Shown one piece after another: positions 1 through 64,000 of a stretch of 64,000 bases of DNA; the first letter of the stretch is position 1, and every line of letters begins with the position of its first letter. Both the position numbers and the translations under genes were made by a program. The stretch is from positions 248,001 through 312,000 of the forward strand of contig JAHBVV010000002.1 in the NCBI GenBank assembly GCA_019637335.1, read 5' to 3'. Source of the stretch: Candidatus Hydrogenedentota bacterium. GTDB lineage: Bacteria; Hydrogenedentota; Hydrogenedentia; Hydrogenedentales; JAEUWI01. Under the pieces are notes generated by a model that saw only the letters and a program-made list of their open reading frames with translations, did no database searches and was not told the origin of the DNA.

Positions 1-490
1 ACTCCGGTTTTACCTGTATTTCCATATGCACCACCGGGCGCGCGCCGCTCTCGTCCACCTCAAACCGGAGATGGGCCAGCGGCTGCGCGCGGAACTGCAG
101 GAAATCGCTCTCCAGCCCGGAATCGCCGTTGCGCAGGCGCAACACCCCGAAATGATCGCCGCCGTCCTCGCCCAGCTTGCCCAGCACGGCATAGTCGTAG
201 CCCCAGCTCGGCGGCATGGCCAGGACGAGGGTGTCCTCGCCGGTCGTGTAGCTTCCGGCCGACACCGCGACGCCCGACGCCCGCCGGGTATAGGTGGTGA
301 AGGCCTCCTGCACATCGCGCACCCCGGCGAGGCGGTCGAGGCTCAACGCCGCCGTGGCGGAGAGGCGCGCGCCGGTCATCAGCAGGCTGGCGAGGATGTT
401 GATGGTCAACCCGAAGATGGCGACGTAGACCAGCATTTCCAGCAGGGTGAAGCCGCCGTTGGGCCGGCGCGATCGAAGGGCGGTGTTCAT
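1..490 (-). CDS. Pseudopilin-like protein (prepilin-type N-terminus), partial
   Basis: The gene reads leftward from an ATG at 490 and runs off the window edge, so about 163 codons are visible and the C-terminus is missing. Residues 13-27 (GFTLLEMLVYVAIFG) form a class III prepilin signal: a Gly before the methylated Phe, Glu at +5, then a hydrophobic helix. The rest is a soluble globular domain without recognisable motif. The start overlaps the stop of the upstream pseudopilin by ATGA, so the two are translationally coupled in the GspF operon. By position it could be a GspJ/GspK-like minor pseudopilin; the exact subtype is inference. Confidence 0.75.
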   Translation of the reverse strand, partial: MNTALRSRRPNGGFTLLEMLVYVAIFGLTINILASLLMTGARLSATAALSLDRLAGVRDVQEAFTTYTRRASGVAVSAGSYTTGEDTLVLAMPPSWGYDYAVLGKLGEDGGDHFGVLRLRNGDSGLESDFLQFRAQPLAHLRFEVDESGARPVVHMEIQVKPE

Positions 491-891
491 GGCGCGCCTC
501 CCGCGCCGCGAGCCGCGATGCGCGTCGTTAGCGACCGCGTAATCCAGCGACCGTGGCGGCTCTGCCAGCGGAGGCTCACGGTGACATCCTTCAGGCCCGC
601 GACCGGACCCGGCGCCACGGCGACCGAGGCTTCGGGCGCGTGCAGCACTTCTTCCGGGACCGGCGCCGTGAACGCCATGCCGTCCGAGATCGCCTCAAAA
701 GGCTGCGCGCGCAGGGTTTCCATTTCGCTGCGCAACACGGCCGACGCGGCGTCGTATTCGCGCATCACCATGATCTGTCCGATGCCCACACTGTAGAGCT
801 GGATCGCGCCAAAGCCCGCCACCGTGATGACGAACAGCGCGCAGGTCAGCTCCAGGAGCGTGAAGCCGCTTTCTCGATTTCGGCGTCGCAT
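487..891 (-). CDS. Pseudopilin-like protein (GspI/PilV-like)
   Basis: This 134-aa protein starts RRRNRESGFTLLELTCALFV, a canonical prepilin peptidase site (G/F cleavage, Glu5) followed by a hydrophobic helix. The short body suits a minor pseudopilin of a type II secretion or type IV pilus system. The ATG at 891 lies 10 bases after the stop of the last GspF-like gene and is preceded by AAAGGAT. The stop overlaps the next pseudopilin start (ATGA). Expected role: an inner-membrane-anchored tip or priming subunit processed by a prepilin peptidase, which is not in the window. Confidence 0.8.
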   Translation of the reverse strand: MRRRNRESGFTLLELTCALFVITVAGFGAIQLYSVGIGQIMVMREYDAASAVLRSEMETLRAQPFEAISDGMAFTAPVPEEVLHAPEASVAVAPGPVAGLKDVTVSLRWQSRHGRWITRSLTTRIAARGAGGAP

Positions 892-901
892 GGGTATCCT
901 T

Positions 902-2398
902 TCACACGATCAGGCTGTCAAAAATGCTCGCCAGGGCTCCGAACGCGATCGTTTGCGCGCAGAGGGTGACGTAGCCCAGCAGGAACACGCCCAGGGGCAG
1001 CACCAGCGCCGCCAGCACCCGGATCTGGCGCTCGACCTGCCCGCGGTACAACAGGCCGACCTGTTCCAGGATTTCGGGCAGCTGGCCGGTGCGCTCGCCC
1101 GCCTCCATCAGTCCCGCGAAGGAATCTGGAATCAGGCGCCGCGAGCGCGTGCGCGCCAGGGCCTCCGCGGCGGAATCCCCCTGCTGGATGCGCGCCCGAA
1201 ACTTCTGGAGCCAGGCGCGGTAGGCCGGCAGCAATTCGCTTTCCATCACCTGGCTTAGCGCGCCATCCAGCGGCACGCCCGCCCGCAGCAGGCCGTGCAG
1301 CATGGACGCGATCAGGCCGAGGTTGTGGCGCACGACCATCGCGCGCACCCAGGGGATATAGAGCACGATGGTCGAAAGGCCACGGCTGGCCCAGCTCCGG
1401 CGCCCGCGAAAGCGTGCGAGTACCCGCCAGCAGACGTAGAGCGCCAGAAACGCGAGCAGCGGGCGCGACCAGGACGCGGCGGCCTCGGTCAGGGACGCCA
1501 GCGTGTCGAAACTCGGCAGAATGATGTTCAGAAAGCCCATTGCCCCGAAACTCGGGCGATAAACGGGGCCTTCCGGATGCAATTCGGTGAGGATTTCGAT
1601 CCAGACGGGCAGGACTTTCACGAGGAGGAAGCCCACAACGAGCGCCTGGGCCAGCAGGACAATCTTGATATAGAGCATGGTGAGCTTGAGTTGGCGGTGC
1701 AGCCCGAGCGAGGCGATCATGGCTTCGCTGAACTGCCCGAAAGCCCGATCCATGTTCCCCGTCGCCTCGCCCGCCTCGACCAGGTCCGCGAGGTGCTTCG
1801 GGAAGAAGCGCGGCAGCGAAGCGACGGCGTCGGAGAGGGACATGCCGCCCGAGAGCCGGTGCTCCAGCGCAAGAAACACCGCCAGGCGGCTGCTCCGGTT
1901 GAGCGCGAAGCGCCAGATCGCCCAGCCGCCCAGCAGCACGAGCATCACCGCCATGGCGATCGCGCGGCCGCTCCCCAGTCCTTCGGGCTCCAGCGCGATG
2001 CTGATCCCGAAGGCAAACATCAGCCCGGCCAGCAGCGCGTTTCGGACGACGGCGGTTGTCCGCTGCGGCGACCAGGCGGTCCGGATGCGCTGCTCCTCTT
2101 CCGCGGCCGCGGCGAGTCCGGCGGCCAGGGGCGCATTGCACCGTATGAGGCTTTGCATCTGCTCCACCACCAGCACGACGTCCCGCCGCCAGGTGCGTGC
2201 GTTCCAGTAGACCGGGCCGCGCCAGGCCGGTCGCGCGGCCATCCGGCGATAGGAGGCCGGAATAGGCAGCGGGCTCCGCACGGCCCGGGCGAACGGGCGG
2301 GACAGGCGCGCCCACCAGTACACCGGCGGATCATCGGCCCGCGCGCCGCCGCCAAACAGGCGGCCCAGATCGAAATTGGCGAGTTCTTTCCAGCGCAT
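902..2398 (-). CDS. GspF/PilC-like inner-membrane platform protein, long divergent type (copy 4)
   Basis: This 498-aa polytopic protein has two T2SF-type domains, each with membrane helices. It resembles PilC/GspF, the inner-membrane platform that couples the ATPase to pilin polymerisation. The second half carries the family-like segment LLRAGVPLDGALSQVMESEL and a GERTGQLPEILEQVG signature, and it ends in a hydrophobic helix. Unlike ordinary GspF it has a roughly 70-residue basic N-terminal extension before YWNARTWRRDVVLVVEQ. The protein at 3810-5210 has the matching extension and motif, so these two form a subfamily. It follows the canonical GspF (stop at 2401) by only 2 bases. Confidence 0.8.
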   Translation of the reverse strand: MRWKELANFDLGRLFGGGARADDPPVYWWARLSRPFARAVRSPLPIPASYRRMAARPAWRGPVYWNARTWRRDVVLVVEQMQSLIRCNAPLAAGLAAAAEEEQRIRTAWSPQRTTAVVRNALLAGLMFAFGISIALEPEGLGSGRAIAMAVMLVLLGGWAIWRFALNRSSRLAVFLALEHRLSGGMSLSDAVASLPRFFPKHLADLVEAGEATGNMDRAFGQFSEAMIASLGLHRQLKLTMLYIKIVLLAQALVVGFLLVKVLPVWIEILTELHPEGPVYRPSFGAMGFLNIILPSFDTLASLTEAAASWSRPLLAFLALYVCWRVLARFRGRRSWASRGLSTIVLYIPWVRAMVVRHNLGLIASMLHGLLRAGVPLDGALSQVMESELLPAYRAWLQKFRARIQQGDSAAEALARTRSRRLIPDSFAGLMEAGERTGQLPEILEQVGLLYRGQVERQIRVLAALVLPLGVFLLGYVTLCAQTIAFGALASIFDSLIV

Positions 2399-2400
2399 CG

Positions 2401-3618
2401 CTATAACCCGATCGAATCGCCCAGCGTGAAGATGGGCAGGTAGAGGGCGATGGCGACGAATGCGATTACCACGCCCATGGCCGCGGCAAAGGCCGGGGCC
2501 GCGAGCGCGCCGAAATAGCGATCATGCGCGGCGGCCTGGTGTTCGAAGCGTTCCGCCAGCGTTCCGAACGCCTCCTCGATGGAGCCCCGATCCTCGCTCG
2601 TGGACAGGAGCCAGCAGGCGTCGTGGCCGAAGAAGCGCGTGGCCGCGAGCGCGTCCGACAGGCGATCGCCCCCCGCCACCGCCAGCACGGCGTCTTCCAG
2701 CGCGCGCTCCAGCACCGGGCTCCCGGACGCGGCCCCGGCCAGCTCGAGCGCGTCCAGCACGGGCACGCGCGAGTCCAGCAGGAGGGTCATGATCCGGCAG
2801 AACCGCGCCTGGACCGACAGGCGCCAGAGCGGCCCGGCCCAGGGGAAATAGAGCCGGATGAGGTCCAGCCGGCAGCGGCCGGCGGGGCTCGCCCGCATCC
2901 ACATGATCGCGCCCACCAGCAAGACCAGCCCCCCACAGAGCGCGGCCAGCAGGTTGCCCCACGAATGTTCAAACACCGCGCTCAGCCCCAGAAGAAACTG
3001 GGTTGGCCACGGCAATTGCCCGCCAAACTCCTTGAAAATGTCCCCGAACACGGGGACGACCTTGAGCATGATGAAGCTGATGACCGCGAAGGATATCACC
3101 CCGAGGATTGCGGGGTAGATCATCGCGATCTGGATCCGCTGCCGGACGTCGATCATCCGCGCCGCGTGCCGCGCGATCAGCGCCAGCACCCCCGGCAGGT
3201 TTCCGGACGCCTCGCCCGCGCGGACCAGCGCCGGAAACACCCGCGGAAAGCGGTCGTGCTGCCGATCGATCGCCTCGTCCAGCGCCGCGCCGCGATCCAG
3301 GTCGGCGTGGAGCTGCTCCAGCACCGGGCGCAGCCGCGGATTGCGCAGCTCCGACGCCAGCGCCTTGAGCGAGGCCGAGAGCGGCAACCCGCCCCGCACG
3401 ACGGAGGCCAGCTGCTCCGTCAAGAGGTGCAGATCGTCCCACGTTAGCGCGCGCGACTCCCGCAACAGCCGCCGGTCCGGGTACGCCTCCTCCACCCCGT
3501 TCACGGTCAGGCCCCGCTCCTGAAGCTTCCGCGTGACCGCGTGCGCCGATACGGCTTCCATATTCCCCTCGACGGGGGCCCCTTCCGGGTCCAGCGCCCG
3601 GTATCTGTACATCGTCAT
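2401..3618 (-). CDS. GspF/PilC-family platform protein (copy 3)
   Basis: This 405-aa protein starts MTMYRYRALDPEGAPVEG, the typical GspF/PilC N-terminus, followed by two T2SF domains. Signatures are VRGGLPLSASLKALASE in the first half, GEASGNLPGVLALIARH, and [19 protein letters not shown] in the second. The ATG at 3618 was chosen because GAGGGAAC precedes it and the homology starts there; the open frame extends further upstream without family similarity. It is paired with the downstream long GspF-like gene, exactly as the 5210-6430 gene is paired with 3810-5210. A gap of about 190 bases without an ORF separates the two pairs. Confidence 0.88.
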   Translation of the reverse strand: MTMYRYRALDPEGAPVEGNMEAVSAHAVTRKLQERGLTVNGVEEAYPDRRLLRESRALTWDDLHLLTEQLASVVRGGLPLSASLKALASELRNPRLRPVLEQLHADLDRGAALDEAIDRQHDRFPRVFPALVRAGEASGNLPGVLALIARHAARMIDVRQRIQIAMIYPAILGVISFAVISFIMLKVVPVFGDIFKEFGGQLPWPTQFLLGLSAVFEHSWGNLLAALCGGLVLLVGAIMWMRASPAGRCRLDLIRLYFPWAGPLWRLSVQARFCRIMTLLLDSRVPVLDALELAGAASGSPVLERALEDAVLAVAGGDRLSDALAATRFFGHDACWLLSTSEDRGSIEEAFGTLAERFEHQAAAHDRYFGALAAPAFAAAMGVVIAFVAIALYLPIFTLGDSIGL

Positions 3619-3809
3619 GGATTGTTCCCTCGCGCCCGTTGCGGGCTGTAAGGGTAATGGCGGATTGGAGGAGGAACGATCACTGTGGGCCTCGACAGAT
3701 TCCGGAATCCACGCGATTCCGTACGCGCCAACCCCGGTTAGCTCCCGCATTCTACTTACCCGAATCGGGGATCCTACCTCAGCGATGGACAGGCGACATG
3801 AGGCGCCGA

Positions 3810-5210
3810 TCATGGCATTACCGCGTCCGCAGCTGCGGTTAACATCTGGAACATGGAGGCCGCCATGCTTAGTGTGATGTATCCCATAATGAAGACGCCC
3901 AGCGGAAGGACGCAGCTCACCAGTAGCTTGCGCCGGCGCTCCACCTGCCCGCGATAATTCTCCGCTATATACGCCAGGGCGCTCTCCAGCCGGCCGTGCG
4001 CCTCCCCCATGGCAAGGAGGGAGGTGAATGATCGGGGCACCGGCGTCGCGAGCCGTATTCCGGAGCAGGCATCTTTGAGTGAATCGCCGTTCAAAACCCG
4101 CTTCCGCACGCGGGCAAACCAATGGCGGTAAACCCGGTGCAAGTCCGCGTTGGCCACGGCGTCCAGCGCGCGCTCCAGCGGCACACCCGCCTGCAGCATC
4201 TGTTGCAGCATGAAAGCCGCAGTTCCCAGATTCTGCCGCGCGACCATCCCACGTATACCCGGAACCGCCAGCAACGGGGTCGCCAACTTGCGGCTCGCCC
4301 AACTCCGCCGCTGAAATTTGGGGCGAATCCAGAGCCACAGGGAAACCGACCATCCCAGAATGAAGATCAGGAAGGGGCCCTTGTATGCCAGAAAATCCGC
4401 GATAGCGACGAGTAGATTGGTCGACGGTATCGGGAACATGTGGGGTGCGGGCGATTCGGCCGTCGCGTGAACGCCGAGTTCCGCGAACAATTCATAAAAC
4501 ACCGGCACCACTTTCACCATAAAGAACAAAATAATGCTGATCTGGACTACAATCCCGATTCCAAAGTACCAGAGAACGCGCCTGAGCTCGCGCCCGCCCG
4601 TGTACATTGCGATGGTGTCGCTGGAGAATCTGTCTAATACGTCGTCGAGCGTACCCGTGCGCTCGCCCATTTCGGCCAAGGCGATGAGATTGCGGGGGAA
4701 AAATCGTGGCAGCCGGTTCATGGCCTCCGAGAGCGTATGGCCGGACTCCACGTGCGACTGGAGCGCGGTAAAAACCGCCGCTGGTTTGTGGCGCTGCCGG
4801 ATGACGTTGATCATTAGCCAGGCGGCAATGACAACGCCAGGAATCAGCTCCGGCAGGGCCTCAGCACCTTCCTGGCAGATCGAGTCCAACGCACCGAGCA
4901 TCGCCAACAACATCAGAATACCCAGACCGGCCAACTTACATATCCGCGCTATGCGTTGGGGGGAGAAGCCGGTGTCGGCTACGAGGTAATCTTGCGCGGC
5001 GGCGGCAAAAGCCGGACTGAGAGGCACATTGGCTTTCACGCTCACACGTATTTGTTCGAGCACCAGAAGTAAGTCCTGGCGCCAGTGCCGTGCCGTCAGG
5101 TATTTTGGCCCCTTCCAGTTCGGCCTGTTCGCCCGGCGGCGCACGTAACGGGGATATGGGCGGTCGGTTGGCCGCCCGTAAACCGGAGATCGCCGGAGGG
5201 GTGGCGCCAT
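3810..5210 (-). CDS. GspF/PilC-like platform protein, long divergent type (copy 2)
   Basis: This 466-aa membrane protein is homologous to the 902-2398 product: a basic N-terminus, then KGPKYLTARHWRQDLLLVLE, then two T2SF-like halves with GERTGTLDDVLDRFSSD and LLQAGVPLERALDAV, and a hydrophobic C-terminus. It starts at an ATG overlapping the upstream GspF stop by one base (TAATG), so it is made together with that partner. Presumably the two form a hetero-oligomeric platform in the inner membrane (inference). Base composition is slightly less GC-rich than in the second pair, suggesting the two pairs have been diverging for some time. Confidence 0.8.
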   Translation of the reverse strand: MAPPLRRSPVYGRPTDRPYPRYVRRRANRPNWKGPKYLTARHWRQDLLLVLEQIRVSVKANVPLSPAFAAAAQDYLVADTGFSPQRIARICKLAGLGILMLLAMLGALDSICQEGAEALPELIPGVVIAAWLMINVIRQRHKPAAVFTALQSHVESGHTLSEAMNRLPRFFPRNLIALAEMGERTGTLDDVLDRFSSDTIAMYTGGRELRRVLWYFGIGIVVQISIILFFMVKVVPVFYELFAELGVHATAESPAPHMFPIPSTNLLVAIADFLAYKGPFLIFILGWSVSLWLWIRPKFQRRSWASRKLATPLLAVPGIRGMVARQNLGTAAFMLQQMLQAGVPLERALDAVANADLHRVYRHWFARVRKRVLNGDSLKDACSGIRLATPVPRSFTSLLAMGEAHGRLESALAYIAENYRGQVERRRKLLVSCVLPLGVFIMGYITLSMAASMFQMLTAAADAVMP

Positions 5211-6430
5211 TAGTTGCCCCCGATCTGATCGCCCAGGTCGAAAATTGGAAGGTACATGGCCAACACAATGAATCCTACAGCCGCGCCGGCTAACACAGTA
5301 ATCGCGGGGGTGACCAACGAGCCGAGCATGTCCTCCCGAGCGCGCAAGCTACGCTCGGCATTTTCGGCCAGATTCCCCAGCGCGTCTTCCACCTGATCGC
5401 GTTCTTCGGCGGTACCCAGGAGCCAGTAGAAGCTTGGGCTGAAAAAGGCGGTTTGGCGCAGCGCGTCCACCAGCCGGCCGCCTTCCGATATCGCACTTGC
5501 GGCCCGCTCGATGCCCCGCTCCAGCACAGCGCTACCTGATGCCGCGCCAGCCAGGGTCAGGGCGTCGATCATGGGGATCCGCGCCGATAAGAGCAGGGCT
5601 AATGTACGGCAGAATCGGGCCTGTACCAGATTCTGGTACGCCATCCCAGCGCCCGGAATGTAAAGCAGGCACGTATCGAACATATGGCGCCACTCCCTCG
5701 TTCGGCGCAACGCCAGGTACAAAACGACAGCGCCCAGAGCCAGCACCGGCGCCGCGATTGTTAGAATCGGCCAGTAATTCACCAAGACTTTGGATACATA
5801 AAGCAAAAACCGGGTGGGCGCGGGCAATACGCCTCCAACCTCCGAGAAGATCTCGGCAAAAACCGGCACGACATACAGAAGTTGATAGAGAACCACACTC
5901 GCGGCACTCACAAGAAGCACCAATGGATATGCGAGGGTCGATTTGATGCGGTGCTTCATCGCCGCCATCCGGGTGGCGTGCTGCGTCATCATTTCCAGGA
6001 CGCCCGCCAGATTTCCCGTCGCTTCGCCGGCTCGCATGAGCGCACCGAAAATCGGCGGGAAGCGATGCTCCTGCATGCGAAATGCTTCGTCGAGGGAACG
6101 GCCGCTCTTGAGGTCCGACTGCAATTGTTCGGTCGCCTGACGAAGGGCCGGATGGTGTATATCCGCCGCCAGCGCCGCCAGCGCCGGAACGAGGGGGTAG
6201 CCGCTGCGAAATATCGCTTCAAGCTGCTCGCTGAACAGCCGCAATTCCTCCCAGCGAAGCGCCTGGAATCCCGGTAAGTGCAATCGATTCCGCCCGACAG
6301 GCTCGACCGCTGTCACGGTGAAGCCTTCGGCCTGGAGCGACTCTATCAGTTCGAAGGGCGATGACGCTTCCGTCTCGTCGTCAACATGATGCCCCGCCGC
6401 GTTGTGAGCGCGGTAGCGATAGCGCGTCAT
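5210..6430 (-). CDS. GspF/PilC-family platform protein (copy 1), first gene of the operon
   Basis: This 406-aa protein begins [19 protein letters not shown], a classic GspF/PilC start. It has two T2SF domains: [19 protein letters not shown] and [17 protein letters not shown] in the first, [20 protein letters not shown] in the second. It ends [13 protein letters not shown], close to the end of its paralogue at 2401 (LPIFTLGDSIGL). The ATG at 6430 has CAGGAGAC in front and a consensus-like promoter about 80 bases upstream, so it heads the pilus or secretion operon. Role: inner-membrane platform for pseudopilus assembly. No ATPase or secretin gene is visible beside it. Confidence 0.88.
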
Positions 6431-6507
6431 GGAGTCTCCTGGCGGCCACTTTGGGCTATTTACTCTGCCGCACGTTGCCCATGCCTCATTCAATCCCGGA
6501 TGCACGC

Positions 6508-6536
6508 ATAATAAGACGATACTGCGGGCGAGTCAA
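6508..6536 (-). promoter_or_regulatory. Sigma70-type promoter for the GspF/pseudopilin operon
   Basis: On the minus strand TTGACT (6536-6531) and TATTAT (6513-6508) are separated by exactly 17 bases, about 80 bases before the first GspF start. It is back to back with the folD promoter. Confidence 0.6.
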
Positions 6537-6590
6537 ACAAGAGCAAACGGGTTGGGTCGTATCCAGGCGCAATGTCCAAAGACTGCGGCG

Positions 6591-6619
6591 TTGCACCGTG
6601 CTCCGCCGCCGATTAAAAT
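6591..6619 (+). promoter_or_regulatory. Sigma70-type promoter for folD
   Basis: TTGCAC (6591-6596) and TAAAAT (6614-6619) have a 17-base spacer, about 90 bases upstream of the folD start. No riboswitch-like fold is obvious in the leader. Confidence 0.6.
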
Positions 6620-6708
6620 GGGGGCTTCACGATGAGGCTTGGCTCCTGGGTTATCCTACTCCCGCGAGAGCCGGTTTATTCACGCCCGAGGGAGGAAAGG
6701 CAATCACC

Positions 6709-7602
6709 ATGGCCAGCACGCGCAAACCGAAGATTATCTCCGGCAAGGAGCTCTCCGAAGAGATCCGGGCGGAACTGAAGGTGGATGTTGAGGCCATCGC
6801 CCGCGCCGGGGTGCGGCCGGGGCTTGCGGTGGTCCTGGTGGGCGAGGATCCGGCGAGCCAGGTGTATGTCGGGAGCAAGCGCCGGACCTGCGAGGAGTTG
6901 GGGATCAACTCCTACTCCCACGACCTGCCGGCGAATTGCACCGAGAAGCGGCTGCTCGGGCTGATCGAGAAGCTGAACGCCGATCCGGACGTCCACGGCA
7001 TCCTGGTGCAGATGCCCCTCCCGAAGCATATCGACGAGAAGAAGGTCATCAACGCCATCAACCCCGACAAGGACGTGGACGGCTTCCACCCGGTCAATGT
7101 CGGCAAGCTCCTCATCGGCGAGCCGGCCTTCGTCTCGTGCACGCCGGCGGGCTGCATCGAGATGCTCCTGCGCAGCGGCTACGACCCGGCCGGCAAGCAT
7201 GTGGTCGTGCTGGGCCGCTCCAACATCGTGGGCAAGCCCGTCGCGGCGCTCCTCATGCAGAAGGCGGCGGGGGGCAACGCCACCGTGACCGTGTGCCACT
7301 CGCGCACGAAAAATCTGGCATCGATCACAAAGCAGGCGGACATTCTCATCGCGGCGATCGGCATTCCCCAGTTCGTGAAGGCGCGGATGGTGAAGGACGG
7401 CGTTATCGTGATCGACGTCGGCATCAACCGCATCCCCGACAAGACCAAAAAATCGGGGACCCGCCTCGTCGGCGACGTGGACTTCAAGGGGGTCAGTAAG
7501 AAGGCCCGCGCGATCACCCCGGTGCCCGGCGGCGTCGGCCTGATGACGGTCACGATGCTGATGAAGAACACCGTCGAGGCCGCGCGGCGCGTTGCGCGGT
7601 GA
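6709..7602 (+). CDS. folD: Bifunctional methylenetetrahydrofolate dehydrogenase / methenyl-THF cyclohydrolase
   Basis: This 297-aa FolD interconverts 5,10-methylene-THF, methenyl-THF and 10-formyl-THF using NADP in the cytoplasm. Visible signatures are the catalytic Lys region ([14 protein letters not shown]), [10 protein letters not shown], the folate/NAD interface [15 protein letters not shown], the Rossmann segment [17 protein letters not shown], and the C-terminal [19 protein letters not shown]. The ATG at 6709 is preceded by GGGAGGAAAGG; the frame is open further upstream but without family similarity. Together with metH and metF nearby it forms a one-carbon/methionine neighbourhood. Length is normal for the family. 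Confidence 0.97.
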
Positions 7603-7612
7603 CGGCGCGGGT

Positions 7613-7775
7613 TGCGCAATTTTATGGAGCGCCAGCGACCCGCTGGCCCGGTGTCGAAGACACCGGAATTCTCGCGCATGTTACTTAAGTACCGGCCAGT
7701 CTCTGAGAGGGCCGGCGATACGAAGCAATTCAATTGCGCCGGTGGCGCAAGGCCGGCGGGCCGCCGGCGCTCCAT
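7613..7775. repeat. REP-A element 1 (inverted REP pair, MITE-like)
   Basis: The element is about 163 bp. It begins TGCGCAATTTTATGGAGCGC and ends in the inverted form (GGCCGGCGGGCCGCCGGCGCTCCAT), each end itself an imperfect palindrome. Its centre contains GGTGTCGAAGACACC. It is directly repeated at 7794-7958 with a near-identical centre. A third, more diverged relative sits at 8697-8861, on the other side of the RAYT gene. Such paired REPs (BIME-like) are the known substrates of RAYT transposases. Confidence 0.8.
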
Positions 7776-7793
7776 GGGACTTTCTTGCGCTGT

Positions 7794-7958
7794 TGGCGCA
7801 ATATTATGGAGCGCCAGCGGCCCGCTGGCCCGGTGTCGAAGACACCGGAATTCTCGCGCATGTTACTTAAGTACCGGCCAGTCTCTGAGGAGGGCCGGCG
7901 ATACGAAGCAATTCAATTGCGCCGGTGGCGCAAAGCCGGCGGGCCGCCGGCGCTCCAT
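7794..7958. repeat. REP-A element 2, direct copy of element 1
   Basis: It has the same architecture and nearly the same sequence as 7613-7775: a TGGAGCGCCAGCGGCCCGC end, a GTGTCGAAGACAC centre and a GGCGGGCCGCCGGCGCTCCA end. The two copies differ by few substitutions and small indels, so the duplication is recent. Confidence 0.8.
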
Positions 7959-8045
7959 ACGTATGGGGCACCCACCACGGTGCGCCTTCGAGCGGCGCTT
8001 CATACGTATGGCCGCCCACCACGGCGCGCCTTCGCCCGGCGCTCC
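7957..8045. repeat. Two 44-45 bp direct repeats
   Basis: Unit one (7957-8000) and unit two (8001-8045) both start CATACGTATGG, share CCCACCACGG and GCGCCTTCG, and end CGGCGCT. The start of each is part of a palindrome (CCATACGTATGG in the first). They sit directly between REP-A element 2 and the 3' end of the RAYT gene. No coding capacity. Confidence 0.65.
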
Positions 8046-8073
8046 AGAGTTTCGCGCTTCAGAATGGCTACTC

Positions 8074-8643
8074 TCAGCCTTCGACTCGAAATCGGTTACT
8101 GCTGTAAGGCCAATCCACGGCGAACTCTCCGAGCCCCGCGTTCACCGGGTTGTCCTCTACATAACAAATCGTATATTCCAAGTGCTCCGGACTCCGCATG
8201 TACCGGTCGAAAACTTCGCGCTGCCACACACTTCCTCGCCTGCCGATAATCTTGTTTATTCGGTGCGCGGTATAGGACTTCCACGTATGCGTTACCTCCT
8301 CAAGTGAAGGCGACTCGAACATCTCGGCGATTGCGTGAACGTGGTTGGGCATGACACACCAGGCCAGGAGTCGGTAGCGTTCGCCATCGAAGTGGCGCAG
8401 GTTGTCTTCCACCAGGGTCGCGACTTCCGGGCGACGCAGCCAGCAGGCGCCGTGCCCTTTGTCCAGGTAGTGCTCAATTCGCCGATAGCGCTCAAGCTCG
8501 TCAATCTCACCTAGCCGCTTTGCCTCTTCGATTGCATCGAGTACCGTCTTGGGCATCGAGTCGACGAGTCGGTAGGTAAGGAACTGGATCGTACCCGGTG
8601 CATCGAAGTGTGGAAGGTAGCCCCTGGAATACCAGCCGCGCAT
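8074..8643 (-). CDS. REP-associated tyrosine transposase (RAYT), Y1/HUH family
   Basis: This 189-aa protein has the HUH-type motif MPNHVHAI (around residue 95) and the downstream Tyr in REVFDRYMRS that would be the catalytic nucleophile. It ends with the family-like ICYVEDNPVNAGL segment, which matches the IS200/IS605-related RAYT branch. RAYTs cut single-stranded REP hairpins and are thought to disperse them. The gene lies between REP-A elements (7613-7958 and 8697-8861), the expected context. It is a paralogue of 11229-11801 (both start MRGWYSRGYLPH) but is flanked by a different REP family. It looks intact. Confidence 0.9.
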   Translation of the reverse strand: MRGWYSRGYLPHFDAPGTIQFLTYRLVDSMPKTVLDAIEEAKRLGEIDELERYRRIEHYLDKGHGACWLRRPEVATLVEDNLRHFDGERYRLLAWCVMPNHVHAIAEMFESPSLEEVTHTWKSYTAHRINKIIGRRGSVWQREVFDRYMRSPEHLEYTICYVEDNPVNAGLGEFAVDWPYSSNRFRVEG

Positions 8644-8696
8644 ATTGATTCCCCTTTTCGTATGGCGTCGAATCAGGAACGTAGTATAGCAGACGC

Positions 8697-8861
8697 AAAG
8701 CGCAATTCTATGAAGCGCCGGCGGGCCGTTGGCCGGATGTCGGAGACACCGGATTTCCCGCGCATGAAGGAAATCGCGGGACTTTCAAGTGTAGACGCCG
8801 GGTGAAGCGGGTGTCCCGTTTGCGCCGATGGCGCAAGGCCGGCGGGCCGCCGGCGCTCCAT
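8697..8861. repeat. REP-A element 3
   Basis: The left end CGCAATTCTATGAAGCGCCG and the right end (GGCGGGCCGCCGGCGCTCCA) form inverted REP units around a centre with GTCGGAGACACC, matching elements 1 and 2 in layout but diverged inside. It directly abuts the displaced metH tail starting at 8865. Confidence 0.75.
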
Positions 8862-8864
8862 AAA

Positions 8865-8965
8865 TCAGGTATACCTTGCCTCGGGGTGGAAGCTGCATAC
8901 CGCGCCGGTGGTTCCGGTGGGGCTGAATTCGCTGGCGCCGGTGAGCTTCACCCCGATCAACGCAA
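8865..8965 (-). pseudogene. Displaced metH 3'-end copy
   Basis: Read on the minus strand, this stretch encodes LIGVKLTGASEFSPTGTTGA and then VCSFHPEARYT with a TGA stop at 8867-8865. It is the last about 32 codons of MetH with only two residues changed (Glu to Ala, Asp to Gly). Over 99 bases there are 13 differences from the real metH end (12237-12335), and 11 of them are synonymous. There is no upstream metH sequence, so it is a fragment and not a gene. It is a direct repeat of the metH end on the other side of the DUF4034/RAYT segment. Confidence 0.85.
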
Positions 8966-8993
8966 CACGCCCACATGTATACACGCCACCCGC

Positions 8994-10805
8994 CTACCGG
9001 GTTATTGCGTTCTTTGCCTCGCGCAGGGCCAGTTGCGCGGACAGGGTGTCGGTCCATTCCTTCTTGTATTCCTCCGACCCCGGCGCGGGGAGGGCCGCCG
9101 CGGTGGCGCGCGCCTCTTCCAGCAGCGCCAGGGCTTCCGCCGCCTTGCCCTGCCCGTGGACGGCCATGGCGTGGAAGGCCTGGGCCAGGCTGCGAATGTA
9201 GAGGCTCTTGTCGTCGACGGCCCTGGCCAGCCAGGCGGCCGCCTCGCCGTGATTACCCAGGCGGTATTCCGCCATGCCGTGGGAAAGGTGGAACCACGGC
9301 AGGAGATCGGCCTCGCCCGCCTTCGCCGCGGCCTCCACCGCGTAGCGCGTCCGCCGGGCGGCTTCGGCCAGCAGCGCCGGATCGTGCGGCCCGGCAAACA
9401 GCAGGTAGCCCTTCACCGACCGCTCCGCGTCCGTGGCGAGGTCCGCGTCCTGGTAGCGTTCGATCAGCCAGCGGCAGTGGGCCTCCAGGCTGGCGGCGTC
9501 CCCCGCCGCCGCATGGACCACGGCGATCTTGTGGCCGTGGATGGCTTCGATGGCGTCGGGGTGGTTGGCCTTGACCGATTCGAAGGCCGAGATGGATTTG
9601 GGATAGCGCTGATCGCCCGCCAGGCGAAGGGCGTCGGCCAAATGCGATTGCGCGAACGCCTCTGTGCGCTTCCGATCGAACTCCACGATATCGCTGAACG
9701 CACTCCCCTCCGGGTAGACATTCCCCAACTTCTCGAACCAATGCGCGGCCTTGTCTGAACGGCCCGCAAGTGCCGCATATCCGGCCGCATCCCCTATGAG
9801 GTGAACATCGTCCGGCGACTGCTCGAGAAGCGCCTCGGTAGCGGCCAGATGGCTCTCATGATAACTGGGATAGTCCTTGTCCGCCTCTTCGGAACGCTGC
9901 CGCTTGGAATAGAATTCCAGCGTAGCCAGCAGCTGAAAGGCGTCGCCTTTGGCTGCGGTTTTTGCGGCCCGATCATCGGCGAGCCTCCACGAACCACCGT
10001 AGAAGGTCGGTTGTCCATAGTGTATCCAGGCCATGTGGGCGTCGTAATGATAGGGGGCAATCGCGACCGCATTTGCGAAGGAAGTATCGATTTTCTGTTG
10101 GTCCTCCCGCAGGGACGCCCAGACGCTGATCAGGCGAGCATGCGGCTCCGGGTCCTCTGGGCTCATCCTCGCCGCCGCAAGCAGGTCCGCATTGGCCTGG
10201 CGTAACTGCTCACGCGGGTCGACCCAGCCCGCACCGGCAGATACCGCTGTCAGCGGGTAGCCGTGAAACTCCCAGTAATACTTGTAACTGAAACCGCCAC
10301 GGATCAGGCGGGCATGGTGTGAATCCGGGCGCGTTTCGACCCAGGCGTCCAACACTCTGAGCATGTCGATGGGATGTTCCGCCGGGGAGAGTCCACACAA
10401 ACGCTCAACATGCTGGCTGTAGCGTTGAGATTCGAGCGGGGTTTCACACGCCCCGAGTTGAGCGACGAGGCGCGCCTCCACAGCGTCGAAATCCTGCTCG
10501 ATGTAGAGCTTGGATCGCGTATCATCGTGGAGCGGTACGGTCTGATAGAGGTTATCCAGCTTCCGCGCCGCAATAGCCGCGTCCAATTCCCGCTGTTGCT
10601 CCTGGTAGCGCGCCTGATAACCCGCCCAGAGATCAGCGACTTCCGGTCCGTCCCTACGATCATGGACACGAAAGAATCGACCATCTACGAATAGAGATTG
10701 AATGAGGTAAGGCCCGCCAAGCACCGCCGCGAACGCAAGTATTCCAAGCACAGCAGCCGCGCCCGCCAGCCCCGCGATCAGGAACTTAACCTGGGAATCC
10801 TTCAT
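8994..10805 (-). CDS. DUF4034-like / TPR-rich membrane-anchored protein
   Basis: This 603-aa protein has one N-terminal membrane helix (about residues 8-35, LIAGLAGAAAVLGILAFAAV) and then a helical domain. WVETRPDSHHARLIRGGFSY and the W-rich, Asp/Pro-bounded helices resemble DUF4034. TPR-like pairs follow (AAGYAALAGRSDKAAHWFEK, HGMAEYRLGNHGEAAAWL). It is predicted to be anchored in the inner membrane with the bulk outside or cytoplasmic; function unknown. It lies alone between REP/RAYT units and is bounded by the two metH-tail repeats, so it may be cargo of a transferred segment. The family call rests on pattern memory and is moderate. Confidence 0.7.
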   Translation of the reverse strand: MKDSQVKFLIAGLAGAAAVLGILAFAAVLGGPYLIQSLFVDGRFFRVHDRRDGPEVADLWAGYQARYQEQQRELDAAIAARKLDNLYQTVPLHDDTRSKLYIEQDFDAVEARLVAQLGACETPLESQRYSQHVERLCGLSPAEHPIDMLRVLDAWVETRPDSHHARLIRGGFSYKYYWEFHGYPLTAVSAGAGWVDPREQLRQANADLLAAARMSPEDPEPHARLISVWASLREDQQKIDTSFANAVAIAPYHYDAHMAWIHYGQPTFYGGSWRLADDRAAKTAAKGDAFQLLATLEFYSKRQRSEEADKDYPSYHESHLAATEALLEQSPDDVHLIGDAAGYAALAGRSDKAAHWFEKLGNVYPEGSAFSDIVEFDRKRTEAFAQSHLADALRLAGDQRYPKSISAFESVKANHPDAIEAIHGHKIAVVHAAAGDAASLEAHCRWLIERYQDADLATDAERSVKGYLLFAGPHDPALLAEAARRTRYAVEAAAKAGEADLLPWFHLSHGMAEYRLGNHGEAAAWLARAVDDKSLYIRSLAQAFHAMAVHGQGKAAEALALLEEARATAAALPAPGSEEYKKEWTDTLSAQLALREAKNAITR

Positions 10806-11228
10806 GATTGCTTCGCCTCCACTCGCAACGGATTCTTCGATATTTATGTTTCAATACAGTCGAATACCACATCCTACACAAATCCGGGGATGTCCCGCGA
10901 GCCGCACGGTGTTAATATGTCCGAGAGCGTGTCCAGCGCCATTTCCGCATTAAACTGCGCAACCCCAGCCGCTTGTCACCTGCTTCAGCGTTCAGGCGCA
11001 CCCCACCGCTCAGCAGGCGGGGACGCCCGCGCTCTCTGCCTTGCGCGGTTACTATTGAATGATCGCGGCGGCTGGGTCGGCGTCCGGCGCCGATCAAAAA
11101 GCCTCGCAGATCCGGCCCGCGCTTCCAGCCCCGCACCGTTTCTGGCCTTGACACGGCGTAATCCGGTTGCTAACCTGTGCTACTGGCTATCCGCACAAAG
11201 CTGTTGCACCACTATGGAGGACACGTGT
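10806..11228. other. Intergenic region with a REP-B half-site
   Basis: There is no supportable gene here. It holds a REP-B unit at 11013-11050 (AGGCGGGGACGCCCGCGCTC then TGCCTTGCGCGGTTA). This is the same family and orientation as the unit at 12148-12183, downstream of the next RAYT gene. GGAGG at 11216-11220 is the ribosome binding site of that gene. Confidence 0.6.
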
Positions 11229-11801
11229 ATGCGCGGCTGGTATTCCCGGGGCTATCTACCCCATCTCGACGAACCCGAGCGAATCCAGTTCATCACGTAC
11301 CGTCTGGCGGACTCCATGCCACAGTCCTATTTGGATGCCGTGGATGAGGCGTTGCGGCGCGGCGAGATCACGGAGGCCGGTCGCCGAAAGCGAATTGAAC
11401 ATTACCTCGACCAGGGCTATGGCGCGTGCTGGCTGAAGGACGCCGCCATTGCCCGGATGGTGGAAAACAGCCTGAGGCACTATGACGGCGAGCGCTATCG
11501 ATTGCTCGCGTGGTGCGTCATGCCGAATCACGTCCATGCGTTGGCGGAAATGGTGGAAGGGTATCCGCTGGAAGATGTGGTCCAGAACTGGAAGTCCTAC
11601 ACGGCGCACGAAATGAACCGCCTGCTTGAACGGCGCGGACGCGTCTGGCAACCGGAAGGTTTCGACCGATACATCCGTGACGAGGTTCACTTTCATCGCG
11701 TTGTCGGCTACATCGAAGACAATCCCGTAAACGCGGGCCTCGTGGCCGACGCTGGAGGATGGCTCTGGAGCAGCGCGCGGTTCCGCGGGGACGAGCCGTG
11801 A
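11229..11801 (+). CDS. REP-associated tyrosine transposase (RAYT), second paralogue
   Basis: This 190-aa Y1/HUH transposase begins MRGWYSRGYLPHLDEPERIQ and carries the HUH-type motif MPNHVHAL, the catalytic Tyr in EGFDRYIRDEVHF and the C-terminal YIEDNPVNAGLVADAG. The ATG at 11229 has GGAGG eight bases upstream; the frame is open further upstream without similarity to the family. It is flanked by REP-B units (11013, 11855, 12015, 12148), a family distinct from the REP-A units around the first RAYT. It appears intact and presumably acts on REP-B hairpins. Confidence 0.9.
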   Translation: MRGWYSRGYLPHLDEPERIQFITYRLADSMPQSYLDAVDEALRRGEITEAGRRKRIEHYLDQGYGACWLKDAAIARMVENSLRHYDGERYRLLAWCVMPNHVHALAEMVEGYPLEDVVQNWKSYTAHEMNRLLERRGRVWQPEGFDRYIRDEVHFHRVVGYIEDNPVNAGLVADAGGWLWSSARFRGDEP

Positions 11802-12236
11802 AGTGGGCGCAAAGGCTCCGCCCAACCGCTTCCGCGCGAACTGACAATGGATAGAGCGCAAGGCTGGGAGCGCAGGTCAAGGACGCGGCGGAGGCGGGCT
11901 GCCCGGACTGCAAAGCGCCGAAGGCGCTGTACATCCGCGAAGGGAGCGCACACTTCACCACATATAGCCAAAGTCCCAGGCCAACCGCTAACGCCCAAAC
12001 TAAACCCATGAAGAGCGCAAGGCTGGGAGCGCAGGCGTCCCCGCCTGCATCATGCGCCAACGGCGCATGAATTGAGTTCGCTTGCGCTGGGTCTTGTGCT
12101 GAATGCGATTAATCGCAACGTGTAAATGAACGCACCTCCGGTGCGTTGCAGGCGGGGACGCCTGCGCTCCCAGCCTTGCGCGGTTATTATTGCAGGATCG
12201 GGATGACCGGGTCGGGAAACGCGTCTTGCCGCCCCC
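11802..12236. repeat. REP-B units between RAYT 2 and metH
   Basis: A single unit (GCGCAAGGCTGGGAGCGCAGG) starts at 11855. An inverted pair lies at 12015-12049 (AAGGCTGGGAGCGCAGGCG...) and 12148-12183 (the same, reverse complemented). Between the paired units sit three small hairpins: ATGCGCCAACGGCGCAT, TGCGATTAATCGCA and AACGCACCTCCGGTGCGTT. This is a BIME-like composite. No gene is seen in this 435-base stretch. Confidence 0.8.
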
Positions 12237-15200
12237 TCAGGTATACCTTGCCTCGGGGTGGAAGCTGCACACCGCCCCCGTCGTCCCGGTTGGGCTGAAT
12301 TCGCTGGCGTCGGTGAGTTTTACGCCGATGAGCTCTTCGCCGCCGAGCAGGCTGTGGATGGTGGCGTTGAGGTGGATGTTGCGGAGGCCGGGGTAGCCGG
12401 GGCTCCAGCGCTGGCCCTGGTTTGGGGCGGCGCCGAGGAGCTCGCGCATGAGCCCGTGGAGGTGCTCGGCCATGTCTTCGGCGACGCGGTCGGACAGGCC
12501 CTGGAGGAGGAGCGTGGATTCGGAATCGCCGGAGGCTTTCATCTCGTCGATGAACGCGTCCACCTGCGGGCCGCTGGTGGTGAGCTGGATGCCGATGGCG
12601 CTCATCTGGCCGCTTCCGGCGGGGTGGAAGTACTGCGAGCCCGCGACGGTGTCCTTCTTTTCGCCGCCGAGTACGACGGTGAAGTCGAAGCGGGCGATTT
12701 CGCGGGTGTGGTCCTCGGGGTCGTATACGATGACGGTGTCGCCGTCGGCCTGGCAGGGGTAGATCCCCATGACGCCCTGGGGGACGATCCAGGCGTTGGC
12801 GGTGGCTTTTTCGACCCACTCTTCCAGCAACGCGTCGAGCTTCTCCTGGGTGTGGCCCTGCTTTTCGCGGGCGGCCTTGCCGCCGTAGCGCCAGTTCAGG
12901 GAGTAAAGCGTTTTCCTGTCGAGGTGCGCGGCGAATTCCCGCAGCGTGTAGGTTACTTTGCGGCGGGCGAAGCGCGGGGCTTCGGGCAGCTCGAAGCCGT
13001 CGAACGAGATGGCCCGGCGCGGGAGCGTCTCCAGGAGTTCCTTGTCCGCCGCGGCGCGTTTTTCGGCGCGCTCCAGGCGGCGCATGAGTTTCTCCTTGTT
13101 CTGCTGGTAGAACGCGCTGAGGTCGCCCGCCGAGCGCAGCTTGTTCATCACGTTCACGCCGTCCATCGCGGTGCGGCAGTAGAACACGTTCTCGCGCATG
13201 GTTTCCGGCTCGGTCCGGTTGGCCATGGCGACGTAGGCCGCGTGGCGATCGCTCACGGGCGCTCCGCCGATCAGGATGGGGATGTGCAGGCCCTGCTCCT
13301 CCATCATCGAGGCGACGGTAATCATGTGGTTCGAGGTCTGCACGAGCAGCGCGGACATGCCGATGGCGTGGGCGTTGTGCTCTTTCGCGGCGTCGATGTA
13401 GCCCTGGAGCGGGGTCATCGTGCCCAGGTCGATCACACGGTAGCCGTAGTTCTCCAGCAGGGTCCGGGCGAGGTCCTTGCCGATCGAGTGCACGTCCTGG
13501 TAGACGGTGCCGATCACGACGACGCCCTTGTACTCGATCTTGCTGTGGATATCGACGCCGGCCTGGTTCCGCATGTACTGCTCCAGGAAGCCCATCGCCT
13601 GGCGCATGACGTCGGCGGATTTCAGCAGGTGCGGCAGGGACACCTCGCCGCGCCCGAAGCCGTCGCCCAGCTCCTGCATCGCGCCCATGAGGTGCTCGTT
13701 GATGAACTCCAGCGGCTCGTGCTTGTCCATGGCCTGGGCCACCTGGAGCACGATCTTGTCGGCGTATTCGTAGGTGTGGCCGCGGTATTCCAGGGATCCC
13801 TTGGACCGCTCTTTGAAGCCATCCTTGATTTTCTCGCAGATGGCGCGCTCCAGCGGCAGGTCGTCGTAACTCGTGCGCCGCACCACCACCGCGCCGGTCT
13901 TCCGCTCGGCGATATCCTCCAGTTCGGCGAAGGCGTCCATATCGCGATCGAGAATGGCGCGCCGCCCGAGTTCGTAGTCGTTCGGGTCGATATCCTCGAC
14001 GAACACGTAGTGGTTCGGATTGATAATGGCGGAGTCCAGGCCCATTTTCCGGGCTTCGTCGATGAAGATGGAGGTCAGGACCTTGCGCATGTAGGGCTTT
14101 TTCGCGAGGCCATTGGTCAGGTTGCCGACACCGAGCGTGGTGTTGACGGTCGGGTACTTTTCCTTGACCAGCCGGATGCCCTCCAGCGTCTCCACGACAA
14201 AATTGAGCCCCTCCACGGATTCGGAGCCGAGGGGGAAGCAGTTCACGTCGATAAAGAGGCGGTCCGGCGTGACGCCGTAGCGATCGCGGGCGCGGTCGAG
14301 GATCTGGCTGGCGAGATCGAGCTTCTCGTCGCGCGTGGCGCCGGGTCCCTTCGGTCCGGTGCACAGCCCCACGTAGCAGGGGTTGTGCGCGTTCACGGCG
14401 TCGAGCACCGCGTCAATCTTGAGCAGGCCGGGCGAGGCCTCCTCCATCGAGATGGAGTTGATGAGCGGGCGGCCGGGATAGCGCTTGATCGCCTCCTCCA
14501 GCGCGTCCACCTGGAAGGAGTCGATGCACATCGCGCCGGGGAAGTCGGTGGTTTGCACGTGCACCACCTCGGAGAGCGCGGCAGCGGTGTCGATCTGGTT
14601 CGAGTCCATGCACACATCGATCACGGTGCAGCCCAGTTCGCGCACCTGCTCGTGGACCACCTCCTCCAGCGCATCGTGATCGATGCCGGTGTCGTTCTCC
14701 ACCGCCTCGCGCACCTTGAGCGAGCCGCGCACATTCAGGCGCTCGCCGATCTGGATCAGCGTCTTCGATCCATCCAGCAGCACGGCCTGCTGCGGCCCGG
14801 AGAGATACAGGCCTTTTTCCGGCTTCCGCGCCTTCGGCTTGAGCCCGCGCACCTGGTCCGCCACACACTTGATGTGCGCGGCGGTCGTGCCGCAGCAACC
14901 GCCCACGAGGTTCACGCCGTATTGCTCGGCGAACTTGCGCTGGTAGCGGCCGAACTCCTCCGGGGGGAACTTGAACACGGTCTTGCCGTCCACCGACTGC
15001 GGGAGGCCCGCGTTGGGCACCACGGACACGGGAATATGGCTGTAGCGGCAGAGCTTTTCGACCGTTTTCTCCATGAGATCCGGGCCGATGCTGCAGTTGA
15101 TGCCGAACACGTCGATCCCGATGCCCTGCATGGTGACCAGGGCGGCCTGGATGTCGGTGTTGAAGATCTGCATCTTGGAGAACTGGTCCACGGTCACCTG

Positions 15201-15860
15201 GCAGATGATCGGGAGCTTCACGCCCGCCTCCCTCATTGCCTGCTGCCCGCCCATCACGGCGGCCTTCAGCTCCAGGATGTCCTGCTGCGTTTCGTAGAGC
15301 AGCACGTCGGCCCCGCCGTCGATCATCCCGCGCACCTGGTGGTGGAAGTTCTCCATGATCGCTTCGTAGGTGGACTCGGTCAGGTCCGCCTTCGTGCTGG
15401 AGAGCACGCGGTTGGACGGCCCGATGGACCCGAACACGAACAGGGGCCGCCCGTCGTAGTCCGGCTCCTGCTTGTACGCCTCCCGCGCCTCGCACGCGAT
15501 CTCGCAGCCGCGGCGGCTCATGAAATACGCCAGCGCGTCGTAGTCGTTGCCCCGGAAATCCATCTCGGCGTAGGGGATGGGCGCGAAGTGTGTCAGGTCG
15601 ATGCCCGAGAAATCGTACTCCGAAAGGCGCATCGGCGACGCGCCGAAGGTATTGGTCTCCACCGCGTGCGCGCCCGCCCGATAATAGTTCAAATGGATGT
15701 TCTTCATGTCCTCCGGCCGCGAAAACGACAGCAGATCCGAGAGCATCTTGAAATCGCTGCCGCCGAAGGACTCATCGCCAAGATACAGGTCTTGAATCGC
15801 GGTGCCCGTGGCGCCGTCCAGCACCACGATCTGTTCTTTCAAGACATCGAGAAAATTCAT
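12237..15860 (-). CDS. metH: Cobalamin-dependent methionine synthase
   Basis: This 1207-aa protein, close to the usual length, transfers the methyl group of methyl-THF via B12 to homocysteine. Domain order is: homocysteine/Zn domain at about 1-330 (LDGATGTAIQDLYLGDES; Zn ligands in GINCSIGPD and GGCCGTT); pterin-binding domain at about 350-620 (IGERLNVRGS); B12 cap and binding domains at about 640-890 (DVHSIG, the His ligand of cobalamin); C-terminal activation domain with RWSPGYPG that binds S-adenosylmethionine. The ATG at 15860 (MNFLDVLKEQIVVLDG) is chosen because it starts the family match and has a GGAG upstream. The frame is open 28 codons further. It is divergent from metF. Confidence 0.97.
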   Translation of the reverse strand: MNFLDVLKEQIVVLDGATGTAIQDLYLGDESFGGSDFKMLSDLLSFSRPEDMKNIHLNYYRAGAHAVETNTFGASPMRLSEYDFSGIDLTHFAPIPYAEMDFRGNDYDALAYFMSRRGCEIACEAREAYKQEPDYDGRPLFVFGSIGPSNRVLSSTKADLTESTYEAIMENFHHQVRGMIDGGADVLLYETQQDILELKAAVMGGQQAMREAGVKLPIICQVTVDQFSKMQIFNTDIQAALVTMQGIGIDVFGINCSIGPDLMEKTVEKLCRYSHIPVSVVPNAGLPQSVDGKTVFKFPPEEFGRYQRKFAEQYGVNLVGGCCGTTAAHIKCVADQVRGLKPKARKPEKGLYLSGPQQAVLLDGSKTLIQIGERLNVRGSLKVREAVENDTGIDHDALEEVVHEQVRELGCTVIDVCMDSNQIDTAAALSEVVHVQTTDFPGAMCIDSFQVDALEEAIKRYPGRPLINSISMEEASPGLLKIDAVLDAVNAHNPCYVGLCTGPKGPGATRDEKLDLASQILDRARDRYGVTPDRLFIDVNCFPLGSESVEGLNFVVETLEGIRLVKEKYPTVNTTLGVGNLTNGLAKKPYMRKVLTSIFIDEARKMGLDSAIINPNHYVFVEDIDPNDYELGRRAILDRDMDAFAELEDIAERKTGAVVVRRTSYDDLPLERAICEKIKDGFKERSKGSLEYRGHTYEYADKIVLQVAQAMDKHEPLEFINEHLMGAMQELGDGFGRGEVSLPHLLKSADVMRQAMGFLEQYMRNQAGVDIHSKIEYKGVVVIGTVYQDVHSIGKDLARTLLENYGYRVIDLGTMTPLQGYIDAAKEHNAHAIGMSALLVQTSNHMITVASMMEEQGLHIPILIGGAPVSDRHAAYVAMANRTEPETMRENVFYCRTAMDGVNVMNKLRSAGDLSAFYQQNKEKLMRRLERAEKRAAADKELLETLPRRAISFDGFELPEAPRFARRKVTYTLREFAAHLDRKTLYSLNWRYGGKAAREKQGHTQEKLDALLEEWVEKATANAWIVPQGVMGIYPCQADGDTVIVYDPEDHTREIARFDFTVVLGGEKKDTVAGSQYFHPAGSGQMSAIGIQLTTSGPQVDAFIDEMKASGDSESTLLLQGLSDRVAEDMAEHLHGLMRELLGAAPNQGQRWSPGYPGLRNIHLNATIHSLLGGEELIGVKLTDASEFSPTGTTGAVCSFHPEARYT

Positions 15861-15942
15861 GCATGTGCTCCGGGTCGTGCGGGGGAATTGGGCCGGTGAA
15901 TGCCGGAATCCGGGTATCGAATTCGCGGGAAACGGGTCGTTC

Positions 15943-15971
15943 ATTGTACCATTGCGCGGGAAGACGGGTAA
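15943..15971 (-). promoter_or_regulatory. Candidate metH promoter
   Basis: On the minus strand TTACCC (15971-15966) and TACAAT (15948-15943) are separated by 17 bases, about 85 bases before the metH start. The -10 is good and the -35 weak. No SAM riboswitch fold is apparent in the leader. Confidence 0.4.
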
Positions 15972-16103
15972 ATCGGGCCGGTTTACCGCGTTCCCTCGCA
16001 GATAGTGCGCATCCCGATAGTCCCGTTAGCGGCGGCGCGGGATACCGGAGCGCCGCCCGTATCGCCTCGGGGCGCCCGCCGCCCACAACCGGAAGAGTGA
16101 GTC

Positions 16104-16973
16104 TTGAAACTACGCGACTGCTACACGCGAGACGCCCTCGCGGTTTCGTTTGAATTGTTCCCGCCCAAGACGGACAAGGGGCTGGAAAACCTCTACGAGA
16201 ACCTGGATGAACTGGTCACCTGCGGGCCGGCGTTTATTACCTGCACCTATGGGGCCGGGGGATCCACGCGCGCGCGCACGCTGGAGGTGCTGGAGGGCGT
16301 CCGGGACCGCTACCCGGGGATGCCCGTCGCCACGCACCTCACGTGCGTGGGGTCCACGGTGGATGATCTCCGGGCGTACCTGGAGGAGGCCCGAAAGCGC
16401 GGCGTCAGCTATATCGTGGCGCTGCGCGGCGACCCCCCGAAGGGCGAGACCACCTTTGTGCAGGCCGAGGGCGGCCTGGCCTACGCCAACGAGTTGGTCG
16501 CCCTGATTCGCGCGGAGTACCCGGAGTTCGGCGTGCTTGTCGCGGGGTATCCGGAGGTACACATCGAGGCCCCCGACGCCGACACCGACCTGGCGAACTT
16601 GAAGCGCAAGGTGGACGCGGGCGCGGATGTCATCGTGACGCAGCTTTTTTACGACAACGCCGATTTTTATCGCTTCCGGGACCGCGTCGCCGCGGCGGGG
16701 ATCGATGTTCCCCTCGTTCCCGGCATCCTCCCCGTGACCAATCTCGCGCAGATCCGGCGCCTCACGAGCATGTGCGGGTCCAAGCTCCCGAAGAAACTGC
16801 TCCGCCGGCTCTCGGCGCACGAGAACGACGACGAGGGGCAGTTTTCCGTGGGGGTGTACCACGCGGCGCGGCAGGTGGAGGATCTGATGGAGAACGGCGT
16901 GCCGGGCGTGCACTTCTACGTGCTGAACAAGTCACGGGCGACGGCGCTTATTTGCCGGGCGCTGGTGCTGTGA
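16104..16973 (+). CDS. metF: Methylenetetrahydrofolate reductase
   Basis: This 289-aa FAD enzyme reduces 5,10-methylene-THF to 5-methyl-THF, the methyl donor for MetH. Signatures are the N-terminal SFELFPPKTDKG with its conserved Glu, THLTCVGSTVDDLRAYL, the flavin/folate segment YIVALRGDPPKG, VIVTQLFYDNADFYRF and VPGILPVTN. The start is a TTG at 16104: an in-frame stop (TGA at 16098) excludes anything upstream and GGAAGAG precedes it. It is divergent from metH with a 243-base shared regulatory region. Confidence 0.95.
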   Translation: MKLRDCYTRDALAVSFELFPPKTDKGLENLYENLDELVTCGPAFITCTYGAGGSTRARTLEVLEGVRDRYPGMPVATHLTCVGSTVDDLRAYLEEARKRGVSYIVALRGDPPKGETTFVQAEGGLAYANELVALIRAEYPEFGVLVAGYPEVHIEAPDADTDLANLKRKVDAGADVIVTQLFYDNADFYRFRDRVAAAGIDVPLVPGILPVTNLAQIRRLTSMCGSKLPKKLLRRLSAHENDDEGQFSVGVYHAARQVEDLMENGVPGVHFYVLNKSRATALICRALVL

Positions 16974-17017
16974 AGGAATCCAGGTCGTTGGAAAGACTCC
17001 GGCGCGAAGCGAGTACG

Positions 17018-17488
17018 TCAATCCGCTGATTTGTCTCTTCCTGCGCGACTTTCCAGCACCTCTACATCAACGAGGTCCTTTGGGCGGCCTGTCGCCTTCT
17101 TGTTGGCAATAAGATCGTCGATACAAGGCACCAGAACGTCAAAGCCCGCGTAATCGGTTCGGATAGCGGCTTTATACGCGCTGGCGAATTCAAGTCCGGT
17201 TACCGAGGTGATGATGTCGATCCGATAAGGGGGGACGCCAATCTGGTAGATGGTTCCCTCGGTTTCAAAATCCCGAGGGGTGATTTGCTCTACCGGAGCA
17301 CCGTATTTGATCAAAGCCCGATAAACAGCAGCGGCATTTTCCGGGGTGGGCGCAACCCAGAAGTCCATATCGCCCGTCGCCCTCGGTATACCATGCGCCG
17401 CCACTGCGTGCGCCCCGATGAGAAGGTATTCAACCTTCTCGTCGGACAAGGCGCGCAACATGTCGCTGTAGTCTTCGCTCAAAATCAT
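17018..17488 (-). CDS. MNT/AbiEii-type nucleotidyltransferase-fold protein
   Basis: This 156-aa protein contains YLLIGAHAVAAHGIPRATGD followed by MDFWV. This is the minimal nucleotidyltransferase pattern: the Gly-containing loop, the HG-x-x-R-x-T-x-D motif and an acidic pair for metal binding. IDIITS supplies a possible third acid. The family is widespread and includes toxin components of AbiE-like or HEPN-MNT systems as well as orphan proteins. Its 5' end overlaps a small upstream gene (17430-17633) by 59 bases in another frame. It is convergent with metF and separated by 44 bases. Confidence 0.8.
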   Translation of the reverse strand: MILSEDYSDMLRALSDEKVEYLLIGAHAVAAHGIPRATGDMDFWVAPTPENAAAVYRALIKYGAPVEQITPRDFETEGTIYQIGVPPYRIDIITSVTGLEFASAYKAAIRTDYAGFDVLVPCIDDLIANKKATGRPKDLVDVEVLESRAGRDKSAD

Positions 17489-17633
17489 GGGGGTGGCTCA
17501 ATGGGAGTATCTGACAGGTAAGCGGCCACACCATCGCGAGCCGCTCCGACGGCGTGCCCTCCACGAAGCCGCTGTCGTCGCTTTCGGTGATCCGGAGCAA
17601 TCGTGCTTTTGTTCGATCCACTTTGAGTTCCAT
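17430..17633 (-). CDS. Small partner protein of the nucleotidyltransferase
   Basis: This 67-aa protein starts MELKVDRTKARLLRITESDD, continues with SERLAMVWPLT, and ends ERRLQRHVARLVRREG. The ERL...W.LT and RLQRHV patterns are familiar from small proteins encoded directly upstream of this type of nucleotidyltransferase, so I think it is real despite its size. The last 59 bases overlap the downstream gene in a different frame. It could be a cognate antitoxin or regulator (inference). The main alternative is that the C-terminal part is fortuitous. Confidence 0.55.
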   Translation of the reverse strand: MELKVDRTKARLLRITESDDSGFVEGTPSERLAMVWPLTCQILPLSHPHDFERRLQRHVARLVRREG

Positions 17634-17780
17634 AATTGAATTCTACCATCGCTGCGCCGCGCCATCAACAAATGCCCGGGCCGGAACGTGCCAAGGCGCC
17701 TCCCCGTCTGCCATAATAGGAGGCCCTTTGTTCCTGTTCTATGTACGCATATCGTTTTACCAACTGATACCTTGAGTCCC

Positions 17781-18572
17781 ATGTCCCAAAACTCCAGCAC
17801 AGCCCCCCTCGTCATCGCCAGCCGCAGCTTCAACTCGCGCCTCATGATAGGCACGGGCAAGTTCCCGTCCGCGCAGGCGCTGCGCGACGCCATTGCCGCT
17901 TCCGGCTCCGAGATCATTACCGTGGCCCTGCGCCGGGTCGACCTTTCGAAGCCGGACGACGAGGGCATTCTCTCCGCCATCGATCCGAAGAAGCAGCTCA
18001 TCCTGCCGAATACCAGCGGCGCGCGCACCGCGGAAGAGGCGGTGCGCCTGGCGAGGCTGGCGCGCGCGTCCGGGCTGGAGCCCTGGGTGAAGCTGGAGCT
18101 GACGCCGGAGCCGCGCTACTTGCTTCCCGATCCGGTGGAGACGCTGCGCGCGGCCGAAATGCTCGTGAAGGACGGGTTTGTCGTCCTGCCGTACATCCAG
18201 GCCGACCCGATTCTCGCGAAGCGGCTCGAAGAAATCGGGACCGCCACGGTCATGCCGCTGGGCGCGCCGATCGGCAGCAACCGCGGCATCAAGACCCGCG
18301 ACATGATCCGCATCATCATCGAGCAGAGCAATGTGCCCGTGGTGGTGGACGCGGGCCTGGGCGCGCCGTCGCACGCGGCCGAGGCCATGGAAATGGGCGC
18401 GGACGCGGTGCTCGTGAACACGGCGCTGGCCGACGCCCGGGATCACGGCCCCATGGCGCGGGCTTTTGCGCTGGCCACCGAGGCCGGGCGCATGGGCTAC
18501 CTGGCCGGGCTCGGGCCGGAGCGCGCCACGGCCGAGGCCTCCTCGCCGCTCACGGGCTTCCTGAACCCCTGA
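17781..18572 (+). CDS. thiG: Thiazole synthase
   Basis: This 263-aa TIM-barrel protein forms the thiazole phosphate ring of thiamine from DXP, dehydroglycine and ThiS thiocarboxylate. Seen are [37 protein letters not shown], the Schiff-base Lys in WVKLELTPE, and the phosphate-binding [14 protein letters not shown] and [21 protein letters not shown]. The ATG at 17781 begins the family match. No ThiS, ThiH or other thiamine gene is adjacent and no TPP riboswitch is recognisable upstream. The PLC-like gene follows after 36 bases and may be cotranscribed. Confidence 0.95.
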
Positions 18573-18608
18573 TTTTCCCAGCCGGGCCCCAACATAACGA
18601 GGCAAACC

Positions 18609-19481
18609 ATGCTACCGGAAGATAAGCAACAGCAGATCCGGCGTTTCCTTCGGATGACGTTCCCCTATCTGGTCTTTGTCACCGTTTTCATCCTGGGCAT
18701 GCTGGTCATCATGATCTGGGCGGGCAGCGCGGAACCGGCGCCCGCGCCGCTGTTGCGCGCGCATGCCCACAACGATTATGAACACGAGCGTCCGCTGCTG
18801 GACGCGCTCGCGCTGGGCTTTTGCAGCGTCGAGGCCGATATTCACCTCGTGGACGGTGAGCTCCTCGTCGCGCACGACCGCGAGGACGTGGACCCCGCCC
18901 GCACGCTGGATGCCCTCTATTTGAAGCCGCTGTGGGAGCGGTTTGAGGCCAACAACGGCCACATTTACCCGGATCCCGCGCCATTTACGCTCCTAATCGA
19001 CATCAAGGGCAATGGCGCGGCCGCCTTCGAAGTGCTGGACCGGCAGCTGGCGGAATACGCGCCAATGCTGACCCACTTCACCAGCACGTCCACCGCGCCG
19101 GGCGCCGTCACCGCGATCATCTCGGGGGATCGCCCCGTGGACGCGATTCTGGCCTCGAATCCGCGCCGGGCCGCCATCGACGGGCGATTGCGCGACCTGG
19201 AGGGGCCGTTGAACCCGCACGAGACGCCCCTGGTCAGCGACAACTGGTTCGCCCATTTCCGGTGGCTCGGCAGCGGCGATATGCGCCCGGAAGACGCCGA
19301 GAAACTCACCGCGACCGTGGCGAAGGCCCGCGAAAAGGGCGTCCGGCTGCGCTTCTGGGCGATTCCGCAGACGCGCGAGACCTGGAGCCGCCTGTATGAC
19401 GCCGGCGTCGACCTGCTCAACGCCGACAAGCTGGCCGAACTCCACGCGGTTCTTATGGAAAAGGGAAGCGTGCCGCGATGA
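18609..19481 (+). CDS. PLC-like phosphodiesterase (GDPD/AIM6-like) with membrane anchor
   Basis: This 290-aa protein has an N-terminal membrane helix (about residues 17-40, TFPYLVFVTVFILGMLVIMI). A phosphodiesterase TIM-barrel domain follows, starting RAHAHNDYEHERPLLDALAL, then CSVEADIHL and LLVAHD. The His-Asn-Asp, Glu-Ala-Asp and Ala-His-Asp groups are the catalytic and metal residues in GDPD/PI-PLC-like enzymes. The HNDY start resembles the AIM6/GDPD-like subgroup. It is probably displayed outside the cytoplasmic membrane and cleaves a phosphodiester, substrate unknown. It overlaps surE by ATGA. Confidence 0.8.
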   Translation: MLPEDKQQQIRRFLRMTFPYLVFVTVFILGMLVIMIWAGSAEPAPAPLLRAHAHNDYEHERPLLDALALGFCSVEADIHLVDGELLVAHDREDVDPARTLDALYLKPLWERFEANNGHIYPDPAPFTLLIDIKGNGAAAFEVLDRQLAEYAPMLTHFTSTSTAPGAVTAIISGDRPVDAILASNPRRAAIDGRLRDLEGPLNPHETPLVSDNWFAHFRWLGSGDMRPEDAEKLTATVAKAREKGVRLRFWAIPQTRETWSRLYDAGVDLLNADKLAELHAVLMEKGSVPR

Positions 19482-20209
19482 ACGAACATCTGCCCATTGT
19501 AATAACCAATGACGACGGCATCGACGCGGCCGGCTTGCGCGCGCTGGCCGGCGCGGTGGAAGCGGCCTGTGGCGCGGAAGTGTACATCGTCGCGCCGGAC
19601 CGGGGCTACTCGGGGTGCAGCCAGCAGGTCACGATGCACGCGCCCATCCCGGTTACAGAGCGCGGGCCGCGGGAATTCGCCATCGGCGGCACGCCCGCCG
19701 ACTGCGCGCGGCTCGCCATCACGACACTCGCGCCCAACTGCCGCCTGATCCTCTCGGGCATCAATCACGGCGGGAACATGGGCCACGACATCCTGCTATC
19801 CGGGACGGTCGGCGCCGCGCGGGAGGCCGCGTGCCTGGGCGTCAGCGCGGTGGCGTTTTCGCAGTATCTGCGCGGCGGGCGCGAGGTGGACTGGCCGCGG
19901 ACGGCGCGCTGGGCGGTGGCGGTGCTTGGAACCCTCCCCCTGGATAACAGCGGGCCCGCACAACTCTGGAACGTGAACTTCCCGTTTCGCGATGGCGCGG
20001 ACGGCGCGCTTCCTCCCGTCGCGCGTTGCGAGCCGTGCCCCCGCCCGTTGCCCGTGGCGTATGCGTTTTCGGAGGGCGCCTGCACCTACGACGGCAGCCG
20101 CTACCACGAACGCGCGCAGGAGGAAGGCACGGACGTGAGCGCGTGCTTCGGCGGGTCCATCGCGGTTTCCAGGCTCCCCGTGGCCGTGTTCCGGGAAAGT
20201 GGAAGGTAG
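19478..20209 (+). CDS. surE: 5'/3'-nucleotidase SurE
   Basis: This 243-aa SurE removes phosphate from nucleoside monophosphates and is often linked to stationary-phase survival. The metal site NDDGIDAAGLRAL is at the N-terminus (VITNDDG), followed by VYIVAPDRGYSGCSQQVT, GTPADCARLAI, and LSGINHGGNMGHDILLSGTV with AAREAACLG. The start overlaps the preceding phosphodiesterase stop (ATGA), showing translational coupling. Confidence 0.95.
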   Translation: MNEHLPIVITNDDGIDAAGLRALAGAVEAACGAEVYIVAPDRGYSGCSQQVTMHAPIPVTERGPREFAIGGTPADCARLAITTLAPNCRLILSGINHGGNMGHDILLSGTVGAAREAACLGVSAVAFSQYLRGGREVDWPRTARWAVAVLGTLPLDNSGPAQLWNVNFPFRDGADGALPPVARCEPCPRPLPVAYAFSEGACTYDGSRYHERAQEEGTDVSACFGGSIAVSRLPVAVFRESGR

Positions 20210-20301
20210 CGGGAAATTCCGGGCCGCAGCCAGTACAATAGGTCCGATCGTTTTCGCCCCGCATGCGCGGGCGCAGCCACCCAAGTGGAGCACCTGAAAC
20301 C

Positions 20302-21018
20302 ATGAAACGCTGTTTACCCATGCCTGATTGCGCGCGGGCGCTGGCCCTGATCGCCGCGGCGCTGGTTGCCGCAACCCTTTCGCCAGGCCCGGCGGCCACC
20401 GCCCAGGAACCGGAGCACGCGCTCACCACGTCCCGCGGCGTGGGGACCGTCTACGCGCGCCCGGCGGCTGTCACATTCCGGATACAGAAGACCGAAGCCG
20501 GGGATTCCGTGGAAGCGGCCATGGCGGGCGCGCTGGCCCTTGAAAGGGATGTGCGCGAGGCGCTGGCCAAAAGCGAGTTGCGGCCCGCGCTGATCGAGGT
20601 GACGGCGCCGGCGCTGCTTTCCATCGACGCGCCCGCCGTTCAATCGGTAGTCACCCTGGAGTTCCCCATGGCGCCGTATGCGGGCGCGGAAGCGGGCCCC
20701 GCCAAATTCGCGGGCTTGTGCGACCGCATGAAGGAACTTGCCGCCGGCGCTGGTGGCCAGCTTCTCGGTCCAGAGCTCCGTGTCGCTGACGAGGCCGCGG
20801 TAATACAAGAGGCGGTGCGGGAATCGGCGCGAAACGCCTATATCGCGGCGGCGGGGGCGGCGGGGGCAATGGGCGCGTCCGTCAGCGCCGTTGAACTCCT
20901 TGAAGTCGAATCGATCACGTGGAATGCGCCCCCGGATTCTCCGGCGGCGTATCCGTCCGTGGATACGGTTGCCTGCACGGTGGTCACGCGGGTCACGTAC
21001 CTGCTCGACTACCGTTAG
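20302..21018 (+). CDS. SIMPL-like (DUF541) exported protein
   Basis: This 238-aa protein has a signal peptide: basic MKRC, hydrophobic LALIAAALVAATLSPG, and a likely cut near AATAQ. The mature part starts TSRGVGTVYARPAAVTFRIQ, like the oscillating G-x-G...V start of SIMPL/DUF541 proteins. It carries an Ala-rich helix and a strand-rich end. It is probably periplasmic, of unknown function. The ATG at 20302 was chosen for the signal peptide. The gene lies 92 bases downstream of surE. The family assignment is from pattern only and the protein is divergent. Confidence 0.65.
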   Translation: MKRCLPMPDCARALALIAAALVAATLSPGPAATAQEPEHALTTSRGVGTVYARPAAVTFRIQKTEAGDSVEAAMAGALALERDVREALAKSELRPALIEVTAPALLSIDAPAVQSVVTLEFPMAPYAGAEAGPAKFAGLCDRMKELAAGAGGQLLGPELRVADEAAVIQEAVRESARNAYIAAAGAAGAMGASVSAVELLEVESITWNAPPDSPAAYPSVDTVACTVVTRVTYLLDYR

Positions 21019-21030
21019 CCTTGCGGGCCG

Positions 21031-21786
21031 TCACACCAGGTCATTCATATCGTGTCGTCGCTTGATACTCAGGCAGAACCCGCGATCGGCGTCAAACTGC
21101 AACTGGCCGCCGTGCATTTCGGCCACCTGGCGCGCCATGTAGAGCCCCATTCCAAGGTGATCCCCCTCGCCCCAGAAGGACGTGAGGGGTTCAAAGGCGC
21201 TATCGGCGATTTCCGGGTCCAGTCCGCCGCCTGAATCCCATACTTCAATGCAGACGCCATCCGCCGTGTTTCCTATGGAGACGCGGACAATACGGCCTTC
21301 CTTGCCGCGCACGGCCTGTTGCGCGTTCAGCAGCAGATAGAGCAGCGCAATCTTGAGGCGCGGCAGATCCACGGGGAGCGGTTCAAGCCCGGAGGCGACG
21401 CGCCGCTCGAAGGTAATCTGGGCCATCTTGAACTCGTAATCGAGCAACAAGAGCACCTCGTCCAGTAACTTTTCGAGGGACACCAGGTTGATATCGGCGC
21501 GGTCGCGCCGCGCGATCGAGGTGAGCGACTTCACGAGTTCGCTGCATTTCGTGGCGCCCTCCACAATCTGCCCCAGCATGCGCGCGGTTTCCGGGGAGAC
21601 GGCGGGATCGAAGGAGGCCAGTTCCGCGTAGGCCATGGCGGCCCCGAGCAGATTGTTAATGTCGTGTGTGACCCCGTTTACACAGCGGCCGACCTGGGCG
21701 TAGCGATGCACCTGAAGCAACCGCGCCACATCCGATTCGGATTCCAGCCTGATACCTTCCACAATCCGCTGACCTTTCCTCGCCAC
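21031..21786 (-). CDS. Soluble histidine kinase (HisKA-HATPase)
   Basis: This roughly 250-aa protein has a dimerisation/phosphoacceptor domain with the H-box GVTHDINNLLGAAMAYAEL. The HATPase has an N-box (LLYLLLNAQQAV), a G1 box (VWDSGGGLDPEI) and a G2 box (HLGMGLYMARQVAEMHGG). There is no membrane segment or recognisable sensor domain, so it probably receives its signal from a partner protein. I prefer the GTG at 21786 (AGGGGG just upstream). The in-frame ATG at 21840 lies only about 15 bases beyond the icd terminator T-run. No response regulator is adjacent. Confidence 0.82.
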   Translation of the reverse strand: MARKGQRIVEGIRLESESDVARLLQVHRYAQVGRCVNGVTHDINNLLGAAMAYAELASFDPAVSPETARMLGQIVEGATKCSELVKSLTSIARRDRADINLVSLEKLLDEVLLLLDYEFKMAQITFERRVASGLEPLPVDLPRLKIALLYLLLNAQQAVRGKEGRIVRVSIGNTADGVCIEVWDSGGGLDPEIADSAFEPLTSFWGEGDHLGMGLYMARQVAEMHGGQLQFDADRGFCLSIKRRHDMNDLV

Positions 21787-21854
21787 CGTTCCCCCTGAAG
21801 GAGCGGGCAGAGAGACTTGTCCCCGCAATCTACGCCACATGGCGCCCCCGTATC

Positions 21855-21890
21855 AAAAAAGGTGGGCGCGGCCGGCTCCCGGCCGCGCCC
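21855..21890 (-). terminator. Intrinsic terminator of icd
   Basis: A 12-bp perfect stem GGGCGCGGCCGG / CCGGCCGCGCCC with a GAG loop (21890-21864) is followed on the minus strand by ACCTTTTTT, 11 bases after the icd stop. Confidence 0.9.
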
Positions 21891-21900
21891 GCCAGACGGT

Positions 21901-23151
21901 TCAGGCGGCGCGGCCGGACTTCATGTTGTCCGCCACGGCGCGCGCAAACTCGCTGCACTTGAGCAGCGTGGCGCCTTCCATCAGGCGCGCGAAATCATAG
22001 GTTACGGTCTTTTCCTGGAACGTGCGGGTCATGCCGGCGATCAGCGTGTCCGCCGCCTCGGTCCAGCCCATGTGCTCCAGCATCATCACGCCCGAAAGCA
22101 CCACACTGCTCGGATTGACCTTGTCCTGGTTGGCGTATTTCGGGGCGGTGCCGTGCGTGGCCTCGAACACGGCCACGCCGGTCTCGTAGTTGATATTGGC
22201 GCCCGGCGCGATGCCGATGCCGCCCACCTGCGCGGCCAGCGCGTCGCTGATGTAGTCGCCGTTCAGGTTCATCGTCGCCACGACGTCAAATTCCTTCGGG
22301 CGCGTGAGGATCTGCTGGAGAAAGATATCCGCGATGGCGTCCTTGACCAGGAGCTTGTCGCCGGAGTCGCCCTTGCAGTCGTCCCAGGAGACGGCCACAT
22401 CGGAGAACTCCTCCTTCACCAGGTCGTAGCCCCAGCGGCGGAACGCGCCCTCGGTGTACTTCATGATATTGCCCTTGTGCACCAGGGTCACGGATTTCCG
22501 CTTGTTCTTAATGGCGTAATTGATGGCGGCGCGCACGAGGCGCTTCGAGCCCACTTCGCTGACCGGCTTCAGGCCGAGGCCGGACCCCGGGCGGATGTTC
22601 CAGCCGAACTCGGCCTTGCAAAACGCCGCGAGCTTCTCGGCTTCCGGGGAACCGCTTTTCAATTCGAGACCCGAGTACACATCTTCCGTATTCTCGCGGA
22701 AAATCGTGATGTCCACGTCCTGGGGGGCCAGCACCGGGCTCGGGACGCCGGGGAAATGGCGCACCGGGCGGACGCACGCGAAGAGGTCCAGCGTCTGGCG
22801 CAGGCTCACGTTGAGGCTGCGGAATCCGCCGCCAACGGGCGTGGTGAGCGGGCCCTTGATCGCGATTTCAAACTCGCGAATGGCGTCCAGGGTCTCTTCC
22901 GGGAAGTACGACCCGGTTACGGTGTTGGCCTTCTCACCCGCGAAGATTTCCATCCACGCGATGGAGCGGCGTCCGCCGTAGCAGTAATGGACGGCCTCGT
23001 CAAAAAGGAAGCGGGAGGCCTTCCAGATGTCCGGGCCGATGCCGTCGCCCTCGATGAAGCCCACAATGGGGCGATCGGGCGTTTGCAGCTGGCCGTCCCG
23101 GATCTGAATTTTTTCGCCCTCCGGCACCACGATATGCTTGTACGTTGCCAT
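21901..23151 (-). CDS. icd: NADP-dependent isocitrate dehydrogenase
   Basis: This 416-aa enzyme, the same length as the E. coli protein, oxidatively decarboxylates isocitrate to 2-oxoglutarate in the TCA cycle. The substrate loop [20 protein letters not shown] contains the Ser that is regulated by phosphorylation in E. coli, and [14 protein letters not shown] follows. The metal-binding part has [20 protein letters not shown]. The coenzyme region has [16 protein letters not shown], where the Lys-Tyr pair is the NADP determinant. The RBS is TTAGGAGAC. It lies 47 bases downstream of serA and could be cotranscribed with it; a strong terminator follows. Confidence 0.97.
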
Positions 23152-23198
23152 GTCGTCTCCTAATTCCGTCGTTGTTTCACCCGCACGGCGGCAAGCCG

Positions 23199-24791
23199 TC
23201 AGCGGGACGCGCCCGGCAGCGTGACCACGCGCGCTTCAATCACGTGCGGGATCGCCCGGACCGACTCCAGCACCGCCTCCGTCACCGCCTCGTCCACATT
23301 TAATACGGTCAGCGCCCGGCCCCCGCGCGCCTCGCGGCCAAGCGACAGGTTGGCGATATTGATGCCGTTCTCGCCGAGCGTCAGGCAGACGCGCCCGATT
23401 ACCTGGGGCACGTCATCGTTCACGCAGACGACCATGCAGCCCTCGGGCTTCGCGTCAACGCGCATGCCGTCGATGCTGCAAATCCGGGGATCCGAGCCGT
23501 CGAAAAGGGTGCCCTTGATCGTGCGCGGCCCCTCGGCGGTAACGATGGTCACGCCGATTTCGAAGGCGTAGTCGGAATCGAGGCCCGAGCGCTTCTCGGC
23601 GCACGCGATCCCGCGTTCCTTGAGGCGGTGCGGGGCGCTGATGGCGTTGACGTCCTCGATGAGCGGGCTGAGAAATCCCGCCAGGATCGACGCGGTCACC
23701 GGGTACAGATCGGCCACGCCGATCTCGCCGCTGTATTCGATTTCGATCGCATCGGGGCGCCCCTGGGCGCAGGCCGCCTGGAACTGCCCCAGGCGCTCCC
23801 CGAGTTCCAGGAGCGGCAGCATCGCCCGGCGCGTTTCGCTGTCCAGGCTCGGCACGTTCACCGCGTTCACGATCGCGCCGGAGGTCAGGAAATCCGCCAT
23901 CTGCTCCGCCACCTCCACCGCGACCGTCAGCTGCGCCTCATCGGTCGAGGCCGCGAGATGCGGCGTCATTACGATGTTGTCCAGCCCGATAAAGGGGTTG
24001 TTCTCGAAGGGCTCGGACGTGTACACATCGAGCGCGGCGCCGGCAATGGCACCGGCTTTCAGGGCCTCGGCGAGGTCGGCCTCGTTGACGATCCCGCCGC
24101 GGGCGCAATTCACGATGCGGCAGCCCGGTTTCATCCGCTTGAATTGTTCGGCGCGGATCAGGTTGTCGGTCTTGTCCGTTTTCGGGGCGTGGATCGTGAT
24201 GAAATCCGAACGCGCGACGAGATCGTCCACGCTCACGAGTTCGACGCCGATCCCGTCGGCCTTGAGCTGCGTCATGATCGGGTCGAAGGCGATGACCTTC
24301 ATTTCGAAGGCCTGCGCGCGCCGCGCGACCGCCCCGCCGATGCGGCCGAGGCCCACAATGCCGAGGGTCTTCCCGCAGAGCTCCGCGCCCATGAATTTCT
24401 TGCGATCCCAGCGCCCGGCCTGCATGGAGCCGTGTGCGGCCGGCACGTTGCGGCACAGCGCCAGCAGCAGCGCGAAGGTATGTTCGCAGGTGGAGATGGT
24501 GTTCCCGCCCGGCGTGTTCATGACCACCACGCCCTTGCGCGTGGCCGCGTCCTTGTCGATATTGTCGGTGCCGACGCCCGCGCGGCCTATAACCTTGAGG
24601 CGACCGGCGTTTTCCAGCGCCGCCGCGGTCACCTTGGTGGCGCTGCGGACGACGAGGCCGTCGTAGTCGCCCAGTATGGCGGCAAGCTCGCCCTCGGACT
24701 GGGGCGGCTTCACATCGACGTCGATCCCGCGCTCGCGGAACACCTCAACGCCTTGCTCGCTGAGACCATCAAGAACCAATACACGGGCCAT
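23199..24791 (-). CDS. serA: D-3-phosphoglycerate dehydrogenase (long, ACT-containing type)
   Basis: This 530-aa enzyme catalyses the first step of serine synthesis. The N-terminal substrate domain has [13 protein letters not shown] and [16 protein letters not shown]. The NAD-binding Rossmann fold has [19 protein letters not shown]. Catalytic residues are Arg ([10 protein letters not shown]), Glu ([10 protein letters not shown]) and His (MTPHLAAST). An intervening domain follows (about 320-450), then a C-terminal ACT domain (about 455-525, [20 protein letters not shown]) that usually mediates serine feedback. The RBS is TAGGAGAA. Serine also feeds the folate cycle served by folD and metF. Confidence 0.97.
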
Positions 24792-25329
24792 TCGCTTCTC
24801 CTAAAGTGGCTGAGCCGCCGCCGGAACGCTCCGTGGCGCGGGGCGCGGGCAAGCACTCTCCGGGCGCGCCAAGTTCGCGGCCCGGGACGGGACGGGCGCC
24901 GCCGGAAGCGGCCTGCGACAATCCGCCGCGGGCGGCCCCCTTGGCCGGTCAGCCGGCCTGGCCGACACCGTTGCGCCGTTGCGCGCAATTCGGTCGCTTA
25001 CTTGCCCACGGAAGGTCGTACGGAGAGGGGAGGATAGCAACGGAGCGTCCGAATTGTCAAATATTTCGCGATTCCCCGGGCCGGCTCCCCGGCCCGCGGC
25101 GGGCGCGTTCCGGGGCGATAACCCGTTGTTTGATAGCGGGTTGCAGGCCTGGAATCGGGGCCGCGCCTTCCCGCCCCGGGCGCGCCCGGGCGCTTCCGGC
25201 CCGCGGGAATCGAATCCGCGCGAGAGCTTGCCTCGCGGCGCCCCTGTTTGCTATGATTGCTCGCTATGCTGGACCGGGACTGCCCGGCCTGGCCCCCCGT
25301 TAAACCCTTACTATAGGAGGTGAATTGTC
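24792..25329. other. Intergenic region between serA and rpsF
   Basis: This 538-base GC-rich divergent spacer has no supportable gene. It contains the rpsF promoter near its right end and AGGAGGTG at 25315-25322, the rpsF ribosome binding site. Confidence 0.6.
25228..25257 (+). promoter_or_regulatory. Promoter of the rpsF-ssb-rpsR operon
   Basis: TTGCCT (25228-25233) and TATGAT (25252-25257) are separated by 18 bases, giving a leader of about 65 bases. The leader's S6:S18-binding potential cannot be judged by eye. Confidence 0.5.
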
Positions 25330-25752
25330 TTGAGAACTTACGAAGCGCTGTACATCGCTTCTCCGGAAATGGAGGAGGGTGACATCCAGACGTTGTCCCA
25401 GGAGGTGGAAAGCCTCGTGACCACCAATGGCGGGACGATCGTGCGCTCGGAGATCTGGGGCAAGAGGAAACTGGCCTACCTGGTCAAGAAGTACTCTGAA
25501 GGAAACTACATTCTGTTGCGTTTCCAGGCCAAACCGGATTTCATCCAGAAGCTTGAGCTTTGGTTCAAGCTGAACGATGGGGTCATCCGTTATCTGGTCA
25601 CCCATTTTGACGAGCACACGCTCCGCGTCGAAGCGGAACAGGCCCGCCGCAAGGAAGAGGATCTGAAGCGAAGCGCCGCGGGCCGCGACGACGACGACGA
25701 TGACGACGACGCCGTACCCTCGCGCGCCGCGAATCACCGGGACTACGACTGA
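25330..25752 (+). CDS. rpsF: 30S ribosomal protein bS6
   Basis: This 140-aa bS6 binds 16S rRNA with bS18 in the platform of the 30S subunit. RTYEALYIASPEMEEGDIQT and KRKLAYLVKKYSEGNYILL are typical. The start is a TTG with a strong AGGAGGTG eight bases upstream. The C-terminal tail is unusual: eight consecutive Asp residues following GR, then AVPSRAANHRDYD. It heads the conserved block rpsF-ssb-rpsR-DUF2232-rplI-dnaB. Confidence 0.95.
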   Translation: MRTYEALYIASPEMEEGDIQTLSQEVESLVTTNGGTIVRSEIWGKRKLAYLVKKYSEGNYILLRFQAKPDFIQKLELWFKLNDGVIRYLVTHFDEHTLRVEAEQARRKEEDLKRSAAGRDDDDDDDDAVPSRAANHRDYD

Positions 25753-25778
25753 ACCAGACAACGGAAAGGTGAGGAAGG

Positions 25779-26300
25779 ATGAGCGATCTCCGGTTACCCG
25801 ATCTCAACAAGGTGTTTATCGCGGGCAGGCTGACGAACGACCCCGATCTGAAGTACATCAGTTCGGGCCGGGCCGTCTGCCGGATCCGCATTGCCAACTC
25901 CCGCTATTACCGCAGCAAGGAAGGCGAGCGGAAGGAGGAATCCACCTTCGTCGACGTCTCCATGTGGGATAAGCAAGCGGAGTTCGTTGGCGAGAAGTTG
26001 AAAAAAGGCCGTCCGGTACTCGTGGAAGGCCGCCTCAAGAGCGACATGTGGGATGATAAGACCACAGGCCAGAAGCGGTCAAAAATCGAGATTTCGGCCA
26101 TCCGGGTAACACCGCTCGACTGGGATGAAGACGGGCGTGGCGGCGGCGGCGGAGGTGGCTATGGCGGAGGCGCTGGCGCTGCCGGTGGCGGCGGAAACTA
26201 TGGCGGCGGCGGGTACGGCGGCGACAGCGGCCGTTCCAGCCAGGCGCCCGCGCCACGGGAGATCGAAGAGCCGCTCCCGGAAGACGACATCCCCTTCTAA
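25779..26300 (+). CDS. ssb: Single-stranded DNA-binding protein
   Basis: This 173-aa SSB has an N-terminal OB fold (about 1-110, KVFIAGRLTNDPDLKYISSG, TFVDVSMWDKQAEFV, GRPVLVEGRLKSDMWDD). A Gly-rich linker with GGGGGGGYGGG follows, and the acidic tip PLPEDDIPF that recruits replication and repair proteins. It lies 26 bases downstream of rpsF with GAGGAAGG as RBS. Confidence 0.97.
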   Translation: MSDLRLPDLNKVFIAGRLTNDPDLKYISSGRAVCRIRIANSRYYRSKEGERKEESTFVDVSMWDKQAEFVGEKLKKGRPVLVEGRLKSDMWDDKTTGQKRSKIEISAIRVTPLDWDEDGRGGGGGGGYGGGAGAAGGGGNYGGGGYGGDSGRSSQAPAPREIEEPLPEDDIPF

Positions 26301-26328
26301 ACGCAACTACGATAAGGAATTCTGAATC

Positions 26329-26610
26329 ATGGCAAAAATTTCCGCCAAGGCAAAGGCCAAGGTCCGCGCCAAGAAGGCGAAACGGAAGAAGAAGAAGAAG
26401 GTCCAGCGCCCGAAGATCTGCCGCTTGACCGTGGATCGCGTCGTCCATATCGATTATAAGGACGTCGCCATGCTGAAGCACTACATCACCGAGCGCGGAA
26501 AGATCATCCCCCGCCGGATCACGGGCGCTTCGGCCAAGCACCAGCGCATGCTGACGCAGGCGATCAAACTCGCCCGCCAGATTGCGCTGCTGCCGTACTC
26601 GGCGGACTAG
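26329..26610 (+). CDS. rpsR: 30S ribosomal protein bS18
   Basis: This 93-aa bS18 has a very basic N-terminus ([16 protein letters not shown]), [20 protein letters not shown], the core [19 protein letters not shown] and [10 protein letters not shown]. Partner of bS6 in the 30S platform. The N-terminal extension of about 20 basic residues is longer than in E. coli. It sits 28 bases after ssb. Confidence 0.96.
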
Positions 26611-26619
26611 CGGCCCGGC

Positions 26620-27594
26620 GTGCCCGCTGACGTCGCCCGCCCGCCGCGGCCCGGAGTGCAGCAGCTTGCGCTGTTGCTCCCGCTGGCGTTTTTGTTCCTG
26701 CTGGCCGGCGCGCTGCCGCTTTCGGCCTTGTGTTGCGTCCTGATTACGGCGCAATACGGGCTTGCGGGCGAGCCGCGCAAGGCGGCGGGCGTCGCGGCGC
26801 TCTCCGGCGCGGCCGTGGCGCTTCTGCTGGGCTCGCTTCCGCTGGGCATCGTGCACGCGGCGCTGGCCTCCGGAGGCATACTGGTGGCGGCGCTCATGCG
26901 GCGCGGCTGGTCCTACGGAGCGCGGCTGGCCCTGGTGACGGGGCTGCTGTTTGTGACGTCGGCGCTGTTTACGCTCGCCAACTGGGATACCTGGCGCCAC
27001 GGGTTGACCGTGTTTATCAACGCGAGAATTGCGGAGATGAACGCCAGCGAGGTCTCCAATGACCAGGCGGTGGAGTTCGCGAAGTGGTGGGACGTAAACA
27101 GCCCGAATCTGGCCTTCGGTTCGCTCTTCGGAACGATCCTGTACCTGAGCGCGTTTACGCTCAGCGTGCTTGATCGCGGGCAGCAGCCCCCCGATGCGCG
27201 CCAGAAGCGCCGCCCGACCGGCTTCCAGCGGATGCGCGTGCCGGACTGGGTGGTGTGGGCCGCCATAGCCGCGGCGGCGCTGTGGTTCGCGGACCAGCGC
27301 TGGCCCAATGATGTGCTCCGCGCGGTCGCCTGGAACCTGGCGATCGGCTTGTCGTTCTTGTATTGGCTGAATGGGTTTTCCATTCTGCTCTACGCATTGA
27401 GCATCTTCAAGGCTTCGGCCCTGGCGGTGCTCCTGGTGTTCGCGGGCTTCGTGCTGTTCAGCAGCTTGTTGCCCGCCTTGACCGTGATGGGTTTTTTCGA
27501 TACCTGGTACGAGTTCCGCATGCGCTTCCGGCGCGCCGCCCTGTTGCGGCGCATCAGCCAGCGGTCCGCCGATCAGGACGATCAGGCCCCGTAA
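26620..27594 (+). CDS. DUF2232 (YybS-like) polytopic membrane protein
   Basis: This 324-aa protein has about eight hydrophobic helices (LALLLPLAFLFLLAGALPLS near the N-terminus; LSFLYWLNGFSILLYALSIF and ALAVLLVFAGFVLFSSLLPA near the end). It fits DUF2232/YybS, a membrane family typically encoded between rpsR and rplI, which is exactly its position here. It starts at GTG 26620, nine bases after the rpsR stop, so cotranslation is likely. Function is not established; family assignment rests on topology and context. Confidence 0.8.
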   Translation: MPADVARPPRPGVQQLALLLPLAFLFLLAGALPLSALCCVLITAQYGLAGEPRKAAGVAALSGAAVALLLGSLPLGIVHAALASGGILVAALMRRGWSYGARLALVTGLLFVTSALFTLANWDTWRHGLTVFINARIAEMNASEVSNDQAVEFAKWWDVNSPNLAFGSLFGTILYLSAFTLSVLDRGQQPPDARQKRRPTGFQRMRVPDWVVWAAIAAAALWFADQRWPNDVLRAVAWNLAIGLSFLYWLNGFSILLYALSIFKASALAVLLVFAGFVLFSSLLPALTVMGFFDTWYEFRMRFRRAALLRRISQRSADQDDQAP

Positions 27595-27741
27595 ACAGAC
27601 TATGAGACCGCGCGGCGCGCCGCGCTTGAGTTTCCAGATCGGACAGGGCCCGGCGGCGTCGCCGGGTCTTGGCTGTACACCCAGAACCGCATGCGGCCCG
27701 CCCGCGTGCCCACGTAAAGCCTAACGAAGGGAGTTAGCAGC
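27595..27741. other. rplI leader with two GC-rich hairpins
   Basis: It holds GCGCGGCGCGCCGCGC (around 27607) and CCCGGCGGCGTCGCCGGG (around 27649). Neither is followed by a T-run, so an attenuator or mRNA-stability role is more likely than termination. GAAGGGAG precedes the rplI start. Confidence 0.4.
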
Positions 27742-28257
27742 ATGAAGGTCATCTTGTGTGATGATGTCGATAACCTGGGCGAAATGGGCCAGACCGTGAA
27801 GGTCGCCGATGGCTTCGCCCGGAATTACCTGATCCCGCGGAAGCTCGCCGTGCAGGCCGACAGCGCCAGCGCGAAGCAGATCGAGCACGAACTTGCGATC
27901 ATCAAGCGCCGCGAAGAAAAGCGCCGCGCCGAGCAGTCGAAATTCGCCCGCGAGCTTGAAAAGCTGACCGTCGAGATCCAGGTCCGCGCGGGCGAGGGCG
28001 ACAAGATCTTCGGATCGGTGACCGCGGGCCACATTGCCGAGAAGCTCGCGGAAATGGGCCACGAAGTCAACCGCAAGACCATCGTGCTCGAAGAGCCGAT
28101 CAAGTCCCTCGGCATCTTCAAGGTCGCGGTGAAGTTCCCGGGCGGGATCGAGGCCCATATCAAGGTCTGGGTAACGGGTATCGAAGAGCCCAAGAAGGCC
28201 GAAGAAGTGGCCGAGGAAGCCGAGGAAACCGCTGGCGTAGCGGACGACGACGAATAA
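27742..28257 (+). CDS. rplI: 50S ribosomal protein bL9
   Basis: This 171-aa bL9 has the N-terminal rRNA-binding domain (MKVILCDDVDNLGEMGQTVK, VADGFARNYLIPRKLAV). A long connecting helix rich in Glu/Lys/Arg follows, and a C-terminal domain starting about residue 85 (GDKIFGSVTAGHIAEKL). The tail EEVAEEAEETAGVADDDE is an acidic extension beyond the usual about 150 residues. It lies four bases before dnaB. Confidence 0.97.
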   Translation: MKVILCDDVDNLGEMGQTVKVADGFARNYLIPRKLAVQADSASAKQIEHELAIIKRREEKRRAEQSKFARELEKLTVEIQVRAGEGDKIFGSVTAGHIAEKLAEMGHEVNRKTIVLEEPIKSLGIFKVAVKFPGGIEAHIKVWVTGIEEPKKAEEVAEEAEETAGVADDDE

Positions 28258-28261
28258 GCGC

Positions 28262-29704
28262 ATGGCAGCATTGACAATGCCCAAACCCGTGTTTGATCGC
28301 ACCCCGCCACAGAATCAGGATGCGGAGCGGTCTGTCCTGGGCGCGATGCTGCTCAATCCCGATGCAGTTGGTACGGCGGTGGAAGTCCTGCGGGACGACC
28401 CCGCCGATACCTTTTACGTCGAGGCCCACCAGCATATCTTCGAGGCCATTCTCTCGCTCGCGCGGGACAACCGCCCGGTGGACATGCTCACCCTCACCGA
28501 TGCGCTGGCCCGCAACGGGGCCCTCGAAAAGGCGGGCGGCGCGGCGTATATCGCCGAACTCACGGACGCCGTGCCCACCTCGGCCAACGTCGAGTACTAC
28601 GCGAAGATCGTGCTCGACGCCGCGCTGCGGCGCAAGCTCATTTCGATCTGCACGCGCTGCGCGGGCGAGGCCTACAAAAACCAGGGCGAAATCGACGATC
28701 TCCTCGACCAGACCGAGACCGATATCTTCGGCATCGCGCAGCAGCGCCAGCTGAACCCGATCCACCGGGTCTCCGAACTCCTCGAAGAGGGTATCAAGCG
28801 CATCGAAATGCAGATGAAGACCGATGGCGGCATCACGGGCGTCCCCACCGGCTTCACCAAGCTCGACGAGATGCTTTCGGGCATGCAGCCGTCGGACATG
28901 ATCATCCTGGCGGCGCGGCCGTCGGTGGGCAAAACGGCCTTCTGTCTCAATGTCGCCGCCAACGCCTCCACCAACCACGGCAAGGGTGTGCTGGTGTTCA
29001 GCCTGGAAATGGCGAAGGAGCAGCTGGTGTCCCGCCTGCTGTGCATGGTCGGCCAGGTGGACAGCACGCGCCTGCGATCGGGCTTTCTGGCGCGAGCGGA
29101 GTTTCCGAAGCTGCAGCACGCGGCGGCCAAGCTCCAGGAAGCGAAAATCTACATCGACGACACCCCCAACATCAGCGTGCTCGAGCTCCGCTCCAAGGCC
29201 CGAAAGCACGCCTCGCAGAACAAGGTCGACCTGCTGATTATCGACTACCTCCAGCTCATGCAGGGGTCCTCGCGCGCCGAAAACCGGCAGGTGGAGATTT
29301 CCGAGATCTCGCGCGCGATCAAGGGCCTCGCCCGCGAGCTGCGCTGCCCGGTGATCGCCCTTTCGCAGCTCAGCCGCGAGGCCGAGAAAGACGACGGCGG
29401 CGTCCCGAAACTCTCGCACCTCCGGGAATCCGGCGCGATCGAGCAGGACGCCGACGTGGTGATGATGTTGTCCCGCCTCCCCGCCAATGAGCGCGAGGGC
29501 CGCGAGAACGTCATCCGCCTGACCGTCGCCAAGCAGCGAAACGGCCCCACCGGCCCGCTGGAACTGCTCTTCGAGCCCAATATTCAGCGCTTCCGGAACC
29601 TCGACGGCTTCCACGCGGACGAGGACGCGCCCCCCTACCAGCCCTTTGAGGATGATCAGGCGCCGGTGGAAGATTATTACGACGAAGACGACGCTCCGTT
29701 CTAA
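28262..29704 (+). CDS. dnaB: Replicative DNA helicase DnaB
   Basis: This 480-aa hexameric helicase has an N-terminal primase-interacting domain (AERSVLGAMLLNPDAVG), a linker helix, and a RecA-like motor. The motor has Walker A (ARPSVGKTAF), Walker B (LLIIDYLQLM), ALSQLSREAE and the DnaB signature LRESGAIEQDADVVMML. After the core it carries an acidic tail of about 35 residues ending VEDYYDEDDAPF, which strikingly resembles the SSB tip (EDDIPF in this same operon). The start lies four bases from the rplI stop, so they are cotranslated. It acts at the replication fork. Confidence 0.97.
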   Translation: MAALTMPKPVFDRTPPQNQDAERSVLGAMLLNPDAVGTAVEVLRDDPADTFYVEAHQHIFEAILSLARDNRPVDMLTLTDALARNGALEKAGGAAYIAELTDAVPTSANVEYYAKIVLDAALRRKLISICTRCAGEAYKNQGEIDDLLDQTETDIFGIAQQRQLNPIHRVSELLEEGIKRIEMQMKTDGGITGVPTGFTKLDEMLSGMQPSDMIILAARPSVGKTAFCLNVAANASTNHGKGVLVFSLEMAKEQLVSRLLCMVGQVDSTRLRSGFLARAEFPKLQHAAAKLQEAKIYIDDTPNISVLELRSKARKHASQNKVDLLIIDYLQLMQGSSRAENRQVEISEISRAIKGLARELRCPVIALSQLSREAEKDDGGVPKLSHLRESGAIEQDADVVMMLSRLPANEREGRENVIRLTVAKQRNGPTGPLELLFEPNIQRFRNLDGFHADEDAPPYQPFEDDQAPVEDYYDEDDAPF

Positions 29705-29859
29705 CGGCCCCCCGAATATGGTATGATGCGCGCCGCGGCGGCGAATTCGCGGCCGCGTGCGCATGATGCCGGGGGCATAGAGCGCCGTCCCAACCAACAC
29801 AACCCGCGCGGGGGTTCCGCCCCGCGCACCGCCCGCACCCCGGGCAGGAGCCAAACCAC

Positions 29860-30729
29860 ATGTTTCAGGGTTCATTCCCAGCACTGGTCACCCCCTTCCA
29901 GGAGAACTACGAAATCGACTTCGATGCCTACGGGCGCCTCATCGATTTCCACCTCGAAAACGGCACGGACGGCATTGTGCCGTGTGGCTGCACCGGCGAA
30001 GCCGCCACCCTCTCGCACGAGGAGCAGAAGGCGATCATCCGCTTCGCCGTGGAGCGTGTCGCCGGCCGCGTCCCCGTGATTGCGGGCACGGGATCGAACA
30101 ACACGAAGGAGGCCATCGGCCTTACGAAGTTCGCCAAAGAGGCCGGCGCCGACGCGGCCCTGCTCATCACGCCCTACTACAACAAGCCCACGCCCGCGGG
30201 CCAGGTCGCGCATTACAAGCTGGTGGCCGAAGAGGCTCAAATCCCGATCATGCTCTACAACGTGCCGGGGCGCACGGGCACCAAGATCTCCCCGGAAACC
30301 ATCGCGGAGCTGCGGCGCGTTCCCTTTATCGAGTCCGTCAAGGAGGCCTGCGGCAGCGTCGACCAGGTGTCGCAGATCCTGCACCTTTGCGACATCAACG
30401 TCATGTCCGGCGACGACAGCCTCACCCTCCCGATGATGGCCGTGGGCGCGACCGGTGTGGTCTCCGTCGCGGCGAACGTGGCCCCGCGCCTCGTTTCCGA
30501 CCTCTGCCGGGCCGCCAACGCCGGAGACTTCGCGAAGGCGCGCGAACTGCACTACAAGCTGCTCCCGCTGGCCACCGTCCTCTTCGTGGAAACCAACCCG
30601 CTCCCCGTCAAGGCGGCCCTCGCCAAGATGGGCATGATCAAGAACATCCTGCGCCTGCCCCTGGTTTCGATGACGGACCAGTCCGCCGCGCGGCTGGACC
30701 CGGTGCTCAAGGAATTGGGCCTGATCTAA
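29860..30729 (+). CDS. dapA: 4-hydroxy-tetrahydrodipicolinate synthase
   Basis: This 289-aa TIM barrel condenses pyruvate with aspartate semialdehyde in lysine and diaminopimelate synthesis. Seen are GSFPALVTPFQ, CGCTGEAATLSHEEQKAII, ITPYYNKPTPAGQVAHY, the catalytic Tyr in MLYNVPGRTG, and the Schiff-base Lys in FIESVKEACGS. Length is normal. It follows dnaB after a 155-base gap. The repeated UUCG hairpin element (30760-30817) lies 30 bases after the stop. Confidence 0.97.
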   Translation: MFQGSFPALVTPFQENYEIDFDAYGRLIDFHLENGTDGIVPCGCTGEAATLSHEEQKAIIRFAVERVAGRVPVIAGTGSNNTKEAIGLTKFAKEAGADAALLITPYYNKPTPAGQVAHYKLVAEEAQIPIMLYNVPGRTGTKISPETIAELRRVPFIESVKEACGSVDQVSQILHLCDINVMSGDDSLTLPMMAVGATGVVSVAANVAPRLVSDLCRAANAGDFAKARELHYKLLPLATVLFVETNPLPVKAALAKMGMIKNILRLPLVSMTDQSAARLDPVLKELGLI

Positions 30730-30759
30730 CGCGACCAGGCGACAACATAGGCCCGCCCA

Positions 30760-30817
30760 GGCGGCGCGGTCCTTCGGGATCGCGCCGCCGTTCGTATGTC
30801 CGCCCCAGGCGGATGCG
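30760..30817 (+). repeat. 58-nt hairpin element, copy 1 (after dapA)
   Basis: A 13-bp stem GGCGGCGCGGTCC / GGATCGCGCCGCC is closed by a TTCG tetraloop in a C...G context. It is followed by GTTCGTATGTCCGCCCCAGG. The same 58 bases occur at 45699-45642 on the minus strand with only three differences. Both lie 26-30 bases after a stop codon in the same orientation relative to the gene, so the element behaves like a 3' end or terminator module. There is no T-run. Confidence 0.8.
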
Positions 30818-30851
30818 GGCCAATCCCGGTTGGCGCGAGTATATAAAGACC

Positions 30852-30877
30852 GCCAATTCAGGGCTATCTGAATTGGC
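30852..30877 (-). terminator. Terminator-like hairpin after pilT
   Basis: A perfect 10-bp stem GCCAATTCAG / CTGAATTGGC with a 6-base loop is followed on the minus strand by GGTCTTTATATA. It lies about 30 bases after the pilT stop and could be partly bidirectional between the convergent dapA and pilT. Confidence 0.6.
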
Positions 30878-30907
30878 GGGGTGGCGGCGTAATCGCTCTT
30901 GGCGGGC

Positions 30908-31996
30908 TCAGTCGGCCGGGGGCTTGAAACTGATTCCGTGGCCGTCGAGGGCCTTCAGGAAGCCCTCCTTGTCGACGGACTTCGAATAGGCCTCGCCGGG
31001 TTCCACAAGCTCTTCCTTCACGAAGCGCGCGAGCTCCTCGTTCAGCAGGGTCATGCCCTCTTTCTTGGCCGTTTGCATGATGCTCATCACCTGCGCGGTC
31101 TTGCCTTCGCGGATGAGCATGCTCACGGCCGCGTTCACCACCAGCACCTCCAGGGCCGCCACACGCCCGCCGCCCTTTTTCTTGATGAGGTTCTGCGCCA
31201 CCACGCCCTTCAGCGCGGCGGAGAGCATGGTCCGGATCTGGGATTGCTGGCCCGAGGGGAACTGGTCGATCAGGCGGTCCACGGTGGAGATCGCCGTGGT
31301 CGTGTGGAGCGTTCCGAAGACGAGGTGGCCGGTTTCGGCGGTCTCGATCGCGATGTGCGTCGTTTCCAGATCGCGCATTTCGCCCACCAGCACGATGTCC
31401 GGATCCTCGCGGAGCGCGGCGCGCAGCGCGTTCTTGAAGCCCATGGTGTGGGAATGCACCTCGCGCTGGTTGATCAGGCAGCGCTGGTTCTCGTGCACGA
31501 ATTCGATCGGGTCCTCGATGGTGATGATGTGATCGGACCGGTTCTTGTTGATGTAGTCGATCATCGCCGCCAGCGTGGTCGACTTGCCGCTGCCCGTGGG
31601 CCCGGTGACGAGCACGAGGCCCTTGTGCAACTGGCAGAACTTCTTGAGCGCCTGCGGAAGCTTCAGCTGCTCGAAGGTCAGTATCTCGGAGGGGATCAGG
31701 CGGAACACGCCCCCGACCCCCTTGTGATCCCGGAAGATATTGGCGCGGAAACGCCCGTAGCCCTCCAGTTCATAGGCGAAGTCGGTGTCGTGGGTGGTCT
31801 GGAATTCCTTGAGGTTCTTCTCCGGTGTGATTTCGAAGAGCACACGCTCCGCACGCTCCGGGGTAATCTCCTCGTCCGCCTTGAGCGGCATGATCGACCC
31901 ATCCTTGCGAAACATCGGCTTACACCCCGTGCAGAAGTGCAAATCCGAGGTGCCATGCTCCACCATCAGCTTGAAATACTTGTCGATTTCGGCCAT
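30908..31996 (-). CDS. pilT: Type IV pilus retraction ATPase PilT
   Basis: This 362-aa ATPase has an N-terminal PAS-like pilT domain (SDLHFCTGCKPMFRKDG, GRFRANIFRDHKG). The core has Walker A (VTGPTGSGKSTTLAAM), the Asp box (IITIEDPIEFVHE), Walker B (LREDPDIVLVGEMRD) and the His box (HLVFGTLHTTTA). The retraction-specific NAAVSMLIREGKTAQV matches the PilT AIRNLIRE region. The ATG at 31996 has GAGGAGA upstream and begins the family match. It sits far from the GspF/pseudopilin operon and divergent from the exopolysaccharide cluster. It would power pilus depolymerisation at the inner membrane. Confidence 0.95.
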   Translation of the reverse strand: MAEIDKYFKLMVEHGTSDLHFCTGCKPMFRKDGSIMPLKADEEITPERAERVLFEITPEKNLKEFQTTHDTDFAYELEGYGRFRANIFRDHKGVGGVFRLIPSEILTFEQLKLPQALKKFCQLHKGLVLVTGPTGSGKSTTLAAMIDYINKNRSDHIITIEDPIEFVHENQRCLINQREVHSHTMGFKNALRAALREDPDIVLVGEMRDLETTHIAIETAETGHLVFGTLHTTTAISTVDRLIDQFPSGQQSQIRTMLSAALKGVVAQNLIKKKGGGRVAALEVLVVNAAVSMLIREGKTAQVMSIMQTAKKEGMTLLNEELARFVKEELVEPGEAYSKSVDKEGFLKALDGHGISFKPPAD

Positions 31997-32294
31997 GCAG
32001 GGGTCTCCTCGTTTTGCGGTCGCACACCGCTCCACACTACCGGGATCAAGGGTACCACGGGCCGGTCGGGAAAACAAGTCTATTGACGGTCGCGCAGAAT
32101 TATTAGCTTGGGATTGAAACGTTCCGCCGCGCGCACGGTAGCCTTTACAGCGGGCGCCCCGCGAAACTGTCCCCGGCGGGCCCGTTTTTGGTATAGTTAC
32201 TTGACAGGCCGCGTTCCGGGGTTGGGCGCGGCCCACGCCCGCGCGTCTGGCGCGCCGGGTCTTCGCGCCCGCAGCAAGGAAGTCTGGCAGTTCA

Positions 32295-33668
32295 TTGGCG
32301 ATGAAAGCACCCTCCGTTTATAAACAGGAAGAGCGCGGGCTGGCCTTGCTGTGCCTGGCCACGGACCTGCTGTGCTTCTGGATCGGGCTGAATCTGGCCT
32401 CGCTCTTCCGCCTGGTCACGCTGATCCGCGTGGACTACGGGGATCTCCAGCGGGACCGCATCGCGTGCCTGGTGCTGTTCGCGGTTTGCATGGTCGCCGC
32501 CGGCGCCTACCGGAGCAGCCGCCTTTCGGACCGCTTTGACTCGATTTACTTCTCCGGATTGGGCGTTGCGAGCACGCTGGTGGGGCTGTTCCTCGTGGTG
32601 GCGCTGCTGCCGCGCGATCTGCTCGTGATATCCCGCCGGGAGCTGGTCCTGGGCCCAATGATCGGATTCGTACTGATCGTGTTGTGGCGCGAGCTGGCGG
32701 TGCGGGTGTTCAAGCGCTTTCCCTCCTTCCAGCGCGTATTCGTCGTGTTTGGCGACCCGGTCGAGGGGCGGCGGCTCGCCGCGGAATTGACGCGGGCGGA
32801 GGGAAGCTATCTCACGGCGCACTATGCCGGGCGCGACGCGGCCGATGCGGAGGCGAATGACCTCGATTCGATCGAGGCCAGCGCGGGCGCGGGCCACGCG
32901 GAGGCGATTATCTGCGGGGACAACATGGATCTGGAACCACTGACGGCCCTGACCGATTTCTGCGAGCCGCGCTACCGGCGGACCTACCTCTACCCGAGCC
33001 TGCAGGACACGCTTTTGTTCCAGCACAGCGAGATCGCGTCCGTGGCGGGCGTTCCCCTTATCGAAGTGACGCAGCGGCTGTATACCGGCGGCTATGCGCG
33101 GCTCAAGCGCGTCATCGACGTGGCGACGGCGCTGGCGGCGCTGGTGCTGTTGAGCCCGGTGGCGGCGGCCGCCGCGCTGGCGGTCAAGTTGAGCTCGCCC
33201 GGCGGGGTGCTCTACCGGCAGGAGCGGATCGGCCTGCTCGGCGCGCCGTTTTACATCTACAAGTTTCGCACGATGTACGCGGACGTGGAGCGGGAGAGCG
33301 GCCCGAAGTGGGCCGAGGAAAACGACCCGCGCATTACGCCCGTGGGGCGCGTGCTGCGGCGCCACCGGATAGACGAGATCCCGCAGCTCTGGAACGTGCT
33401 GCGGGGCGATATGAGCCTCGTGGGCCCGCGCCCCGAGCGCCCGCACTTCGTGGACGAGTTCTCGAAGCGGCTGCCGCTCTTCAAGCGCCGCCTGGTCGTC
33501 AAGCCGGGCCTGACCAGCCTCTCGCACGTGAAGGGGTCGTACAGTTCGGAGCCGGCCGACCGGTTGCGCTACGACCTGGTGTACATCGGCAACCTGTCGC
33601 TCCTGACCGATCTCCGGATCCTGTTCTCCACGGTGCGCATCGTGTTGAGCGCGAAAGGGGCGCGCTGA
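32295..33668 (+). CDS. Polyprenyl glycosylphosphotransferase (exopolysaccharide initiating sugar transferase)
   Basis: This 457-aa protein has about four N-terminal membrane helices, a central Rossmann-like region (VFVVFGDPVEGRRLAAEL), and a C-terminal bacterial sugar transferase domain from about residue 270. That domain shows LKRVIDV, YRQERIGLLGAPFYIYKF and the catalytic DEIPQLWNVLRGDMSLVGPR with PE. It transfers a sugar phosphate to undecaprenyl phosphate, starting a surface polysaccharide. The start is uncertain: TTG 32295 is 12 bases from AAGGAAG, while ATG 32301 is 18 bases away. It overlaps the next gene by one base (TGATG). Confidence 0.92.
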   Translation: MAMKAPSVYKQEERGLALLCLATDLLCFWIGLNLASLFRLVTLIRVDYGDLQRDRIACLVLFAVCMVAAGAYRSSRLSDRFDSIYFSGLGVASTLVGLFLVVALLPRDLLVISRRELVLGPMIGFVLIVLWRELAVRVFKRFPSFQRVFVVFGDPVEGRRLAAELTRAEGSYLTAHYAGRDAADAEANDLDSIEASAGAGHAEAIICGDNMDLEPLTALTDFCEPRYRRTYLYPSLQDTLLFQHSEIASVAGVPLIEVTQRLYTGGYARLKRVIDVATALAALVLLSPVAAAAALAVKLSSPGGVLYRQERIGLLGAPFYIYKFRTMYADVERESGPKWAEENDPRITPVGRVLRRHRIDEIPQLWNVLRGDMSLVGPRPERPHFVDEFSKRLPLFKRRLVVKPGLTSLSHVKGSYSSEPADRLRYDLVYIGNLSLLTDLRILFSTVRIVLSAKGAR

Positions 33669-34363
33669 TGAAGCCGCGCTACTCCCCCGAAGAGGCCCGC
33701 CGCGTGATGGGCCGGTGGGCCACTTTCCTGGCCGCCTGTTTCGTGCTTACCGTCGTTCTGAATCTGTCCTTCTCGCGGTATCTTGTCGCCCAGCGCGAGG
33801 GCGACCCCGACACCCACCTGAACCGCGCCGAATCGCGGATGGCCGCGCTTGACCTCAAGGGCGCGCTGGTCTCGGTGGAAAATGCAATGGACCGCGCCCC
33901 GCTCTACCCGCGCGCGCACAAGGTTCACGGCGACATCCTCTTCAAGCAGGAAGACTGGAAGAACGCGGAGATCGCGTACCGGAAGTGTCTGAATCTCGGC
34001 GGCGGGTACGAGGGCGTCCAGAACAACATCCTCTGGTCGCTCATCATGCAGGAAGCCTACGACGAAGCGGTCGGGCTCGGGCGGGAGTTCCTGGCGGGCA
34101 GGGAGCCATCGCGGCTCGTTCCCCGCTACGTGGCCGAGGCCTGCCTGCGCGCGGGGCGCTGGAGCGACGCCGCCGATTACCTGCGGCAGGCGCTTGAACC
34201 GAACCCGCGCGAGCCCTACCTGCTCAACCGGCTGCGCCAGGCCTACAACAAGCTCGGCATGAAGACGGAAGAGGACCGGGTGCTCGCCCTGCTGAACGAG
34301 GTGGAGATGGCGCAGGAGAAGGAACAGGTGCTGACGCAATTGCCCGTGGACGCGAGGGAGTAA
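33668..34363 (+). CDS. Membrane-anchored TPR protein of the exopolysaccharide cluster
   Basis: This 231-aa protein has one N-terminal membrane helix (WATFLAACFVLTVVLNLSF, about residues 17-36) and then four or five TPR-like helical pairs. Examples are DLKGALVSVENAMDRAPLYP, WKNAEIAYRKCLNLGGGY and WSDAADYLRQALEPNPREPY. It is coupled to the sugar transferase (one-base overlap) and is two bases upstream of a glycosyltransferase, so it is likely a scaffold for polysaccharide assembly (inference). Confidence 0.75.
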   Translation: MKPRYSPEEARRVMGRWATFLAACFVLTVVLNLSFSRYLVAQREGDPDTHLNRAESRMAALDLKGALVSVENAMDRAPLYPRAHKVHGDILFKQEDWKNAEIAYRKCLNLGGGYEGVQNNILWSLIMQEAYDEAVGLGREFLAGREPSRLVPRYVAEACLRAGRWSDAADYLRQALEPNPREPYLLNRLRQAYNKLGMKTEEDRVLALLNEVEMAQEKEQVLTQLPVDARE

Positions 34364-34364
34364 C

Positions 34365-35285
34365 GTGGCGCCGAGTGTTTCAATTCTCCTGCTCATGAAA
34401 AATGAGCTCGCCAACATGGAGCGCAGCTTCCCGCGCCTGCTCTCGCAGGATTTCGACGGGGAAGTGGAATACGTCTATATCGATTCCGGCTCGACCGACG
34501 GCACCGTGGAATACATGGCGTCGCACGGCGTGGACGCGCACGCCATCGCCCCCACCGACTTCCACCACGGGCGCACGCGCAACCTGGCCGCCTCCATGGC
34601 GAAAAACGATATCCTCGTGTTTCTCAGCGGCGACGCCATCCCGACGGACATGGGGTGGCTGCGTTCGCTCGTGGCCCCCTTCGAGGACGGGGCGGTGGCC
34701 GCGACCTACGGGCGCCAGATCGCCCCGGAAGGCGCCAGCGCGCTCCGCACCTACGCCATGGAATACGAGTATCCCGCCCGCCGCCAGGAGCGCTTTCTCG
34801 TGCCCGGGAAAAAGCCGTCGATGGGCATGTTCCGCATGTCCAACGCCAACGCGGCGGTGCGGCGGTGCGTCTGGGAACGCTTCAAGTTCGACGAGACCGT
34901 GGTGATGTCCGAGGACGTCGGCATGTGCTACAACGTGCTCATGAACGGCATGAAGGTCGTCTACGTGCCCGAGGCCGCCGTGCTCCATTGCCACGACCGA
35001 TCGCTGTGGTACGAATTCCAGAAGGCCTTCGATTCCGCCATATCCCTGAAACGCATGGGCGTCCTGGGCAACCCGGCGATCGGCGGCGAACTGCGCTATG
35101 GCCTGCACCGGATGTGGAGCGAAGCCCTCCACTGGCTCAAGCGCCGCCGCCCCGACCTCGTCGTGTGGAGCGCCGTGACCAGCGTAACCAAATGGATCGG
35201 CGTGCAATTCGGGAAGCGCGGCGACTCCCTCCCGCGCTGGCTTACCTCGCGCATCTCCGCCGGCGTGGAGAAAATGTACGACTGA
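34365..35285 (+). CDS. Family 2 glycosyltransferase (rhamnosyltransferase-like)
   Basis: This 306-aa GT-A enzyme begins PSVSILLLMKNE, with the nucleotide-binding YIDSGSTDGTVEYM, the DxD-like SGDAIPTDMGWL, and an acidic catalytic region VVMSEDVGMCYNVLMNGMKV. It probably extends the lipid-linked saccharide begun by the neighbouring sugar transferase. The start is GTG 34365, one base after the stop of the TPR gene. It is the last gene of the three-gene cluster; a terminator follows at 35430. Confidence 0.88.
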   Translation: MAPSVSILLLMKNELANMERSFPRLLSQDFDGEVEYVYIDSGSTDGTVEYMASHGVDAHAIAPTDFHHGRTRNLAASMAKNDILVFLSGDAIPTDMGWLRSLVAPFEDGAVAATYGRQIAPEGASALRTYAMEYEYPARRQERFLVPGKKPSMGMFRMSNANAAVRRCVWERFKFDETVVMSEDVGMCYNVLMNGMKVVYVPEAAVLHCHDRSLWYEFQKAFDSAISLKRMGVLGNPAIGGELRYGLHRMWSEALHWLKRRRPDLVVWSAVTSVTKWIGVQFGKRGDSLPRWLTSRISAGVEKMYD

Positions 35286-35292
35286 GCCCGGA

Positions 35293-35372
35293 GGGGACTG
35301 CCTCCGGCTGGCACGGATGCGATCCCCTCGAACAACCACCGTATACCAGCCGGTGGCTGTACCCGTGGAAAC
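35293..35372 (-). repeat. Inverted, diverged relative of the 170-bp array unit
   Basis: Read on the minus strand this contains CGGGTACAGCCACCGGCTGG and then GCATCCGTGCCAGCCGGAGG with CAGTCCCC. These match two segments of the 170-bp unit in the same order and spacing class, with a different spacer. It lies before the array in opposite orientation. Confidence 0.65.
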
Positions 35373-35396
35373 CAGTATCTCAAACAAAGAAGCGGC

Positions 35397-35430
35397 AAAG
35401 GCTGGGAGCGCAGGCGTCCCCGCCTGCCAG
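35397..35430. repeat. REP-B unit
   Basis: AAAGGCTGGGAGCGCAGGCG followed by TCCCCGCCTGCC matches the REP-B units at 12015 and 12148. A shorter partial match (CGCGCAAGGCTGGGATCGCA) occurs at 45201-45220. Confidence 0.75.
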
Positions 35431-35456
35431 GCGGCGAAGCCGCCGTCTTTTTTTTT
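35430..35456 (+). terminator. Intrinsic terminator of the exopolysaccharide cluster
   Basis: GGCGGC-GAA-GCCGCC is followed by GTC and nine T residues, about 145 bases after the glycosyltransferase stop and immediately after a REP-B unit. Confidence 0.8.
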
Positions 35457-35489
35457 CATCCGTAACGGGTGACGCAACGCGTCATGATT

Positions 35490-36107
35490 GCCTGTACCCG
35501 TGGAAAACACTTTTCGCGGGTACAGGCACCGGCTGGATTACCGCATCCGTTTCCGGCTTCGGGCATCCTTGCCAGCCGGAGGCGGTCCCCGGGGACTGGC
35601 TCCCGAGCCCCAGTGCGCGAAGTCGCGAAAGCGTGAAACGATCACCGTGAAGCGAGGGCGCCTGTACCCGTGGAGAACACTTTTCGCGGGTACAGCCACC
35701 GGCTGGATTACCGCATCCGTTTCCGGCTTCGGGCATCCCTACCAGCCGGAGGCGGTCCCCGGGGACTGGCTCCCGAGCCCCAGTGCGCGAGGTCGCGAAA
35801 GCGTGAAACGATCACCGTGAAGCGAGGGTGCCTGTACCCGTGGAGAGCACTTTTCGCGGGTACAGCCACCGGCTGGATTGCCGCATCCGTTTCCGGCTTC
35901 GGGCATCCCTGCCAGCCGGAGGCGGTCCCCGGGGACTGGCTCCCGAGCCCCAGTGCGCGAAGTCGCGAAAGCGTGAAACGATCACCGTGAAGCGAGGGTG
36001 CCTGTACCCGTGGAGAACACTTTTCGCGGGTACAGCCACCGGCTGGATTACCGCATCCGTTTCCGACTTCGGGCATCCCTGCCAGCCGGAGGCGGTCCCC
36101 GGGGACT
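35490..36107. repeat. 170-bp direct repeat array, block 1 (units 1-3 and the left part of unit 4)
   Basis: Units start with GCCTGTACCCGTGGA at 35490, 35660, 35830 and 36000, exactly 170 bp apart and nearly identical. Unit 4 stops at 36107 after GGGGACT, where the inserted segment begins. Each unit contains a 9-10 bp hairpin CCTGTACCCG / CGGGTACAG(G), a second inverted pair CCGGCTGG / CCAGCCGG and the perfect palindrome GTCCCCGGGGAC. The period is not a multiple of three and ORFs do not continue across units, so the array is non-coding. No CRISPR-like spacers. Confidence 0.92.
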
Positions 36108-36132
36108 TATTCCATTGCTGGCGAATCATCGG

Positions 36133-36175
36133 TTGACAACAATGTAAACGGATGCTAGAGTGTAACTAAGTTACA
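36133..36175 (+). promoter_or_regulatory. Promoter and overlapping operator of the inserted two-gene module
   Basis: TTGACA (36133-36138) and TAGAGT (36156-36161) are 17 bases apart. The perfect inverted repeat TGTAAC-TAA-GTTACA (36161-36175) covers the end of the -10 and the expected start site. This is the classic layout of an autorepressed toxin-antitoxin operon; the HTH protein downstream is the likely binder. Confidence 0.7.
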
Positions 36176-36272
36176 AGAAGTTGGTCTTGACGAAGCATGT
36201 GCGCGGTTTGTATCGTAGGCGCGGGCGCGGCGCCGGGGCGGCGCCACCCACACCGAAGGGCGCGTTCAACCG

Positions 36273-36587
36273 ATGCACTGGCTTCAGTATGTTTCCGACG
36301 CGAGAGAACTGTTAGGCAAATGTATCGATCTGGAGCAGGTCCGATACAGCGTTCATTTCAACATTCTGCTCGGCCAGCAAAAGTTGTCGCATTTGCGTGT
36401 GCTGAGGCAGTTGAGGCGGAGCCGGCGCGCAGAACAACACGATTACGTCAAGGGGAAAGACGAGATCCCCTGCTTCGGGTTTGTGGCGAGCAAGACGACC
36501 GACAATCCCGCGCTGACATTTCTCGTTTCCTTTGAGCGGGAACCCGACGGAACGGTATATCTTTGGATTCAGGAATTTCACGCCTGA
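36273..36587 (+). CDS. Unknown 104-aa protein, first gene of TA-like module
   Basis: The protein starts MHWLQYVSDARELLGKCIDL. It has a basic middle (LRVLRQLRRSRRAEQHDYVK) and an alternating hydrophobic C-terminus (LTFLVSFEREPDGTVYLWIQ then EFHA) that looks like two beta strands. I recognise no family. Size, basic patch, position before an HTH gene and the shared autoregulated promoter suggest a toxin, but this is inference. The ATG at 36273 has no strong RBS (GAAGGG is about 14 bases upstream); no earlier in-frame start is better. The gap to the HTH gene is 34 bases. Confidence 0.6.
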   Translation: MHWLQYVSDARELLGKCIDLEQVRYSVHFNILLGQQKLSHLRVLRQLRRSRRAEQHDYVKGKDEIPCFGFVASKTTDNPALTFLVSFEREPDGTVYLWIQEFHA

Positions 36588-36621
36588 CACGGTGCGCGTG
36601 AAGTTCCCCGGAAAGGCAACG

Positions 36622-37083
36622 ATGTCCGGCTATAAGACCAGAATACAAAGCAGATTCGCGTACCATGGCGCGGGCTATGAGGTCATCCTCCATCACGTCC
36701 CGATGATCAAGATAGGCAATGAATGGGTCCTGAATGTCAACCCCGGCATTATCGACCGGCTGGTGTTCGAGGCGATTCCCCGCCAGCCATCCCGGCTGAC
36801 CGGGAACCAGGTGCGCTTTGTCCGCGACTACACCGAAATGACCTTGAAGGCCTTCGCGGACCGATTTGGCGTGTCCCACGCGGCGGTCAAGAAGTGGGAG
36901 AATGCCGGGGACGGCCCGACCAATATGTCGTGGTCCACGGAAAAGGACATCCGGCTCTTTGTCCTGATGCACGACGGCGCCGATCCCATTGCGTTTCAAT
37001 CGTGCTACGAGTCCCTCATCGCCGAGCCCACCGCCAGACCTTCGGCAATTCACATTGATGTGGAGTCCATGGCCGTGGCGTAG
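36622..37083 (+). CDS. HTH DNA-binding protein, second gene of TA-like module
   Basis: This 153-aa protein has an N-terminal beta-rich part (YEVILHHVPMIKIGNEWVLN) and an HTH from about residue 60. That part reads RLTGNQVRFVRDYTEMTLKA and FADRFGVSHAAVKKWENAGD, which is XRE/MqsA-C-terminal-like with the recognition helix in VSHAAVKKWE. The ATG at 36622 is preceded by GGAAAGG; the frame is open upstream but overlaps the first gene. It is likely the antitoxin/autorepressor binding TGTAAC-TAA-GTTACA. Exact antitoxin family not assigned. Confidence 0.75.
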   Translation: MSGYKTRIQSRFAYHGAGYEVILHHVPMIKIGNEWVLNVNPGIIDRLVFEAIPRQPSRLTGNQVRFVRDYTEMTLKAFADRFGVSHAAVKKWENAGDGPTNMSWSTEKDIRLFVLMHDGADPIAFQSCYESLIAEPTARPSAIHIDVESMAVA

Positions 37084-37105
37084 TGGGCGGGATTTCGCGC
37101 GGCGC

Positions 37106-37785
37106 GGGGACTGGCTCCCGAGCCCCTTTGCGCGAAGTCGCGAAAGCGTGAAACGATCACCGTGAAGCGAGGGTGCCTGTACCCGTGGAAAACACTTTTC
37201 GCGGGTACAGCCACCGGCTGGATTACCGCATCCGTTTCCGGCTTCGGGCATCCTTACCAGCCGGAGGCGGTCCCCGGGGACTGGCTCACGAGCCCCAGTG
37301 CGCCCGGCCGCGAAAGCGTGAAACGATCACCGTGAAGCGAGGGCGCCGGTACCCGTGGAATACACTTTTCGCGGGTACAGCCACCGGCCGGTTTACCGCA
37401 CCCGTTTCCAGCTTCGGGCATCCTTGCCAGCCGGAGGCGGTCCCCGGGGACTGGCTCCCGAGCCCCAGTGCGCCCGGCCGCGAAAGCGTGAAACGATCAT
37501 CGTGAAGCGAGGGCGCCTGTACCCGTGGAAAACACTTTTCGCGGGTACAGCCACCGGCTGGATTACCGCATCCGTTTCCGGCTTCGGGCATCCTTGCCAG
37601 CCGGAGGCGATCCCCGGGGACTGGCTCACGAGCCCCAGTGCGCGAAGTCGCGAAAGCGTGGAACGATCACCGTGAAGCGAGGGCGCCGGTACCCGTGGAA
37701 AACACTTTTCGCGGGTACAGCCACCGGCTGGATTACCGCATCCGTTTCCGGCTTCGGGCATCCTTGCCAGCCGGAGTCAGTCCCC
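37106..37785. repeat. 170-bp direct repeat array, block 2 (right part of unit 4, units 5-7, partial unit 8)
   Basis: It resumes at GGGGACT (37106), then full units start at 37175, 37345 and 37515 (170 bp apart), and a final unit at 37685 is cut after about 101 bp at 37785. Some units carry CCGGTACCCG in place of CCTGTACCCG. The last few bases overlap the stop codon (37777-37779) of the downstream minus-strand gene, which may mark where the array first arose. Confidence 0.92.
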
Positions 37786-40029
37786 GCTAAACCGCCCGTT
37801 CTCCACCGCGCGTGTGATCGCCGCGTGGCTGCCGGCGCGGTCGCAAAGCGCGCGGAACTCCTCGCGGGTCCAGGGGGCGCTGGAGCCGGTGGCCTCGGCG
37901 AATTCCTCCACGGGGAGGTAGAATTCGCTTTCGCCGAAGGCCATGCCGTAAAAGCCAGGGTTGGCGTCCTCGGGAAGCAACTCACCATCGATCCGCAGGC
38001 GTGGGGGACGGGCGTATTCGGCCTTCACCTTGAGGAGGCGGATGCCCGTCGTCATCCAGTAGCGCACTTCGGTGGTGTCCGCATTCGCCATCACGGGGAC
38101 GATATACCGGACGTCGGCGGCGAAGACCTCTTCCGCGCCGCGGTTATCCAGCCAGTCCCGAGCCTGGGCGCGGGCCGCCGCGACTTCGCCCGGCGTAAGT
38201 TCCCCGGCCAGGAGTTCGGGCGCCATACCGATATCCTCGCAAACCTGGAAATAGAGCCCGTAGAGGAGTTGGGCGACCGGCGGCAGGGCCTCGGCGAGGC
38301 GTTCGCCGCCCGCCAGCGTGATGGACGCATACCCCGGCTCGCCGAGGATCGCGGTGACCGCCGTTTCGAGAAAACGCAGTGCGCGTGCGGAGCGAAGATA
38401 GTGCGTGGCGGTGGGTTCGAGGGCGAGTTCGGGCGAAATTTCCATCGCCCGGAAGGTCCCCCCCTGCCGAACCCGGTGCAGGTGCCCGACGTGAAGTTCT
38501 CGCTGCTTGGTAAGGATGGTCCGGAACGCTTCGATCAGGCGCTCCTTGAAGGCCTTTGACAACAGCAGCTTCTCGCCTTCCGGCCCGCGCTCCGGCACGA
38601 GCAGCGTCTCCAGCGCGTGAACCTGATAGTCGTACCACCCGCTGTGTTCGTCCGGGGCCAGGTCCACTTCGCCGTTGCGTATGGCCACGATCAGCCGGTT
38701 CATGATGCTCTCGTTCGGAAGCCCATCGTAGATTCGCTGGAAAAGCGCGTTTTCCACCGAACCGGAAGGCGGAAACAGCGCGAGGTGGAAGTGCGCACCG
38801 ACTGTTCCGGGTGTATAGCCCTTCAGGCTCGCGAATCCCGCGCCCGGCGGATTGGTCGTGCGGGACTGAAGCGCCAGGATGGCGTCGTAGGCGTTGGCGA
38901 GCGCCGCATCGTCCTCCAGGACGCGCGCAATGCCGGACGCGATCTGTTCGGCCGTAGTCGGGTCAAACTCTTCCACAAGATTGTATTGGCAAAAGCGGTT
39001 CTGCTGGAATACGCGCGCAAGTTCCTCGCGCTCCGCGTAGTATCCGACCGGCTTGCTCTCGTATTCGTCCGCGCGGAAGCGCTCCAGCATTTCCGCGGCG
39101 ATCTCCGCCACCTCGGGCGGCAGCGCCGGCTCCTGACCCGACAGGATAAGCGCCGCCGCGACATACGCCGCCGCCTGCGCCGCCTCGTTTTCAAGGAGCG
39201 CCTCCAGCAACCCTTCGAGAAAGACCTGACGCCCGCCCCCGAGCGCCTCCGCATCGCGCTGCGTAAACAGGTCGATGGCGGCGTAGGCCGCGTCGGAGAA
39301 GGCCTTCACCCGCTGATCCACCATCTGCACCGAGGGAATCCACGGCAATCCGCGCTGTTCCAGGTGGTCGATGGCGTCGCGGTAGCTGGCGAAGCGCTTC
39401 TCCTGGACGGCCGCCTCGGCGTCCTCCACGGCAGCGAAGTCCAGCCCGATGACGGCGGCGCTCTTGTTAATCTCCAGAAGGTCGACGCCGCCGGGCAACG
39501 TGTTTTCGCCCATAGGCACGGCCTCCCAGTGGTCGGGCGTGTCGGCGAAGGGGGGATTCTTATCCGCCAGCGCGTCTCCGGCGACGTCGATGGGCGGCTC
39601 TTCGAGCTCCCGGAAGGAAGCCTGGAATCCGGCCAGCATCAGCAACACGCCGCCAACCGCCGGCGCCAGGAGGTGGAGGACGGCGCGGAGCGGCCACCGC
39701 GCCTCGAAGCGCTCGGACACCGCCGCGCCAATCACCAGCAGCGGCATCAGGAACGCGCACCAGAGGAAGATTAAGGTGACAACCAACGCGGAGGATGGAA
39801 ACCTGAGGAGAAGCGCCAGGGTTATGGCCAGGCCCAGCACCAGGAATTCTTTGACGAACGGTGTGCGACGGGGCCGAAACAAGTCGAGGAGCCGCATGCT
39901 GGCCAGCAGGTTGATCAAGGCGCCCGGGGGGACGAACAGGTGCTGGGTCGAAACCACGGCGAATAACATGAGGAGCGAGCCGACCAACATCGCCCCGATC
40001 CAGAAGATTGCGAAATTGCGCCGAGTCAT
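37777..40029 (-). CDS. Large unknown membrane protein
   Basis: This 750-aa protein has four or five hydrophobic helices in the first 140 residues (FAIFWIGAMLVGSLLMLFAV, FLVLGLAITLALLLRF, ALVVTLIFLWCAFLMPLLVI, AVGGVLLMLAGF). A large soluble, mostly helical domain of about 600 residues follows, rich in Ala/Glu. It includes GYTPGTVGAHFHLALFPPSG and ANPGFYGMAFGESEFYLPVE. No family recognised. It probably spans the inner membrane with an extracytoplasmic domain. It sits downstream of the GH5 gene on the same strand with a 180-base gap. Its final codons are adjacent to the repeat array. Confidence 0.8.
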   Translation of the reverse strand: MTRRNFAIFWIGAMLVGSLLMLFAVVSTQHLFVPPGALINLLASMRLLDLFRPRRTPFVKEFLVLGLAITLALLLRFPSSALVVTLIFLWCAFLMPLLVIGAAVSERFEARWPLRAVLHLLAPAVGGVLLMLAGFQASFRELEEPPIDVAGDALADKNPPFADTPDHWEAVPMGENTLPGGVDLLEINKSAAVIGLDFAAVEDAEAAVQEKRFASYRDAIDHLEQRGLPWIPSVQMVDQRVKAFSDAAYAAIDLFTQRDAEALGGGRQVFLEGLLEALLENEAAQAAAYVAAALILSGQEPALPPEVAEIAAEMLERFRADEYESKPVGYYAEREELARVFQQNRFCQYNLVEEFDPTTAEQIASGIARVLEDDAALANAYDAILALQSRTTNPPGAGFASLKGYTPGTVGAHFHLALFPPSGSVENALFQRIYDGLPNESIMNRLIVAIRNGEVDLAPDEHSGWYDYQVHALETLLVPERGPEGEKLLLSKAFKERLIEAFRTILTKQRELHVGHLHRVRQGGTFRAMEISPELALEPTATHYLRSARALRFLETAVTAILGEPGYASITLAGGERLAEALPPVAQLLYGLYFQVCEDIGMAPELLAGELTPGEVAAARAQARDWLDNRGAEEVFAADVRYIVPVMANADTTEVRYWMTTGIRLLKVKAEYARPPRLRIDGELLPEDANPGFYGMAFGESEFYLPVEEFAEATGSSAPWTREEFRALCDRAGSHAAITRAVENGRFSGD

Positions 40030-40209
40030 GGTGGGTCCCCCGCGAGCGGATTGCCTGTATCAGTGTAGCGCTCAATCGGCGGGATGGCAAGCGGTTTTCC
40101 GGGCGGGCCAGGTTGCCGTAGGCAGAATACAGGCCGCCGCCCGTCAGGGGTTCGCTTCGCGCCAACGCACAGCCCCATCTCGCCTCCCGTCCCGCTTTCT
40201 CCGCCCGCC

Positions 40210-41733
40210 TCAATAACGCTGGAGTAACGACAGCATGGCCCGGTCCAGCTTATGTCCGCGCCAATCCTCGTACTCAACGTCGGCGCGGCCGCTGTCGATC
40301 ACGCCAAAACTCCCCCGGAAGTTCCACAGCGCCCAGCCCCAGCCGGCTTCTTTCCAGTTTCGCAGACAGTCTTCCATCCACCGAAGCGCCACATCGTGCG
40401 GGGTCTGATTGAATACGCCAAACTCGCCCACCATTACGCCACAGCCCTGGGCTTCCAGTTCCCGCCAGGGGAGAATGCCACTTTCCCAAAGGGCCGTCCG
40501 GTCAAGTTTTTTCTCGGAAGTGAACGACCACGCATTCCCCTGGCGAGCCAGATGAATGGTCGGATTCGGTTCACCCCAGGCGAGCATGAGCCCCAGGACC
40601 GTCTCTTCGCCCGACGGCGCGCCGGGTGGGCGCGCGCCCAGCTCGGTGATCGTCATCCAGTCACCGGCGGTATTGCGCAAAGCAATGCGCGCGGCGCCCG
40701 GCGGAATATCAACCTCATAATCGCGGTCGTAACGGTTCTGGTAGACCTGCCACGCTTCCTTCCAGATCGCCTCCCGCCATTCGCCGTCGCCCGGCCCGCA
40801 GACGAATTCGCGGTCCCAGAGCGGAGTTTCGTCCGCCGTCACGAGCAGATGGCTCCGGTCCGACACCGTGCCCACGCGCAGCCGGAGCGTCAAGCCGTTC
40901 GGAAAGGGTCCCTCCAGCACCAGAGGCGCCTGCAAGTCACGTTTGGCCGGACCAAACAGGAGCTGGTTGGTTAAAGGCAGTGGCCAGACCGGCTCCACCA
41001 TGCCCTGGGTGTTTACCCAGGTGGCCCCGTAGTGCGTAATGTTCATGGGCTCATACCCGCGCGTCGCCTGGGCCACGCCGAGCGGCAGGAGCTCGGGACA
41101 GGGTTTCCGCCCCCAGAGCGCGCCATCCGCGATAATGAGCCGGTCCGGATCCTCCGCGCGGATGGCTTCCACCATCTTTCCGGCAACGCGCGCATACACG
41201 TCGCCCGGGATGTCGCCGGGCTCGTTAAACAGGTTAAAGCTCAATCGCTCGCTGGGGATATCCTTGTAGCGCCGCGCGAAGTACGCCCAGTGTAGCGCAC
41301 AGACCTCCTGCGCCTCCGGGTCGCTCCACAGGTCGCGCGTTTCCTTCGGCTCCGCCACCGTGTGCCCGGGCGCGCGGTGAAAATTGATGCTTACATGGAT
41401 CCCGTATTGCCCGCCCCACGCCACCGCCTCGTCAATCTCGCGGATCACCGCTTCATCCATTGCGCGCCAGTCGCCGTCCACAATCCACAGCCGGTAATCC
41501 ATGGGCAACCGCACAAAGTTGAAGCCCAGTTCGTGGATAAGCTGGAAGTCCTCCTCCCGAAACGGCCCTTTCGGCCAGTCCAGCGAAAACTTTTCGAGCA
41601 GGTTGAACCCGCGCCAGATCGGCAGTTTTTGCGGGGTGGCCTCCGGCAGCGGCGGAGCCGCCACGGCCCCGAACAGCGGAGTGGCCATCGAGGCCGTAAC
41701 GAGCAATGTGGTGAGGATGGAACGCGGGTGCAT
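40210..41733 (-). CDS. Secreted GH5-family glycoside hydrolase
   Basis: This 507-aa protein has a signal peptide (MHPRSILTTLLVTASMATPL then FGAVAA). The GH5 cellulase-like TIM barrel starts WRGFNLLEKFSLDWPKGPFR, with GFNFVRLPMDYRLWI, the acid/base Glu in LSFNLFNEPGD and the nucleophile Glu in MVGEFGVFNQ. WALWNFRGSFGVID is the last barrel strand. A roughly 90-residue insert around 290-390 (PFPNGLTLRLRVGTVSDRSH and onward) looks like a beta-sandwich inserted in the barrel. The ATG at 41733 has AAAAGGAGGC upstream; the longer open frame before it is antisense noise. Substrate likely a beta-glucan or mannan. Confidence 0.9.
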   Translation of the reverse strand: MHPRSILTTLLVTASMATPLFGAVAAPPLPEATPQKLPIWRGFNLLEKFSLDWPKGPFREEDFQLIHELGFNFVRLPMDYRLWIVDGDWRAMDEAVIREIDEAVAWGGQYGIHVSINFHRAPGHTVAEPKETRDLWSDPEAQEVCALHWAYFARRYKDIPSERLSFNLFNEPGDIPGDVYARVAGKMVEAIRAEDPDRLIIADGALWGRKPCPELLPLGVAQATRGYEPMNITHYGATWVNTQGMVEPVWPLPLTNQLLFGPAKRDLQAPLVLEGPFPNGLTLRLRVGTVSDRSHLLVTADETPLWDREFVCGPGDGEWREAIWKEAWQVYQNRYDRDYEVDIPPGAARIALRNTAGDWMTITELGARPPGAPSGEETVLGLMLAWGEPNPTIHLARQGNAWSFTSEKKLDRTALWESGILPWRELEAQGCGVMVGEFGVFNQTPHDVALRWMEDCLRNWKEAGWGWALWNFRGSFGVIDSGRADVEYEDWRGHKLDRAMLSLLQRY

Positions 41734-42086
41734 AGCGCCTCCTTTTGCACTCCTGAGACCCGCGCCGTCCGTCCAGGGTTTTGCCGCAGGGCAATCGCAT
41801 TTAAACTTCCAATTCGAGCCGAGCGCCACATGAATCACCTTCAACGTTAAAAAGGGCGCGTGTTGGAGCGCTGGCATTTCGCCTGCGGCGAATCCCGGAC
41901 CTTGCCGGCAAAGATGCCGGCGCTCCAAGACGCTCACTATCGTTGATTCAAGGTTCCAAATCGACTCAAGTTTACGCCCATATACCGAGATCGAGTTTAA
42001 ATGCGATTGCTCTGGGTTTTGCCGCGCAAGAACTCGACGAGACGCGACTTCCCACCAGGGGATGAAGCGTTCCTCTAGCGGCGCGA
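41734..42086. repeat. Intergenic nested inverted repeats, REP-A-like
   Basis: There is no gene here. The outer arms GCAATCGCATTTAAAC (41791-41806) and GTTTAAATGCGATTGC (41995-42010) are perfect 16-bp inverted repeats. The inner arms TTGGAGCGCTGGCAT and ATGCCGGCGCTCCAA (within 41862-41932) differ at one position and resemble REP-A ends. GGGTTTTGCCGC occurs in direct orientation just outside both outer arms. Confidence 0.65.
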
Positions 42087-43505
42087 TCAGGCGAAGAGGC
42101 GGCGCGTGACGGCGATGCCCGGCACGAAGAGGAGGAGCATGGCGAGGGCGTCCCAGAAGCCGGCCCCGAGGATGCCGATGGCCATCGCGGCGAGGGTGAG
42201 CCCCGAGATGCCCCAGGGGCCGAGCCGGGCGGGTGCGGGGACCGTTCGCGGGGTTGCCGTCGCGGGTTCGGGCGCGCCGGCCGCCGGGGTGGCCGCCGCG
42301 CGCGCGCGCTTGAGGCGGCGGTGTCGACGCCATTTGGCGATGTACATGAAATAGCCGGATAGGGAGAGGAAACCGGAGGCCAGGCTGAAGAGCAGGTAGG
42401 CCGCGAGCATGGGCTTGCCGCCATAGGAACCGGTGTGCATCGGCGCGCCGATAAGAATGGCTTCCATCCACCAGTGCAGGGGATATTCCCGGGCGACCGG
42501 CGTGGCTTCCGCCGATATGATCCCGATTTCGGGGAGGAGGCCGGGATCGGCGGGATCGCGCACCGCGAAGAAGGTGAAGACCTTCTCGCCCTGGATGGTC
42601 TCCGGACCGGGGAAGTCGATCACCGTGATAGTGTGCTCGGGAAATACGGTTTGCGCGGCCGCGCGGGCGGCGTCGGCCGAGGGCGGCGGGTCCACGGGCA
42701 CAATTTCGCCGGCCAGCGACTCAATCGTCATGAGGTCCTGGCGCACCTGCATCTGAATGGCGAAGAGGCCGAGGGTAAGCCCGATGCCGGTGACCGCCAT
42801 GACCAGGTTGAAGGCGAGCGCGCCGATGCCGACGAGTTTGTGCATGTCGGCGGCGCGCATGTGGGCGGCCTTGCCCTGGCGGATCATGCCGAAGACGAGG
42901 GCCTTCATGAAGGGGCCATAGATGATCCAGCCGGTGATCGTGGAGATCAGGAAGACGACGCCGAGCACGCCCGTGATGAAAAGGCCCGGAATCCCGAGGG
43001 CCAGGCTGGAGTGAAGTTCGAACATGAACGCGTCGATGCGGGCGTAGAGGGGGAGCGGGACTTCTCCGGGGACGGCGGCGGACGCGCCCTCGGCGTCCGC
43101 GGGCGCCTGTTCGGCGTACGGCGGGATATCGGCGGGAACGGTTCCGCGGCTGAGCTGGAGCGCGCCCGTGTAGGGGTCCGCGCGGTAGCGGAGGTGGGCG
43201 TGCCGCTCCCCTCCGACATCGATCCGGATCTCGTGCCGTTCGCCTTCCGCCGTGGCGAAGGCCACGCTGTCGGCCCGGAAGCCGTGGTCCGCGTAGTGAG
43301 CGGCGAGCTTGTCCAACATGGGCTGCACGGGTAACAGGCGCGCGGTGTCCAGGGGAGTGCGGGACACCTCCTCCCCGGGCAGCGCGAGATCCACGGCGAG
43401 CAGGAAGACGGCCGTTATGCTGAAGAGGAAGACGTTGAAGCCGATGAGGAGGCCGGTCCACTTGTGGACGGCATAGAGCAATCGGGTTCGGCGGTGATGG
43501 TTCAT
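42087..43505 (-). CDS. PepSY-associated transmembrane protein
   Basis: This 472-aa protein begins RRTRLLYAVHKWTGLLIGFN, the typical PepSY-TM start with a His in the first helix. It has further helices at about 180-215 (ITGVLGVVFLISTITGWIIY), 230-255, 370-395 and a C-terminal pair. Two periplasmic PepSY-like segments lie between (for example ITVIDFPGPETIQGEKVFTF). Helix-borne His residues (LHSSLALGIPGLF, MHKLVGIGALAF, LHWWMEAILIG) are consistent with haem or metal handling. Relatives include PiuB-like iron-regulated proteins and reductase subunits. The Ala/Pro-rich loop near residue 415 is low complexity. Confidence 0.82.
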   Translation of the reverse strand: MNHHRRTRLLYAVHKWTGLLIGFNVFLFSITAVFLLAVDLALPGEEVSRTPLDTARLLPVQPMLDKLAAHYADHGFRADSVAFATAEGERHEIRIDVGGERHAHLRYRADPYTGALQLSRGTVPADIPPYAEQAPADAEGASAAVPGEVPLPLYARIDAFMFELHSSLALGIPGLFITGVLGVVFLISTITGWIIYGPFMKALVFGMIRQGKAAHMRAADMHKLVGIGALAFNLVMAVTGIGLTLGLFAIQMQVRQDLMTIESLAGEIVPVDPPPSADAARAAAQTVFPEHTITVIDFPGPETIQGEKVFTFFAVRDPADPGLLPEIGIISAEATPVAREYPLHWWMEAILIGAPMHTGSYGGKPMLAAYLLFSLASGFLSLSGYFMYIAKWRRHRRLKRARAAATPAAGAPEPATATPRTVPAPARLGPWGISGLTLAAMAIGILGAGFWDALAMLLLFVPGIAVTRRLFA

Positions 43506-43667
43506 TGGCGCGTGCTCATTCTGCCTGTACTGGGATCAATAGTAAAGGCTGGCGGGACGGTTGGGGTCGGGTCCCGCCAGCCAGCCCGATTGGGAGAATT
43601 CGGGCGAGGGAACGCGGCCCGATGCCCGGTTGGGGGGTTCGGGAGAGCGGGTATCGGGCCGTTGGGG

Positions 43668-44645
43668 TCAGAACTTGGTGTAAACGCCGACCAGCGTGGC
43701 GAAGGGCTCGTTCAATGGCTGCTTGCCACCGGCGTTGTACTTGATGAACTCGACGTGGCCGTCCATGTAGAGCACGCTTGAACCGCCCGGTACGTGGTTG
43801 TAGGCGCGCGGGTGGATCGAGAGGCTGTCAAACATGATGTAGACCTCGCTCTGGGCCTTGGCGCTGGCGCCGGGGTTGTTGATGTCGGTGATCATGAAGC
43901 GCTCGACGCCCTCGCGGAGGCGGAAAATGGTGTTGCCGCCGCCATTGCCGTTTCCGGGCGCGGTCGAGGATACATTGATGTCCTCCAGCACCTGGGGCAT
44001 GGGCTGGTTGTTGGCCTGAGCGGTCGGGTTGAAGAACAACTGGATAAAGCCCTCGAAGTATTTGTTCATCATCCAGCCAAACTGCGCGGGCACCTCCGAA
44101 GCCGGATCGGCGCCGTAGGCCGCGGCCGCGAAGTTCACATTCGGGAGCGCCGAAATGGTCGTGATGGGATCGGTCACGTCGTTGCGATCGAGCACCCAGC
44201 CAAAGTACTGGTAGCTGCTGTCCACGCCGCGCCCGCACTCGCGGAAGCCCGTGCCGCCGTAGCTAATGCACCAATTGCCATCCGCGTCGCGCATGCCTTG
44301 CCGGGCGATCTCCAGGTCCGCGGTGGAGGGGCACAGGAGCGTGGCCGGGTCGTTCAGGTAATCGGGGTAGATGAGGCTCGGAAAGGGGCCCGCGTCCAGC
44401 ACGGCGCCGAGGGAGCCGTCTTTCTTGGCCAGGCGTCCCAGGGAGACCGGGGGATACTGCTCGCCCTCGGACTCGCCAGCGTACATCTTGAAGACGAGGC
44501 CCATCTGTTTGAGGTTGTTCTGGCAGCTGGCGCGCCGGGCGGCCTCGCGGGCCCGGGCCAGGGCGGGCAGAAGGATGGCGGCGAGTATGCCGATGATGGC
44601 GATAACCACCAGCAGTTCGATGAGGGTAAAACCTTTGTGGCGCAT
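43668..44645 (-). CDS. DUF1559-type prepilin-like protein with H-X9-DG C-terminus
   Basis: This 325-aa protein starts [20 protein letters not shown], a perfect prepilin peptidase site with Glu5, followed by [20 protein letters not shown]. The C-terminal part has [20 protein letters not shown], the H-X9-DG motif of prepilin-type processing-associated proteins expanded in Planctomycetes, Lentisphaerae and relatives. It is likely an abundant surface or envelope pilin-like protein. It has a strong promoter at 44693-44722 and RBS AAAAAGGACC, and stands alone. Confidence 0.92.
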
Positions 44646-44692
44646 GGTTGGCAGGGTCCTTTTTCGGAAGTTAAGCTAGGTGAGCGGAAGTG

Positions 44693-44722
44693 ATTATACA
44701 ATATAGAAAGAATAGATTGCAA
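44693..44722 (-). promoter_or_regulatory. Strong promoter of the DUF1559 prepilin gene
   Basis: On the minus strand TTGCAA (44722-44717) and a perfect TATAAT (44698-44693) are separated by 18 bases of AT-rich sequence, giving a leader of about 40 bases. Confidence 0.75.
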
Positions 44723-44843
44723 AACAAAACAATATGCCATCATATAAATGCTGCACCGTGTTTGCGAATGAGAATCGACAGAACGTATTGCATAGTGAGC
44801 TTTTCGCCTCGCCCGGGATGCCTGGCGTCGAGTCGGGCGCGAT

Positions 44844-44898
44844 GGCCAGACAAGAAAACGGCGGCGATCCTGCTGGATCGCCGCCCTGAAGTCTGGCC
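44844..44898 (-). terminator. Two-tier hairpin, possibly a bidirectional terminator
   Basis: The inner stem is GGCGGCGATCC / GGATCGCCGCC (44860-44885) with a 4-base loop. The outer arms are GGCCAGAC (44844-44851) and GTCTGGCC (44891-44898). On the minus strand the inner hairpin is followed by GTTTTCTT; on the plus strand the outer one is followed by TTTTTCTC. It lies upstream of the prepilin promoter and downstream of the small ORF at 44952-45179. Confidence 0.6.
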
Positions 44899-44951
44899 TT
44901 TTTCTCGAGGGCGCGCACCTTCGGTTTTCACTTGCGGGCCACTTCTTTTCG

Positions 44952-45179
44952 CTATTTCGGTACGTAGAGCACGGCGGCGGCGAGAGCGGGGGGCATTTCT
45001 CCGGTTTCCCACAGATTTGCGTAGAACGCCACAGATATGAGGTAGAGACCGGCAGCCGGTACCGGCACACCGGCGAGGGGATAGTATTCGAAGTAGGAGC
45101 TCTCCTGGCCTAAGGAGATGGAGTATTTCTGATCGCTACACTTTAGCCATATGAAGTGGCGCCAGCCCATTCTTGTCAT
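44952..45179 (-). CDS. Possible 75-aa protein, unknown
   Basis: The frame runs from MTRMGWRHFIWLKCSDQKYS to AAAVLYVPK. It is rich in aromatic residues and has varied, plausible codon use on the minus strand. A hairpin with a short T-run lies 54 bases after its stop. There is no clear ribosome binding site and I recognise no family. It may be a real small protein or the remnant of a longer one. Confidence 0.3.
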   Translation of the reverse strand: MTRMGWRHFIWLKCSDQKYSISLGQESSYFEYYPLAGVPVPAAGLYLISVAFYANLWETGEMPPALAAAVLYVPK

Positions 45180-45641
45180 GCCGCGATACTACGACGAGAG
45201 CGCGCAAGGCTGGGATCGCACTTCCGTTGCGGCGCGGGTTTGTGCCGTCGAGAAATCAAGTCCACTTTATTCCGCTAAAGTGTTACTTCTGATCTATCTG
45301 TGCGGATCTGCGCGAGTCTACAGGAAAATTGCTTCGTTGCGGCGAAAGGTTTGATCTATCCTCTCCGCGCCCAATCAGGTTTCTTGTTGCCTGGGCGCCT
45401 GGCTGCGGGCCTGGGAAAAGGCCGGCTTTATGAAACGAATATCGGTTTCTTATTTGTGTCCATTCGTGTCCATTCGTGGTTAAACTGCCACTCAGGTTCA
45501 GATAGCTAACGTGTTATGAAACCACGAAATGGGTGCGTTGGCATACTGCATGTTACGCCGGACCGCCGGAGTCCGCGGAACGCTCAGCGGCTGAGCCGTT
45601 GGATTGGCCTGGACGCACTCTTAAACCGCCTGGGATCCCGG
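45180..45641. other. Gene-poor spacer with relic repeats
   Basis: No supportable gene. It holds a partial REP-B match at 45201-45220 and a short tandem duplication GTGTCCATTC-GTGTCCATTC near 45456-45476. Confidence 0.5.
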
Positions 45642-45699
45642 CGCATCGGCCTGGGGCGGACATAACAACGGCGGCGCGATCCCGAAGGACCGCGCCGCC
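45642..45699 (-). repeat. 58-nt hairpin element, copy 2 (after the CFI-box gene)
   Basis: This is the minus-strand copy of the 30760-30817 element: a 13-bp stem capped by TTCG, then GTTGTTATGTCCGCCCCAGG. Three of 58 bases differ. It begins 26 bases after the stop of the 45726-49682 gene, in the gene's orientation. Confidence 0.8.
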
Positions 45700-45725
45700 T
45701 GATTATCCGGATTGAATGTCCGCGA

Positions 45726-48700
45726 TCAGCGGGCGAACCAGCGCTTGCAGCGCCGTATGCCGAGGACGCCCAGCGAGAGCGCCAACAGCGCGAAGAGGGC
45801 CGGCGACGCCAGCGCCAGGTTGCCGAGGAAGACCACCGGCACCAGCGCGACGCGAACCGCCGCAGCCAGGGCCGGGCTCTTCGCCACCACGTCCGCGATA
45901 GCGGGGCTCACGTGGTAGTACGCATCCACCAGCGCGGTGCCGAGGGCCGACTCCAGCAGGTACGAATCGCGCACTTCGCGCAGGACGTTGATCTCCGCCG
46001 CCATCGGCGAGTTGTAGGCCGCCGTGGCGATGAAGCACGGGCCGCCGCTGCTGTCGCCCGCGCCGCCGGCGGAGATGCCGAGGAGCGCCAGCAACAGGCC
46101 AAGCAGCACCAGAAGCGGGAAGTCCTGCCCGCCCTGGGCGGTGTATTCGAAGAAGTTCGGCAGCGTCACCGCAGCCACATCGGGCGTGGCGGACAGGAAG
46201 ATGGTCACGTCGCGAATGCCCGAACTGGACGAGGCCGGGGTCCGGAAGGTGAACGTGTTCTCATTTGTGCCCGGCGCGGTCACGAAACCGCCCGGCCCGA
46301 CGTTAAGCGCCTGGCCCGCGCCACCGGGCGCCGCGAGCGCGACGCGGCTGATCCACGCCAGACCGCCCTCCGGCGATATGATGGTCACTTCCGTACCGCC
46401 ATCGCGCGTGCCGCTGAAGGAGATTTCCGCATTGGCCTCGAGAATCGACTCCACGAGCGCGTCGGGCAGCCCGGCGCCGCGGCGCAGCGAGAAGCCGTTC
46501 AGGCTGTACAGCCGCGCTTCGTTCACGGCGTCAATGGGCACGTTGCCCGGCGTGGAGGCGGCCAGGGCCGGGTCAACCTCGGCGCCCAGCAGGTTCGACT
46601 GGTACGCCACCACGGCGGTATCCGGAACGACGAGATCGCCGGTGGCATAATCGAAGCTGCTCTCGATACCGTACCACGCCAGTCCGGCCCGGACCGCGGA
46701 GGCGTTGAATTCCGGGGCGTCCGACACAAACGACACGCGAACCGGTTCGATCTCAATGGGCTCGTTCGTGACCGGATCGATTACCGGCTCGCCGTTCTCG
46801 CCGACCAGGTAGCGCGAGCGCGCGCCGGCACGGAACGCGCCGCCCGTGGCCGGTCCGCTCGTCGGCATGCCCATTGTGGGCGTATTCTGCTTCACCGCAG
46901 TGAAGTCAACCGGCTCGTAGAAGTACATCGCGAAATCGTGGATGTTCCCACCCAGCGCCGCGCCGCCGCTGACGCCCTGGCCATTCAGGACGCCGCTGAT
47001 GGCGCTGGTGCCCAGCGCGCCGCCGGCCTGGTTCGAAGCCGCCGTGCTGGTCCGGATGATGCCATAGACCCGGCCGCCGTCCGGCGCGACCGGAATATCC
47101 ACCGTCGCGAAGGCATTCGCGCTCAGGGCGACGTTCAGCCCGTCGAGCCCCTGGGCGCCGTCAAACGCGTAGGCGGTCGTATTAACGCCGTTCGCCTGCA
47201 CATAGCGGTTGTAGCGGAACGAATTGAACAGGGACGCCTGCGCCTGGCCGCCATTGCGAACCGAGACCGTCACGTCGACGAAATCGTTGTTCGAAACGTC
47301 CGTGCTCTCTGGAACAATCACATCAATGGTACGGTTGTCGGCGGAGGCGCGGAAGCCCTCGACGGTCACGTTGCCAAAGCGAATTACGGTGCCTTCGCTG
47401 AGATTCTGGCCGCTAATCTGCGCGACCACCCCACCGAAGATCCAGGCCTCGCTCGGCGAAATTCCGGTAATCACCGCCTCGCCCACCGTCTGGAAGGCCT
47501 GGAGTTCCGCCCGGGAAAGGAAGCCGTCGTTGTTGGTGTCCAGGCGCCCGAAACGCTCCGCGTTCATATTCGGCACCACGGTCTGCGCCTCGGCCAGCGT
47601 CAACCGGCCATCGCCATTGGCGTCCGCGCTCGCAAAGGCCGCCAGCAGCGCCAGCGCGGCCTCTTCGTCCACGTACTCGTCTTCGCCCTCGCCTTCGCCT
47701 TCTCCCTCGCCTTCTCCTTCACCCTCGCCCTCGCCTTCTCCCTCGCCCTCGCCTTCTCCCTCGCCTTCGCCTTCTCCCTCGCCCTCGCCTTCACCCTCGC
47801 CTTCGCCCGCCGGCTGGGCGAAAGTCACCCGAAGCACCTGGCTCTCGGCGATGGTGAAGTTCAGCGTATTATTGGCCACTTCGCCCGTCGCGTCCGCATC
47901 GTTCAGGATAACCTGCGACACCTCGAACCCGGCCGCCGGCGCAAAGGTCGCCTGGATCGGCGCGTTTCTCAGATAGAGCCCGCCGCTGGTCCCGCCTTCC
48001 AGCGAAGCCGGACTTAGCGTCACGGAACCCGACCCCGATATTTCGACGGTAAGCTCGACCGCCGACTTAAGCAAGGCGGCATTCGGGAGTGTCACCGTGT
48101 TTTCCGGGTTTGCATTGTCGGTAATGACGAGCGTCACCGGGGTATCCTGCGCCTCGCCGCCAATCATGGTCTGCGGCAGTGCGGGCGTAACAATGTAGAT
48201 TTCGGTGGAGGTCGCCGCGATGCCGCCCACTTCGCGGTAGGCCGCCTCCTGTCCGTTCAGCGTGATGGTAAACGCATCCGCCGCCTCGGCCGCCGTCAGC
48301 CCCGCGCCCTCAATCGGGAAACGCCCGGTAACCACCGCGTTAAACTCGCGCATTCCGGGCAGTTCATCCGGCGTAATCCCCGTCAGCTGCAGGGCCGCGG
48401 GGAACGGCGCAAACAAGGAGAGCCGGGAGAGGTTCACATTGATATCGCCGCCGGGTGAAACGACGGATTCCGGCAGCAGCGTCCAGCTTCCATCCGCCGC
48501 CGCGTCGACGGTAACGGCCGTCCCGGCGGATCCGATCGTGGTGTCATAGGAGTAGAGCTGCACCCGGTCCAGGTCCGCGGCCGGGAAGCCATCGCCGGCG
48601 ATGAACAGGTTCACCGAAAGCGCGCCGAGGTCGCCGATATCGGCCATATCCGAAACCGACGTGCCGGCGATAATGCTGATTTCGACGTACGGCGCGCCCG

Positions 48701-49682
48701 AAAGCAGGCTGGTGGGCTGGCCTGCTTCGACCGCCGCCGCCCATTCTTCGATCGTGCCGCCCGAAAGGTTCACGTCCGCCGCACCCACAAGCTCGTCGGA
48801 AATGCCGACGACGATATAGGCCGAGTCGCCGCTGTCAATCAGCCCCGCGTTGACCAGATCCGCCTTTGTCGGCGAGGTCACCATCACGTTGCCGAAGGCG
48901 ACCACGACGCCGGAATCGGTCTGCTTTGTTACAACCGGTTCGTCCAGATTCGCGAGCAGGGCGGTGCGGCCGGCGCCATTGACCAGCACGTTCGCCACGG
49001 ACGTCTCGCCCGGCGCGACAAAGGTAAACGGATCATCCGGGAAGCCGTTGCCGTCCGGGTCGATATCCACCGAACGGATGGTAAGCGCAATCGCCTCTTC
49101 CATCATGTTCGTGGTTTCGTAGGTGAACGCGGCGGTCTGCTTGGACTGCGCCACGGCGTTCACGAGGCCGTAGATCAGGATCGCGTTCGACTGGCCCTCG
49201 ATCGCCGGAACGAAGCTGGTGAGGGTCAGCGCGCTGCTGAAATCCGAGAAGACGCCGTCGGGCGAGAAAACGCCGTCCGCGCCGAGCGTATAGACGCCCT
49301 CCACCGTCCGCCACGGCGCTTCCGCCTGCGTTTCGTCGTTGGCGAGATTGGCGACATATGTGACCGTTGTGTCGTTGCCCGCGCCGGGGACCGCCGCGCT
49401 CAGCAGCACTTCCACATCGCCGGTGCTCGTCGTCGGAACGAGGATGGTGTCGCCGCTGGAAAACGGCGTGGACTCCAGGGTAACGCCAACGCCCTTGTCA
49501 ATGAGGGCGCCGCCCTGGTTGAGCAGGATCATGTCGAGGAACTGGCCAAAATCGATCCGGCCGTCGTTGCTCGCCGCATTGGTGCGCGCCGAATCGAAAG
49601 ACGGAACGAGCCCGATTCCGAAGGCGAGTACCACCATCATGCTTACGAGCGACGCAAGCATCAGTTTCTTGCTGGTCCCCAT
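45726..49682 (-). CDS. Large secreted protein with Gly-Glu linker, EF-hands, IPT/TIG domain and CFI-box C-terminus
   Basis: This 1318-aa protein has a signal peptide (KKLMLASLVSMMVVLAFGIG) and beta-rich N-terminal domains. A tract of about 21 Gly-Glu repeats follows (47682-47807). Two EF-hand-like calcium loops follow (DANGDGRLTLAE, DTNNDGFLSRAE), then an IPT/TIG-like domain (ITGISPSEAWIFGGVVAQIS). Near the end a membrane helix precedes PCFIATAAYNSPMAAEINVL and REVRDSYLL, the CFI-box C-terminal domain. A final hydrophobic helix and IRRCKRWFAR close it. It is probably cell-surface or outer-membrane associated. The ATG at 49682 is preceded by AGGAGAAG. It has its own near-consensus promoter. 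Confidence 0.85.
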   Translation of the reverse strand: MGTSKKLMLASLVSMMVVLAFGIGLVPSFDSARTNAASNDGRIDFGQFLDMILLNQGGALIDKGVGVTLESTPFSSGDTILVPTTSTGDVEVLLSAAVPGAGNDTTVTYVANLANDETQAEAPWRTVEGVYTLGADGVFSPDGVFSDFSSALTLTSFVPAIEGQSNAILIYGLVNAVAQSKQTAAFTYETTNMMEEAIALTIRSVDIDPDGNGFPDDPFTFVAPGETSVANVLVNGAGRTALLANLDEPVVTKQTDSGVVVAFGNVMVTSPTKADLVNAGLIDSGDSAYIVVGISDELVGAADVNLSGGTIEEWAAAVEAGQPTSLLSGAPYVEISIIAGTSVSDMADIGDLGALSVNLFIAGDGFPAADLDRVQLYSYDTTIGSAGTAVTVDAAADGSWTLLPESVVSPGGDINVNLSRLSLFAPFPAALQLTGITPDELPGMREFNAVVTGRFPIEGAGLTAAEAADAFTITLNGQEAAYREVGGIAATSTEIYIVTPALPQTMIGGEAQDTPVTLVITDNANPENTVTLPNAALLKSAVELTVEISGSGSVTLSPASLEGGTSGGLYLRNAPIQATFAPAAGFEVSQVILNDADATGEVANNTLNFTIAESQVLRVTFAQPAGEGEGEGEGEGEGEGEGEGEGEGEGEGEGEGEGEGEGEGEGEDEYVDEEAALALLAAFASADANGDGRLTLAEAQTVVPNMNAERFGRLDTNNDGFLSRAELQAFQTVGEAVITGISPSEAWIFGGVVAQISGQNLSEGTVIRFGNVTVEGFRASADNRTIDVIVPESTDVSNNDFVDVTVSVRNGGQAQASLFNSFRYNRYVQANGVNTTAYAFDGAQGLDGLNVALSANAFATVDIPVAPDGGRVYGIIRTSTAASNQAGGALGTSAISGVLNGQGVSGGAALGGNIHDFAMYFYEPVDFTAVKQNTPTMGMPTSGPATGGAFRAGARSRYLVGENGEPVIDPVTNEPIEIEPVRVSFVSDAPEFNASAVRAGLAWYGIESSFDYATGDLVVPDTAVVAYQSNLLGAEVDPALAASTPGNVPIDAVNEARLYSLNGFSLRRGAGLPDALVESILEANAEISFSGTRDGGTEVTIISPEGGLAWISRVALAAPGGAGQALNVGPGGFVTAPGTNENTFTFRTPASSSSGIRDVTIFLSATPDVAAVTLPNFFEYTAQGGQDFPLLVLLGLLLALLGISAGGAGDSSGGPCFIATAAYNSPMAAEINVLREVRDSYLLESALGTALVDAYYHVSPAIADVVAKSPALAAAVRVALVPVVFLGNLALASPALFALLALSLGVLGIRRCKRWFAR

Positions 49683-49883
49683 TCTGGCTTCTCCTCTTAG
49701 ACCGTTGGTATTGCTCAGCATCAGGCCGCGCGGGCCCGCCGGAATTCCCGGCGCCGGGCCATGCGGACCGAACATCCTCAACTAATTGAAAGGTAATTAC
49801 TTAGATCGTCCGCACCTGACCGAAGCATCGCGCTCCCATTCCACGTATGGCCGGCTCGGGTGCAGGCGTAATTAGACTGGATT

Positions 49884-49912
49884 AGTATAGAGAACCCTCA
49901 AAACCTTGTCAA
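49884..49912 (-). promoter_or_regulatory. Near-consensus promoter of the CFI-box surface protein
   Basis: On the minus strand TTGACA (49912-49907) and TATACT (49889-49884) are separated by 17 bases, about 200 bases before the start codon. The long leader suggests post-transcriptional control but no known fold is recognisable. Confidence 0.75.
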
Positions 49913-49952
49913 CACTTTATCGGCTTTTTCACGACATTTCCCGCACCCGGCG

Positions 49953-50807
49953 CTATTTTTCTCCGTTTTCGCGGTTATCGCCGGAAATGGCCGGCCGCCA
50001 GCGTGTCTGGTACATCACCACATAGAAGACCGCCGCGCCAAGAAACAACCCCAGGCCGACCATCTGGCTGACGGTCATGCCGAGGATCGGGCGCGCGCTG
50101 TCGCCCCGGAACGATTCGGTCGTGAAGCGAAGCATGCCATACAGCAGCGGGTACAGCATCATGATGGAGCCCGTGTGCTGGCGGCGCTTGTAGGCGAAGC
50201 GCATGACGAGGAAGATGACGAACAAACCCGCCGCCTCGTACAGCTGGGTCGCATGCACCGGCAGCGGCTGCGACGCCATGGAGGAAATCAGGCCGTCACC
50301 CGCCTGCTGGCGCGCCACGAGACCCCGCGCCGGAAACACCACCCCGAGCGGCCCGTCCGTTACGGTTCCCCAGCAGCATCCGTTCAGGAAGCAACCCACA
50401 CGCGCGATGGAATGCCCCAGGGGCAGGAAGGGCATGCCAATATCGGCCATGGGGACAATCGGCACGCGCATCCAGCGCACATACGCCACGCCGCCGAGAA
50501 ACCCGCCGATCAGGCCGCCGAAGTACACCATGCCGCCTTCCCAGATGAAGAAGACCCGGTACCAGGCGTAGGGCGTACCGTCGTCGTAGGCAAAGGTCAG
50601 GCCATATTGCAGATACCAGTAGACCTTTGCCCCAACGAGCGCGCCGAAAAAGATCCAGACGCCGCCCGCCGGCGTCACGGGATAGGGGTTGGGCAGCTTG
50701 TAGTTCTCGCGCACCGCGCCGAGCACACCCACCAGAAACGCAATCGCGAGCGTGACGGTGTAGGCGTGAAAATCGAAGGGGCCGATGGACAGCAGGGTGG
50801 GATGCAT
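49953..50807 (-). CDS. lgt: Prolipoprotein diacylglyceryl transferase
   Basis: This 284-aa inner-membrane enzyme transfers diacylglycerol to the lipobox Cys of prolipoproteins. It has about seven helices. Family residues include WEGGMVYFGGLIGGFLGGVA, the signature GHSIARVGCFLNGCCWG, and HATQLYEAAGLFVIFLVM near the C-terminus with conserved Tyr/Glu. A lipoprotein substrate in this window is the sugar dehydrogenase at 55647. It is 57 bases downstream of the cohesin/FN3-like gene on the same strand. Confidence 0.94.
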   Translation of the reverse strand: MHPTLLSIGPFDFHAYTVTLAIAFLVGVLGAVRENYKLPNPYPVTPAGGVWIFFGALVGAKVYWYLQYGLTFAYDDGTPYAWYRVFFIWEGGMVYFGGLIGGFLGGVAYVRWMRVPIVPMADIGMPFLPLGHSIARVGCFLNGCCWGTVTDGPLGVVFPARGLVARQQAGDGLISSMASQPLPVHATQLYEAAGLFVIFLVMRFAYKRRQHTGSIMMLYPLLYGMLRFTTESFRGDSARPILGMTVSQMVGLGLFLGAAVFYVVMYQTRWRPAISGDNRENGEK

Positions 50808-50864
50808 CTACGGACGCCCCGAAACAGGTTGCGGTCCGCGCGCCAGGCAGGGTTTGGTCATGGT

Positions 50865-51977
50865 TTACCGGGTCTCCCGCGCAACGGAACGCCGCCGCCC
50901 GGCGGCGACCGCGACGGCCACCAACAGCGCCAGGGGCAGCACGCCCGCGGCAACCTGCTTCGCGGACTGGATCCGGTGGCCCTGGGCCGGGCTGGCGCTG
51001 AAGGGGCTTTCGCAACCCTCCTGGCTGCGCGCCTTGACCCAGTAGAAGTAGCGCACTTCATTGACTGTATCCGGCATCGCGCAATCGGCGGGGACGACTT
51101 CCGGCACGCGCGCGGTGATGTCGTTGAAGGTCGTGCCGGTCTGCCAGGCCTCGCCGAGGGGCTGGGCCGACACCGCGGAATCGCTGGTGAAGCGGAATAC
51201 GCGGTACTCGATGTTGGCGCCCGCCACCGCATTCCACGAGACCACGACGGCGTCGTTCCGGTTTGTCGTGGCGGTCACGCCGGTCGGGGCGGCCGGAGGC
51301 GCGCAGCCCACGAGAACCGCCGTGTTTTCAAACCCGAACGAAAGCAGCTCGACCTCGGTCTCCGAATCCGGCACGGTGCGGGAGAACGAGGATTCCAGCC
51401 GGACCACGCCGCCCTGACCATCCGGCACATGCACCTCCGATTCGGGATCGACGCCCAGAATATCGGTCATCGAACCATCCTCCACGGTCTCCAGGATTCG
51501 AAACGCCACCGTAAACAGGGGGCCCGCGGGAATCGGATTCTGGTTCAGGCCGTGCACCAGCACGCCGATGGCGCCGGGATTGGGGTAGATCTCGAACGTC
51601 GCGTTCTTCCCCGCCGCGCTCACGGCGGATTCAAGGCGCACGAGGCTGAGCGCCGCGACGGTGTTGCCTTGCCGGTCCAGGATGGGTTCGCCCGTGAACT
51701 CGTTGCGCGCCACGATTTCATAGGCCTGTGGCAGCGGGACCAGCGCCGCGGGGTCGTAGGCCAGGAAGAGCGCGAAGGTCTCGGGAAGGACATCGCCGGC
51801 CACCAGTTCCACGCTGACTTCGACGGTGTCGCCGGGATTGCCGGTTGTCGCGCTAAGCCGAAGTGTTATATCATTTGGCTCTTGCGCGGCGGCAGAAAAC
51901 GCCCAGAGCGCGAGGGCCAGTGCGCAGCCGTTGCGCAGGAGGCCCGCGCCCGGCGCGGCCAGCGGATTTGCGTGCAT
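50865..51977 (-). CDS. Cohesin-like / FN3-like surface protein
   Basis: This 370-aa protein has a signal peptide (GCALALALWAFSAAAQ). A cohesin-like domain follows at about 35-190 (TTGNPGDTVEVSVELVAGDV, FALFLAYDPAALVPLPQAYE), then an FN3-like domain at about 225-330 (PPAAPTGVTATTNRNDAVVV, SWNAVAGANIEYRVFR). The C-terminal end AAGVLPLALLVAVAVAAGRR and RS is a helix followed by Arg, a sorting-type tail without a PEP motif. It is probably anchored at the cell surface. The RBS is CAAGGAG. A likely partner would be a dockerin-like EF-hand protein such as the 45726-49682 product (speculative). Confidence 0.78.
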   Translation of the reverse strand: MHANPLAAPGAGLLRNGCALALALWAFSAAAQEPNDITLRLSATTGNPGDTVEVSVELVAGDVLPETFALFLAYDPAALVPLPQAYEIVARNEFTGEPILDRQGNTVAALSLVRLESAVSAAGKNATFEIYPNPGAIGVLVHGLNQNPIPAGPLFTVAFRILETVEDGSMTDILGVDPESEVHVPDGQGGVVRLESSFSRTVPDSETEVELLSFGFENTAVLVGCAPPAAPTGVTATTNRNDAVVVSWNAVAGANIEYRVFRFTSDSAVSAQPLGEAWQTGTTFNDITARVPEVVPADCAMPDTVNEVRYFYWVKARSQEGCESPFSASPAQGHRIQSAKQVAAGVLPLALLVAVAVAAGRRRSVARETR

Positions 51978-52011
51978 GGATGAACTCCTTGAAAAGCGAT
52001 GGAAACTGCCT

Positions 52012-52041
52012 AGCCTAATGATCGAGCAACCGTACAGTCAA
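52012..52041 (-). promoter_or_regulatory. Candidate promoter of the cohesin-like gene
   Basis: On the minus strand TTGACT (52041-52036) and TAGGCT (52017-52012) are 18 bases apart, about 35 bases before the start codon, in the 102-base spacer divergent from the kinase gene. Confidence 0.45.
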
Positions 52042-52079
52042 GTAATGCCGGCCGCCGCGCGGGCCATCGCGTTGTCCGC

Positions 52080-53753
52080 ATGATACCGGTAACCTGCGCG
52101 CATTGCAGCCTTCGCATTATGGTGCCCCCTACGGTACAGGGGAAGCAGGGGGTTTGTTTCAACTGCGGCCAGCCGCTGCGCATTCCCAGCGCGGGCGATG
52201 TCAGCCGCCACCTGAACCTCCAGTTCGAACTGGGCGATAAAATCGCCGATCGCTACGTGATTGAGGAATACATCGGCCGCGGCGGCATGGGTGTGGTCTA
52301 TCGCTCGCACGACACGCTCGTGGACGAGACGGTGGCGCTTAAATTCATGAATCCCAAGCTCTTGAAGACCTCCAAGGGCAAGCGCCTGTTCATCCAGGAG
52401 GCCCAGATCGCGCGGCGCCTGCGCCACGAGAACATCGTCGCCGTGCATGACGTGAGCTGGACCAACGAGGGCATTCTCTACCTTTCCATGGAGTTTGCGG
52501 AGGGGCAATCCCTGCGATCTTACCTTCGTAAGCACCGCCAGGAACGCCGCTTTGTGGATGTTCGCCTCAGCGTCACCTACCTGACCCAGATCCTCCGCGC
52601 GCTGGAAAACGCGCACCGCACCGTCATCCACCGCGACATCAAGCCGGAGAACCTCATCCTCATGCCCGGCGAGCGTATCAAGGTGCTCGATTTCGGCCTG
52701 GCCAAGGCCGTTCAGGAGGAATTCCTCAAGAGCGATACGGAAGAGCAGCAGGCGACCAACGTCATCGGCACCCTGGCCTACACCGCCCCCGAGCAGCGCC
52801 GCGGATTCCAGGTGGACCCCCGGACCGACATCTACGCGGTCGGCCTTGTCTTCCACGAGTTGCTCACCCTCCGCACGCCGATGGACGAGCCCGTCACCGT
52901 CGAGCAGGTGCGCCAGGACGTCTCCCCGTCGCTCCTGCAGGTGCTCAAGCGCGCCCTCCACCCGGAGAAGGAACACCGCTGGCAGAATGCCCGGGAATTC
53001 CGCCGCGCCCTGGAGCAGGCCTTCAATGAATCCTACCGCCGCCTCACCGAGCAGATCGAAGTGGTCGCGACCGACCGCGGCGACGTCTCCACCGAAAACA
53101 TGGTGTACATGGAGGGCGGCAACTTCCTCATGGGGAACGACGCCATCCGCGAGTCCGCGCCCGAGGCCGAGGTCCACGTGGCGCCCTTCTGGATCGACGC
53201 CTACCCGGTGACGGTGAAGGAATACCAGGCCTACCGCGAGGCCACCGGGGCGCCGGAACCCAAGCTCTGGCGCGACCCGAACTTCAACGGCCCGGACCAG
53301 CCGGTGGTCGGCGTGTCCTGGCAAGACGCCCAGAAATACGCCGATTGGGCCGGGAAGCGCCTCCCCACCGAGGCGCAATGGGAGTTCGCCGCGCGGGGCA
53401 AGGACAACCGGAAGTATCCGTGGGGGAACCTGCCGCCGGACACGACCCGGTGCAATTTCGGCGATTACCTCGGCATGCCGTCTATTGTGACCATGCACGA
53501 GGACGGGCGCACGCCGGACAATGTCTACGACATGGCGGGCAACGTCATGGAGTGGATGCTCGACCCCTTCATCCCCTATAAGCAGATCCGCCAGGAGCCG
53601 GATATCATTCTCGACGCGCCCCGGCGCGTGGTGCGCGGGGGGTGCTTCAATTCGCCCGTCGACGAGCTCATCAACTACGTCCGGCGCGGGCTCTTCCCCG
53701 AGTCCCAATTGCCCACCGTCGGTTTCCGGTGCGTCCTGCCCGCCAAAGACTGA
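52080..53753 (+). CDS. Ser/Thr protein kinase fused to an FGE/SUMF1-like domain
   Basis: This 557-aa protein has an N-terminal zinc ribbon (CAHC...CFNC, residues 6-31). A complete Hanks kinase follows (about 58-330): GRGGMGVVYRSHD, VALKFM (Lys), HRDIKPENLI, the DFG loop in VLDFGLAKAV and APEQRRG. An FGE-sulfatase domain covers about 340-555 (VYMEGGNFLMGND, PVVGVSWQDAQKYADWAGKR, LPTEAQWEFAARG, YDMAGNVMEWMLD, LPTVGFRC). The two catalytic Cys of true formylglycine-generating enzyme are replaced in RGGCFNSPVDELINYVRRG, so it is probably a binding domain. No membrane helix. A kinase-FGE fusion is also known in Chlamydia Pkn1. Confidence 0.92.
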   Translation: MIPVTCAHCSLRIMVPPTVQGKQGVCFNCGQPLRIPSAGDVSRHLNLQFELGDKIADRYVIEEYIGRGGMGVVYRSHDTLVDETVALKFMNPKLLKTSKGKRLFIQEAQIARRLRHENIVAVHDVSWTNEGILYLSMEFAEGQSLRSYLRKHRQERRFVDVRLSVTYLTQILRALENAHRTVIHRDIKPENLILMPGERIKVLDFGLAKAVQEEFLKSDTEEQQATNVIGTLAYTAPEQRRGFQVDPRTDIYAVGLVFHELLTLRTPMDEPVTVEQVRQDVSPSLLQVLKRALHPEKEHRWQNAREFRRALEQAFNESYRRLTEQIEVVATDRGDVSTENMVYMEGGNFLMGNDAIRESAPEAEVHVAPFWIDAYPVTVKEYQAYREATGAPEPKLWRDPNFNGPDQPVVGVSWQDAQKYADWAGKRLPTEAQWEFAARGKDNRKYPWGNLPPDTTRCNFGDYLGMPSIVTMHEDGRTPDNVYDMAGNVMEWMLDPFIPYKQIRQEPDIILDAPRRVVRGGCFNSPVDELINYVRRGLFPESQLPTVGFRCVLPAKD

Positions 53754-53879
53754 CGCGGGGCGATTTGCTTTTCAGCCGGTTCCGGCGATACGCTATCGGC
53801 TGGCGCACAGGCCGGGCCATCCGCCCCGGCCGAAGAGATGTACCCCCCCACATTACAACCACACAAGGATGATGATCCC

Positions 53880-54590
53880 ATGAATTCCCCCTTCCGCCGG
53901 ACCTCTATGCTTCTCGTCGCAACCGCCCTTCTCCTTCCCCTCGCGGCCGCGGCCCAGGAAGAGAAGGCGCCCGCCGTCAATCTTGATTCCGAACTGGCCA
54001 AAGAGTGCTACTCCGCGGGCATGATCATTGGCAAGAGCATTTCCGAGCCGGGCATCGAGCTGGACGTGGAAGCGTTCGTCGCCGGCTTCTCCGCCGCCCT
54101 CAAGGGCGAGGAAAGCGCTATGGATGACGAAGCCATGCGCGAGGCCTTCCGCGCGCTGCAGAACAAGCTCCGCGCCGCCGCGCAGGAAAAGGCCCAGGCG
54201 ATGGCCGTCTCCTCCAAAGCCGAGGGCGACGCATTCCTGGCCGAGAATGCCCAAAAGGAAGGCGTCAAGACCACCGACAGCGGCCTGCAATACCGCGTAA
54301 TCAAGGATGGCGACGGCCCCATGCCCCAGAGCACGGACCGGGTGTCCGTATACTACAAGGGAACCTTCATTAACGGCGAGGAGTTCGACAGCTCCCTGGA
54401 GGAGCCGGTGACCTTCGGCGTGACCCAGGTTATCCGGGGCTGGACCGAGGCGCTCATGATGATGAAGGTCGGCTCGAAGTGGGAACTCGCCATCCCCAGC
54501 GATTTGGCCTACGGACCGCAAGGCAACCCGAGCATCCCGCCGAACTCCGTGCTCCTTTTTGAAGTCGAGCTGCTGGGTATCGCCGAGTAA
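53880..54590 (+). CDS. FKBP-type peptidyl-prolyl isomerase with FkpA-like N-terminus
   Basis: This 236-aa protein has a signal peptide (RRTSMLLVATALLLPLAAAA). A helical dimerisation domain follows (about 30-130, YSAGMIIGKSISEPGIELDV), then an FKBP domain (about 140-236). The latter has RVSVYYKGTFINGEEFDSSL, VTFGVTQVIRGWTEALMMMK, VGSKWELAIPSDLAYG and LLFEVELLGI. It catalyses proline cis-trans isomerisation of periplasmic proteins. The ATG at 53880 has AAGGATGATG upstream and begins the signal peptide. A strong terminator follows at 54615. Confidence 0.93.
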   Translation: MNSPFRRTSMLLVATALLLPLAAAAQEEKAPAVNLDSELAKECYSAGMIIGKSISEPGIELDVEAFVAGFSAALKGEESAMDDEAMREAFRALQNKLRAAAQEKAQAMAVSSKAEGDAFLAENAQKEGVKTTDSGLQYRVIKDGDGPMPQSTDRVSVYYKGTFINGEEFDSSLEEPVTFGVTQVIRGWTEALMMMKVGSKWELAIPSDLAYGPQGNPSIPPNSVLLFEVELLGIAE

Positions 54591-54614
54591 CTTCGCCCAT
54601 TGATCAAACTGCCT

Positions 54615-54652
54615 GGCAGCCGCTCCGAGTATTGGGCGGCTGCCATTTTTTT
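54615..54652 (+). terminator. Intrinsic terminator of the FKBP gene
   Basis: GGCAGCCG (54615-54622) pairs with CGGCTGCC (54637-54644), followed by ATTTTTTT, about 25 bases after the stop. Confidence 0.9.
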
Positions 54653-54717
54653 AACATTTCAGCGGTCTGAAGTGCGGAACAGTATGTGTTTTTGATAATG
54701 GAGCCGGTGTGCATGGT

Positions 54718-54762
54718 GCGCCGTCGGCGCAATCTGCCGGCGGGCCGCCGGCGCTCCATAGT
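54718..54762. repeat. Solitary REP-A right-half unit
   Basis: TGCGCCGTCGGCGCAATC followed by GCCGGCGGGCCGCCGGCGCT and CCAT matches the right ends of the REP-A elements at 7739-7775 and 8819-8861. No partner unit is within a few hundred bases. Confidence 0.75.
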
Positions 54763-54865
54763 TGCACGTAGCCTTAAATTCAACAAGTTGCTCTAGTTTG
54801 GCCACGGTATTTCGTTCGGCCAAAGTGATACCCATTTTTTACCCGCGTCCCGAGGAGCCCGCATC

Positions 54866-55567
54866 GTGACAACCAAACTGGTCCTTTTGCTCGCGTTCGC
54901 CGCGCTCGCCACCTTGATTGGCGGTCCGCTCGGCGCCTGGTTCGGCCTCCTGCCGCCGCTCGCGGGCGCCGGAATCTTCCTGGTCAGCGGCCTACTCGGC
55001 GTTGCGGCCATGATCGCCGGCGCCGCCGTGGCCGTGCAGCATCAGGCCTATTTTGCCGCCATGATCGGCATGCTCGGCTGTCTCCCCGCCGTCGCGGTGG
55101 CGGCGGCTGTCCTCGGGGGCCTGCGCCATCCCGCGATTAACGACATCGCCACCGACCTGGACGATCCGCCCGCTCTTTCCGCCGCCGCGGCGTTGCCGGA
55201 AAACGCGGGTCGCGACCTGGCCTTCCCTCCGGAAAATGCGCCCATCATCCGCGAGCACTACCCCGAACTCGCGCCGCTCCGCGTCAATCAGCCCCCCGAA
55301 ACCGTCTACCGCCGCGCGCGAAGCCTCGCCACGGCGCGGGGATTCTCGTGGGAAATCACGGACGAAAGTCTGGAGGGCCTGCGCTTTGAAGCCACCGCAA
55401 GCACCCGCCTGTTCCGCTGGAAGGACGATATCGCACTGCGCATCCGGCCCAACGGCGAAGGCGGCGCGATCATCGACATGCGATCCAAGTCCCGCGAAGG
55501 CAAGGGCGACCTGGGCGCAAACGAGCGCCGTATCCGGAAGTTCCTCGAAGCCCTCGCCAACCCCTGA
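54866..55567 (+). CDS. DUF1499 membrane protein
   Basis: This 233-aa protein has three N-terminal hydrophobic helices (LVLLLAFAALATLIGGPLGA; IFLVSGLLGVAAMIAGAAVA; MIGMLGCLPAVAVAAAVLGG). A soluble DUF1499 domain follows, starting HPAINDIATDLDDPPAL and ending in IIDMRSKSREGKGDLGANER with RIRKFLEAL. The start is GTG 54866 with CGAGGAGCCC upstream. Biochemical role unknown; members are often stand-alone envelope proteins. Confidence 0.85.
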   Translation: MTTKLVLLLAFAALATLIGGPLGAWFGLLPPLAGAGIFLVSGLLGVAAMIAGAAVAVQHQAYFAAMIGMLGCLPAVAVAAAVLGGLRHPAINDIATDLDDPPALSAAAALPENAGRDLAFPPENAPIIREHYPELAPLRVNQPPETVYRRARSLATARGFSWEITDESLEGLRFEATASTRLFRWKDDIALRIRPNGEGGAIIDMRSKSREGKGDLGANERRIRKFLEALANP

Positions 55568-55629
55568 CGCCACAAGACAACACCCGCGATCCCGCTCAAA
55601 CACACCCCTTAAATATAACAACACCTATA

Positions 55630-55664
55630 CTGTCAACTGTCAACTGTCAACTGTCAACTGTCAA
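55630..55664. repeat. Five tandem CTGTCAA heptamers
   Basis: Five perfect copies of CTGTCAA, then CTGATA. The array spans the stop codon (55647-55649) and last residues of the sugar dehydrogenase (QLTVDS). Because seven is not a multiple of three, copy-number change would alter the last residues, but every frame of the reverse complement soon meets TGA. Confidence 0.9.
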
Positions 55665-56858
55665 CTGATAGACCGCGCCCGCGCCGTAGTCCACGAGCAG
55701 CAATTCCCCCTCCGAATCCTCCCCGAACGAAGCCAGCCGGGTGATGGTAATCGCGCCGCTGTTCAGCGCCGCCGTCTCGTTGGCCACCGCCACCGAATCC
55801 CCGTCGCGCACCAGGCTGAACACCTCGCCGCTGATGAAGTCCGCGAAGAAATACGTACCGGCCAGGCCCGGGATGCCCGCGCCACGATACACGTAGCCCC
55901 CCGTGATGGACTGGCTTCCCTCCCGCGAGTATTCATAGATGGGATCGACGGCCCCGGGCAGCGCGCATTGCGTCTCACCGGGCCGGCAAATGCTCCCCTC
56001 CCGATTCCGCCAGCCATAGTTTTCCCCGCCCGCACTTTCTGCCGGCTGAAAATTGATCTCCTCCAGCGCGTTCTGCCCCACATCCGCGATCCACAGGTCG
56101 CCCGTCTCCCGGTCGAAACTCATGCGCCACGGATTGCGCAGGCCGTAGGCCCAGATCTCCGGCAGGGCGCCCGCAACGCCCACAAAGGGGTTGTCGGGCG
56201 GAACGGCGTACGGCGCGGCGCCATCCACATCGATCCGCAGGATCTTGCCCAGCAGTGTACCGAGGGACTGGCCGTTGTTCTGCGGGTCGTTGCCGCTGCC
56301 GCCGTCCCCGGACGCGACGTACAGGTAACCATCCGGCCCGAAGGCCAGCATGCCGCCGTTGTGGTTGTTGAACGGCTGCGGAATCGTCAACAACACCGAC
56401 GCGGTCGCGGGATCCGCCCGGTATTCGTCGTCCGCGAAGCGGCAATAGAGCGCCAGCACCGCCGCGCCCTCGGTGTTGGTGTAGTAGACGTAGAAGCGCC
56501 CGTTCGCCTCATAGGCGGGGTGGAAGGCCAGCCCCAGCAGGCCGCGCTCGCCGAGCGTGCTTCCGAGCAGCGGGGCGATATCCAGGAAGTGTTCCGCGCG
56601 TACGCCGCCGCCCTCGGCGATCCGGATCCGCCCGCCCTGCTCGACGATATAGACGCGGTCCGGCTGGCCCGGGGCCGCCGCCGCGAACAGGGGCCGGTCC
56701 AGGCCCTGAGCGACAAGCGCCAGGCGCAGCGCCGGCCCGGCGTCGGATTCGGGATTGCCCGTGTTGGGCAGCCCGCTCCCCGGGATCTCCGGGGCGGGGC
56801 ATCCAGCAAGGAAAATGGCCTGTATGATCAGAATTGGAACAAGCGCCAGCGATTTCAT
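55647..56858 (-). CDS. PQQ-dependent sugar dehydrogenase-type lipoprotein (GSDH family)
   Basis: This 403-aa protein has a lipoprotein signal with the lipobox LAGC (ILIIQAIFLAGCPAPEIPG). A six-bladed propeller of the glucose/sorbosone dehydrogenase family follows, with GERGLLGLAFHPAYEANGRF, FNNHNGGMLAFGPDGYLYVA, SGDGGSGNDPQNNGQSLGTL, WAYGLRNPWRMSFDRETGDL, WIADVGQNALEEINF and the later GGENYGW. The His in NHNGG and the Arg in GLRNPWR contact PQQ in family members. It is predicted to be membrane-anchored by Lgt and to oxidise aldose sugars; the true electron acceptor is unknown. The ATG at 56858 is preferred for the signal. Confidence 0.9.
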   Translation of the reverse strand: MKSLALVPILIIQAIFLAGCPAPEIPGSGLPNTGNPESDAGPALRLALVAQGLDRPLFAAAAPGQPDRVYIVEQGGRIRIAEGGGVRAEHFLDIAPLLGSTLGERGLLGLAFHPAYEANGRFYVYYTNTEGAAVLALYCRFADDEYRADPATASVLLTIPQPFNNHNGGMLAFGPDGYLYVASGDGGSGNDPQNNGQSLGTLLGKILRIDVDGAAPYAVPPDNPFVGVAGALPEIWAYGLRNPWRMSFDRETGDLWIADVGQNALEEINFQPAESAGGENYGWRNREGSICRPGETQCALPGAVDPIYEYSREGSQSITGGYVYRGAGIPGLAGTYFFADFISGEVFSLVRDGDSVAVANETAALNSGAITITRLASFGEDSEGELLLVDYGAGAVYQLTVDS

Positions 56859-57320
56859 GTACGTATCCACCAAATGTGTCACTATCCGCCCGGGTGAATG
56901 TCTGACTGTACCGCGTCCAGACTATGGCGAAGTCAGGAAAGTCTCGATTATTGCAGTTCGCCGAAAACCCACTATGATACGGGCTTTCAGCCCTGGCGGA
57001 AATCCTTGCCATTTTACCTGGGCCTGCAGCCCAGGCTGATATGATCCGCACCTTCGGCGCCGAAGAAAACGCAGTCAGGGCCGAAGGCCTGTTTTATTCC
57101 AGCCTGGGCCATCGGCCCAGGAAAACCGATCCGATAGTGTGGAAGGGCTGAAGGCCCGCTCCATAGCGCTTGTAACGCATCGGTACTATCCAAACTACAC
57201 CCATCCGCCCGGCTCACTTTGCAACCAACACGGCCAGCTTATAGAATAACCCTTCTGTTCAATGCGCCGCACCACGGCTGGCGCCCCCCCACCCTAAGCG
57301 ATCGAAAGGACACTGTCAAT
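56859..57320. repeat. Intergenic cluster of five short palindromes
   Basis: Hairpins are GGGCTTTCAGCCC (56981), CCTGGGCCTGCAGCCCAGG (57017), CAGGGCCGAAGGCCTG (57076), CCTGGGCCATCGGCCCAGG (57103) and GGGCTGAAGGCCC (57144). Two share the arms CCTGGGC/GCCCAGG with different loops. No gene is seen. GAAAGGA at 57304-57310 is the RBS of the next gene. Confidence 0.7.
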
Positions 57321-58571
57321 ATGCTCGAAGTCAAGGGATTCCGCGGGCTCCGCTACCAGCAGGCCGCCGTGCCCAATCTGGATGACGCCATCACGCCGCC
57401 CTACGACGTAATCACGCCGGAAGAACGCGCTGGGCTGGCCGATCGCAGCCCATACAGCCTGGTTCACCTTATTCTCCCGGAAGCGCGAGATGGCCGCGAA
57501 AAGTATGAGGACGCCGCCGCGACGCTGGAGGCGTGGATCGCCCAGGGCGTCCTGAAACAGGACGATGCCCCCGGCGTCTACCTGCTCCGGCAGCACTTCA
57601 CCGATCTCGACGGCGCCCCGCAGGTGCGCAAGGCCTTCTTCGCCATCATCCGCCTGCCGGAAGCCGATGAGAACTACGTGCTCGGGCACGAGCGCACCTT
57701 CGCCAAGCCGGTGGAGGATCGCCTGCGCCTCACCGAAGCGACCGAAGCGAATCTCGGGGCCGTTTTCGGGCTCTACGCCGACCCGGCGGGCGTCTTGGCG
57801 CCCCTTTTGAACCAGATGGAGAAGCAGCCGCCCGAAGCGGTCGCCCACACCATCGACGGAGTCAAGCAGGAGTTCTGGCGCGCCGATGACGATACGCTCG
57901 TGCGCGATTTCTTCAAGGAGCAAACCATCTACATCGCCGATGGGCACCACCGCTTCCAGACCGCCTGCGCCTACCGCGACGCGCTGCGCGAGAAGGGCGC
58001 GCTGCCGCCCGATCACCCGGCGAACTTCGCGCTGATGGGCTTTGTCGCGTTCGACGACCCCGGGCTCAAGATCTATCCGCCCCACCGCGTGGTGGCGCCG
58101 CCGGAAGGCTTCGACGCGGACGCCTTCCTGCGCGATCTGGGCGCCTGGTTCCGGATCACGCCGGTGGCGAGCGAGCTGCCCGCCGCCGTGAAGGCCGCCG
58201 CCGACCTCGGGACACTGGGCGTGGCGATCCCGGGCAAGGGCGATTATCTGCTGGAATTCACCGGTGACCGCGTCGAATTCCTGGGGGATGACCGCGGGCC
58301 GTCCTGGCGCGACCTGGACGTGGCGCTGCTGCACCGCGGCATTATCGAACGCGTGCTCGGCATTCCCGAAGGCACGGTGTTCACCTACGAGAAAAGCGCG
58401 GCGGGCGCCATGAAGGCGGCGCACGAGGGCGGAAACCTCTCGTTCATCCTCCAGCCCACGCCGGCGGAACAGATCTGCGCCTGCGCCGACGCGAAGGAGC
58501 CCATGCCGCAAAAATCGACCTATTTCTTCCCCAAGCTGTGCAGCGGCGCGGTCATCCACCGCCTGAAGTAA
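57321..58571 (+). CDS. DUF1015 family protein
   Basis: This 416-aa cytoplasmic protein matches DUF1015: KGFRGLRYQQAAVPNLDDAI then TPPYDVITPEERAGL at the N-terminus, RSPYSLVHLILPE, YVLGHERTF, the strongly conserved IYIADGHHRFQTACAYRDAL, and ALMGFVAFDDPGLKIYPPHR. SAAGAMKAA and QKSTYFFPKLCSGAVIHRL close the domain. The His-rich ADGHHR loop suggests metal or nucleotide chemistry; the function of the family is not settled. The ATG at 57321 starts the family match. Confidence 0.92.
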   Translation: MLEVKGFRGLRYQQAAVPNLDDAITPPYDVITPEERAGLADRSPYSLVHLILPEARDGREKYEDAAATLEAWIAQGVLKQDDAPGVYLLRQHFTDLDGAPQVRKAFFAIIRLPEADENYVLGHERTFAKPVEDRLRLTEATEANLGAVFGLYADPAGVLAPLLNQMEKQPPEAVAHTIDGVKQEFWRADDDTLVRDFFKEQTIYIADGHHRFQTACAYRDALREKGALPPDHPANFALMGFVAFDDPGLKIYPPHRVVAPPEGFDADAFLRDLGAWFRITPVASELPAAVKAAADLGTLGVAIPGKGDYLLEFTGDRVEFLGDDRGPSWRDLDVALLHRGIIERVLGIPEGTVFTYEKSAAGAMKAAHEGGNLSFILQPTPAEQICACADAKEPMPQKSTYFFPKLCSGAVIHRLK

Positions 58572-58583
58572 TCGATAAGAACG

Positions 58584-58618
58584 GGGCCAGAAGGCGATCG
58601 TCCCCCTTCTGGCCCCGA
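58584..58618. terminator. Bidirectional terminator-like hairpin
   Basis: GGGGCCAGAAGG pairs perfectly with CCTTCTGGCCCC across a 10-11 base loop, between the convergent DUF1015 and MipA-like genes. GAATGTATTTTG follows on the plus strand. Confidence 0.7.
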
Positions 58619-58650
58619 ATGTATTTTGCGCGCGGACAGACGCCGTCCGG

Positions 58651-59553
58651 TCAGTCCCCGAAGCGCCACGAATACGTGATTCCGAACAGCGCGGTGAATT
58701 GGTCTTCGGATCCGCCGGGCCCCTCCACGATCGGGCTGTCCGCCGCGTCGCCGATGAGCCGCGCGTATCGAAGCGCCGCCAGCAAGGCCACCCGGTCGGT
58801 GAACTCGTGGTCGAAGCGGATACCGATGCCCGCGTCCTTGAATCCGGCGTCCGCGTCGTAGCGGCTGTATATGCTGCGGAACGCCTGGCGCCGGTCGATG
58901 CTGAAGAACGCGTCCATGTACGTGTCGTTCGCCCACGTGGTGGACGCTTCGATGCCCAGGCGCGTTCGCTCGGAAAACGGGATGCGGGTGCCCAGGCCCA
59001 ATTGCGCCGTGAAGCCGTCGTGCCCGCCCGCGATCTCCTGGCGCAGCGAAAGCCGCGTCTGTACCGGCCCGGTGCGCAGGTAGGTATCCACGCCGGCGTC
59101 CAGCCCGGTATTCACATCGCCCAGCCCGCGCAGATAGCGGCTGTCCCCGCGCGTGAAGAAGAGGAAGTCGTTGTCCTCCTCCCGCGACGCCGAGGGGTTC
59201 AGCGCCGGCTCGATACGCAACTGGACTTTCTTGAACTCACTTTCCGCGCCGTTCTCCCAGCGATAGAGCCGGTACGAAAGCCCCCGCAGCGACAGATTGA
59301 ACCCGTGAAAGTTCCGGACTTCAATGATCGGCACGGGAAACACGCTGTGATCCTTCGCGCCCTCAAAATCCGGAAGCACCAGCCCCCCCGCGCCCAGGGA
59401 CACCGTGGTCACCGAATCCTCGTCCACCGGCGTCGCCAGCACATCCTCGGCGGTCGACGGTTTCGTGGTAGTGACCGCCAAAAACACGATCGCCAACCGG
59501 GCCAGACCCCGAAAGAACACATTGCCGAAAGCGGTGACAGGACGGTACTGCAT
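58651..59553 (-). CDS. MipA/OmpV-like outer membrane protein
   Basis: This 300-aa protein has an N-terminal signal (LARLAIVFLAVTTTKPSTA). A beta-barrel pattern of alternating residues follows, starting LGAGGLVLPDFEGAKDHSVF then PVPIIEVRNFHGFNLSLRGL. LRQEIAGGHDGFTAQLGLGT is typical of MipA/OmpV. It ends in YSWRF then GD, close to a terminal-aromatic barrel end. It probably interacts with peptidoglycan machinery or forms a channel. The ATG at 59553 was used; a GTG two codons upstream (59559) is also possible given GGGAG before it. It is divergent from the sulfatase. Confidence 0.82.
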   Translation of the reverse strand: MQYRPVTAFGNVFFRGLARLAIVFLAVTTTKPSTAEDVLATPVDEDSVTTVSLGAGGLVLPDFEGAKDHSVFPVPIIEVRNFHGFNLSLRGLSYRLYRWENGAESEFKKVQLRIEPALNPSASREEDNDFLFFTRGDSRYLRGLGDVNTGLDAGVDTYLRTGPVQTRLSLRQEIAGGHDGFTAQLGLGTRIPFSERTRLGIEASTTWANDTYMDAFFSIDRRQAFRSIYSRYDADAGFKDAGIGIRFDHEFTDRVALLAALRYARLIGDAADSPIVEGPGGSEDQFTALFGITYSWRFGD

Positions 59554-59763
59554 GAACACGGAGGCTCCCTTTTTCGCTGTTGCGTTGCTGGAAGGCCAGT
59601 ATACGGACCCCGCCGCCACCGATCCACCTGCATCCCGTGGTCGTTCGACGCGCCCTCCGCTCGGGTTTGCGGCCCGGGGCCGCCCTGTGCTATCGAAGAC
59701 GCAGGCAGCAACCCGGGCGCGGCGATTTCCGCCGCCCCGGGCGGGCCACACGGAGGAGAACGC

Positions 59764-61131
59764 ATGTACAAACATCTGAACCTGGGCGCCATCGCGCTCG
59801 TTGCCCTGATCGCCCTGATCTCGCATCGCGCCGCCGCCCGGGATGCGCCGCCAAACGTCATCATCATCTACACCGACGACCAGGGAACGGTGGACGCGGG
59901 AGCCTATGGCGCGGTCGACCTGAAAACCCCGGGCATCGACCGCATCGCGCGGGAGGGCGTCCGCTTCACCCAGTTCTACGCGCCCGCGCCCGTGTGTTCG
60001 CCGTCGCGCGCGGGCCTGCTCACCGGCCGCTACCCCGTCCGCGCGGGCGTGCCGGGGAATGTGCCCTCCCGTCGCGGCCACGAAGGCGGCATGCCCCCCG
60101 AGCAGTACACGCTCGCGGAGCTCTTCCGGGACGCGGGCTACCGCACGGCGCACATCGGCAAATGGCACCTGGGCCACACGCCGGAGACCATGCCGAACGA
60201 GCAGGGCTTCGACTACTCCTACGGCCACATGGGCGGCTGTATCGACAACTACTCCCACTTCTTCTACTGGGCGGGCCCGAACCAGCATGACCTGTACCGG
60301 AACGGCGAGGAAATCTTCGAGAACGGCCAGTTCTTCCCGGACCGCATGGTGGAGGAGGCCGCGGGCTTCATGCGGGACCACCGCGACGCGCCGTTCTTTA
60401 TCTACTTCGCGATGAACGCGCCGCACTACCCCTACCAGGGCGAGCCGGAATGGCTGGAACACTACCGCGGCGCGGGAACACCCTACCCCCGCGATCTCTA
60501 CGCGGCGTTCCTGAGCACCCTGGATGAACGCGTCGGAAGCCTCCTGGACGCCCTCGATGCGCTGGGGCTGGCGGAAGACACCATCGTCGTGTTTCAGTCG
60601 GACCACGGGCATTCGGTGGAGGAGCGCGCACACTTCGGCGGCGGAAGCGCCGGCCCCTACCGCGGCGCCAAGTTCAGCCTCTTCGAGGGCGGCATCCGCG
60701 TGCCCGCGATCATCCGGTGGCCGGGCAAACTGGAAGCGGGCGGCGTCCGCGACCAGATGGCGCATGGCTGCGACTGGTTTCCCACGCTGGCGGCACTCTG
60801 CGGCATCTCCACCGCCGATCGCGACCTGGATGGAAAGAGCCTGGCGGCGCTGCTGAATGATCCGGCGGCCCCCTCCCCGCACGAGGCCCTGCACTGGTAC
60901 GTGGGCGGGGCGGAGCAGCCGCAGTGGGCCGTGCGCCAGGGCGACTGGAAGCTCATCGGCCAGCCGCGCGACCCCACCTTGCCCGCGGGCGAATCGCTCC
61001 CGCCCCATGTCCTCGTTAACCTGCGCGAAGACCCCGGCGAGCGGGAAAATCGGGTTGAGTCCGATCCGGACGTCTTCCAGCGCCTGCTCGCGCTGCACGA
61101 GGCCTGGGCCGCCGGCGCGACCGCGGAGTAG
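59764..61131 (+). CDS. Secreted Cys-type sulfatase
   Basis: This 455-aa protein has a signal peptide (LGAIALVALIALISHRAAA). The alkaline-phosphatase-superfamily fold follows, with NVIIIYTDDQGTVDAGAYGA (metal Asp pair) and the active-site CSPSRAGLLTGRYPVR, whose Cys (C-x-P-S-R) must be oxidised to formylglycine. It also has HIGKWHLGH, VVFQSDHGHS (metal Asp/His) and AKFSLFEGGIRVPAI. It hydrolyses a sulfate ester, probably of a polysaccharide. The RBS is GGAGGAGAAC. The maturing FGE must be encoded elsewhere, since the FGE-like domain at 52080 lacks the catalytic Cys pair. Confidence 0.95.
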   Translation: MYKHLNLGAIALVALIALISHRAAARDAPPNVIIIYTDDQGTVDAGAYGAVDLKTPGIDRIAREGVRFTQFYAPAPVCSPSRAGLLTGRYPVRAGVPGNVPSRRGHEGGMPPEQYTLAELFRDAGYRTAHIGKWHLGHTPETMPNEQGFDYSYGHMGGCIDNYSHFFYWAGPNQHDLYRNGEEIFENGQFFPDRMVEEAAGFMRDHRDAPFFIYFAMNAPHYPYQGEPEWLEHYRGAGTPYPRDLYAAFLSTLDERVGSLLDALDALGLAEDTIVVFQSDHGHSVEERAHFGGGSAGPYRGAKFSLFEGGIRVPAIIRWPGKLEAGGVRDQMAHGCDWFPTLAALCGISTADRDLDGKSLAALLNDPAAPSPHEALHWYVGGAEQPQWAVRQGDWKLIGQPRDPTLPAGESLPPHVLVNLREDPGERENRVESDPDVFQRLLALHEAWAAGATAE

Positions 61132-61146
61132 CTGCCCCGGAAAAGC

Positions 61147-61182
61147 AAAAAAACCGCCCGGCGCGGTGTGCGCGCCGGGCGG
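61147..61182 (-). terminator. Intrinsic terminator of tRNA-Glu
   Basis: A perfect 12-bp stem CCGCCCGGCGCG / CGCGCCGGGCGG with a 5-base loop is followed on the minus strand by TTTTTTTGCTTTT, just after the tRNA 3' end. A-rich flanks make it usable by the sulfatase transcript on the other strand too. Confidence 0.9.
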
Positions 61183-61193
61183 GAGCCAAAAAA

Positions 61194-61271
<78 letters not shown>

Positions 61272-61397
61272 GTTGTGGAAACGGTGGTTGCTGGATGGAG
61301 GCGGGGATTGCTCAACGTGTCCAAGCCAGCGAAGGATGCAGACTATAGCACGCGCGGAAGGGGCAAGTCAAACCACGCGCGCCGAAAAGCAGTCCGA

Positions 61398-62603
61398 TCA
61401 GGCCGGCTGGCCCGCGACCGCCAGGTCCTCGGCCAGATCCTTCTGGAGCCGGTCCACCGCGATCTGGGATCCGCGGGGATCTTCGTCCAGCAGCAGGCCG
61501 CGAAGCTTGCAGCCGAACGCGCCCACCCACTCCTGCTGCCGGGCGTAGGCCAGCAGCATGTCGAAGAAGTCGCCATCCAGATGCGGGCAGGGGAGCGATC
61601 CGGCGAGCGCGCGATCCGTGTTGGCGCGATCAAAGACCGGTTCGTCCTGAAGGTAGTAGCGGTAGAGCGAAAGCGACGCGTTCGCCACCTGCTCCGCGCG
61701 CGTGATTTCGCCGTCCAGGCGCGGCTGGAAGCCCATCTGGCAGCCCGAGGGATTCAGCGTCCGCGTGGCCCAGTCGTTGAGTTCGCGCAGTTTGCACGGG
61801 TTGGGGTTCGTCAGATGGTAGGTCTGTCCCGAGGCCCCTTCCCGCTCGACGATCCGCCACAGCGCATCGGCGACCCAATCCACGGGAATCAGATTCAGCG
61901 TCGATTCGGGGTTGCCCTGAAGCCGCAAACTCTCGCCCACGGGAAGCTGGCCGCGCTCGACCACATCCACCATGCGCAGGATGCTGTAAAAATTGTGGAA
62001 CTGGCTGATGAGGCCGCCGTCAAGCGCTCCGACGATAACCGAGGGGCGGAAGATCGCGCCGCGAACGCGGCCGCTGGCGAGCGCCTCGCCAAACAGGCAC
62101 TCCGCCTCGCGCTTCGTCCGCTCGTAGGTGTTTTTGCACACCGTGTCCAGCAATTCGTTCTCGAGCGCCCGGCCCGTGTGCATCCCGGCCACATACGCCG
62201 TGCTCACGTGATAGAGCGGCACGTCCGTGCCGTCGAGGAGGTTGATCATATGGCGCAGCCCGTCCACATTCGCGGCCTGCAACTCAAAGTCCTTCTTCGG
62301 GTTAAAACTGATGCTGGCGGCGCAGTGGATGACCATGTCCAACTCGCCGCGAAGCGCTTCGCGCTGCGCATCGCTGAGCCCCAGATCCGGCGCACAGGTA
62401 TCGCCCAGCAGGATTCGGACTTCGTCCAGACGCCCGGCATAGCCCGGCAACGCCAACACCGCCTCCAGCCGCTGGCGCGCCTGCTCCAGGGTGGCATCAC
62501 GCATCAATACTACCGGGGCAAATCCACGCTCGAGCGCGCGGCCGAGAACCCAGCTACCCAGGATTCCGGTTCCGCCGGTTATCAATATTGATCGCTTATC
62601 CAT
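61398..62603 (-). CDS. NAD(P)-binding reductase of the extended SDR / thioester-reductase-like family
   Basis: This 401-aa protein has the N-terminal cofactor loop ILITGGTGILGSWVLGRALE. VIHCAASISFNPKKDFELQA and ANVDGL, the catalytic Tyr and Lys in NTYERTKREAE, and the family-like FRPSVIVGALDGG follow. It fits the NAD_binding_4 (male-sterility or fatty acyl/thioester reductase) group. The substrate could be an acyl-CoA, an acyl carrier thioester or a nucleotide sugar. The C-terminal about 100 residues (CQMGFQPRLDGEITRAEQVA and onward) are variable. It stands alone upstream of tRNA-Glu. Confidence 0.85.
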   Translation of the reverse strand: MDKRSILITGGTGILGSWVLGRALERGFAPVVLMRDATLEQARQRLEAVLALPGYAGRLDEVRILLGDTCAPDLGLSDAQREALRGELDMVIHCAASISFNPKKDFELQAANVDGLRHMINLLDGTDVPLYHVSTAYVAGMHTGRALENELLDTVCKNTYERTKREAECLFGEALASGRVRGAIFRPSVIVGALDGGLISQFHNFYSILRMVDVVERGQLPVGESLRLQGNPESTLNLIPVDWVADALWRIVEREGASGQTYHLTNPNPCKLRELNDWATRTLNPSGCQMGFQPRLDGEITRAEQVANASLSLYRYYLQDEPVFDRANTDRALAGSLPCPHLDGDFFDMLLAYARQQEWVGAFGCKLRGLLLDEDPRGSQIAVDRLQKDLAEDLAVAGQPA

Positions 62604-63089
62604 ACAACTCCTTTCGATACCTCTAGATTACGTGCGCCCGTGGCGCGAATACTGTCACGCCCGAGGACCGGGCGCCGTATGTTCGGGACTCCCACCCATA
62701 GATACCGCCGAGGCAAAGGTTCCGTTACAGAAGACCAGGAAATACGGCAAGAGGAGAGGACTTCGAACCTTCCATCGCGGGTCACCGCCGCCGGTTGCAA
62801 TCGCCGAACGTACGGTGCATTAGGGTAGAGTGTAGCAGAAAAGGCTGTCAAAATCTATCTTTTCCACGCCGGCTTGCCGCCGAAAAACTGTCACTCGCGC
62901 CGCCGGGATCCACGCCGCAATTCGGTGCAAACGGCGTCGCGCGGAACGAAACACGCCCGGATCGGCCAAACCTGCGTGGAAATCCACGCTTTGGAGGGGT
63001 CGCGCGGGGTCCCGGCGTACTGGCGCCGGGCCGGACCCGGTGGTAGAATGAGGCAGATATAGATGCCGCAAGCCCCCCACGGAGCCGCC
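62604..63089. other. Intergenic region before the RSH gene
   Basis: This 486-base divergent spacer has no supportable gene, repeat or strong promoter pair. TAGAAT at 63044-63049 is a possible -10 for the RelA/SpoT homologue but lacks a clear -35. Confidence 0.4.
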
Positions 63090-64000
63090 ATGCGCAGCCA
63101 GTTCATCAAACTGAAGAAGCAACTCCGGAAAAACTTCTCCGAAGCGAACCTGGAGGTGGTGCGCCACGCCTACCGCATCGCGGACGAGGCCCACGTCGGC
63201 CAGAAACGGCTCTCCGGCGAGCCCTACATCATGCATACCCTGTCCGTGGCCCAGAATCTGGCGGCCATCGGGCTTGATCCGGTCGTCTGCGCCGCCGGCC
63301 TGCTGCACGACGTCATCGAGGACACCGCCCTCACCCGCGAGGACCTCCACCGGGAGTTCGGCGAGGAGATCGCCACCCTCGTGGATGGCGTCACCAAGAT
63401 CAGCAGCCTCCATTTCCTGGACCGGGCGGCCACCCACGAAATCAAGCAGGCCCAGAACATCCGCAAGATGATGGTGGCGACCGCGAAGGACGTGCGGGTC
63501 ATTCTCATCAAGCTGGCGGACCGCCTGCACAATATCCGCACCCTCGAGCACCTGCCCGCGGAGAAGCGTTGGCGCATCGCCCGGGAAACGCTCGATATTT
63601 ACGCCCCCATGGCGCACCGGCTGGGTATTTCGCAGTGGAAGTGGGAGCTCGAAGACCACGCGTTCCACCACCTCATGCCGGACGAGTACCGGGCCATCGC
63701 GCAGCAGGTGGCCATGAAGCGGCGGCAGCGCGAATCCGAATTGATCGAAGTCATTAAGATCCTGGAAGCCCGTCTCAAGGAGGCCGAGGTCGTGGCCCAC
63801 GTCATCGGCCGCCCGAAGCACCTGTACAGCATCTACCAGAAGATGGTGCAGCAGGGGAAGGACTTCCACGAGGTGATGGATATCCAGGCCGTGCGCATCA
63901 TCACGCAGACCGAGGCCGGGTGCTACAACGCGCTCGGCGTCGTCCACAGCCTCTGGACCCCCATCCCCGGCCGTATGAAGGACTATATCGCCATGCCCAA
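63090..64000 (+). CDS. rel: RelA/SpoT homologue ((p)ppGpp synthetase/hydrolase), partial
   Basis: The first 303 codons are visible; the gene continues past the window. The N-terminal hydrolase domain carries the metal-binding HD motif (AAGLLHDVIEDT), with upstream His in KRLSGEPYIMHTLSVAQNLA, and IKLADRLHNIRTLEHLPAEK followed by ETLDIYAPMAHRLGISQWKW. The synthetase domain begins at about residue 230 (VIGRPKHLYSIYQKM). An intact HD site suggests a bifunctional Rel/SpoT-type enzyme that can hydrolyse (p)ppGpp. The ATG at 63090 follows GGAGCC. Confidence 0.95.
   Translation, partial: MRSQFIKLKKQLRKNFSEANLEVVRHAYRIADEAHVGQKRLSGEPYIMHTLSVAQNLAAIGLDPVVCAAGLLHDVIEDTALTREDLHREFGEEIATLVDGVTKISSLHFLDRAATHEIKQAQNIRKMMVATAKDVRVILIKLADRLHNIRTLEHLPAEKRWRIARETLDIYAPMAHRLGISQWKWELEDHAFHHLMPDEYRAIAQQVAMKRRQRESELIEVIKILEARLKEAEVVAHVIGRPKHLYSIYQKMVQQGKDFHEVMDIQAVRIITQTEAGCYNALGVVHSLWTPIPGRMKDYIAMP

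Follow-up and report, generated by a model that had tools for sequence, protein, structure and literature searches.

The window, a 64-kb (64,000-nucleotide) stretch of the genome of an uncultured Candidatus Hydrogenedentota bacterium, contains two genes, RAYT1 and RAYT2, whose products are 64% identical. Both proteins have the Y1/HUH fold of RAYTs, begin with MRGWYSRGYLPH, and retain an HUH motif (HVH, residues 101–103) and the catalytic tyrosine (Tyr161), in agreement with the original prediction of two paralogs with a shared start. The genes, predicted to lie four kilobases apart, are divergent, with 5′ ends separated by 2.6 kb and a whole span of 3.7 kb. RAYT2 scores over the cut-off of the RAYT model NF047646 and RAYT1 4 bits under it, and the top structural match to the predicted structure of RAYT1 is 4er8, a RAYT bound to a REP hairpin. 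At the motif adjoining the tyrosine, given as NP(L/V)(R/K)xG in the available part of PMC2817692, both proteins read NPVNAG, with an asparagine in place of R/K. Inverted REPs flank both genes, and the RAYT/REP pair is an already known kind of system. An Rfam scan of the 64-kb window returned nothing but one tRNA.

Table 1. Positions of the RAYT genes, REPs and MITEs in the window
Feature	Position	Strand	Details
REP-A pair (REPIN)	7625-7774		ends GCCAGCG-acc-CGCTGGC and GCCGGCG-gcc-CGCCGGC
REP-A pair	7807-7957		3′ side of RAYT1
RAYT1	8074-8643	-	189 aa; N81/Q141/R142/R147; Y1_Tnp E 1.9e-6; NF047646 76 bits (cut-off 80)
REP-A pair	8711-8860		5′ side of RAYT1; one head GAAG
Degenerate REP-B	11013-11046	-	upstream of RAYT2
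RAYT2	11229-11801	+	190 aa; S81/Q141/P142/R147; Y1_Tnp E 2.3e-8; NF047646 84.5 bits (cut-off 80)
Truncated REP-B	11853-11876	+	downstream of RAYT2
REP-B pair (BB REPIN)	12015-12181		downstream of RAYT2; 35-nt perfect inverted arms
REP-B in B2 repeat context	35398-35427	+	
228-bp MITE with REP-D	41787-42014		TIR CAGGGCAATCGCATTTAAACT; 10-bp target duplication
IS66-like BC MITE without REP pair	45135-45286		8-bp target duplication
AA MITE remnant with one REP-A	54650-54840		bounds approximate, set by eye

The prediction that each RAYT has its own REP family holds in that REP-A lies at RAYT1 and REP-B at RAYT2, although both REPs are of one design: a GGAG guide, a C and a 7-bp stem. They differ at stem pair 3 (C-G in REP-A, A-T in REP-B) and in the loop (gcc and tccc, respectively). 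The common guide, spacer and stem frame rule out two unrelated families, and the REPs seem dissimilar because they were aligned from different starting points. Neither carries the canonical REP guide GT[A/G]G; both have the canonical hairpin 3′ of the guide and many scattered copies. The window holds seven matches to AAGGCTGGGAGCGCAGG at up to three mismatches, against 0.39 expected, and 11 to the REP-A head pattern, against 5.05. Genome-wide, at no more than one mismatch, we count 111 matches to REP-A, 83 to REP-B and none to a reversed-pattern control. Two inverted REPs with heads facing out, the arrangement of a REPIN, recur in 42 pairs less than 400 bp apart: 11 AA, 5 BB and 26 BC, with no A paired with B or C. 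An equal tie of REP-A and REP-B to both RAYT lineages is thus not seen, but the support from these pairs is weak because the copies stem from few MITE events.

The MITEs are of two kinds, one IS66-like with 8-bp and another with 10-bp target duplications. MITE arms enclose 9 of 9 REP-C and 17 of 19 REP-D copies in C1:1-800000 plus the window, and MITE-like elements also house many copies of REP-A and REP-B. MITEs of the IS66 family have TIRs that start with GTAA and make an 8-bp duplication. The BC and AA elements share these traits, and an IS66-family transposase resident in the genome has TIRs that match theirs, with no clear duplication around its own copy; unlike in other MITEs of this family, the centre of the element is a REP pair. 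At 13 of 24 TIR pairs an 8-bp duplication is present with at most one mismatch. We ruled out a REPIN made by RAYT2 with B at one end and C at the other, since the flanks extend to TIRs with target duplications. The other copies predicted in the window fared unevenly. That at 35397 is indeed REP-B, in a different repeat context (B2, rejected as coding sequence for want of a consistent reading frame), and that at 54718 is REP-A, sitting in the AA MITE remnant. The supposed partial REP-B at 45201 proved to be an IS66-like MITE that lacks the REP pair, and the REP-A-like end at 41862 belongs to a separate class, REP-D, inside the 228-bp MITE. Genome-wide REP counts and distances to the RAYTs, proposed as a check, are misleading, as TIR-ended MITEs explain much of the dispersal; the counts carry little information on RAYT activity because so many REPs reside in MITE-like elements. 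The REPs appear to have multiplied via MITE transposition, and REP copy number can mirror MITE hitch-hiking in place of RAYT activity.

The housing of REP-C and REP-D in MITE arms would suit a reading in which REPs are structural parts of MITEs, little tied to RAYT action, with RAYT genes merely near such repeats. We consider this very improbable, given that the REPs adjoining RAYT1 and RAYT2 are without MITE arms, that REP-A in sister genome G003 (11/11) and REP-B in sister genome G001 (9/11) sit in contexts that are unrelated, and that guide-plus-hairpin repeats flank most RAYT genes across many phyla. G003 has 17 matches to REP-A and G001 has 10 to REP-B, and no RAYT with that exact REP was found in the respective genome.

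How a RAYT chooses its own REP is unsettled beyond Escherichia coli, and the short, perfect-palindrome kind is without a structure, according to the part of PMC8266576 available. Among 136 RAYT loci surveyed, 110 have a repeated guide and hairpin (shuffled mean, 0.6). Tree-aware covariation used 99 loci; the other 37 were set aside because the guide was not repeated or was not of an accepted class, or because the domain was broken, short or absent. At 99 of 99 loci guide base 2 can be predicted from residue 147 (His with T; Arg, Thr or Lys with G), the REP caller taking only G or T at this base. Residue and base switch on the same four branches, and none of 170 tree simulations did as well. 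Pair 3 and the loop were tested in the GG-guide subset of about 70 loci. Arg142 is present at 34 of 35 loci with C at pair 3 versus 6 of 35 without it (close-pair contrasts 11:0, with six ties), the six Arg142 loci without C being exceptions. The first loop base is g at 6/6 Asn81 loci versus 1/64 others (contrasts 5:0, one tie); the loops of R3, which has Ala81, are mixed. Family-wise p is no better than 0.025 for the loop and 0.05 for pair 3, and seven traits were tested, which counts against these links. Held-out loci read by eye agree in 12/12 cases for the loop and 10/11 for pair 3; an exception is L338, which has C with Pro142.

The states of RAYT1 (N81/R142) and RAYT2 (S81/P142) coincide exactly with the differences between REP-A and REP-B. 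The pair is the natural contrast in specificity that had been predicted, and residues 81 and 142 vary in step with the hairpin; the proposed search for residues that differ at the recognition surface yields these two as candidates, by way of covariation in relatives. Both RAYTs might instead share one specificity, for GGAG and any 7-bp hairpin, with REP-A and REP-B having drifted beside the genes and residues 81 and 142 being passengers. The guide and the guide-region residues (Q141, D146, R147 and R150) are indeed identical in the pair, and a single element holds B and C hairpins that differ in pair 3 and loop, the loop of REP-C, partner hairpin of RAYT2's REP-B, being g-first and that of REP-B t-first. 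PMC8266576, in the part available, describes E. coli TnpAREP as tolerating loop and upper-stem changes, but also group-3 enzymes as needing particular loop bases. The repeated, branch-matched link of the residues with pair 3 and loop further argues against a shared specificity, which we regard as rather unlikely.

We favor, as the probable explanation, sister RAYTs that each recognize the REP beside their own gene and differ in how they read the hairpin, with MITEs spreading the REPs independently. Its observed basis is the genes, the hairpins, the covariation, the TIRs with target duplications, and the resident IS66-family transposase with matching TIRs. Each RAYT would recognize its gene-flanking REP as a folded single strand, and presumably cleave it, with both reading GGAG through the identical guide-region residues. 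Residues 81 and 142 may contact the DNA, such that Asn81 and Arg142 of RAYT1 would select, in REP-A, a loop starting with g and C-G at pair 3, and Ser81 and Pro142 of RAYT2, in REP-B, a loop starting with t and A-T at pair 3. MITEs ending in TIRs would have taken up REPs and multiplied them genome-wide independently of the RAYTs. Judged from sequence, the chances are about even that a general recognition code exists, in which residue 147 (E. coli His101) would read the second guide base, residue 142 the third stem pair and residue 81 the base that opens the loop; the cognate REP could then be predicted from the protein, and one or two substitutions would shift specificity, as they would have done in RAYT1 and RAYT2. 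With this natural pair and about 100 relatives, the named residues and bases are open to a standard cleavage assay.

A held-out survey of residue 147 began with 159 loci and counted 84; it left aside 36 that lack the motif W-x5-[DE]-X-x2-R, 28 whose guide could not be read and 11 nearly identical to training loci. Two loci (L428 and L417) called GG with His by script are GTAG by eye, and L352, outside the motif, aligns Arg with a GTAG guide. Most held-out loci conform, but a universal Arg147-G rule is broken by group-3-like RAYTs, which have Arg147 with GTGG in 3/3 readable cases. Residue 141 as reader of guide base 4 is a lead only (family-wise p 0.055; held-out exceptions L363 and L343 by eye). 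For loop length residue 176 reaches family-wise p 0.05, and for spacer length the best column is 13 (0.06); stem pair 4 covaries with no alignment column near significance. Searches for extra held-out RAYTs gave one distant match in plasmids and none in phages or viral contigs. Apparent RAYT fusions of 740–1040 aa (L107, L115, L135 and L142) have no second Pfam domain and are probably open frames of GC-rich DNA.

The fold, the HUH motif and tyrosine, and the hairpin with a 5′ guide are all shared with E. coli TnpAREP/REP (PDB 4er8; PMC8266576, as far as available), whose W94, Q95 and R104 are conserved here as W140, Q141 and R150. The present system differs in its guide (GGAG instead of GTAG), in having Arg instead of His at E. 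coli position 101, and in its short, perfect stem without a bulge. Group 3 RAYTs of Pseudomonas and Stenotrophomonas, with their REP orthogroups and ‘orthoswitch’, likewise have short perfect palindromes and related RAYTs with differing REPs, even two per genome; their guides, however, are GT[A/G]G, and neither a residue code nor MITE capture is described in the accessible part of PMC3686654. In TIRYTs/TIRtrons, inverted repeats other than GTAG REPs flank RAYT-like genes, also in Acidobacteria (PMC3733652, available in part). The RAYT/REP literature, to the extent available to us, held no earlier description of GG guides, the residue code or MITE capture. REPs extend well past GT[A/G]G guides, and motif-based searches would miss those described here.

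Like other RAYTs, which sections of PMC2817692, PMC3686654 and PMC6006769 describe as having their own REP, as occurring several to a genome and as differing in REP between kin, RAYT1 and RAYT2 are sister HUH/Y1 transposases flanked by distinct hairpins, REP-A and REP-B. They share 64% identity across 186 residues, and both match the Y1_Tnp profile (12 matches in the 7.16-Mb genome, G000, in which the window is C2:248001-312000) and the NCBIfam RAYT model, RAYT1 scoring a little under the model cut-off. The top structural match of the RAYT1 AlphaFold2 model (pLDDT 90.2, pTM 0.84) is 4er8, the E. coli RAYT with a REP hairpin, at an E value of 1.1e-8. On either side of the pair lie genes that we take to be FolD-like and MetH-like and to serve one-carbon metabolism (6709-7602 and 12237-15944). 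REP-A and REP-B are built alike, with the guide GGAG (four bases on the 5' side of the hairpin), a C spacer and seven stem pairs closed by a short loop. What sets them apart is stem pair 3, the loop and the sequence ahead of the guide (TAT in REP-A, GGCTG in REP-B).

RAYT genes of the window and REP hairpin classes
Feature	Position	Strand	Length	Hairpin
RAYT1	8074-8643	minus	189 aa	
RAYT2	11229-11801	plus	190 aa	
REP-A				GCCGGCG-gcc-CGCCGGC
REP-B				GCAGGCG-tccc-CGCCTGC
REP-C				GGAGC-GCGGGCG-gcc-CGCCCGC
REP-D (head)				GGAGC-GCCGGCA-

The original prediction called for residues that differ between the two RAYTs at the DNA-recognition surface, and two candidates emerge: RAYT1 has N81 and R142 and RAYT2 has S81 and P142, in line with the differences between their hairpins. 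Among the GG-guide loci whose stems begin with GC, 70 in all, R142 occurs at 34 of the 35 with C at pair 3 and at 6 of the 35 without it (family-wise p 0.05; 11 close-pair contrasts for, none against and 6 tied). A loop beginning with g is found at all six N81 loci and at 1 of 64 others (family-wise p 0.025; 5 contrasts for, none against and 1 tied). Seven traits were each scanned over all columns, and these p values hold within a single trait. The RAYT of G002, a sister genome of the same genus, is N81/T142 with a gcc loop and A at pair 3, and that of G001 is A81/R142 with a tccc loop and C at pair 3, so that all four residue combinations occur with matching hairpins inside one genus. The third close paralog, R3 (L183, G000:C28), fits the rule poorly, being A81/R142 with T at pair 3 and mixed loops; more GGAG hairpins lie on its flanks. 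REP-C, whose loop is gcc and whose third pair has G, fully fits neither RAYT1 nor RAYT2 and may be the hairpin of a lost RAYT.

The guide follows a further residue. Among RAYT relatives gathered from 147 genomes and 80 named loci, a guide plus hairpin is repeated within 600 bp at 110 of 136 distinct loci (shuffled mean 0.6), with the guides GGAG (55), GTAG (17), GGAC (11), GGAA (8), GTGG (7) and others (12). With a caller that takes only G or T at guide base 2, residue 147 predicts that base without exception at 99 loci: H147 accompanies T in 22 of 22, and R, T or K147 accompanies G in 77 of 77. The residue and the base switch on the same four branches, a pattern matched by 0 of 170 tree simulations. 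The aligned E. coli residue, H101, is among the guide-interacting residues discussed in PMC6006769. The parts examined of PMC3686654, PMC8266576 and PMC6006769 give GT[A/G]G alone as the canonical guide, and GGAG does not occur as a word start in the main texts of these three papers, PMC2817692 or PMC3733652. The portions of the literature examined contain no residue code for RAYT–REP recognition.

The held-out material comprised 159 more loci, hand-chosen among the matches listed for 40 named genomes and for 274 genomes of the class to which one of these belongs; 84 loci had the motif and a readable guide. H147 occurs with GT in 67 and, by script, with GG in 2, both of which read GTAG by eye; R or T147 of the RAYT1/RAYT2 clade occurs with GG in 11 of 11, and A147 with GG in one. 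The rule breaks in group-3-like RAYTs, where R147 accompanies GTGG in 3 of 3. Read by eye in 11 held-out loci and G002, a small set that is kin to the training set and was scored with the rule known, the loop is as predicted in 12 of 12, including N81 with g in L341 and in L103 (whose RAYT reads identically in L074). Pair 3 agrees in 10 of 11, with L338 the exception and L341, which has a different stem, left out.

RAYT1 and RAYT2 most likely each bind their own REP as a folded single strand. GGAG would be read by R147 and the strand that holds it (140-148 in the model); reading of the hairpin would fall to residue 142, in that strand, and to residue 81, in helix 72-84. By inference, an arginine could plausibly face the G of a C-G pair.

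At no more than one mismatch, REP-A, REP-B and REP-C number 111, 83 and 57 in G000, 1, 10 and 0 in G001, 0, 0 and 1 in G002, and 17, 0 and 0 in G003. Genome-wide counts and distances had been proposed as a check on the tie of each REP to its RAYT; neither follows the two genes, which the MITE ends around REP pairs would explain. The pairs themselves speak weakly against REP-A and REP-B being equally linked to both RAYTs, since the copies descend from few MITE events: the 42 heads-out pairs comprise 26 BC, 11 AA and 5 BB, with REP-A mixed with another class in none (typing drew on 100 of 111 REP-A places). That the BC pair is a two-ended RAYT element is ruled out, since in 12 distinct copies the conserved flanks of ~80 bp reach terminal inverted repeats (TIRs), GTAAYACTWTAGCSGNWTGAAGT. 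In C1:1-800000 there are 24 BC-type TIR pairs, 13 with an 8-bp duplication (≤1 mismatch). IS66 TIRs start with GTAA, and the duplications are 8 bp. G000 encodes an IS66-family transposase (PF03050, E 2.1e-38) in a unit of 1,525 bp between TIRs like those of the BC MITE; no clear target duplication surrounds this copy. REP-D lies in elements 228 bp long whose TIRs are 21 bp and whose duplications are 10 bp; the duplication is exact in the window's single element and in 4 of the 12 within C1:1-800000. At ≤3 mismatches, G000 holds 284 BC and 166 REP-D TIR ends, and the sister genomes 0 to 8. A literature search covering few subscription papers found none on RAYT, IS66 and MITE together and none on RAYT with Hydrogenedent-.

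Two BC MITEs without a REP pair (C1:734276-734427 and window 45135-45286) share a single junction, reflecting either the state before insertion or a deletion that spread. At L275:920 (G000:C5:27419), a REP-D MITE arm is followed by REP-A, the exchange falling at the GGAG head, which suggests that MITEs can trade hairpins.

Over the window and C1:1-800000 together, REP-A lies in tandem arrays (6 of 16), MITE arms (5) or neither (5); REP-B in the B2 repeat (7 of 17), a BC arm (6) or neither (4, one being the window's B2 copy at 35405); REP-C in a BC arm (9 of 9); and REP-D in MITE arms (17 of 19) or none (2). Every REP adjoining RAYT1 and RAYT2 is without a MITE arm. Surroundings are likewise unlike MITE arms for 11 of 11 REP-A copies in G003 and 9 of 11 REP-B copies in G001; by eye, these look like plain REPs with little in common beyond the guide and hairpin. 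The REP-A arrays (G000:C6:233020-233449, C21:42010-42338 and C7:229892-230117) have a 51-bp period and mostly one orientation, and look like repeated copies of the AA MITE's left part. In the B2 repeat (window 35330-35500 and C1 copies), REP-B is followed by two more hairpins and T-rich sequence, and ~75 and ~60 bp of flank are conserved. Upstream of R3, L183:2820-3060 resembles by eye one half of a REP-D MITE with its TIR at the end.

Single open frames join a RAYT domain to an MmeI-type restriction-modification protein (L172:223-2232, Bacteroidales) and to creatininase (L175:3025-4350, Ereboglobus), as fusions or in-frame neighbours. RAYT frames in L076, L078, L105, L115, L132 and L135 open with REP-like coding (for example AGRDAGAPS or GARASRPQ), as if a REP overlapped the gene start. 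In a divergent subfamily (L323, L324, L335, L350 and L290), WW-NYWD/NFWET replaces WQ..D-H/R, and repeated GGAGT- or GGAGTA-headed hairpins flank the genes.

What the first reader, a model, noticed from the sequence alone, without database searches (positions are those of the whole stretch)
8865..12337. Segment bounded by direct repeats of the metH 3' end
The last about 99 bases of metH (12237-12335) recur in the same orientation at 8865-8965. The two differ at 13 positions, of which 11 are synonymous, and only two residues change. A local dead duplication would accumulate random changes, so the fragment seems to have diverged inside a functional metH. This fits either an element that targets the metH end and restores it on insertion (as with attachment sites at gene 3' ends), or recombination with a related strain. 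The cargo between the repeats is a DUF4034-like gene and a RAYT with its REP-B units.
Basis: partly seen in the sequence, partly recalled or inferred. Interest (0 to 1): 0.66.

Follow-up and report, generated by a model that had tools for sequence, protein, structure and literature searches.

The report
Displaced end of another metH allele
Downstream of the methionine synthase gene of a Hydrogenedentota bacterium lies a leftover 99-base end of a different version of that gene, most likely a scar of DNA exchange between related lineages rather than the edge of a mobile element.

Summary
The repeat is real. Window 8865-8963 copies the last 99 bases of metH (12237-12335), same orientation, with 13 differences but only 2 residue changes. 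A copy that had only decayed would show about 9 (P<0.001), so the fragment diverged inside a working metH of another lineage. New detail: all 13 differences lie in the first 66 bases. The last 33 are identical, though comparable pairs of metH ends differ there at 3-13 positions.

The C-terminal part of the DUF4034-like gene already lies downstream of metH, same orientation, in relative G001, which has no second metH end. There is no integrase, no plasmid or phage match, and no duplicated metH end at other metH loci examined. What is unique here is an ~11 kb folD/pilin/RAYT block beside the fragment.

Best reading: a tract from a G001-like relative (3' part of metH through the DUF4034-like gene) recombined by homology inside metH on one side and joined without visible homology on the other, pushing the resident metH end downstream (homology-facilitated illegitimate recombination, as proposed for Vibrio effector loci). 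Support is moderate; the opposite polarity and the identical last 33 bases remain open.

The parts
8865..8963 (-). Orphan metH 3' end (last 33 codons including stop) of a different allele
   Evidence: 99-base gapless match to metH end, 13 differences, 2 residue changes
12237..15944 (-). metH, full length; 3' part (about the last 0.7-1.5 kb) closer to G001 than the 5' part
   Evidence: third-position scan and part trees
8994..10805 (-). DUF4034-like gene; residues 377-603 match the short TPR gene downstream of metH in G001, residues 1-376 match other DUF4034-like paralogs of this genome
   Evidence: PF13226 just below its cutoff
11229..11801 (+). RAYT-B, Y1 transposase-like gene
   Evidence: PF01797 above cutoff
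11013..12215 (.). REP-B units flanking RAYT-B
8074..8643 (-). RAYT-A, Y1 transposase-like gene
   Evidence: PF01797 above cutoff
7605..8862 (.). REP-A units flanking RAYT-A; one abuts the stop codon of the metH fragment
6700..7602 (+). folD, end of the folD/pilC/pilin block that lies between clcA and the fragment only in this genome
   Evidence: PF00763 and PF02882

Best explanation
The fragment is the displaced 3' end of the metH allele this lineage formerly had. In this model the resident order was metH(B)-REP-A/RAYT-A-folD-pilin block-clcA. DNA from a G001-like relative, carrying a metH 3' part and the DUF4034-like gene (with or without RAYT-B), recombined by homology inside metH on one side. 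On the other side it joined, just past the DUF4034-like gene, to codon -33 of the resident metH with no homology that can be seen. metH stayed whole but became a hybrid, and the last 99 bases of the old allele ended up 3.4 kb downstream. Shown: the fragment diverged in a functional metH; its position and borders; the metH-TPR synteny with G001; the 3' part of metH and the TPR part are closer to G001 than neighbouring genes are. Inferred: the polarity, the route of entry, and a gene conversion that made the last 33 bases identical.
For: Synonymous excess. G001 has metH followed by the TPR gene in the same orientation and no second metH end. Fourfold-site identity to G001 is 0.51-0.57 in metF, thiG, clcA, folD, ddl and the first 2900 bases of metH, but 0.69 in the last 720 bases of metH and 0.72 in the TPR part (pooled P 1.5e-5). 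Third-position breakpoint in metH against G001, permutation P 0.002, not seen against G002 or G003. The 5' part of metH rejects a G000+G001 pair (p-AU 0.0003), while the 3' part prefers it. The same architecture has been attributed to homology-facilitated illegitimate recombination in Vibrio (PMC5361080).
Against: The last 33 bases of both copies are identical, which this model does not predict without a gene conversion. No relative shows the assumed resident order: folD shares no contig with metH in any relative where it was found. The 3' trees do not reject the alternative (p-AU 0.12-0.15), and metF too prefers G000+G001, so the anomaly may partly lie in the 5' part of metH. The fragment itself is no farther from G001 in third positions than metH is (13 of 22 each).
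Confidence: 0.5

Rival explanations
1. Opposite polarity: metH-REP-B/RAYT-B-DUF4034-like gene is the resident order, and a segment [99-base metH end-RAYT-A-folD-pilin block] from another lineage came in between that gene and clcA, with homology on the clcA side and an illegitimate joint in the metH end; the old folD copy was then lost.
For: metH...TPR gene...clcA is the order in G001, and G003 has metH-clcA directly; the folD/pilin block is next to ddl in G001 but about 160 kb from ddl here. Half of a REP-B-like hairpin follows metH in G001.
Against: Does not explain why the 3' part of metH and the TPR part are closer to G001 than the flanks. folD is single copy, so a loss must be added.
Confidence: 0.3
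2. Integrative element or circle that inserted at the metH 3' end and restored it, with the last 33 bases as the crossover site; the segment between the repeats is its cargo.
For: Direct repeats with an identical 33-base core at the end of the gene.
Against: No integrase in the segment; the cargo is partly the ancestral neighbour of metH in G001; no other metH locus with a duplicated end; no plasmid or phage match.
Confidence: 0.06
3. Old local duplication of the metH end, followed by replacement of the metH body by a relative's allele with a breakpoint at about codon -12; the fragment is a fossil of the former allele.
For: Explains the identical last 33 bases without an extra step.
Against: Needs two unrelated events with a breakpoint that close to the end; metH keeps no other trace of a break at codon -12.
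Confidence: 0.1
4. Assembly artefact: a wrong join at the repeated REP-A unit.
For: REP-A is high copy and abuts the fragment.
Against: The joint between fragment and DUF4034-like gene is in unique sequence inside a 425-kb contig.
Confidence: 0.04

Closest known systems
Displaced effector 3' ends and orphan immunity genes in Vibrio T6SS clusters and displaced Rhs 3' regions, attributed to homology-facilitated illegitimate recombination (PMC5361080)
   Same: Intact gene, then a new downstream segment, then an orphan 3' end of a different allele in the same orientation
   Different: Here the gene is a housekeeping enzyme, not a diversifying effector; a single event; no array; the non-homologous joint could not be compared with a donor
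Genomic islands integrated at the 3' end of a gene with att repeats
   Same: Direct repeats of the gene end
   Different: No integrase, no second case, cargo partly ancestral neighbour
RAYT/REP loci (REP-associated tyrosine transposases, PMC2817692)
   Same: Two Y1 transposase-like genes, each flanked by REP units that have many further matches in the genome
   Different: Nothing shows that they moved the metH end; other RAYT-like loci of the genome show repeats but none was recognised as a copied gene end

Membership tests
Scar of homology-facilitated illegitimate recombination (displaced 3' end) | Orphan 3' end of a different allele downstream of the intact gene, same orientation | tested here: met
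Scar of homology-facilitated illegitimate recombination (displaced 3' end) | Homologous anchor: a breakpoint inside the gene, its 3' part resembling the donor | tested here: inconclusive
   Breakpoint P 0.002 and raised fourfold-site identity in metH 3' and TPR part; tree tests do not all agree
Scar of homology-facilitated illegitimate recombination (displaced 3' end) | No or only micro-homology at the other joint | not testable with these tools
   Donor and resident sequences at the joint are not held
Integrative element at a gene 3' end | Integrase gene within the element | tested here: not met
   Only a DUF4034-like gene and a Y1 transposase-like gene lie between the repeats
Integrative element at a gene 3' end | Empty site in relatives, or other cargos bounded by the same repeat | tested here: not met
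   No duplicated metH end at other metH loci (53 of 84 distinct ends held have 4 kb or more downstream); G001 holds part of the cargo without repeats
RAYT/REP locus | Y1 transposase domain, REP units on both sides, many REP copies in the genome | tested here: met
   PF01797 for both genes

The most novel reading that the evidence does not exclude
The identical 33-base end is a true recombination site: RAYT-bearing segments pass between relatives by exchange at the 3' end of metH, each carrying its own metH end, so that gene ends are swapped and left behind as orphans.
Probability: 0.05. Interest if true: 0.6.

Novelty: new member of a known kind. Interest (0 to 1): 0.27.

Why it matters
A short displaced gene end can record exchange between species-level lineages of an uncultured phylum, and direct repeats of a gene end need not bound a mobile element. 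It also shows how blocks next to RAYT/REP loci get shuffled. The general importance is modest.

Tried and rejected
Site-specific element (no integrase, no second case). Decayed local duplication as the whole story. RAYT-driven copying of gene ends: regions around eight other RAYT-like genes hold direct repeats, but none was recognised as a copied gene end; they were not annotated one by one. Placing the two copies in a tree: 66 or 99 bases are too few. Using REP families to tell resident from newcomer: both are established in this genome, REP-B also in G001 and G002, REP-A also in G003 and, as one weak match, G002. A genome-contig scan with the DUF4034-like protein found no relative. Rfam found nothing near the site, and the only tRNA of the window is at 61194. 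A paper search for metH as an island target found no clear precedent in two listed papers, which were not read.

Full report
Setting. The window is G000:C2:248001-312000 of a 7.16-Mb, 55-contig genome. Relatives of the same genus (G001-G003) and order are Hydrogenedentota bins (record titles). metH lies on the minus strand at 12237-15944.

Observation. The last 99 bases of metH recur at 8865-8963 with 13 differences and 2 residue changes. Simulated random change from metH gives about 9 residue changes for 13 substitutions; 2 or fewer is practically never reached. The fragment therefore gained most of its differences while it was part of a working metH. All differences fall in the first 66 bases; the last 33 are identical. 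Of 36 pairs of metH ends with 10-16 differences in the first 66 bases, all others differ by 3-13 in the last 33. The chance of a clean terminal run is 0.003-0.007, or 0.04 if any such run counts. The copies thus appear mosaic near codon -12; this is the least explained part.

Anatomy. Along the minus strand: metH; 21 bases; REP-B and RAYT-B (12215-11013); the DUF4034-like gene (10805-8994); about 30 bases; the metH fragment (8963-8865); directly after its stop codon a REP-A unit, RAYT-A and further REP-A units (8862-7605); then folD in the opposite orientation, pilC and pilin genes, and clcA about 2 kb beyond the window. The two RAYT proteins are 64% identical and both hit PF01797.

Relatives. 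In G001 the order is thiG-metF-metH-PIN gene-short TPR gene-DinB-like gene-clcA. The short TPR gene (72% identical) corresponds to residues 377-603 of the DUF4034-like gene, in the same orientation. In G003 metH is followed directly by clcA. Neither has a second metH end. folD and the pilin genes form a block next to ddl in G001; here ddl lies about 160 kb away, and folD shares no contig with metH in any relative where it was found (compare). So the piece between the repeats is not simply a unit that moved in at the metH end; the genome-specific feature is the block on the far side of the fragment together with the fragment.

Which side came in. Fourfold-site identity between this genome and G001 is 0.51-0.57 for metF, thiG, clcA, folD, ddl and the first 2900 bases of metH, but 0.69 for the last 720 bases of metH and 0.72 for the shared part of the DUF4034-like gene (pooled P 1.5e-5; the split of metH was chosen after seeing a window scan). 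Third-position matches along metH change significantly (permutation P 0.002) against G001 but not against G002 or G003. The 5' part of metH rejects a G000+G001 pair (p-AU 0.0003); the 3' part prefers it without rejecting the alternative (p-AU 0.12-0.15); metF prefers it as well. The simplest account is that a tract covering the 3' part of metH and the DUF4034-like gene came from a G001-like lineage, anchored by homology in metH, and that its other end was joined to codon -33 of the resident metH, whose end was thereby displaced. This architecture has been attributed to homology-facilitated illegitimate recombination in Vibrio T6SS clusters and Rhs loci (PMC5361080); the process is documented in naturally competent species and, at low frequency, during conjugation in E. 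coli (PMC3240628). The opposite polarity, with the folD block as newcomer, remains possible.

Limits. Contigs of the nearest relatives are short; only four species of the genus are held; 53 of 84 distinct metH ends held have 4 kb or more of downstream sequence. Donor and resident sequences at the joint are unknown. A wrong join at REP-A cannot be excluded, although the joint with the DUF4034-like gene is in unique sequence.

Noticed in passing
window 8994-10805: The DUF4034-like gene looks like a fusion: residues 1-376 resemble DUF4034-like paralogs elsewhere in the genome, residues 377-603 a short TPR gene that stands alone downstream of metH in G001.
   Followed up: partly
window 7605-12215: Two RAYT genes of different families (64% identical), each with its own REP family, lie about 3 kb apart, each just downstream of a metH end.
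   Followed up: partly
G000:C2 about 246000-257000: A folD/pilC/pilin block sits between clcA and the fragment here, but next to ddl in G001.
   Followed up: partly
window 35489-36107 and 37105-37786: Arrays of direct repeats with a period of about 170 bases, 93-97% alike.
   Followed up: no
L033 9526-9942: In G001 a PIN-domain gene (VapC-like) takes the place of RAYT-B between metH and the TPR gene, next to half of a REP-B-like hairpin.
   Followed up: no
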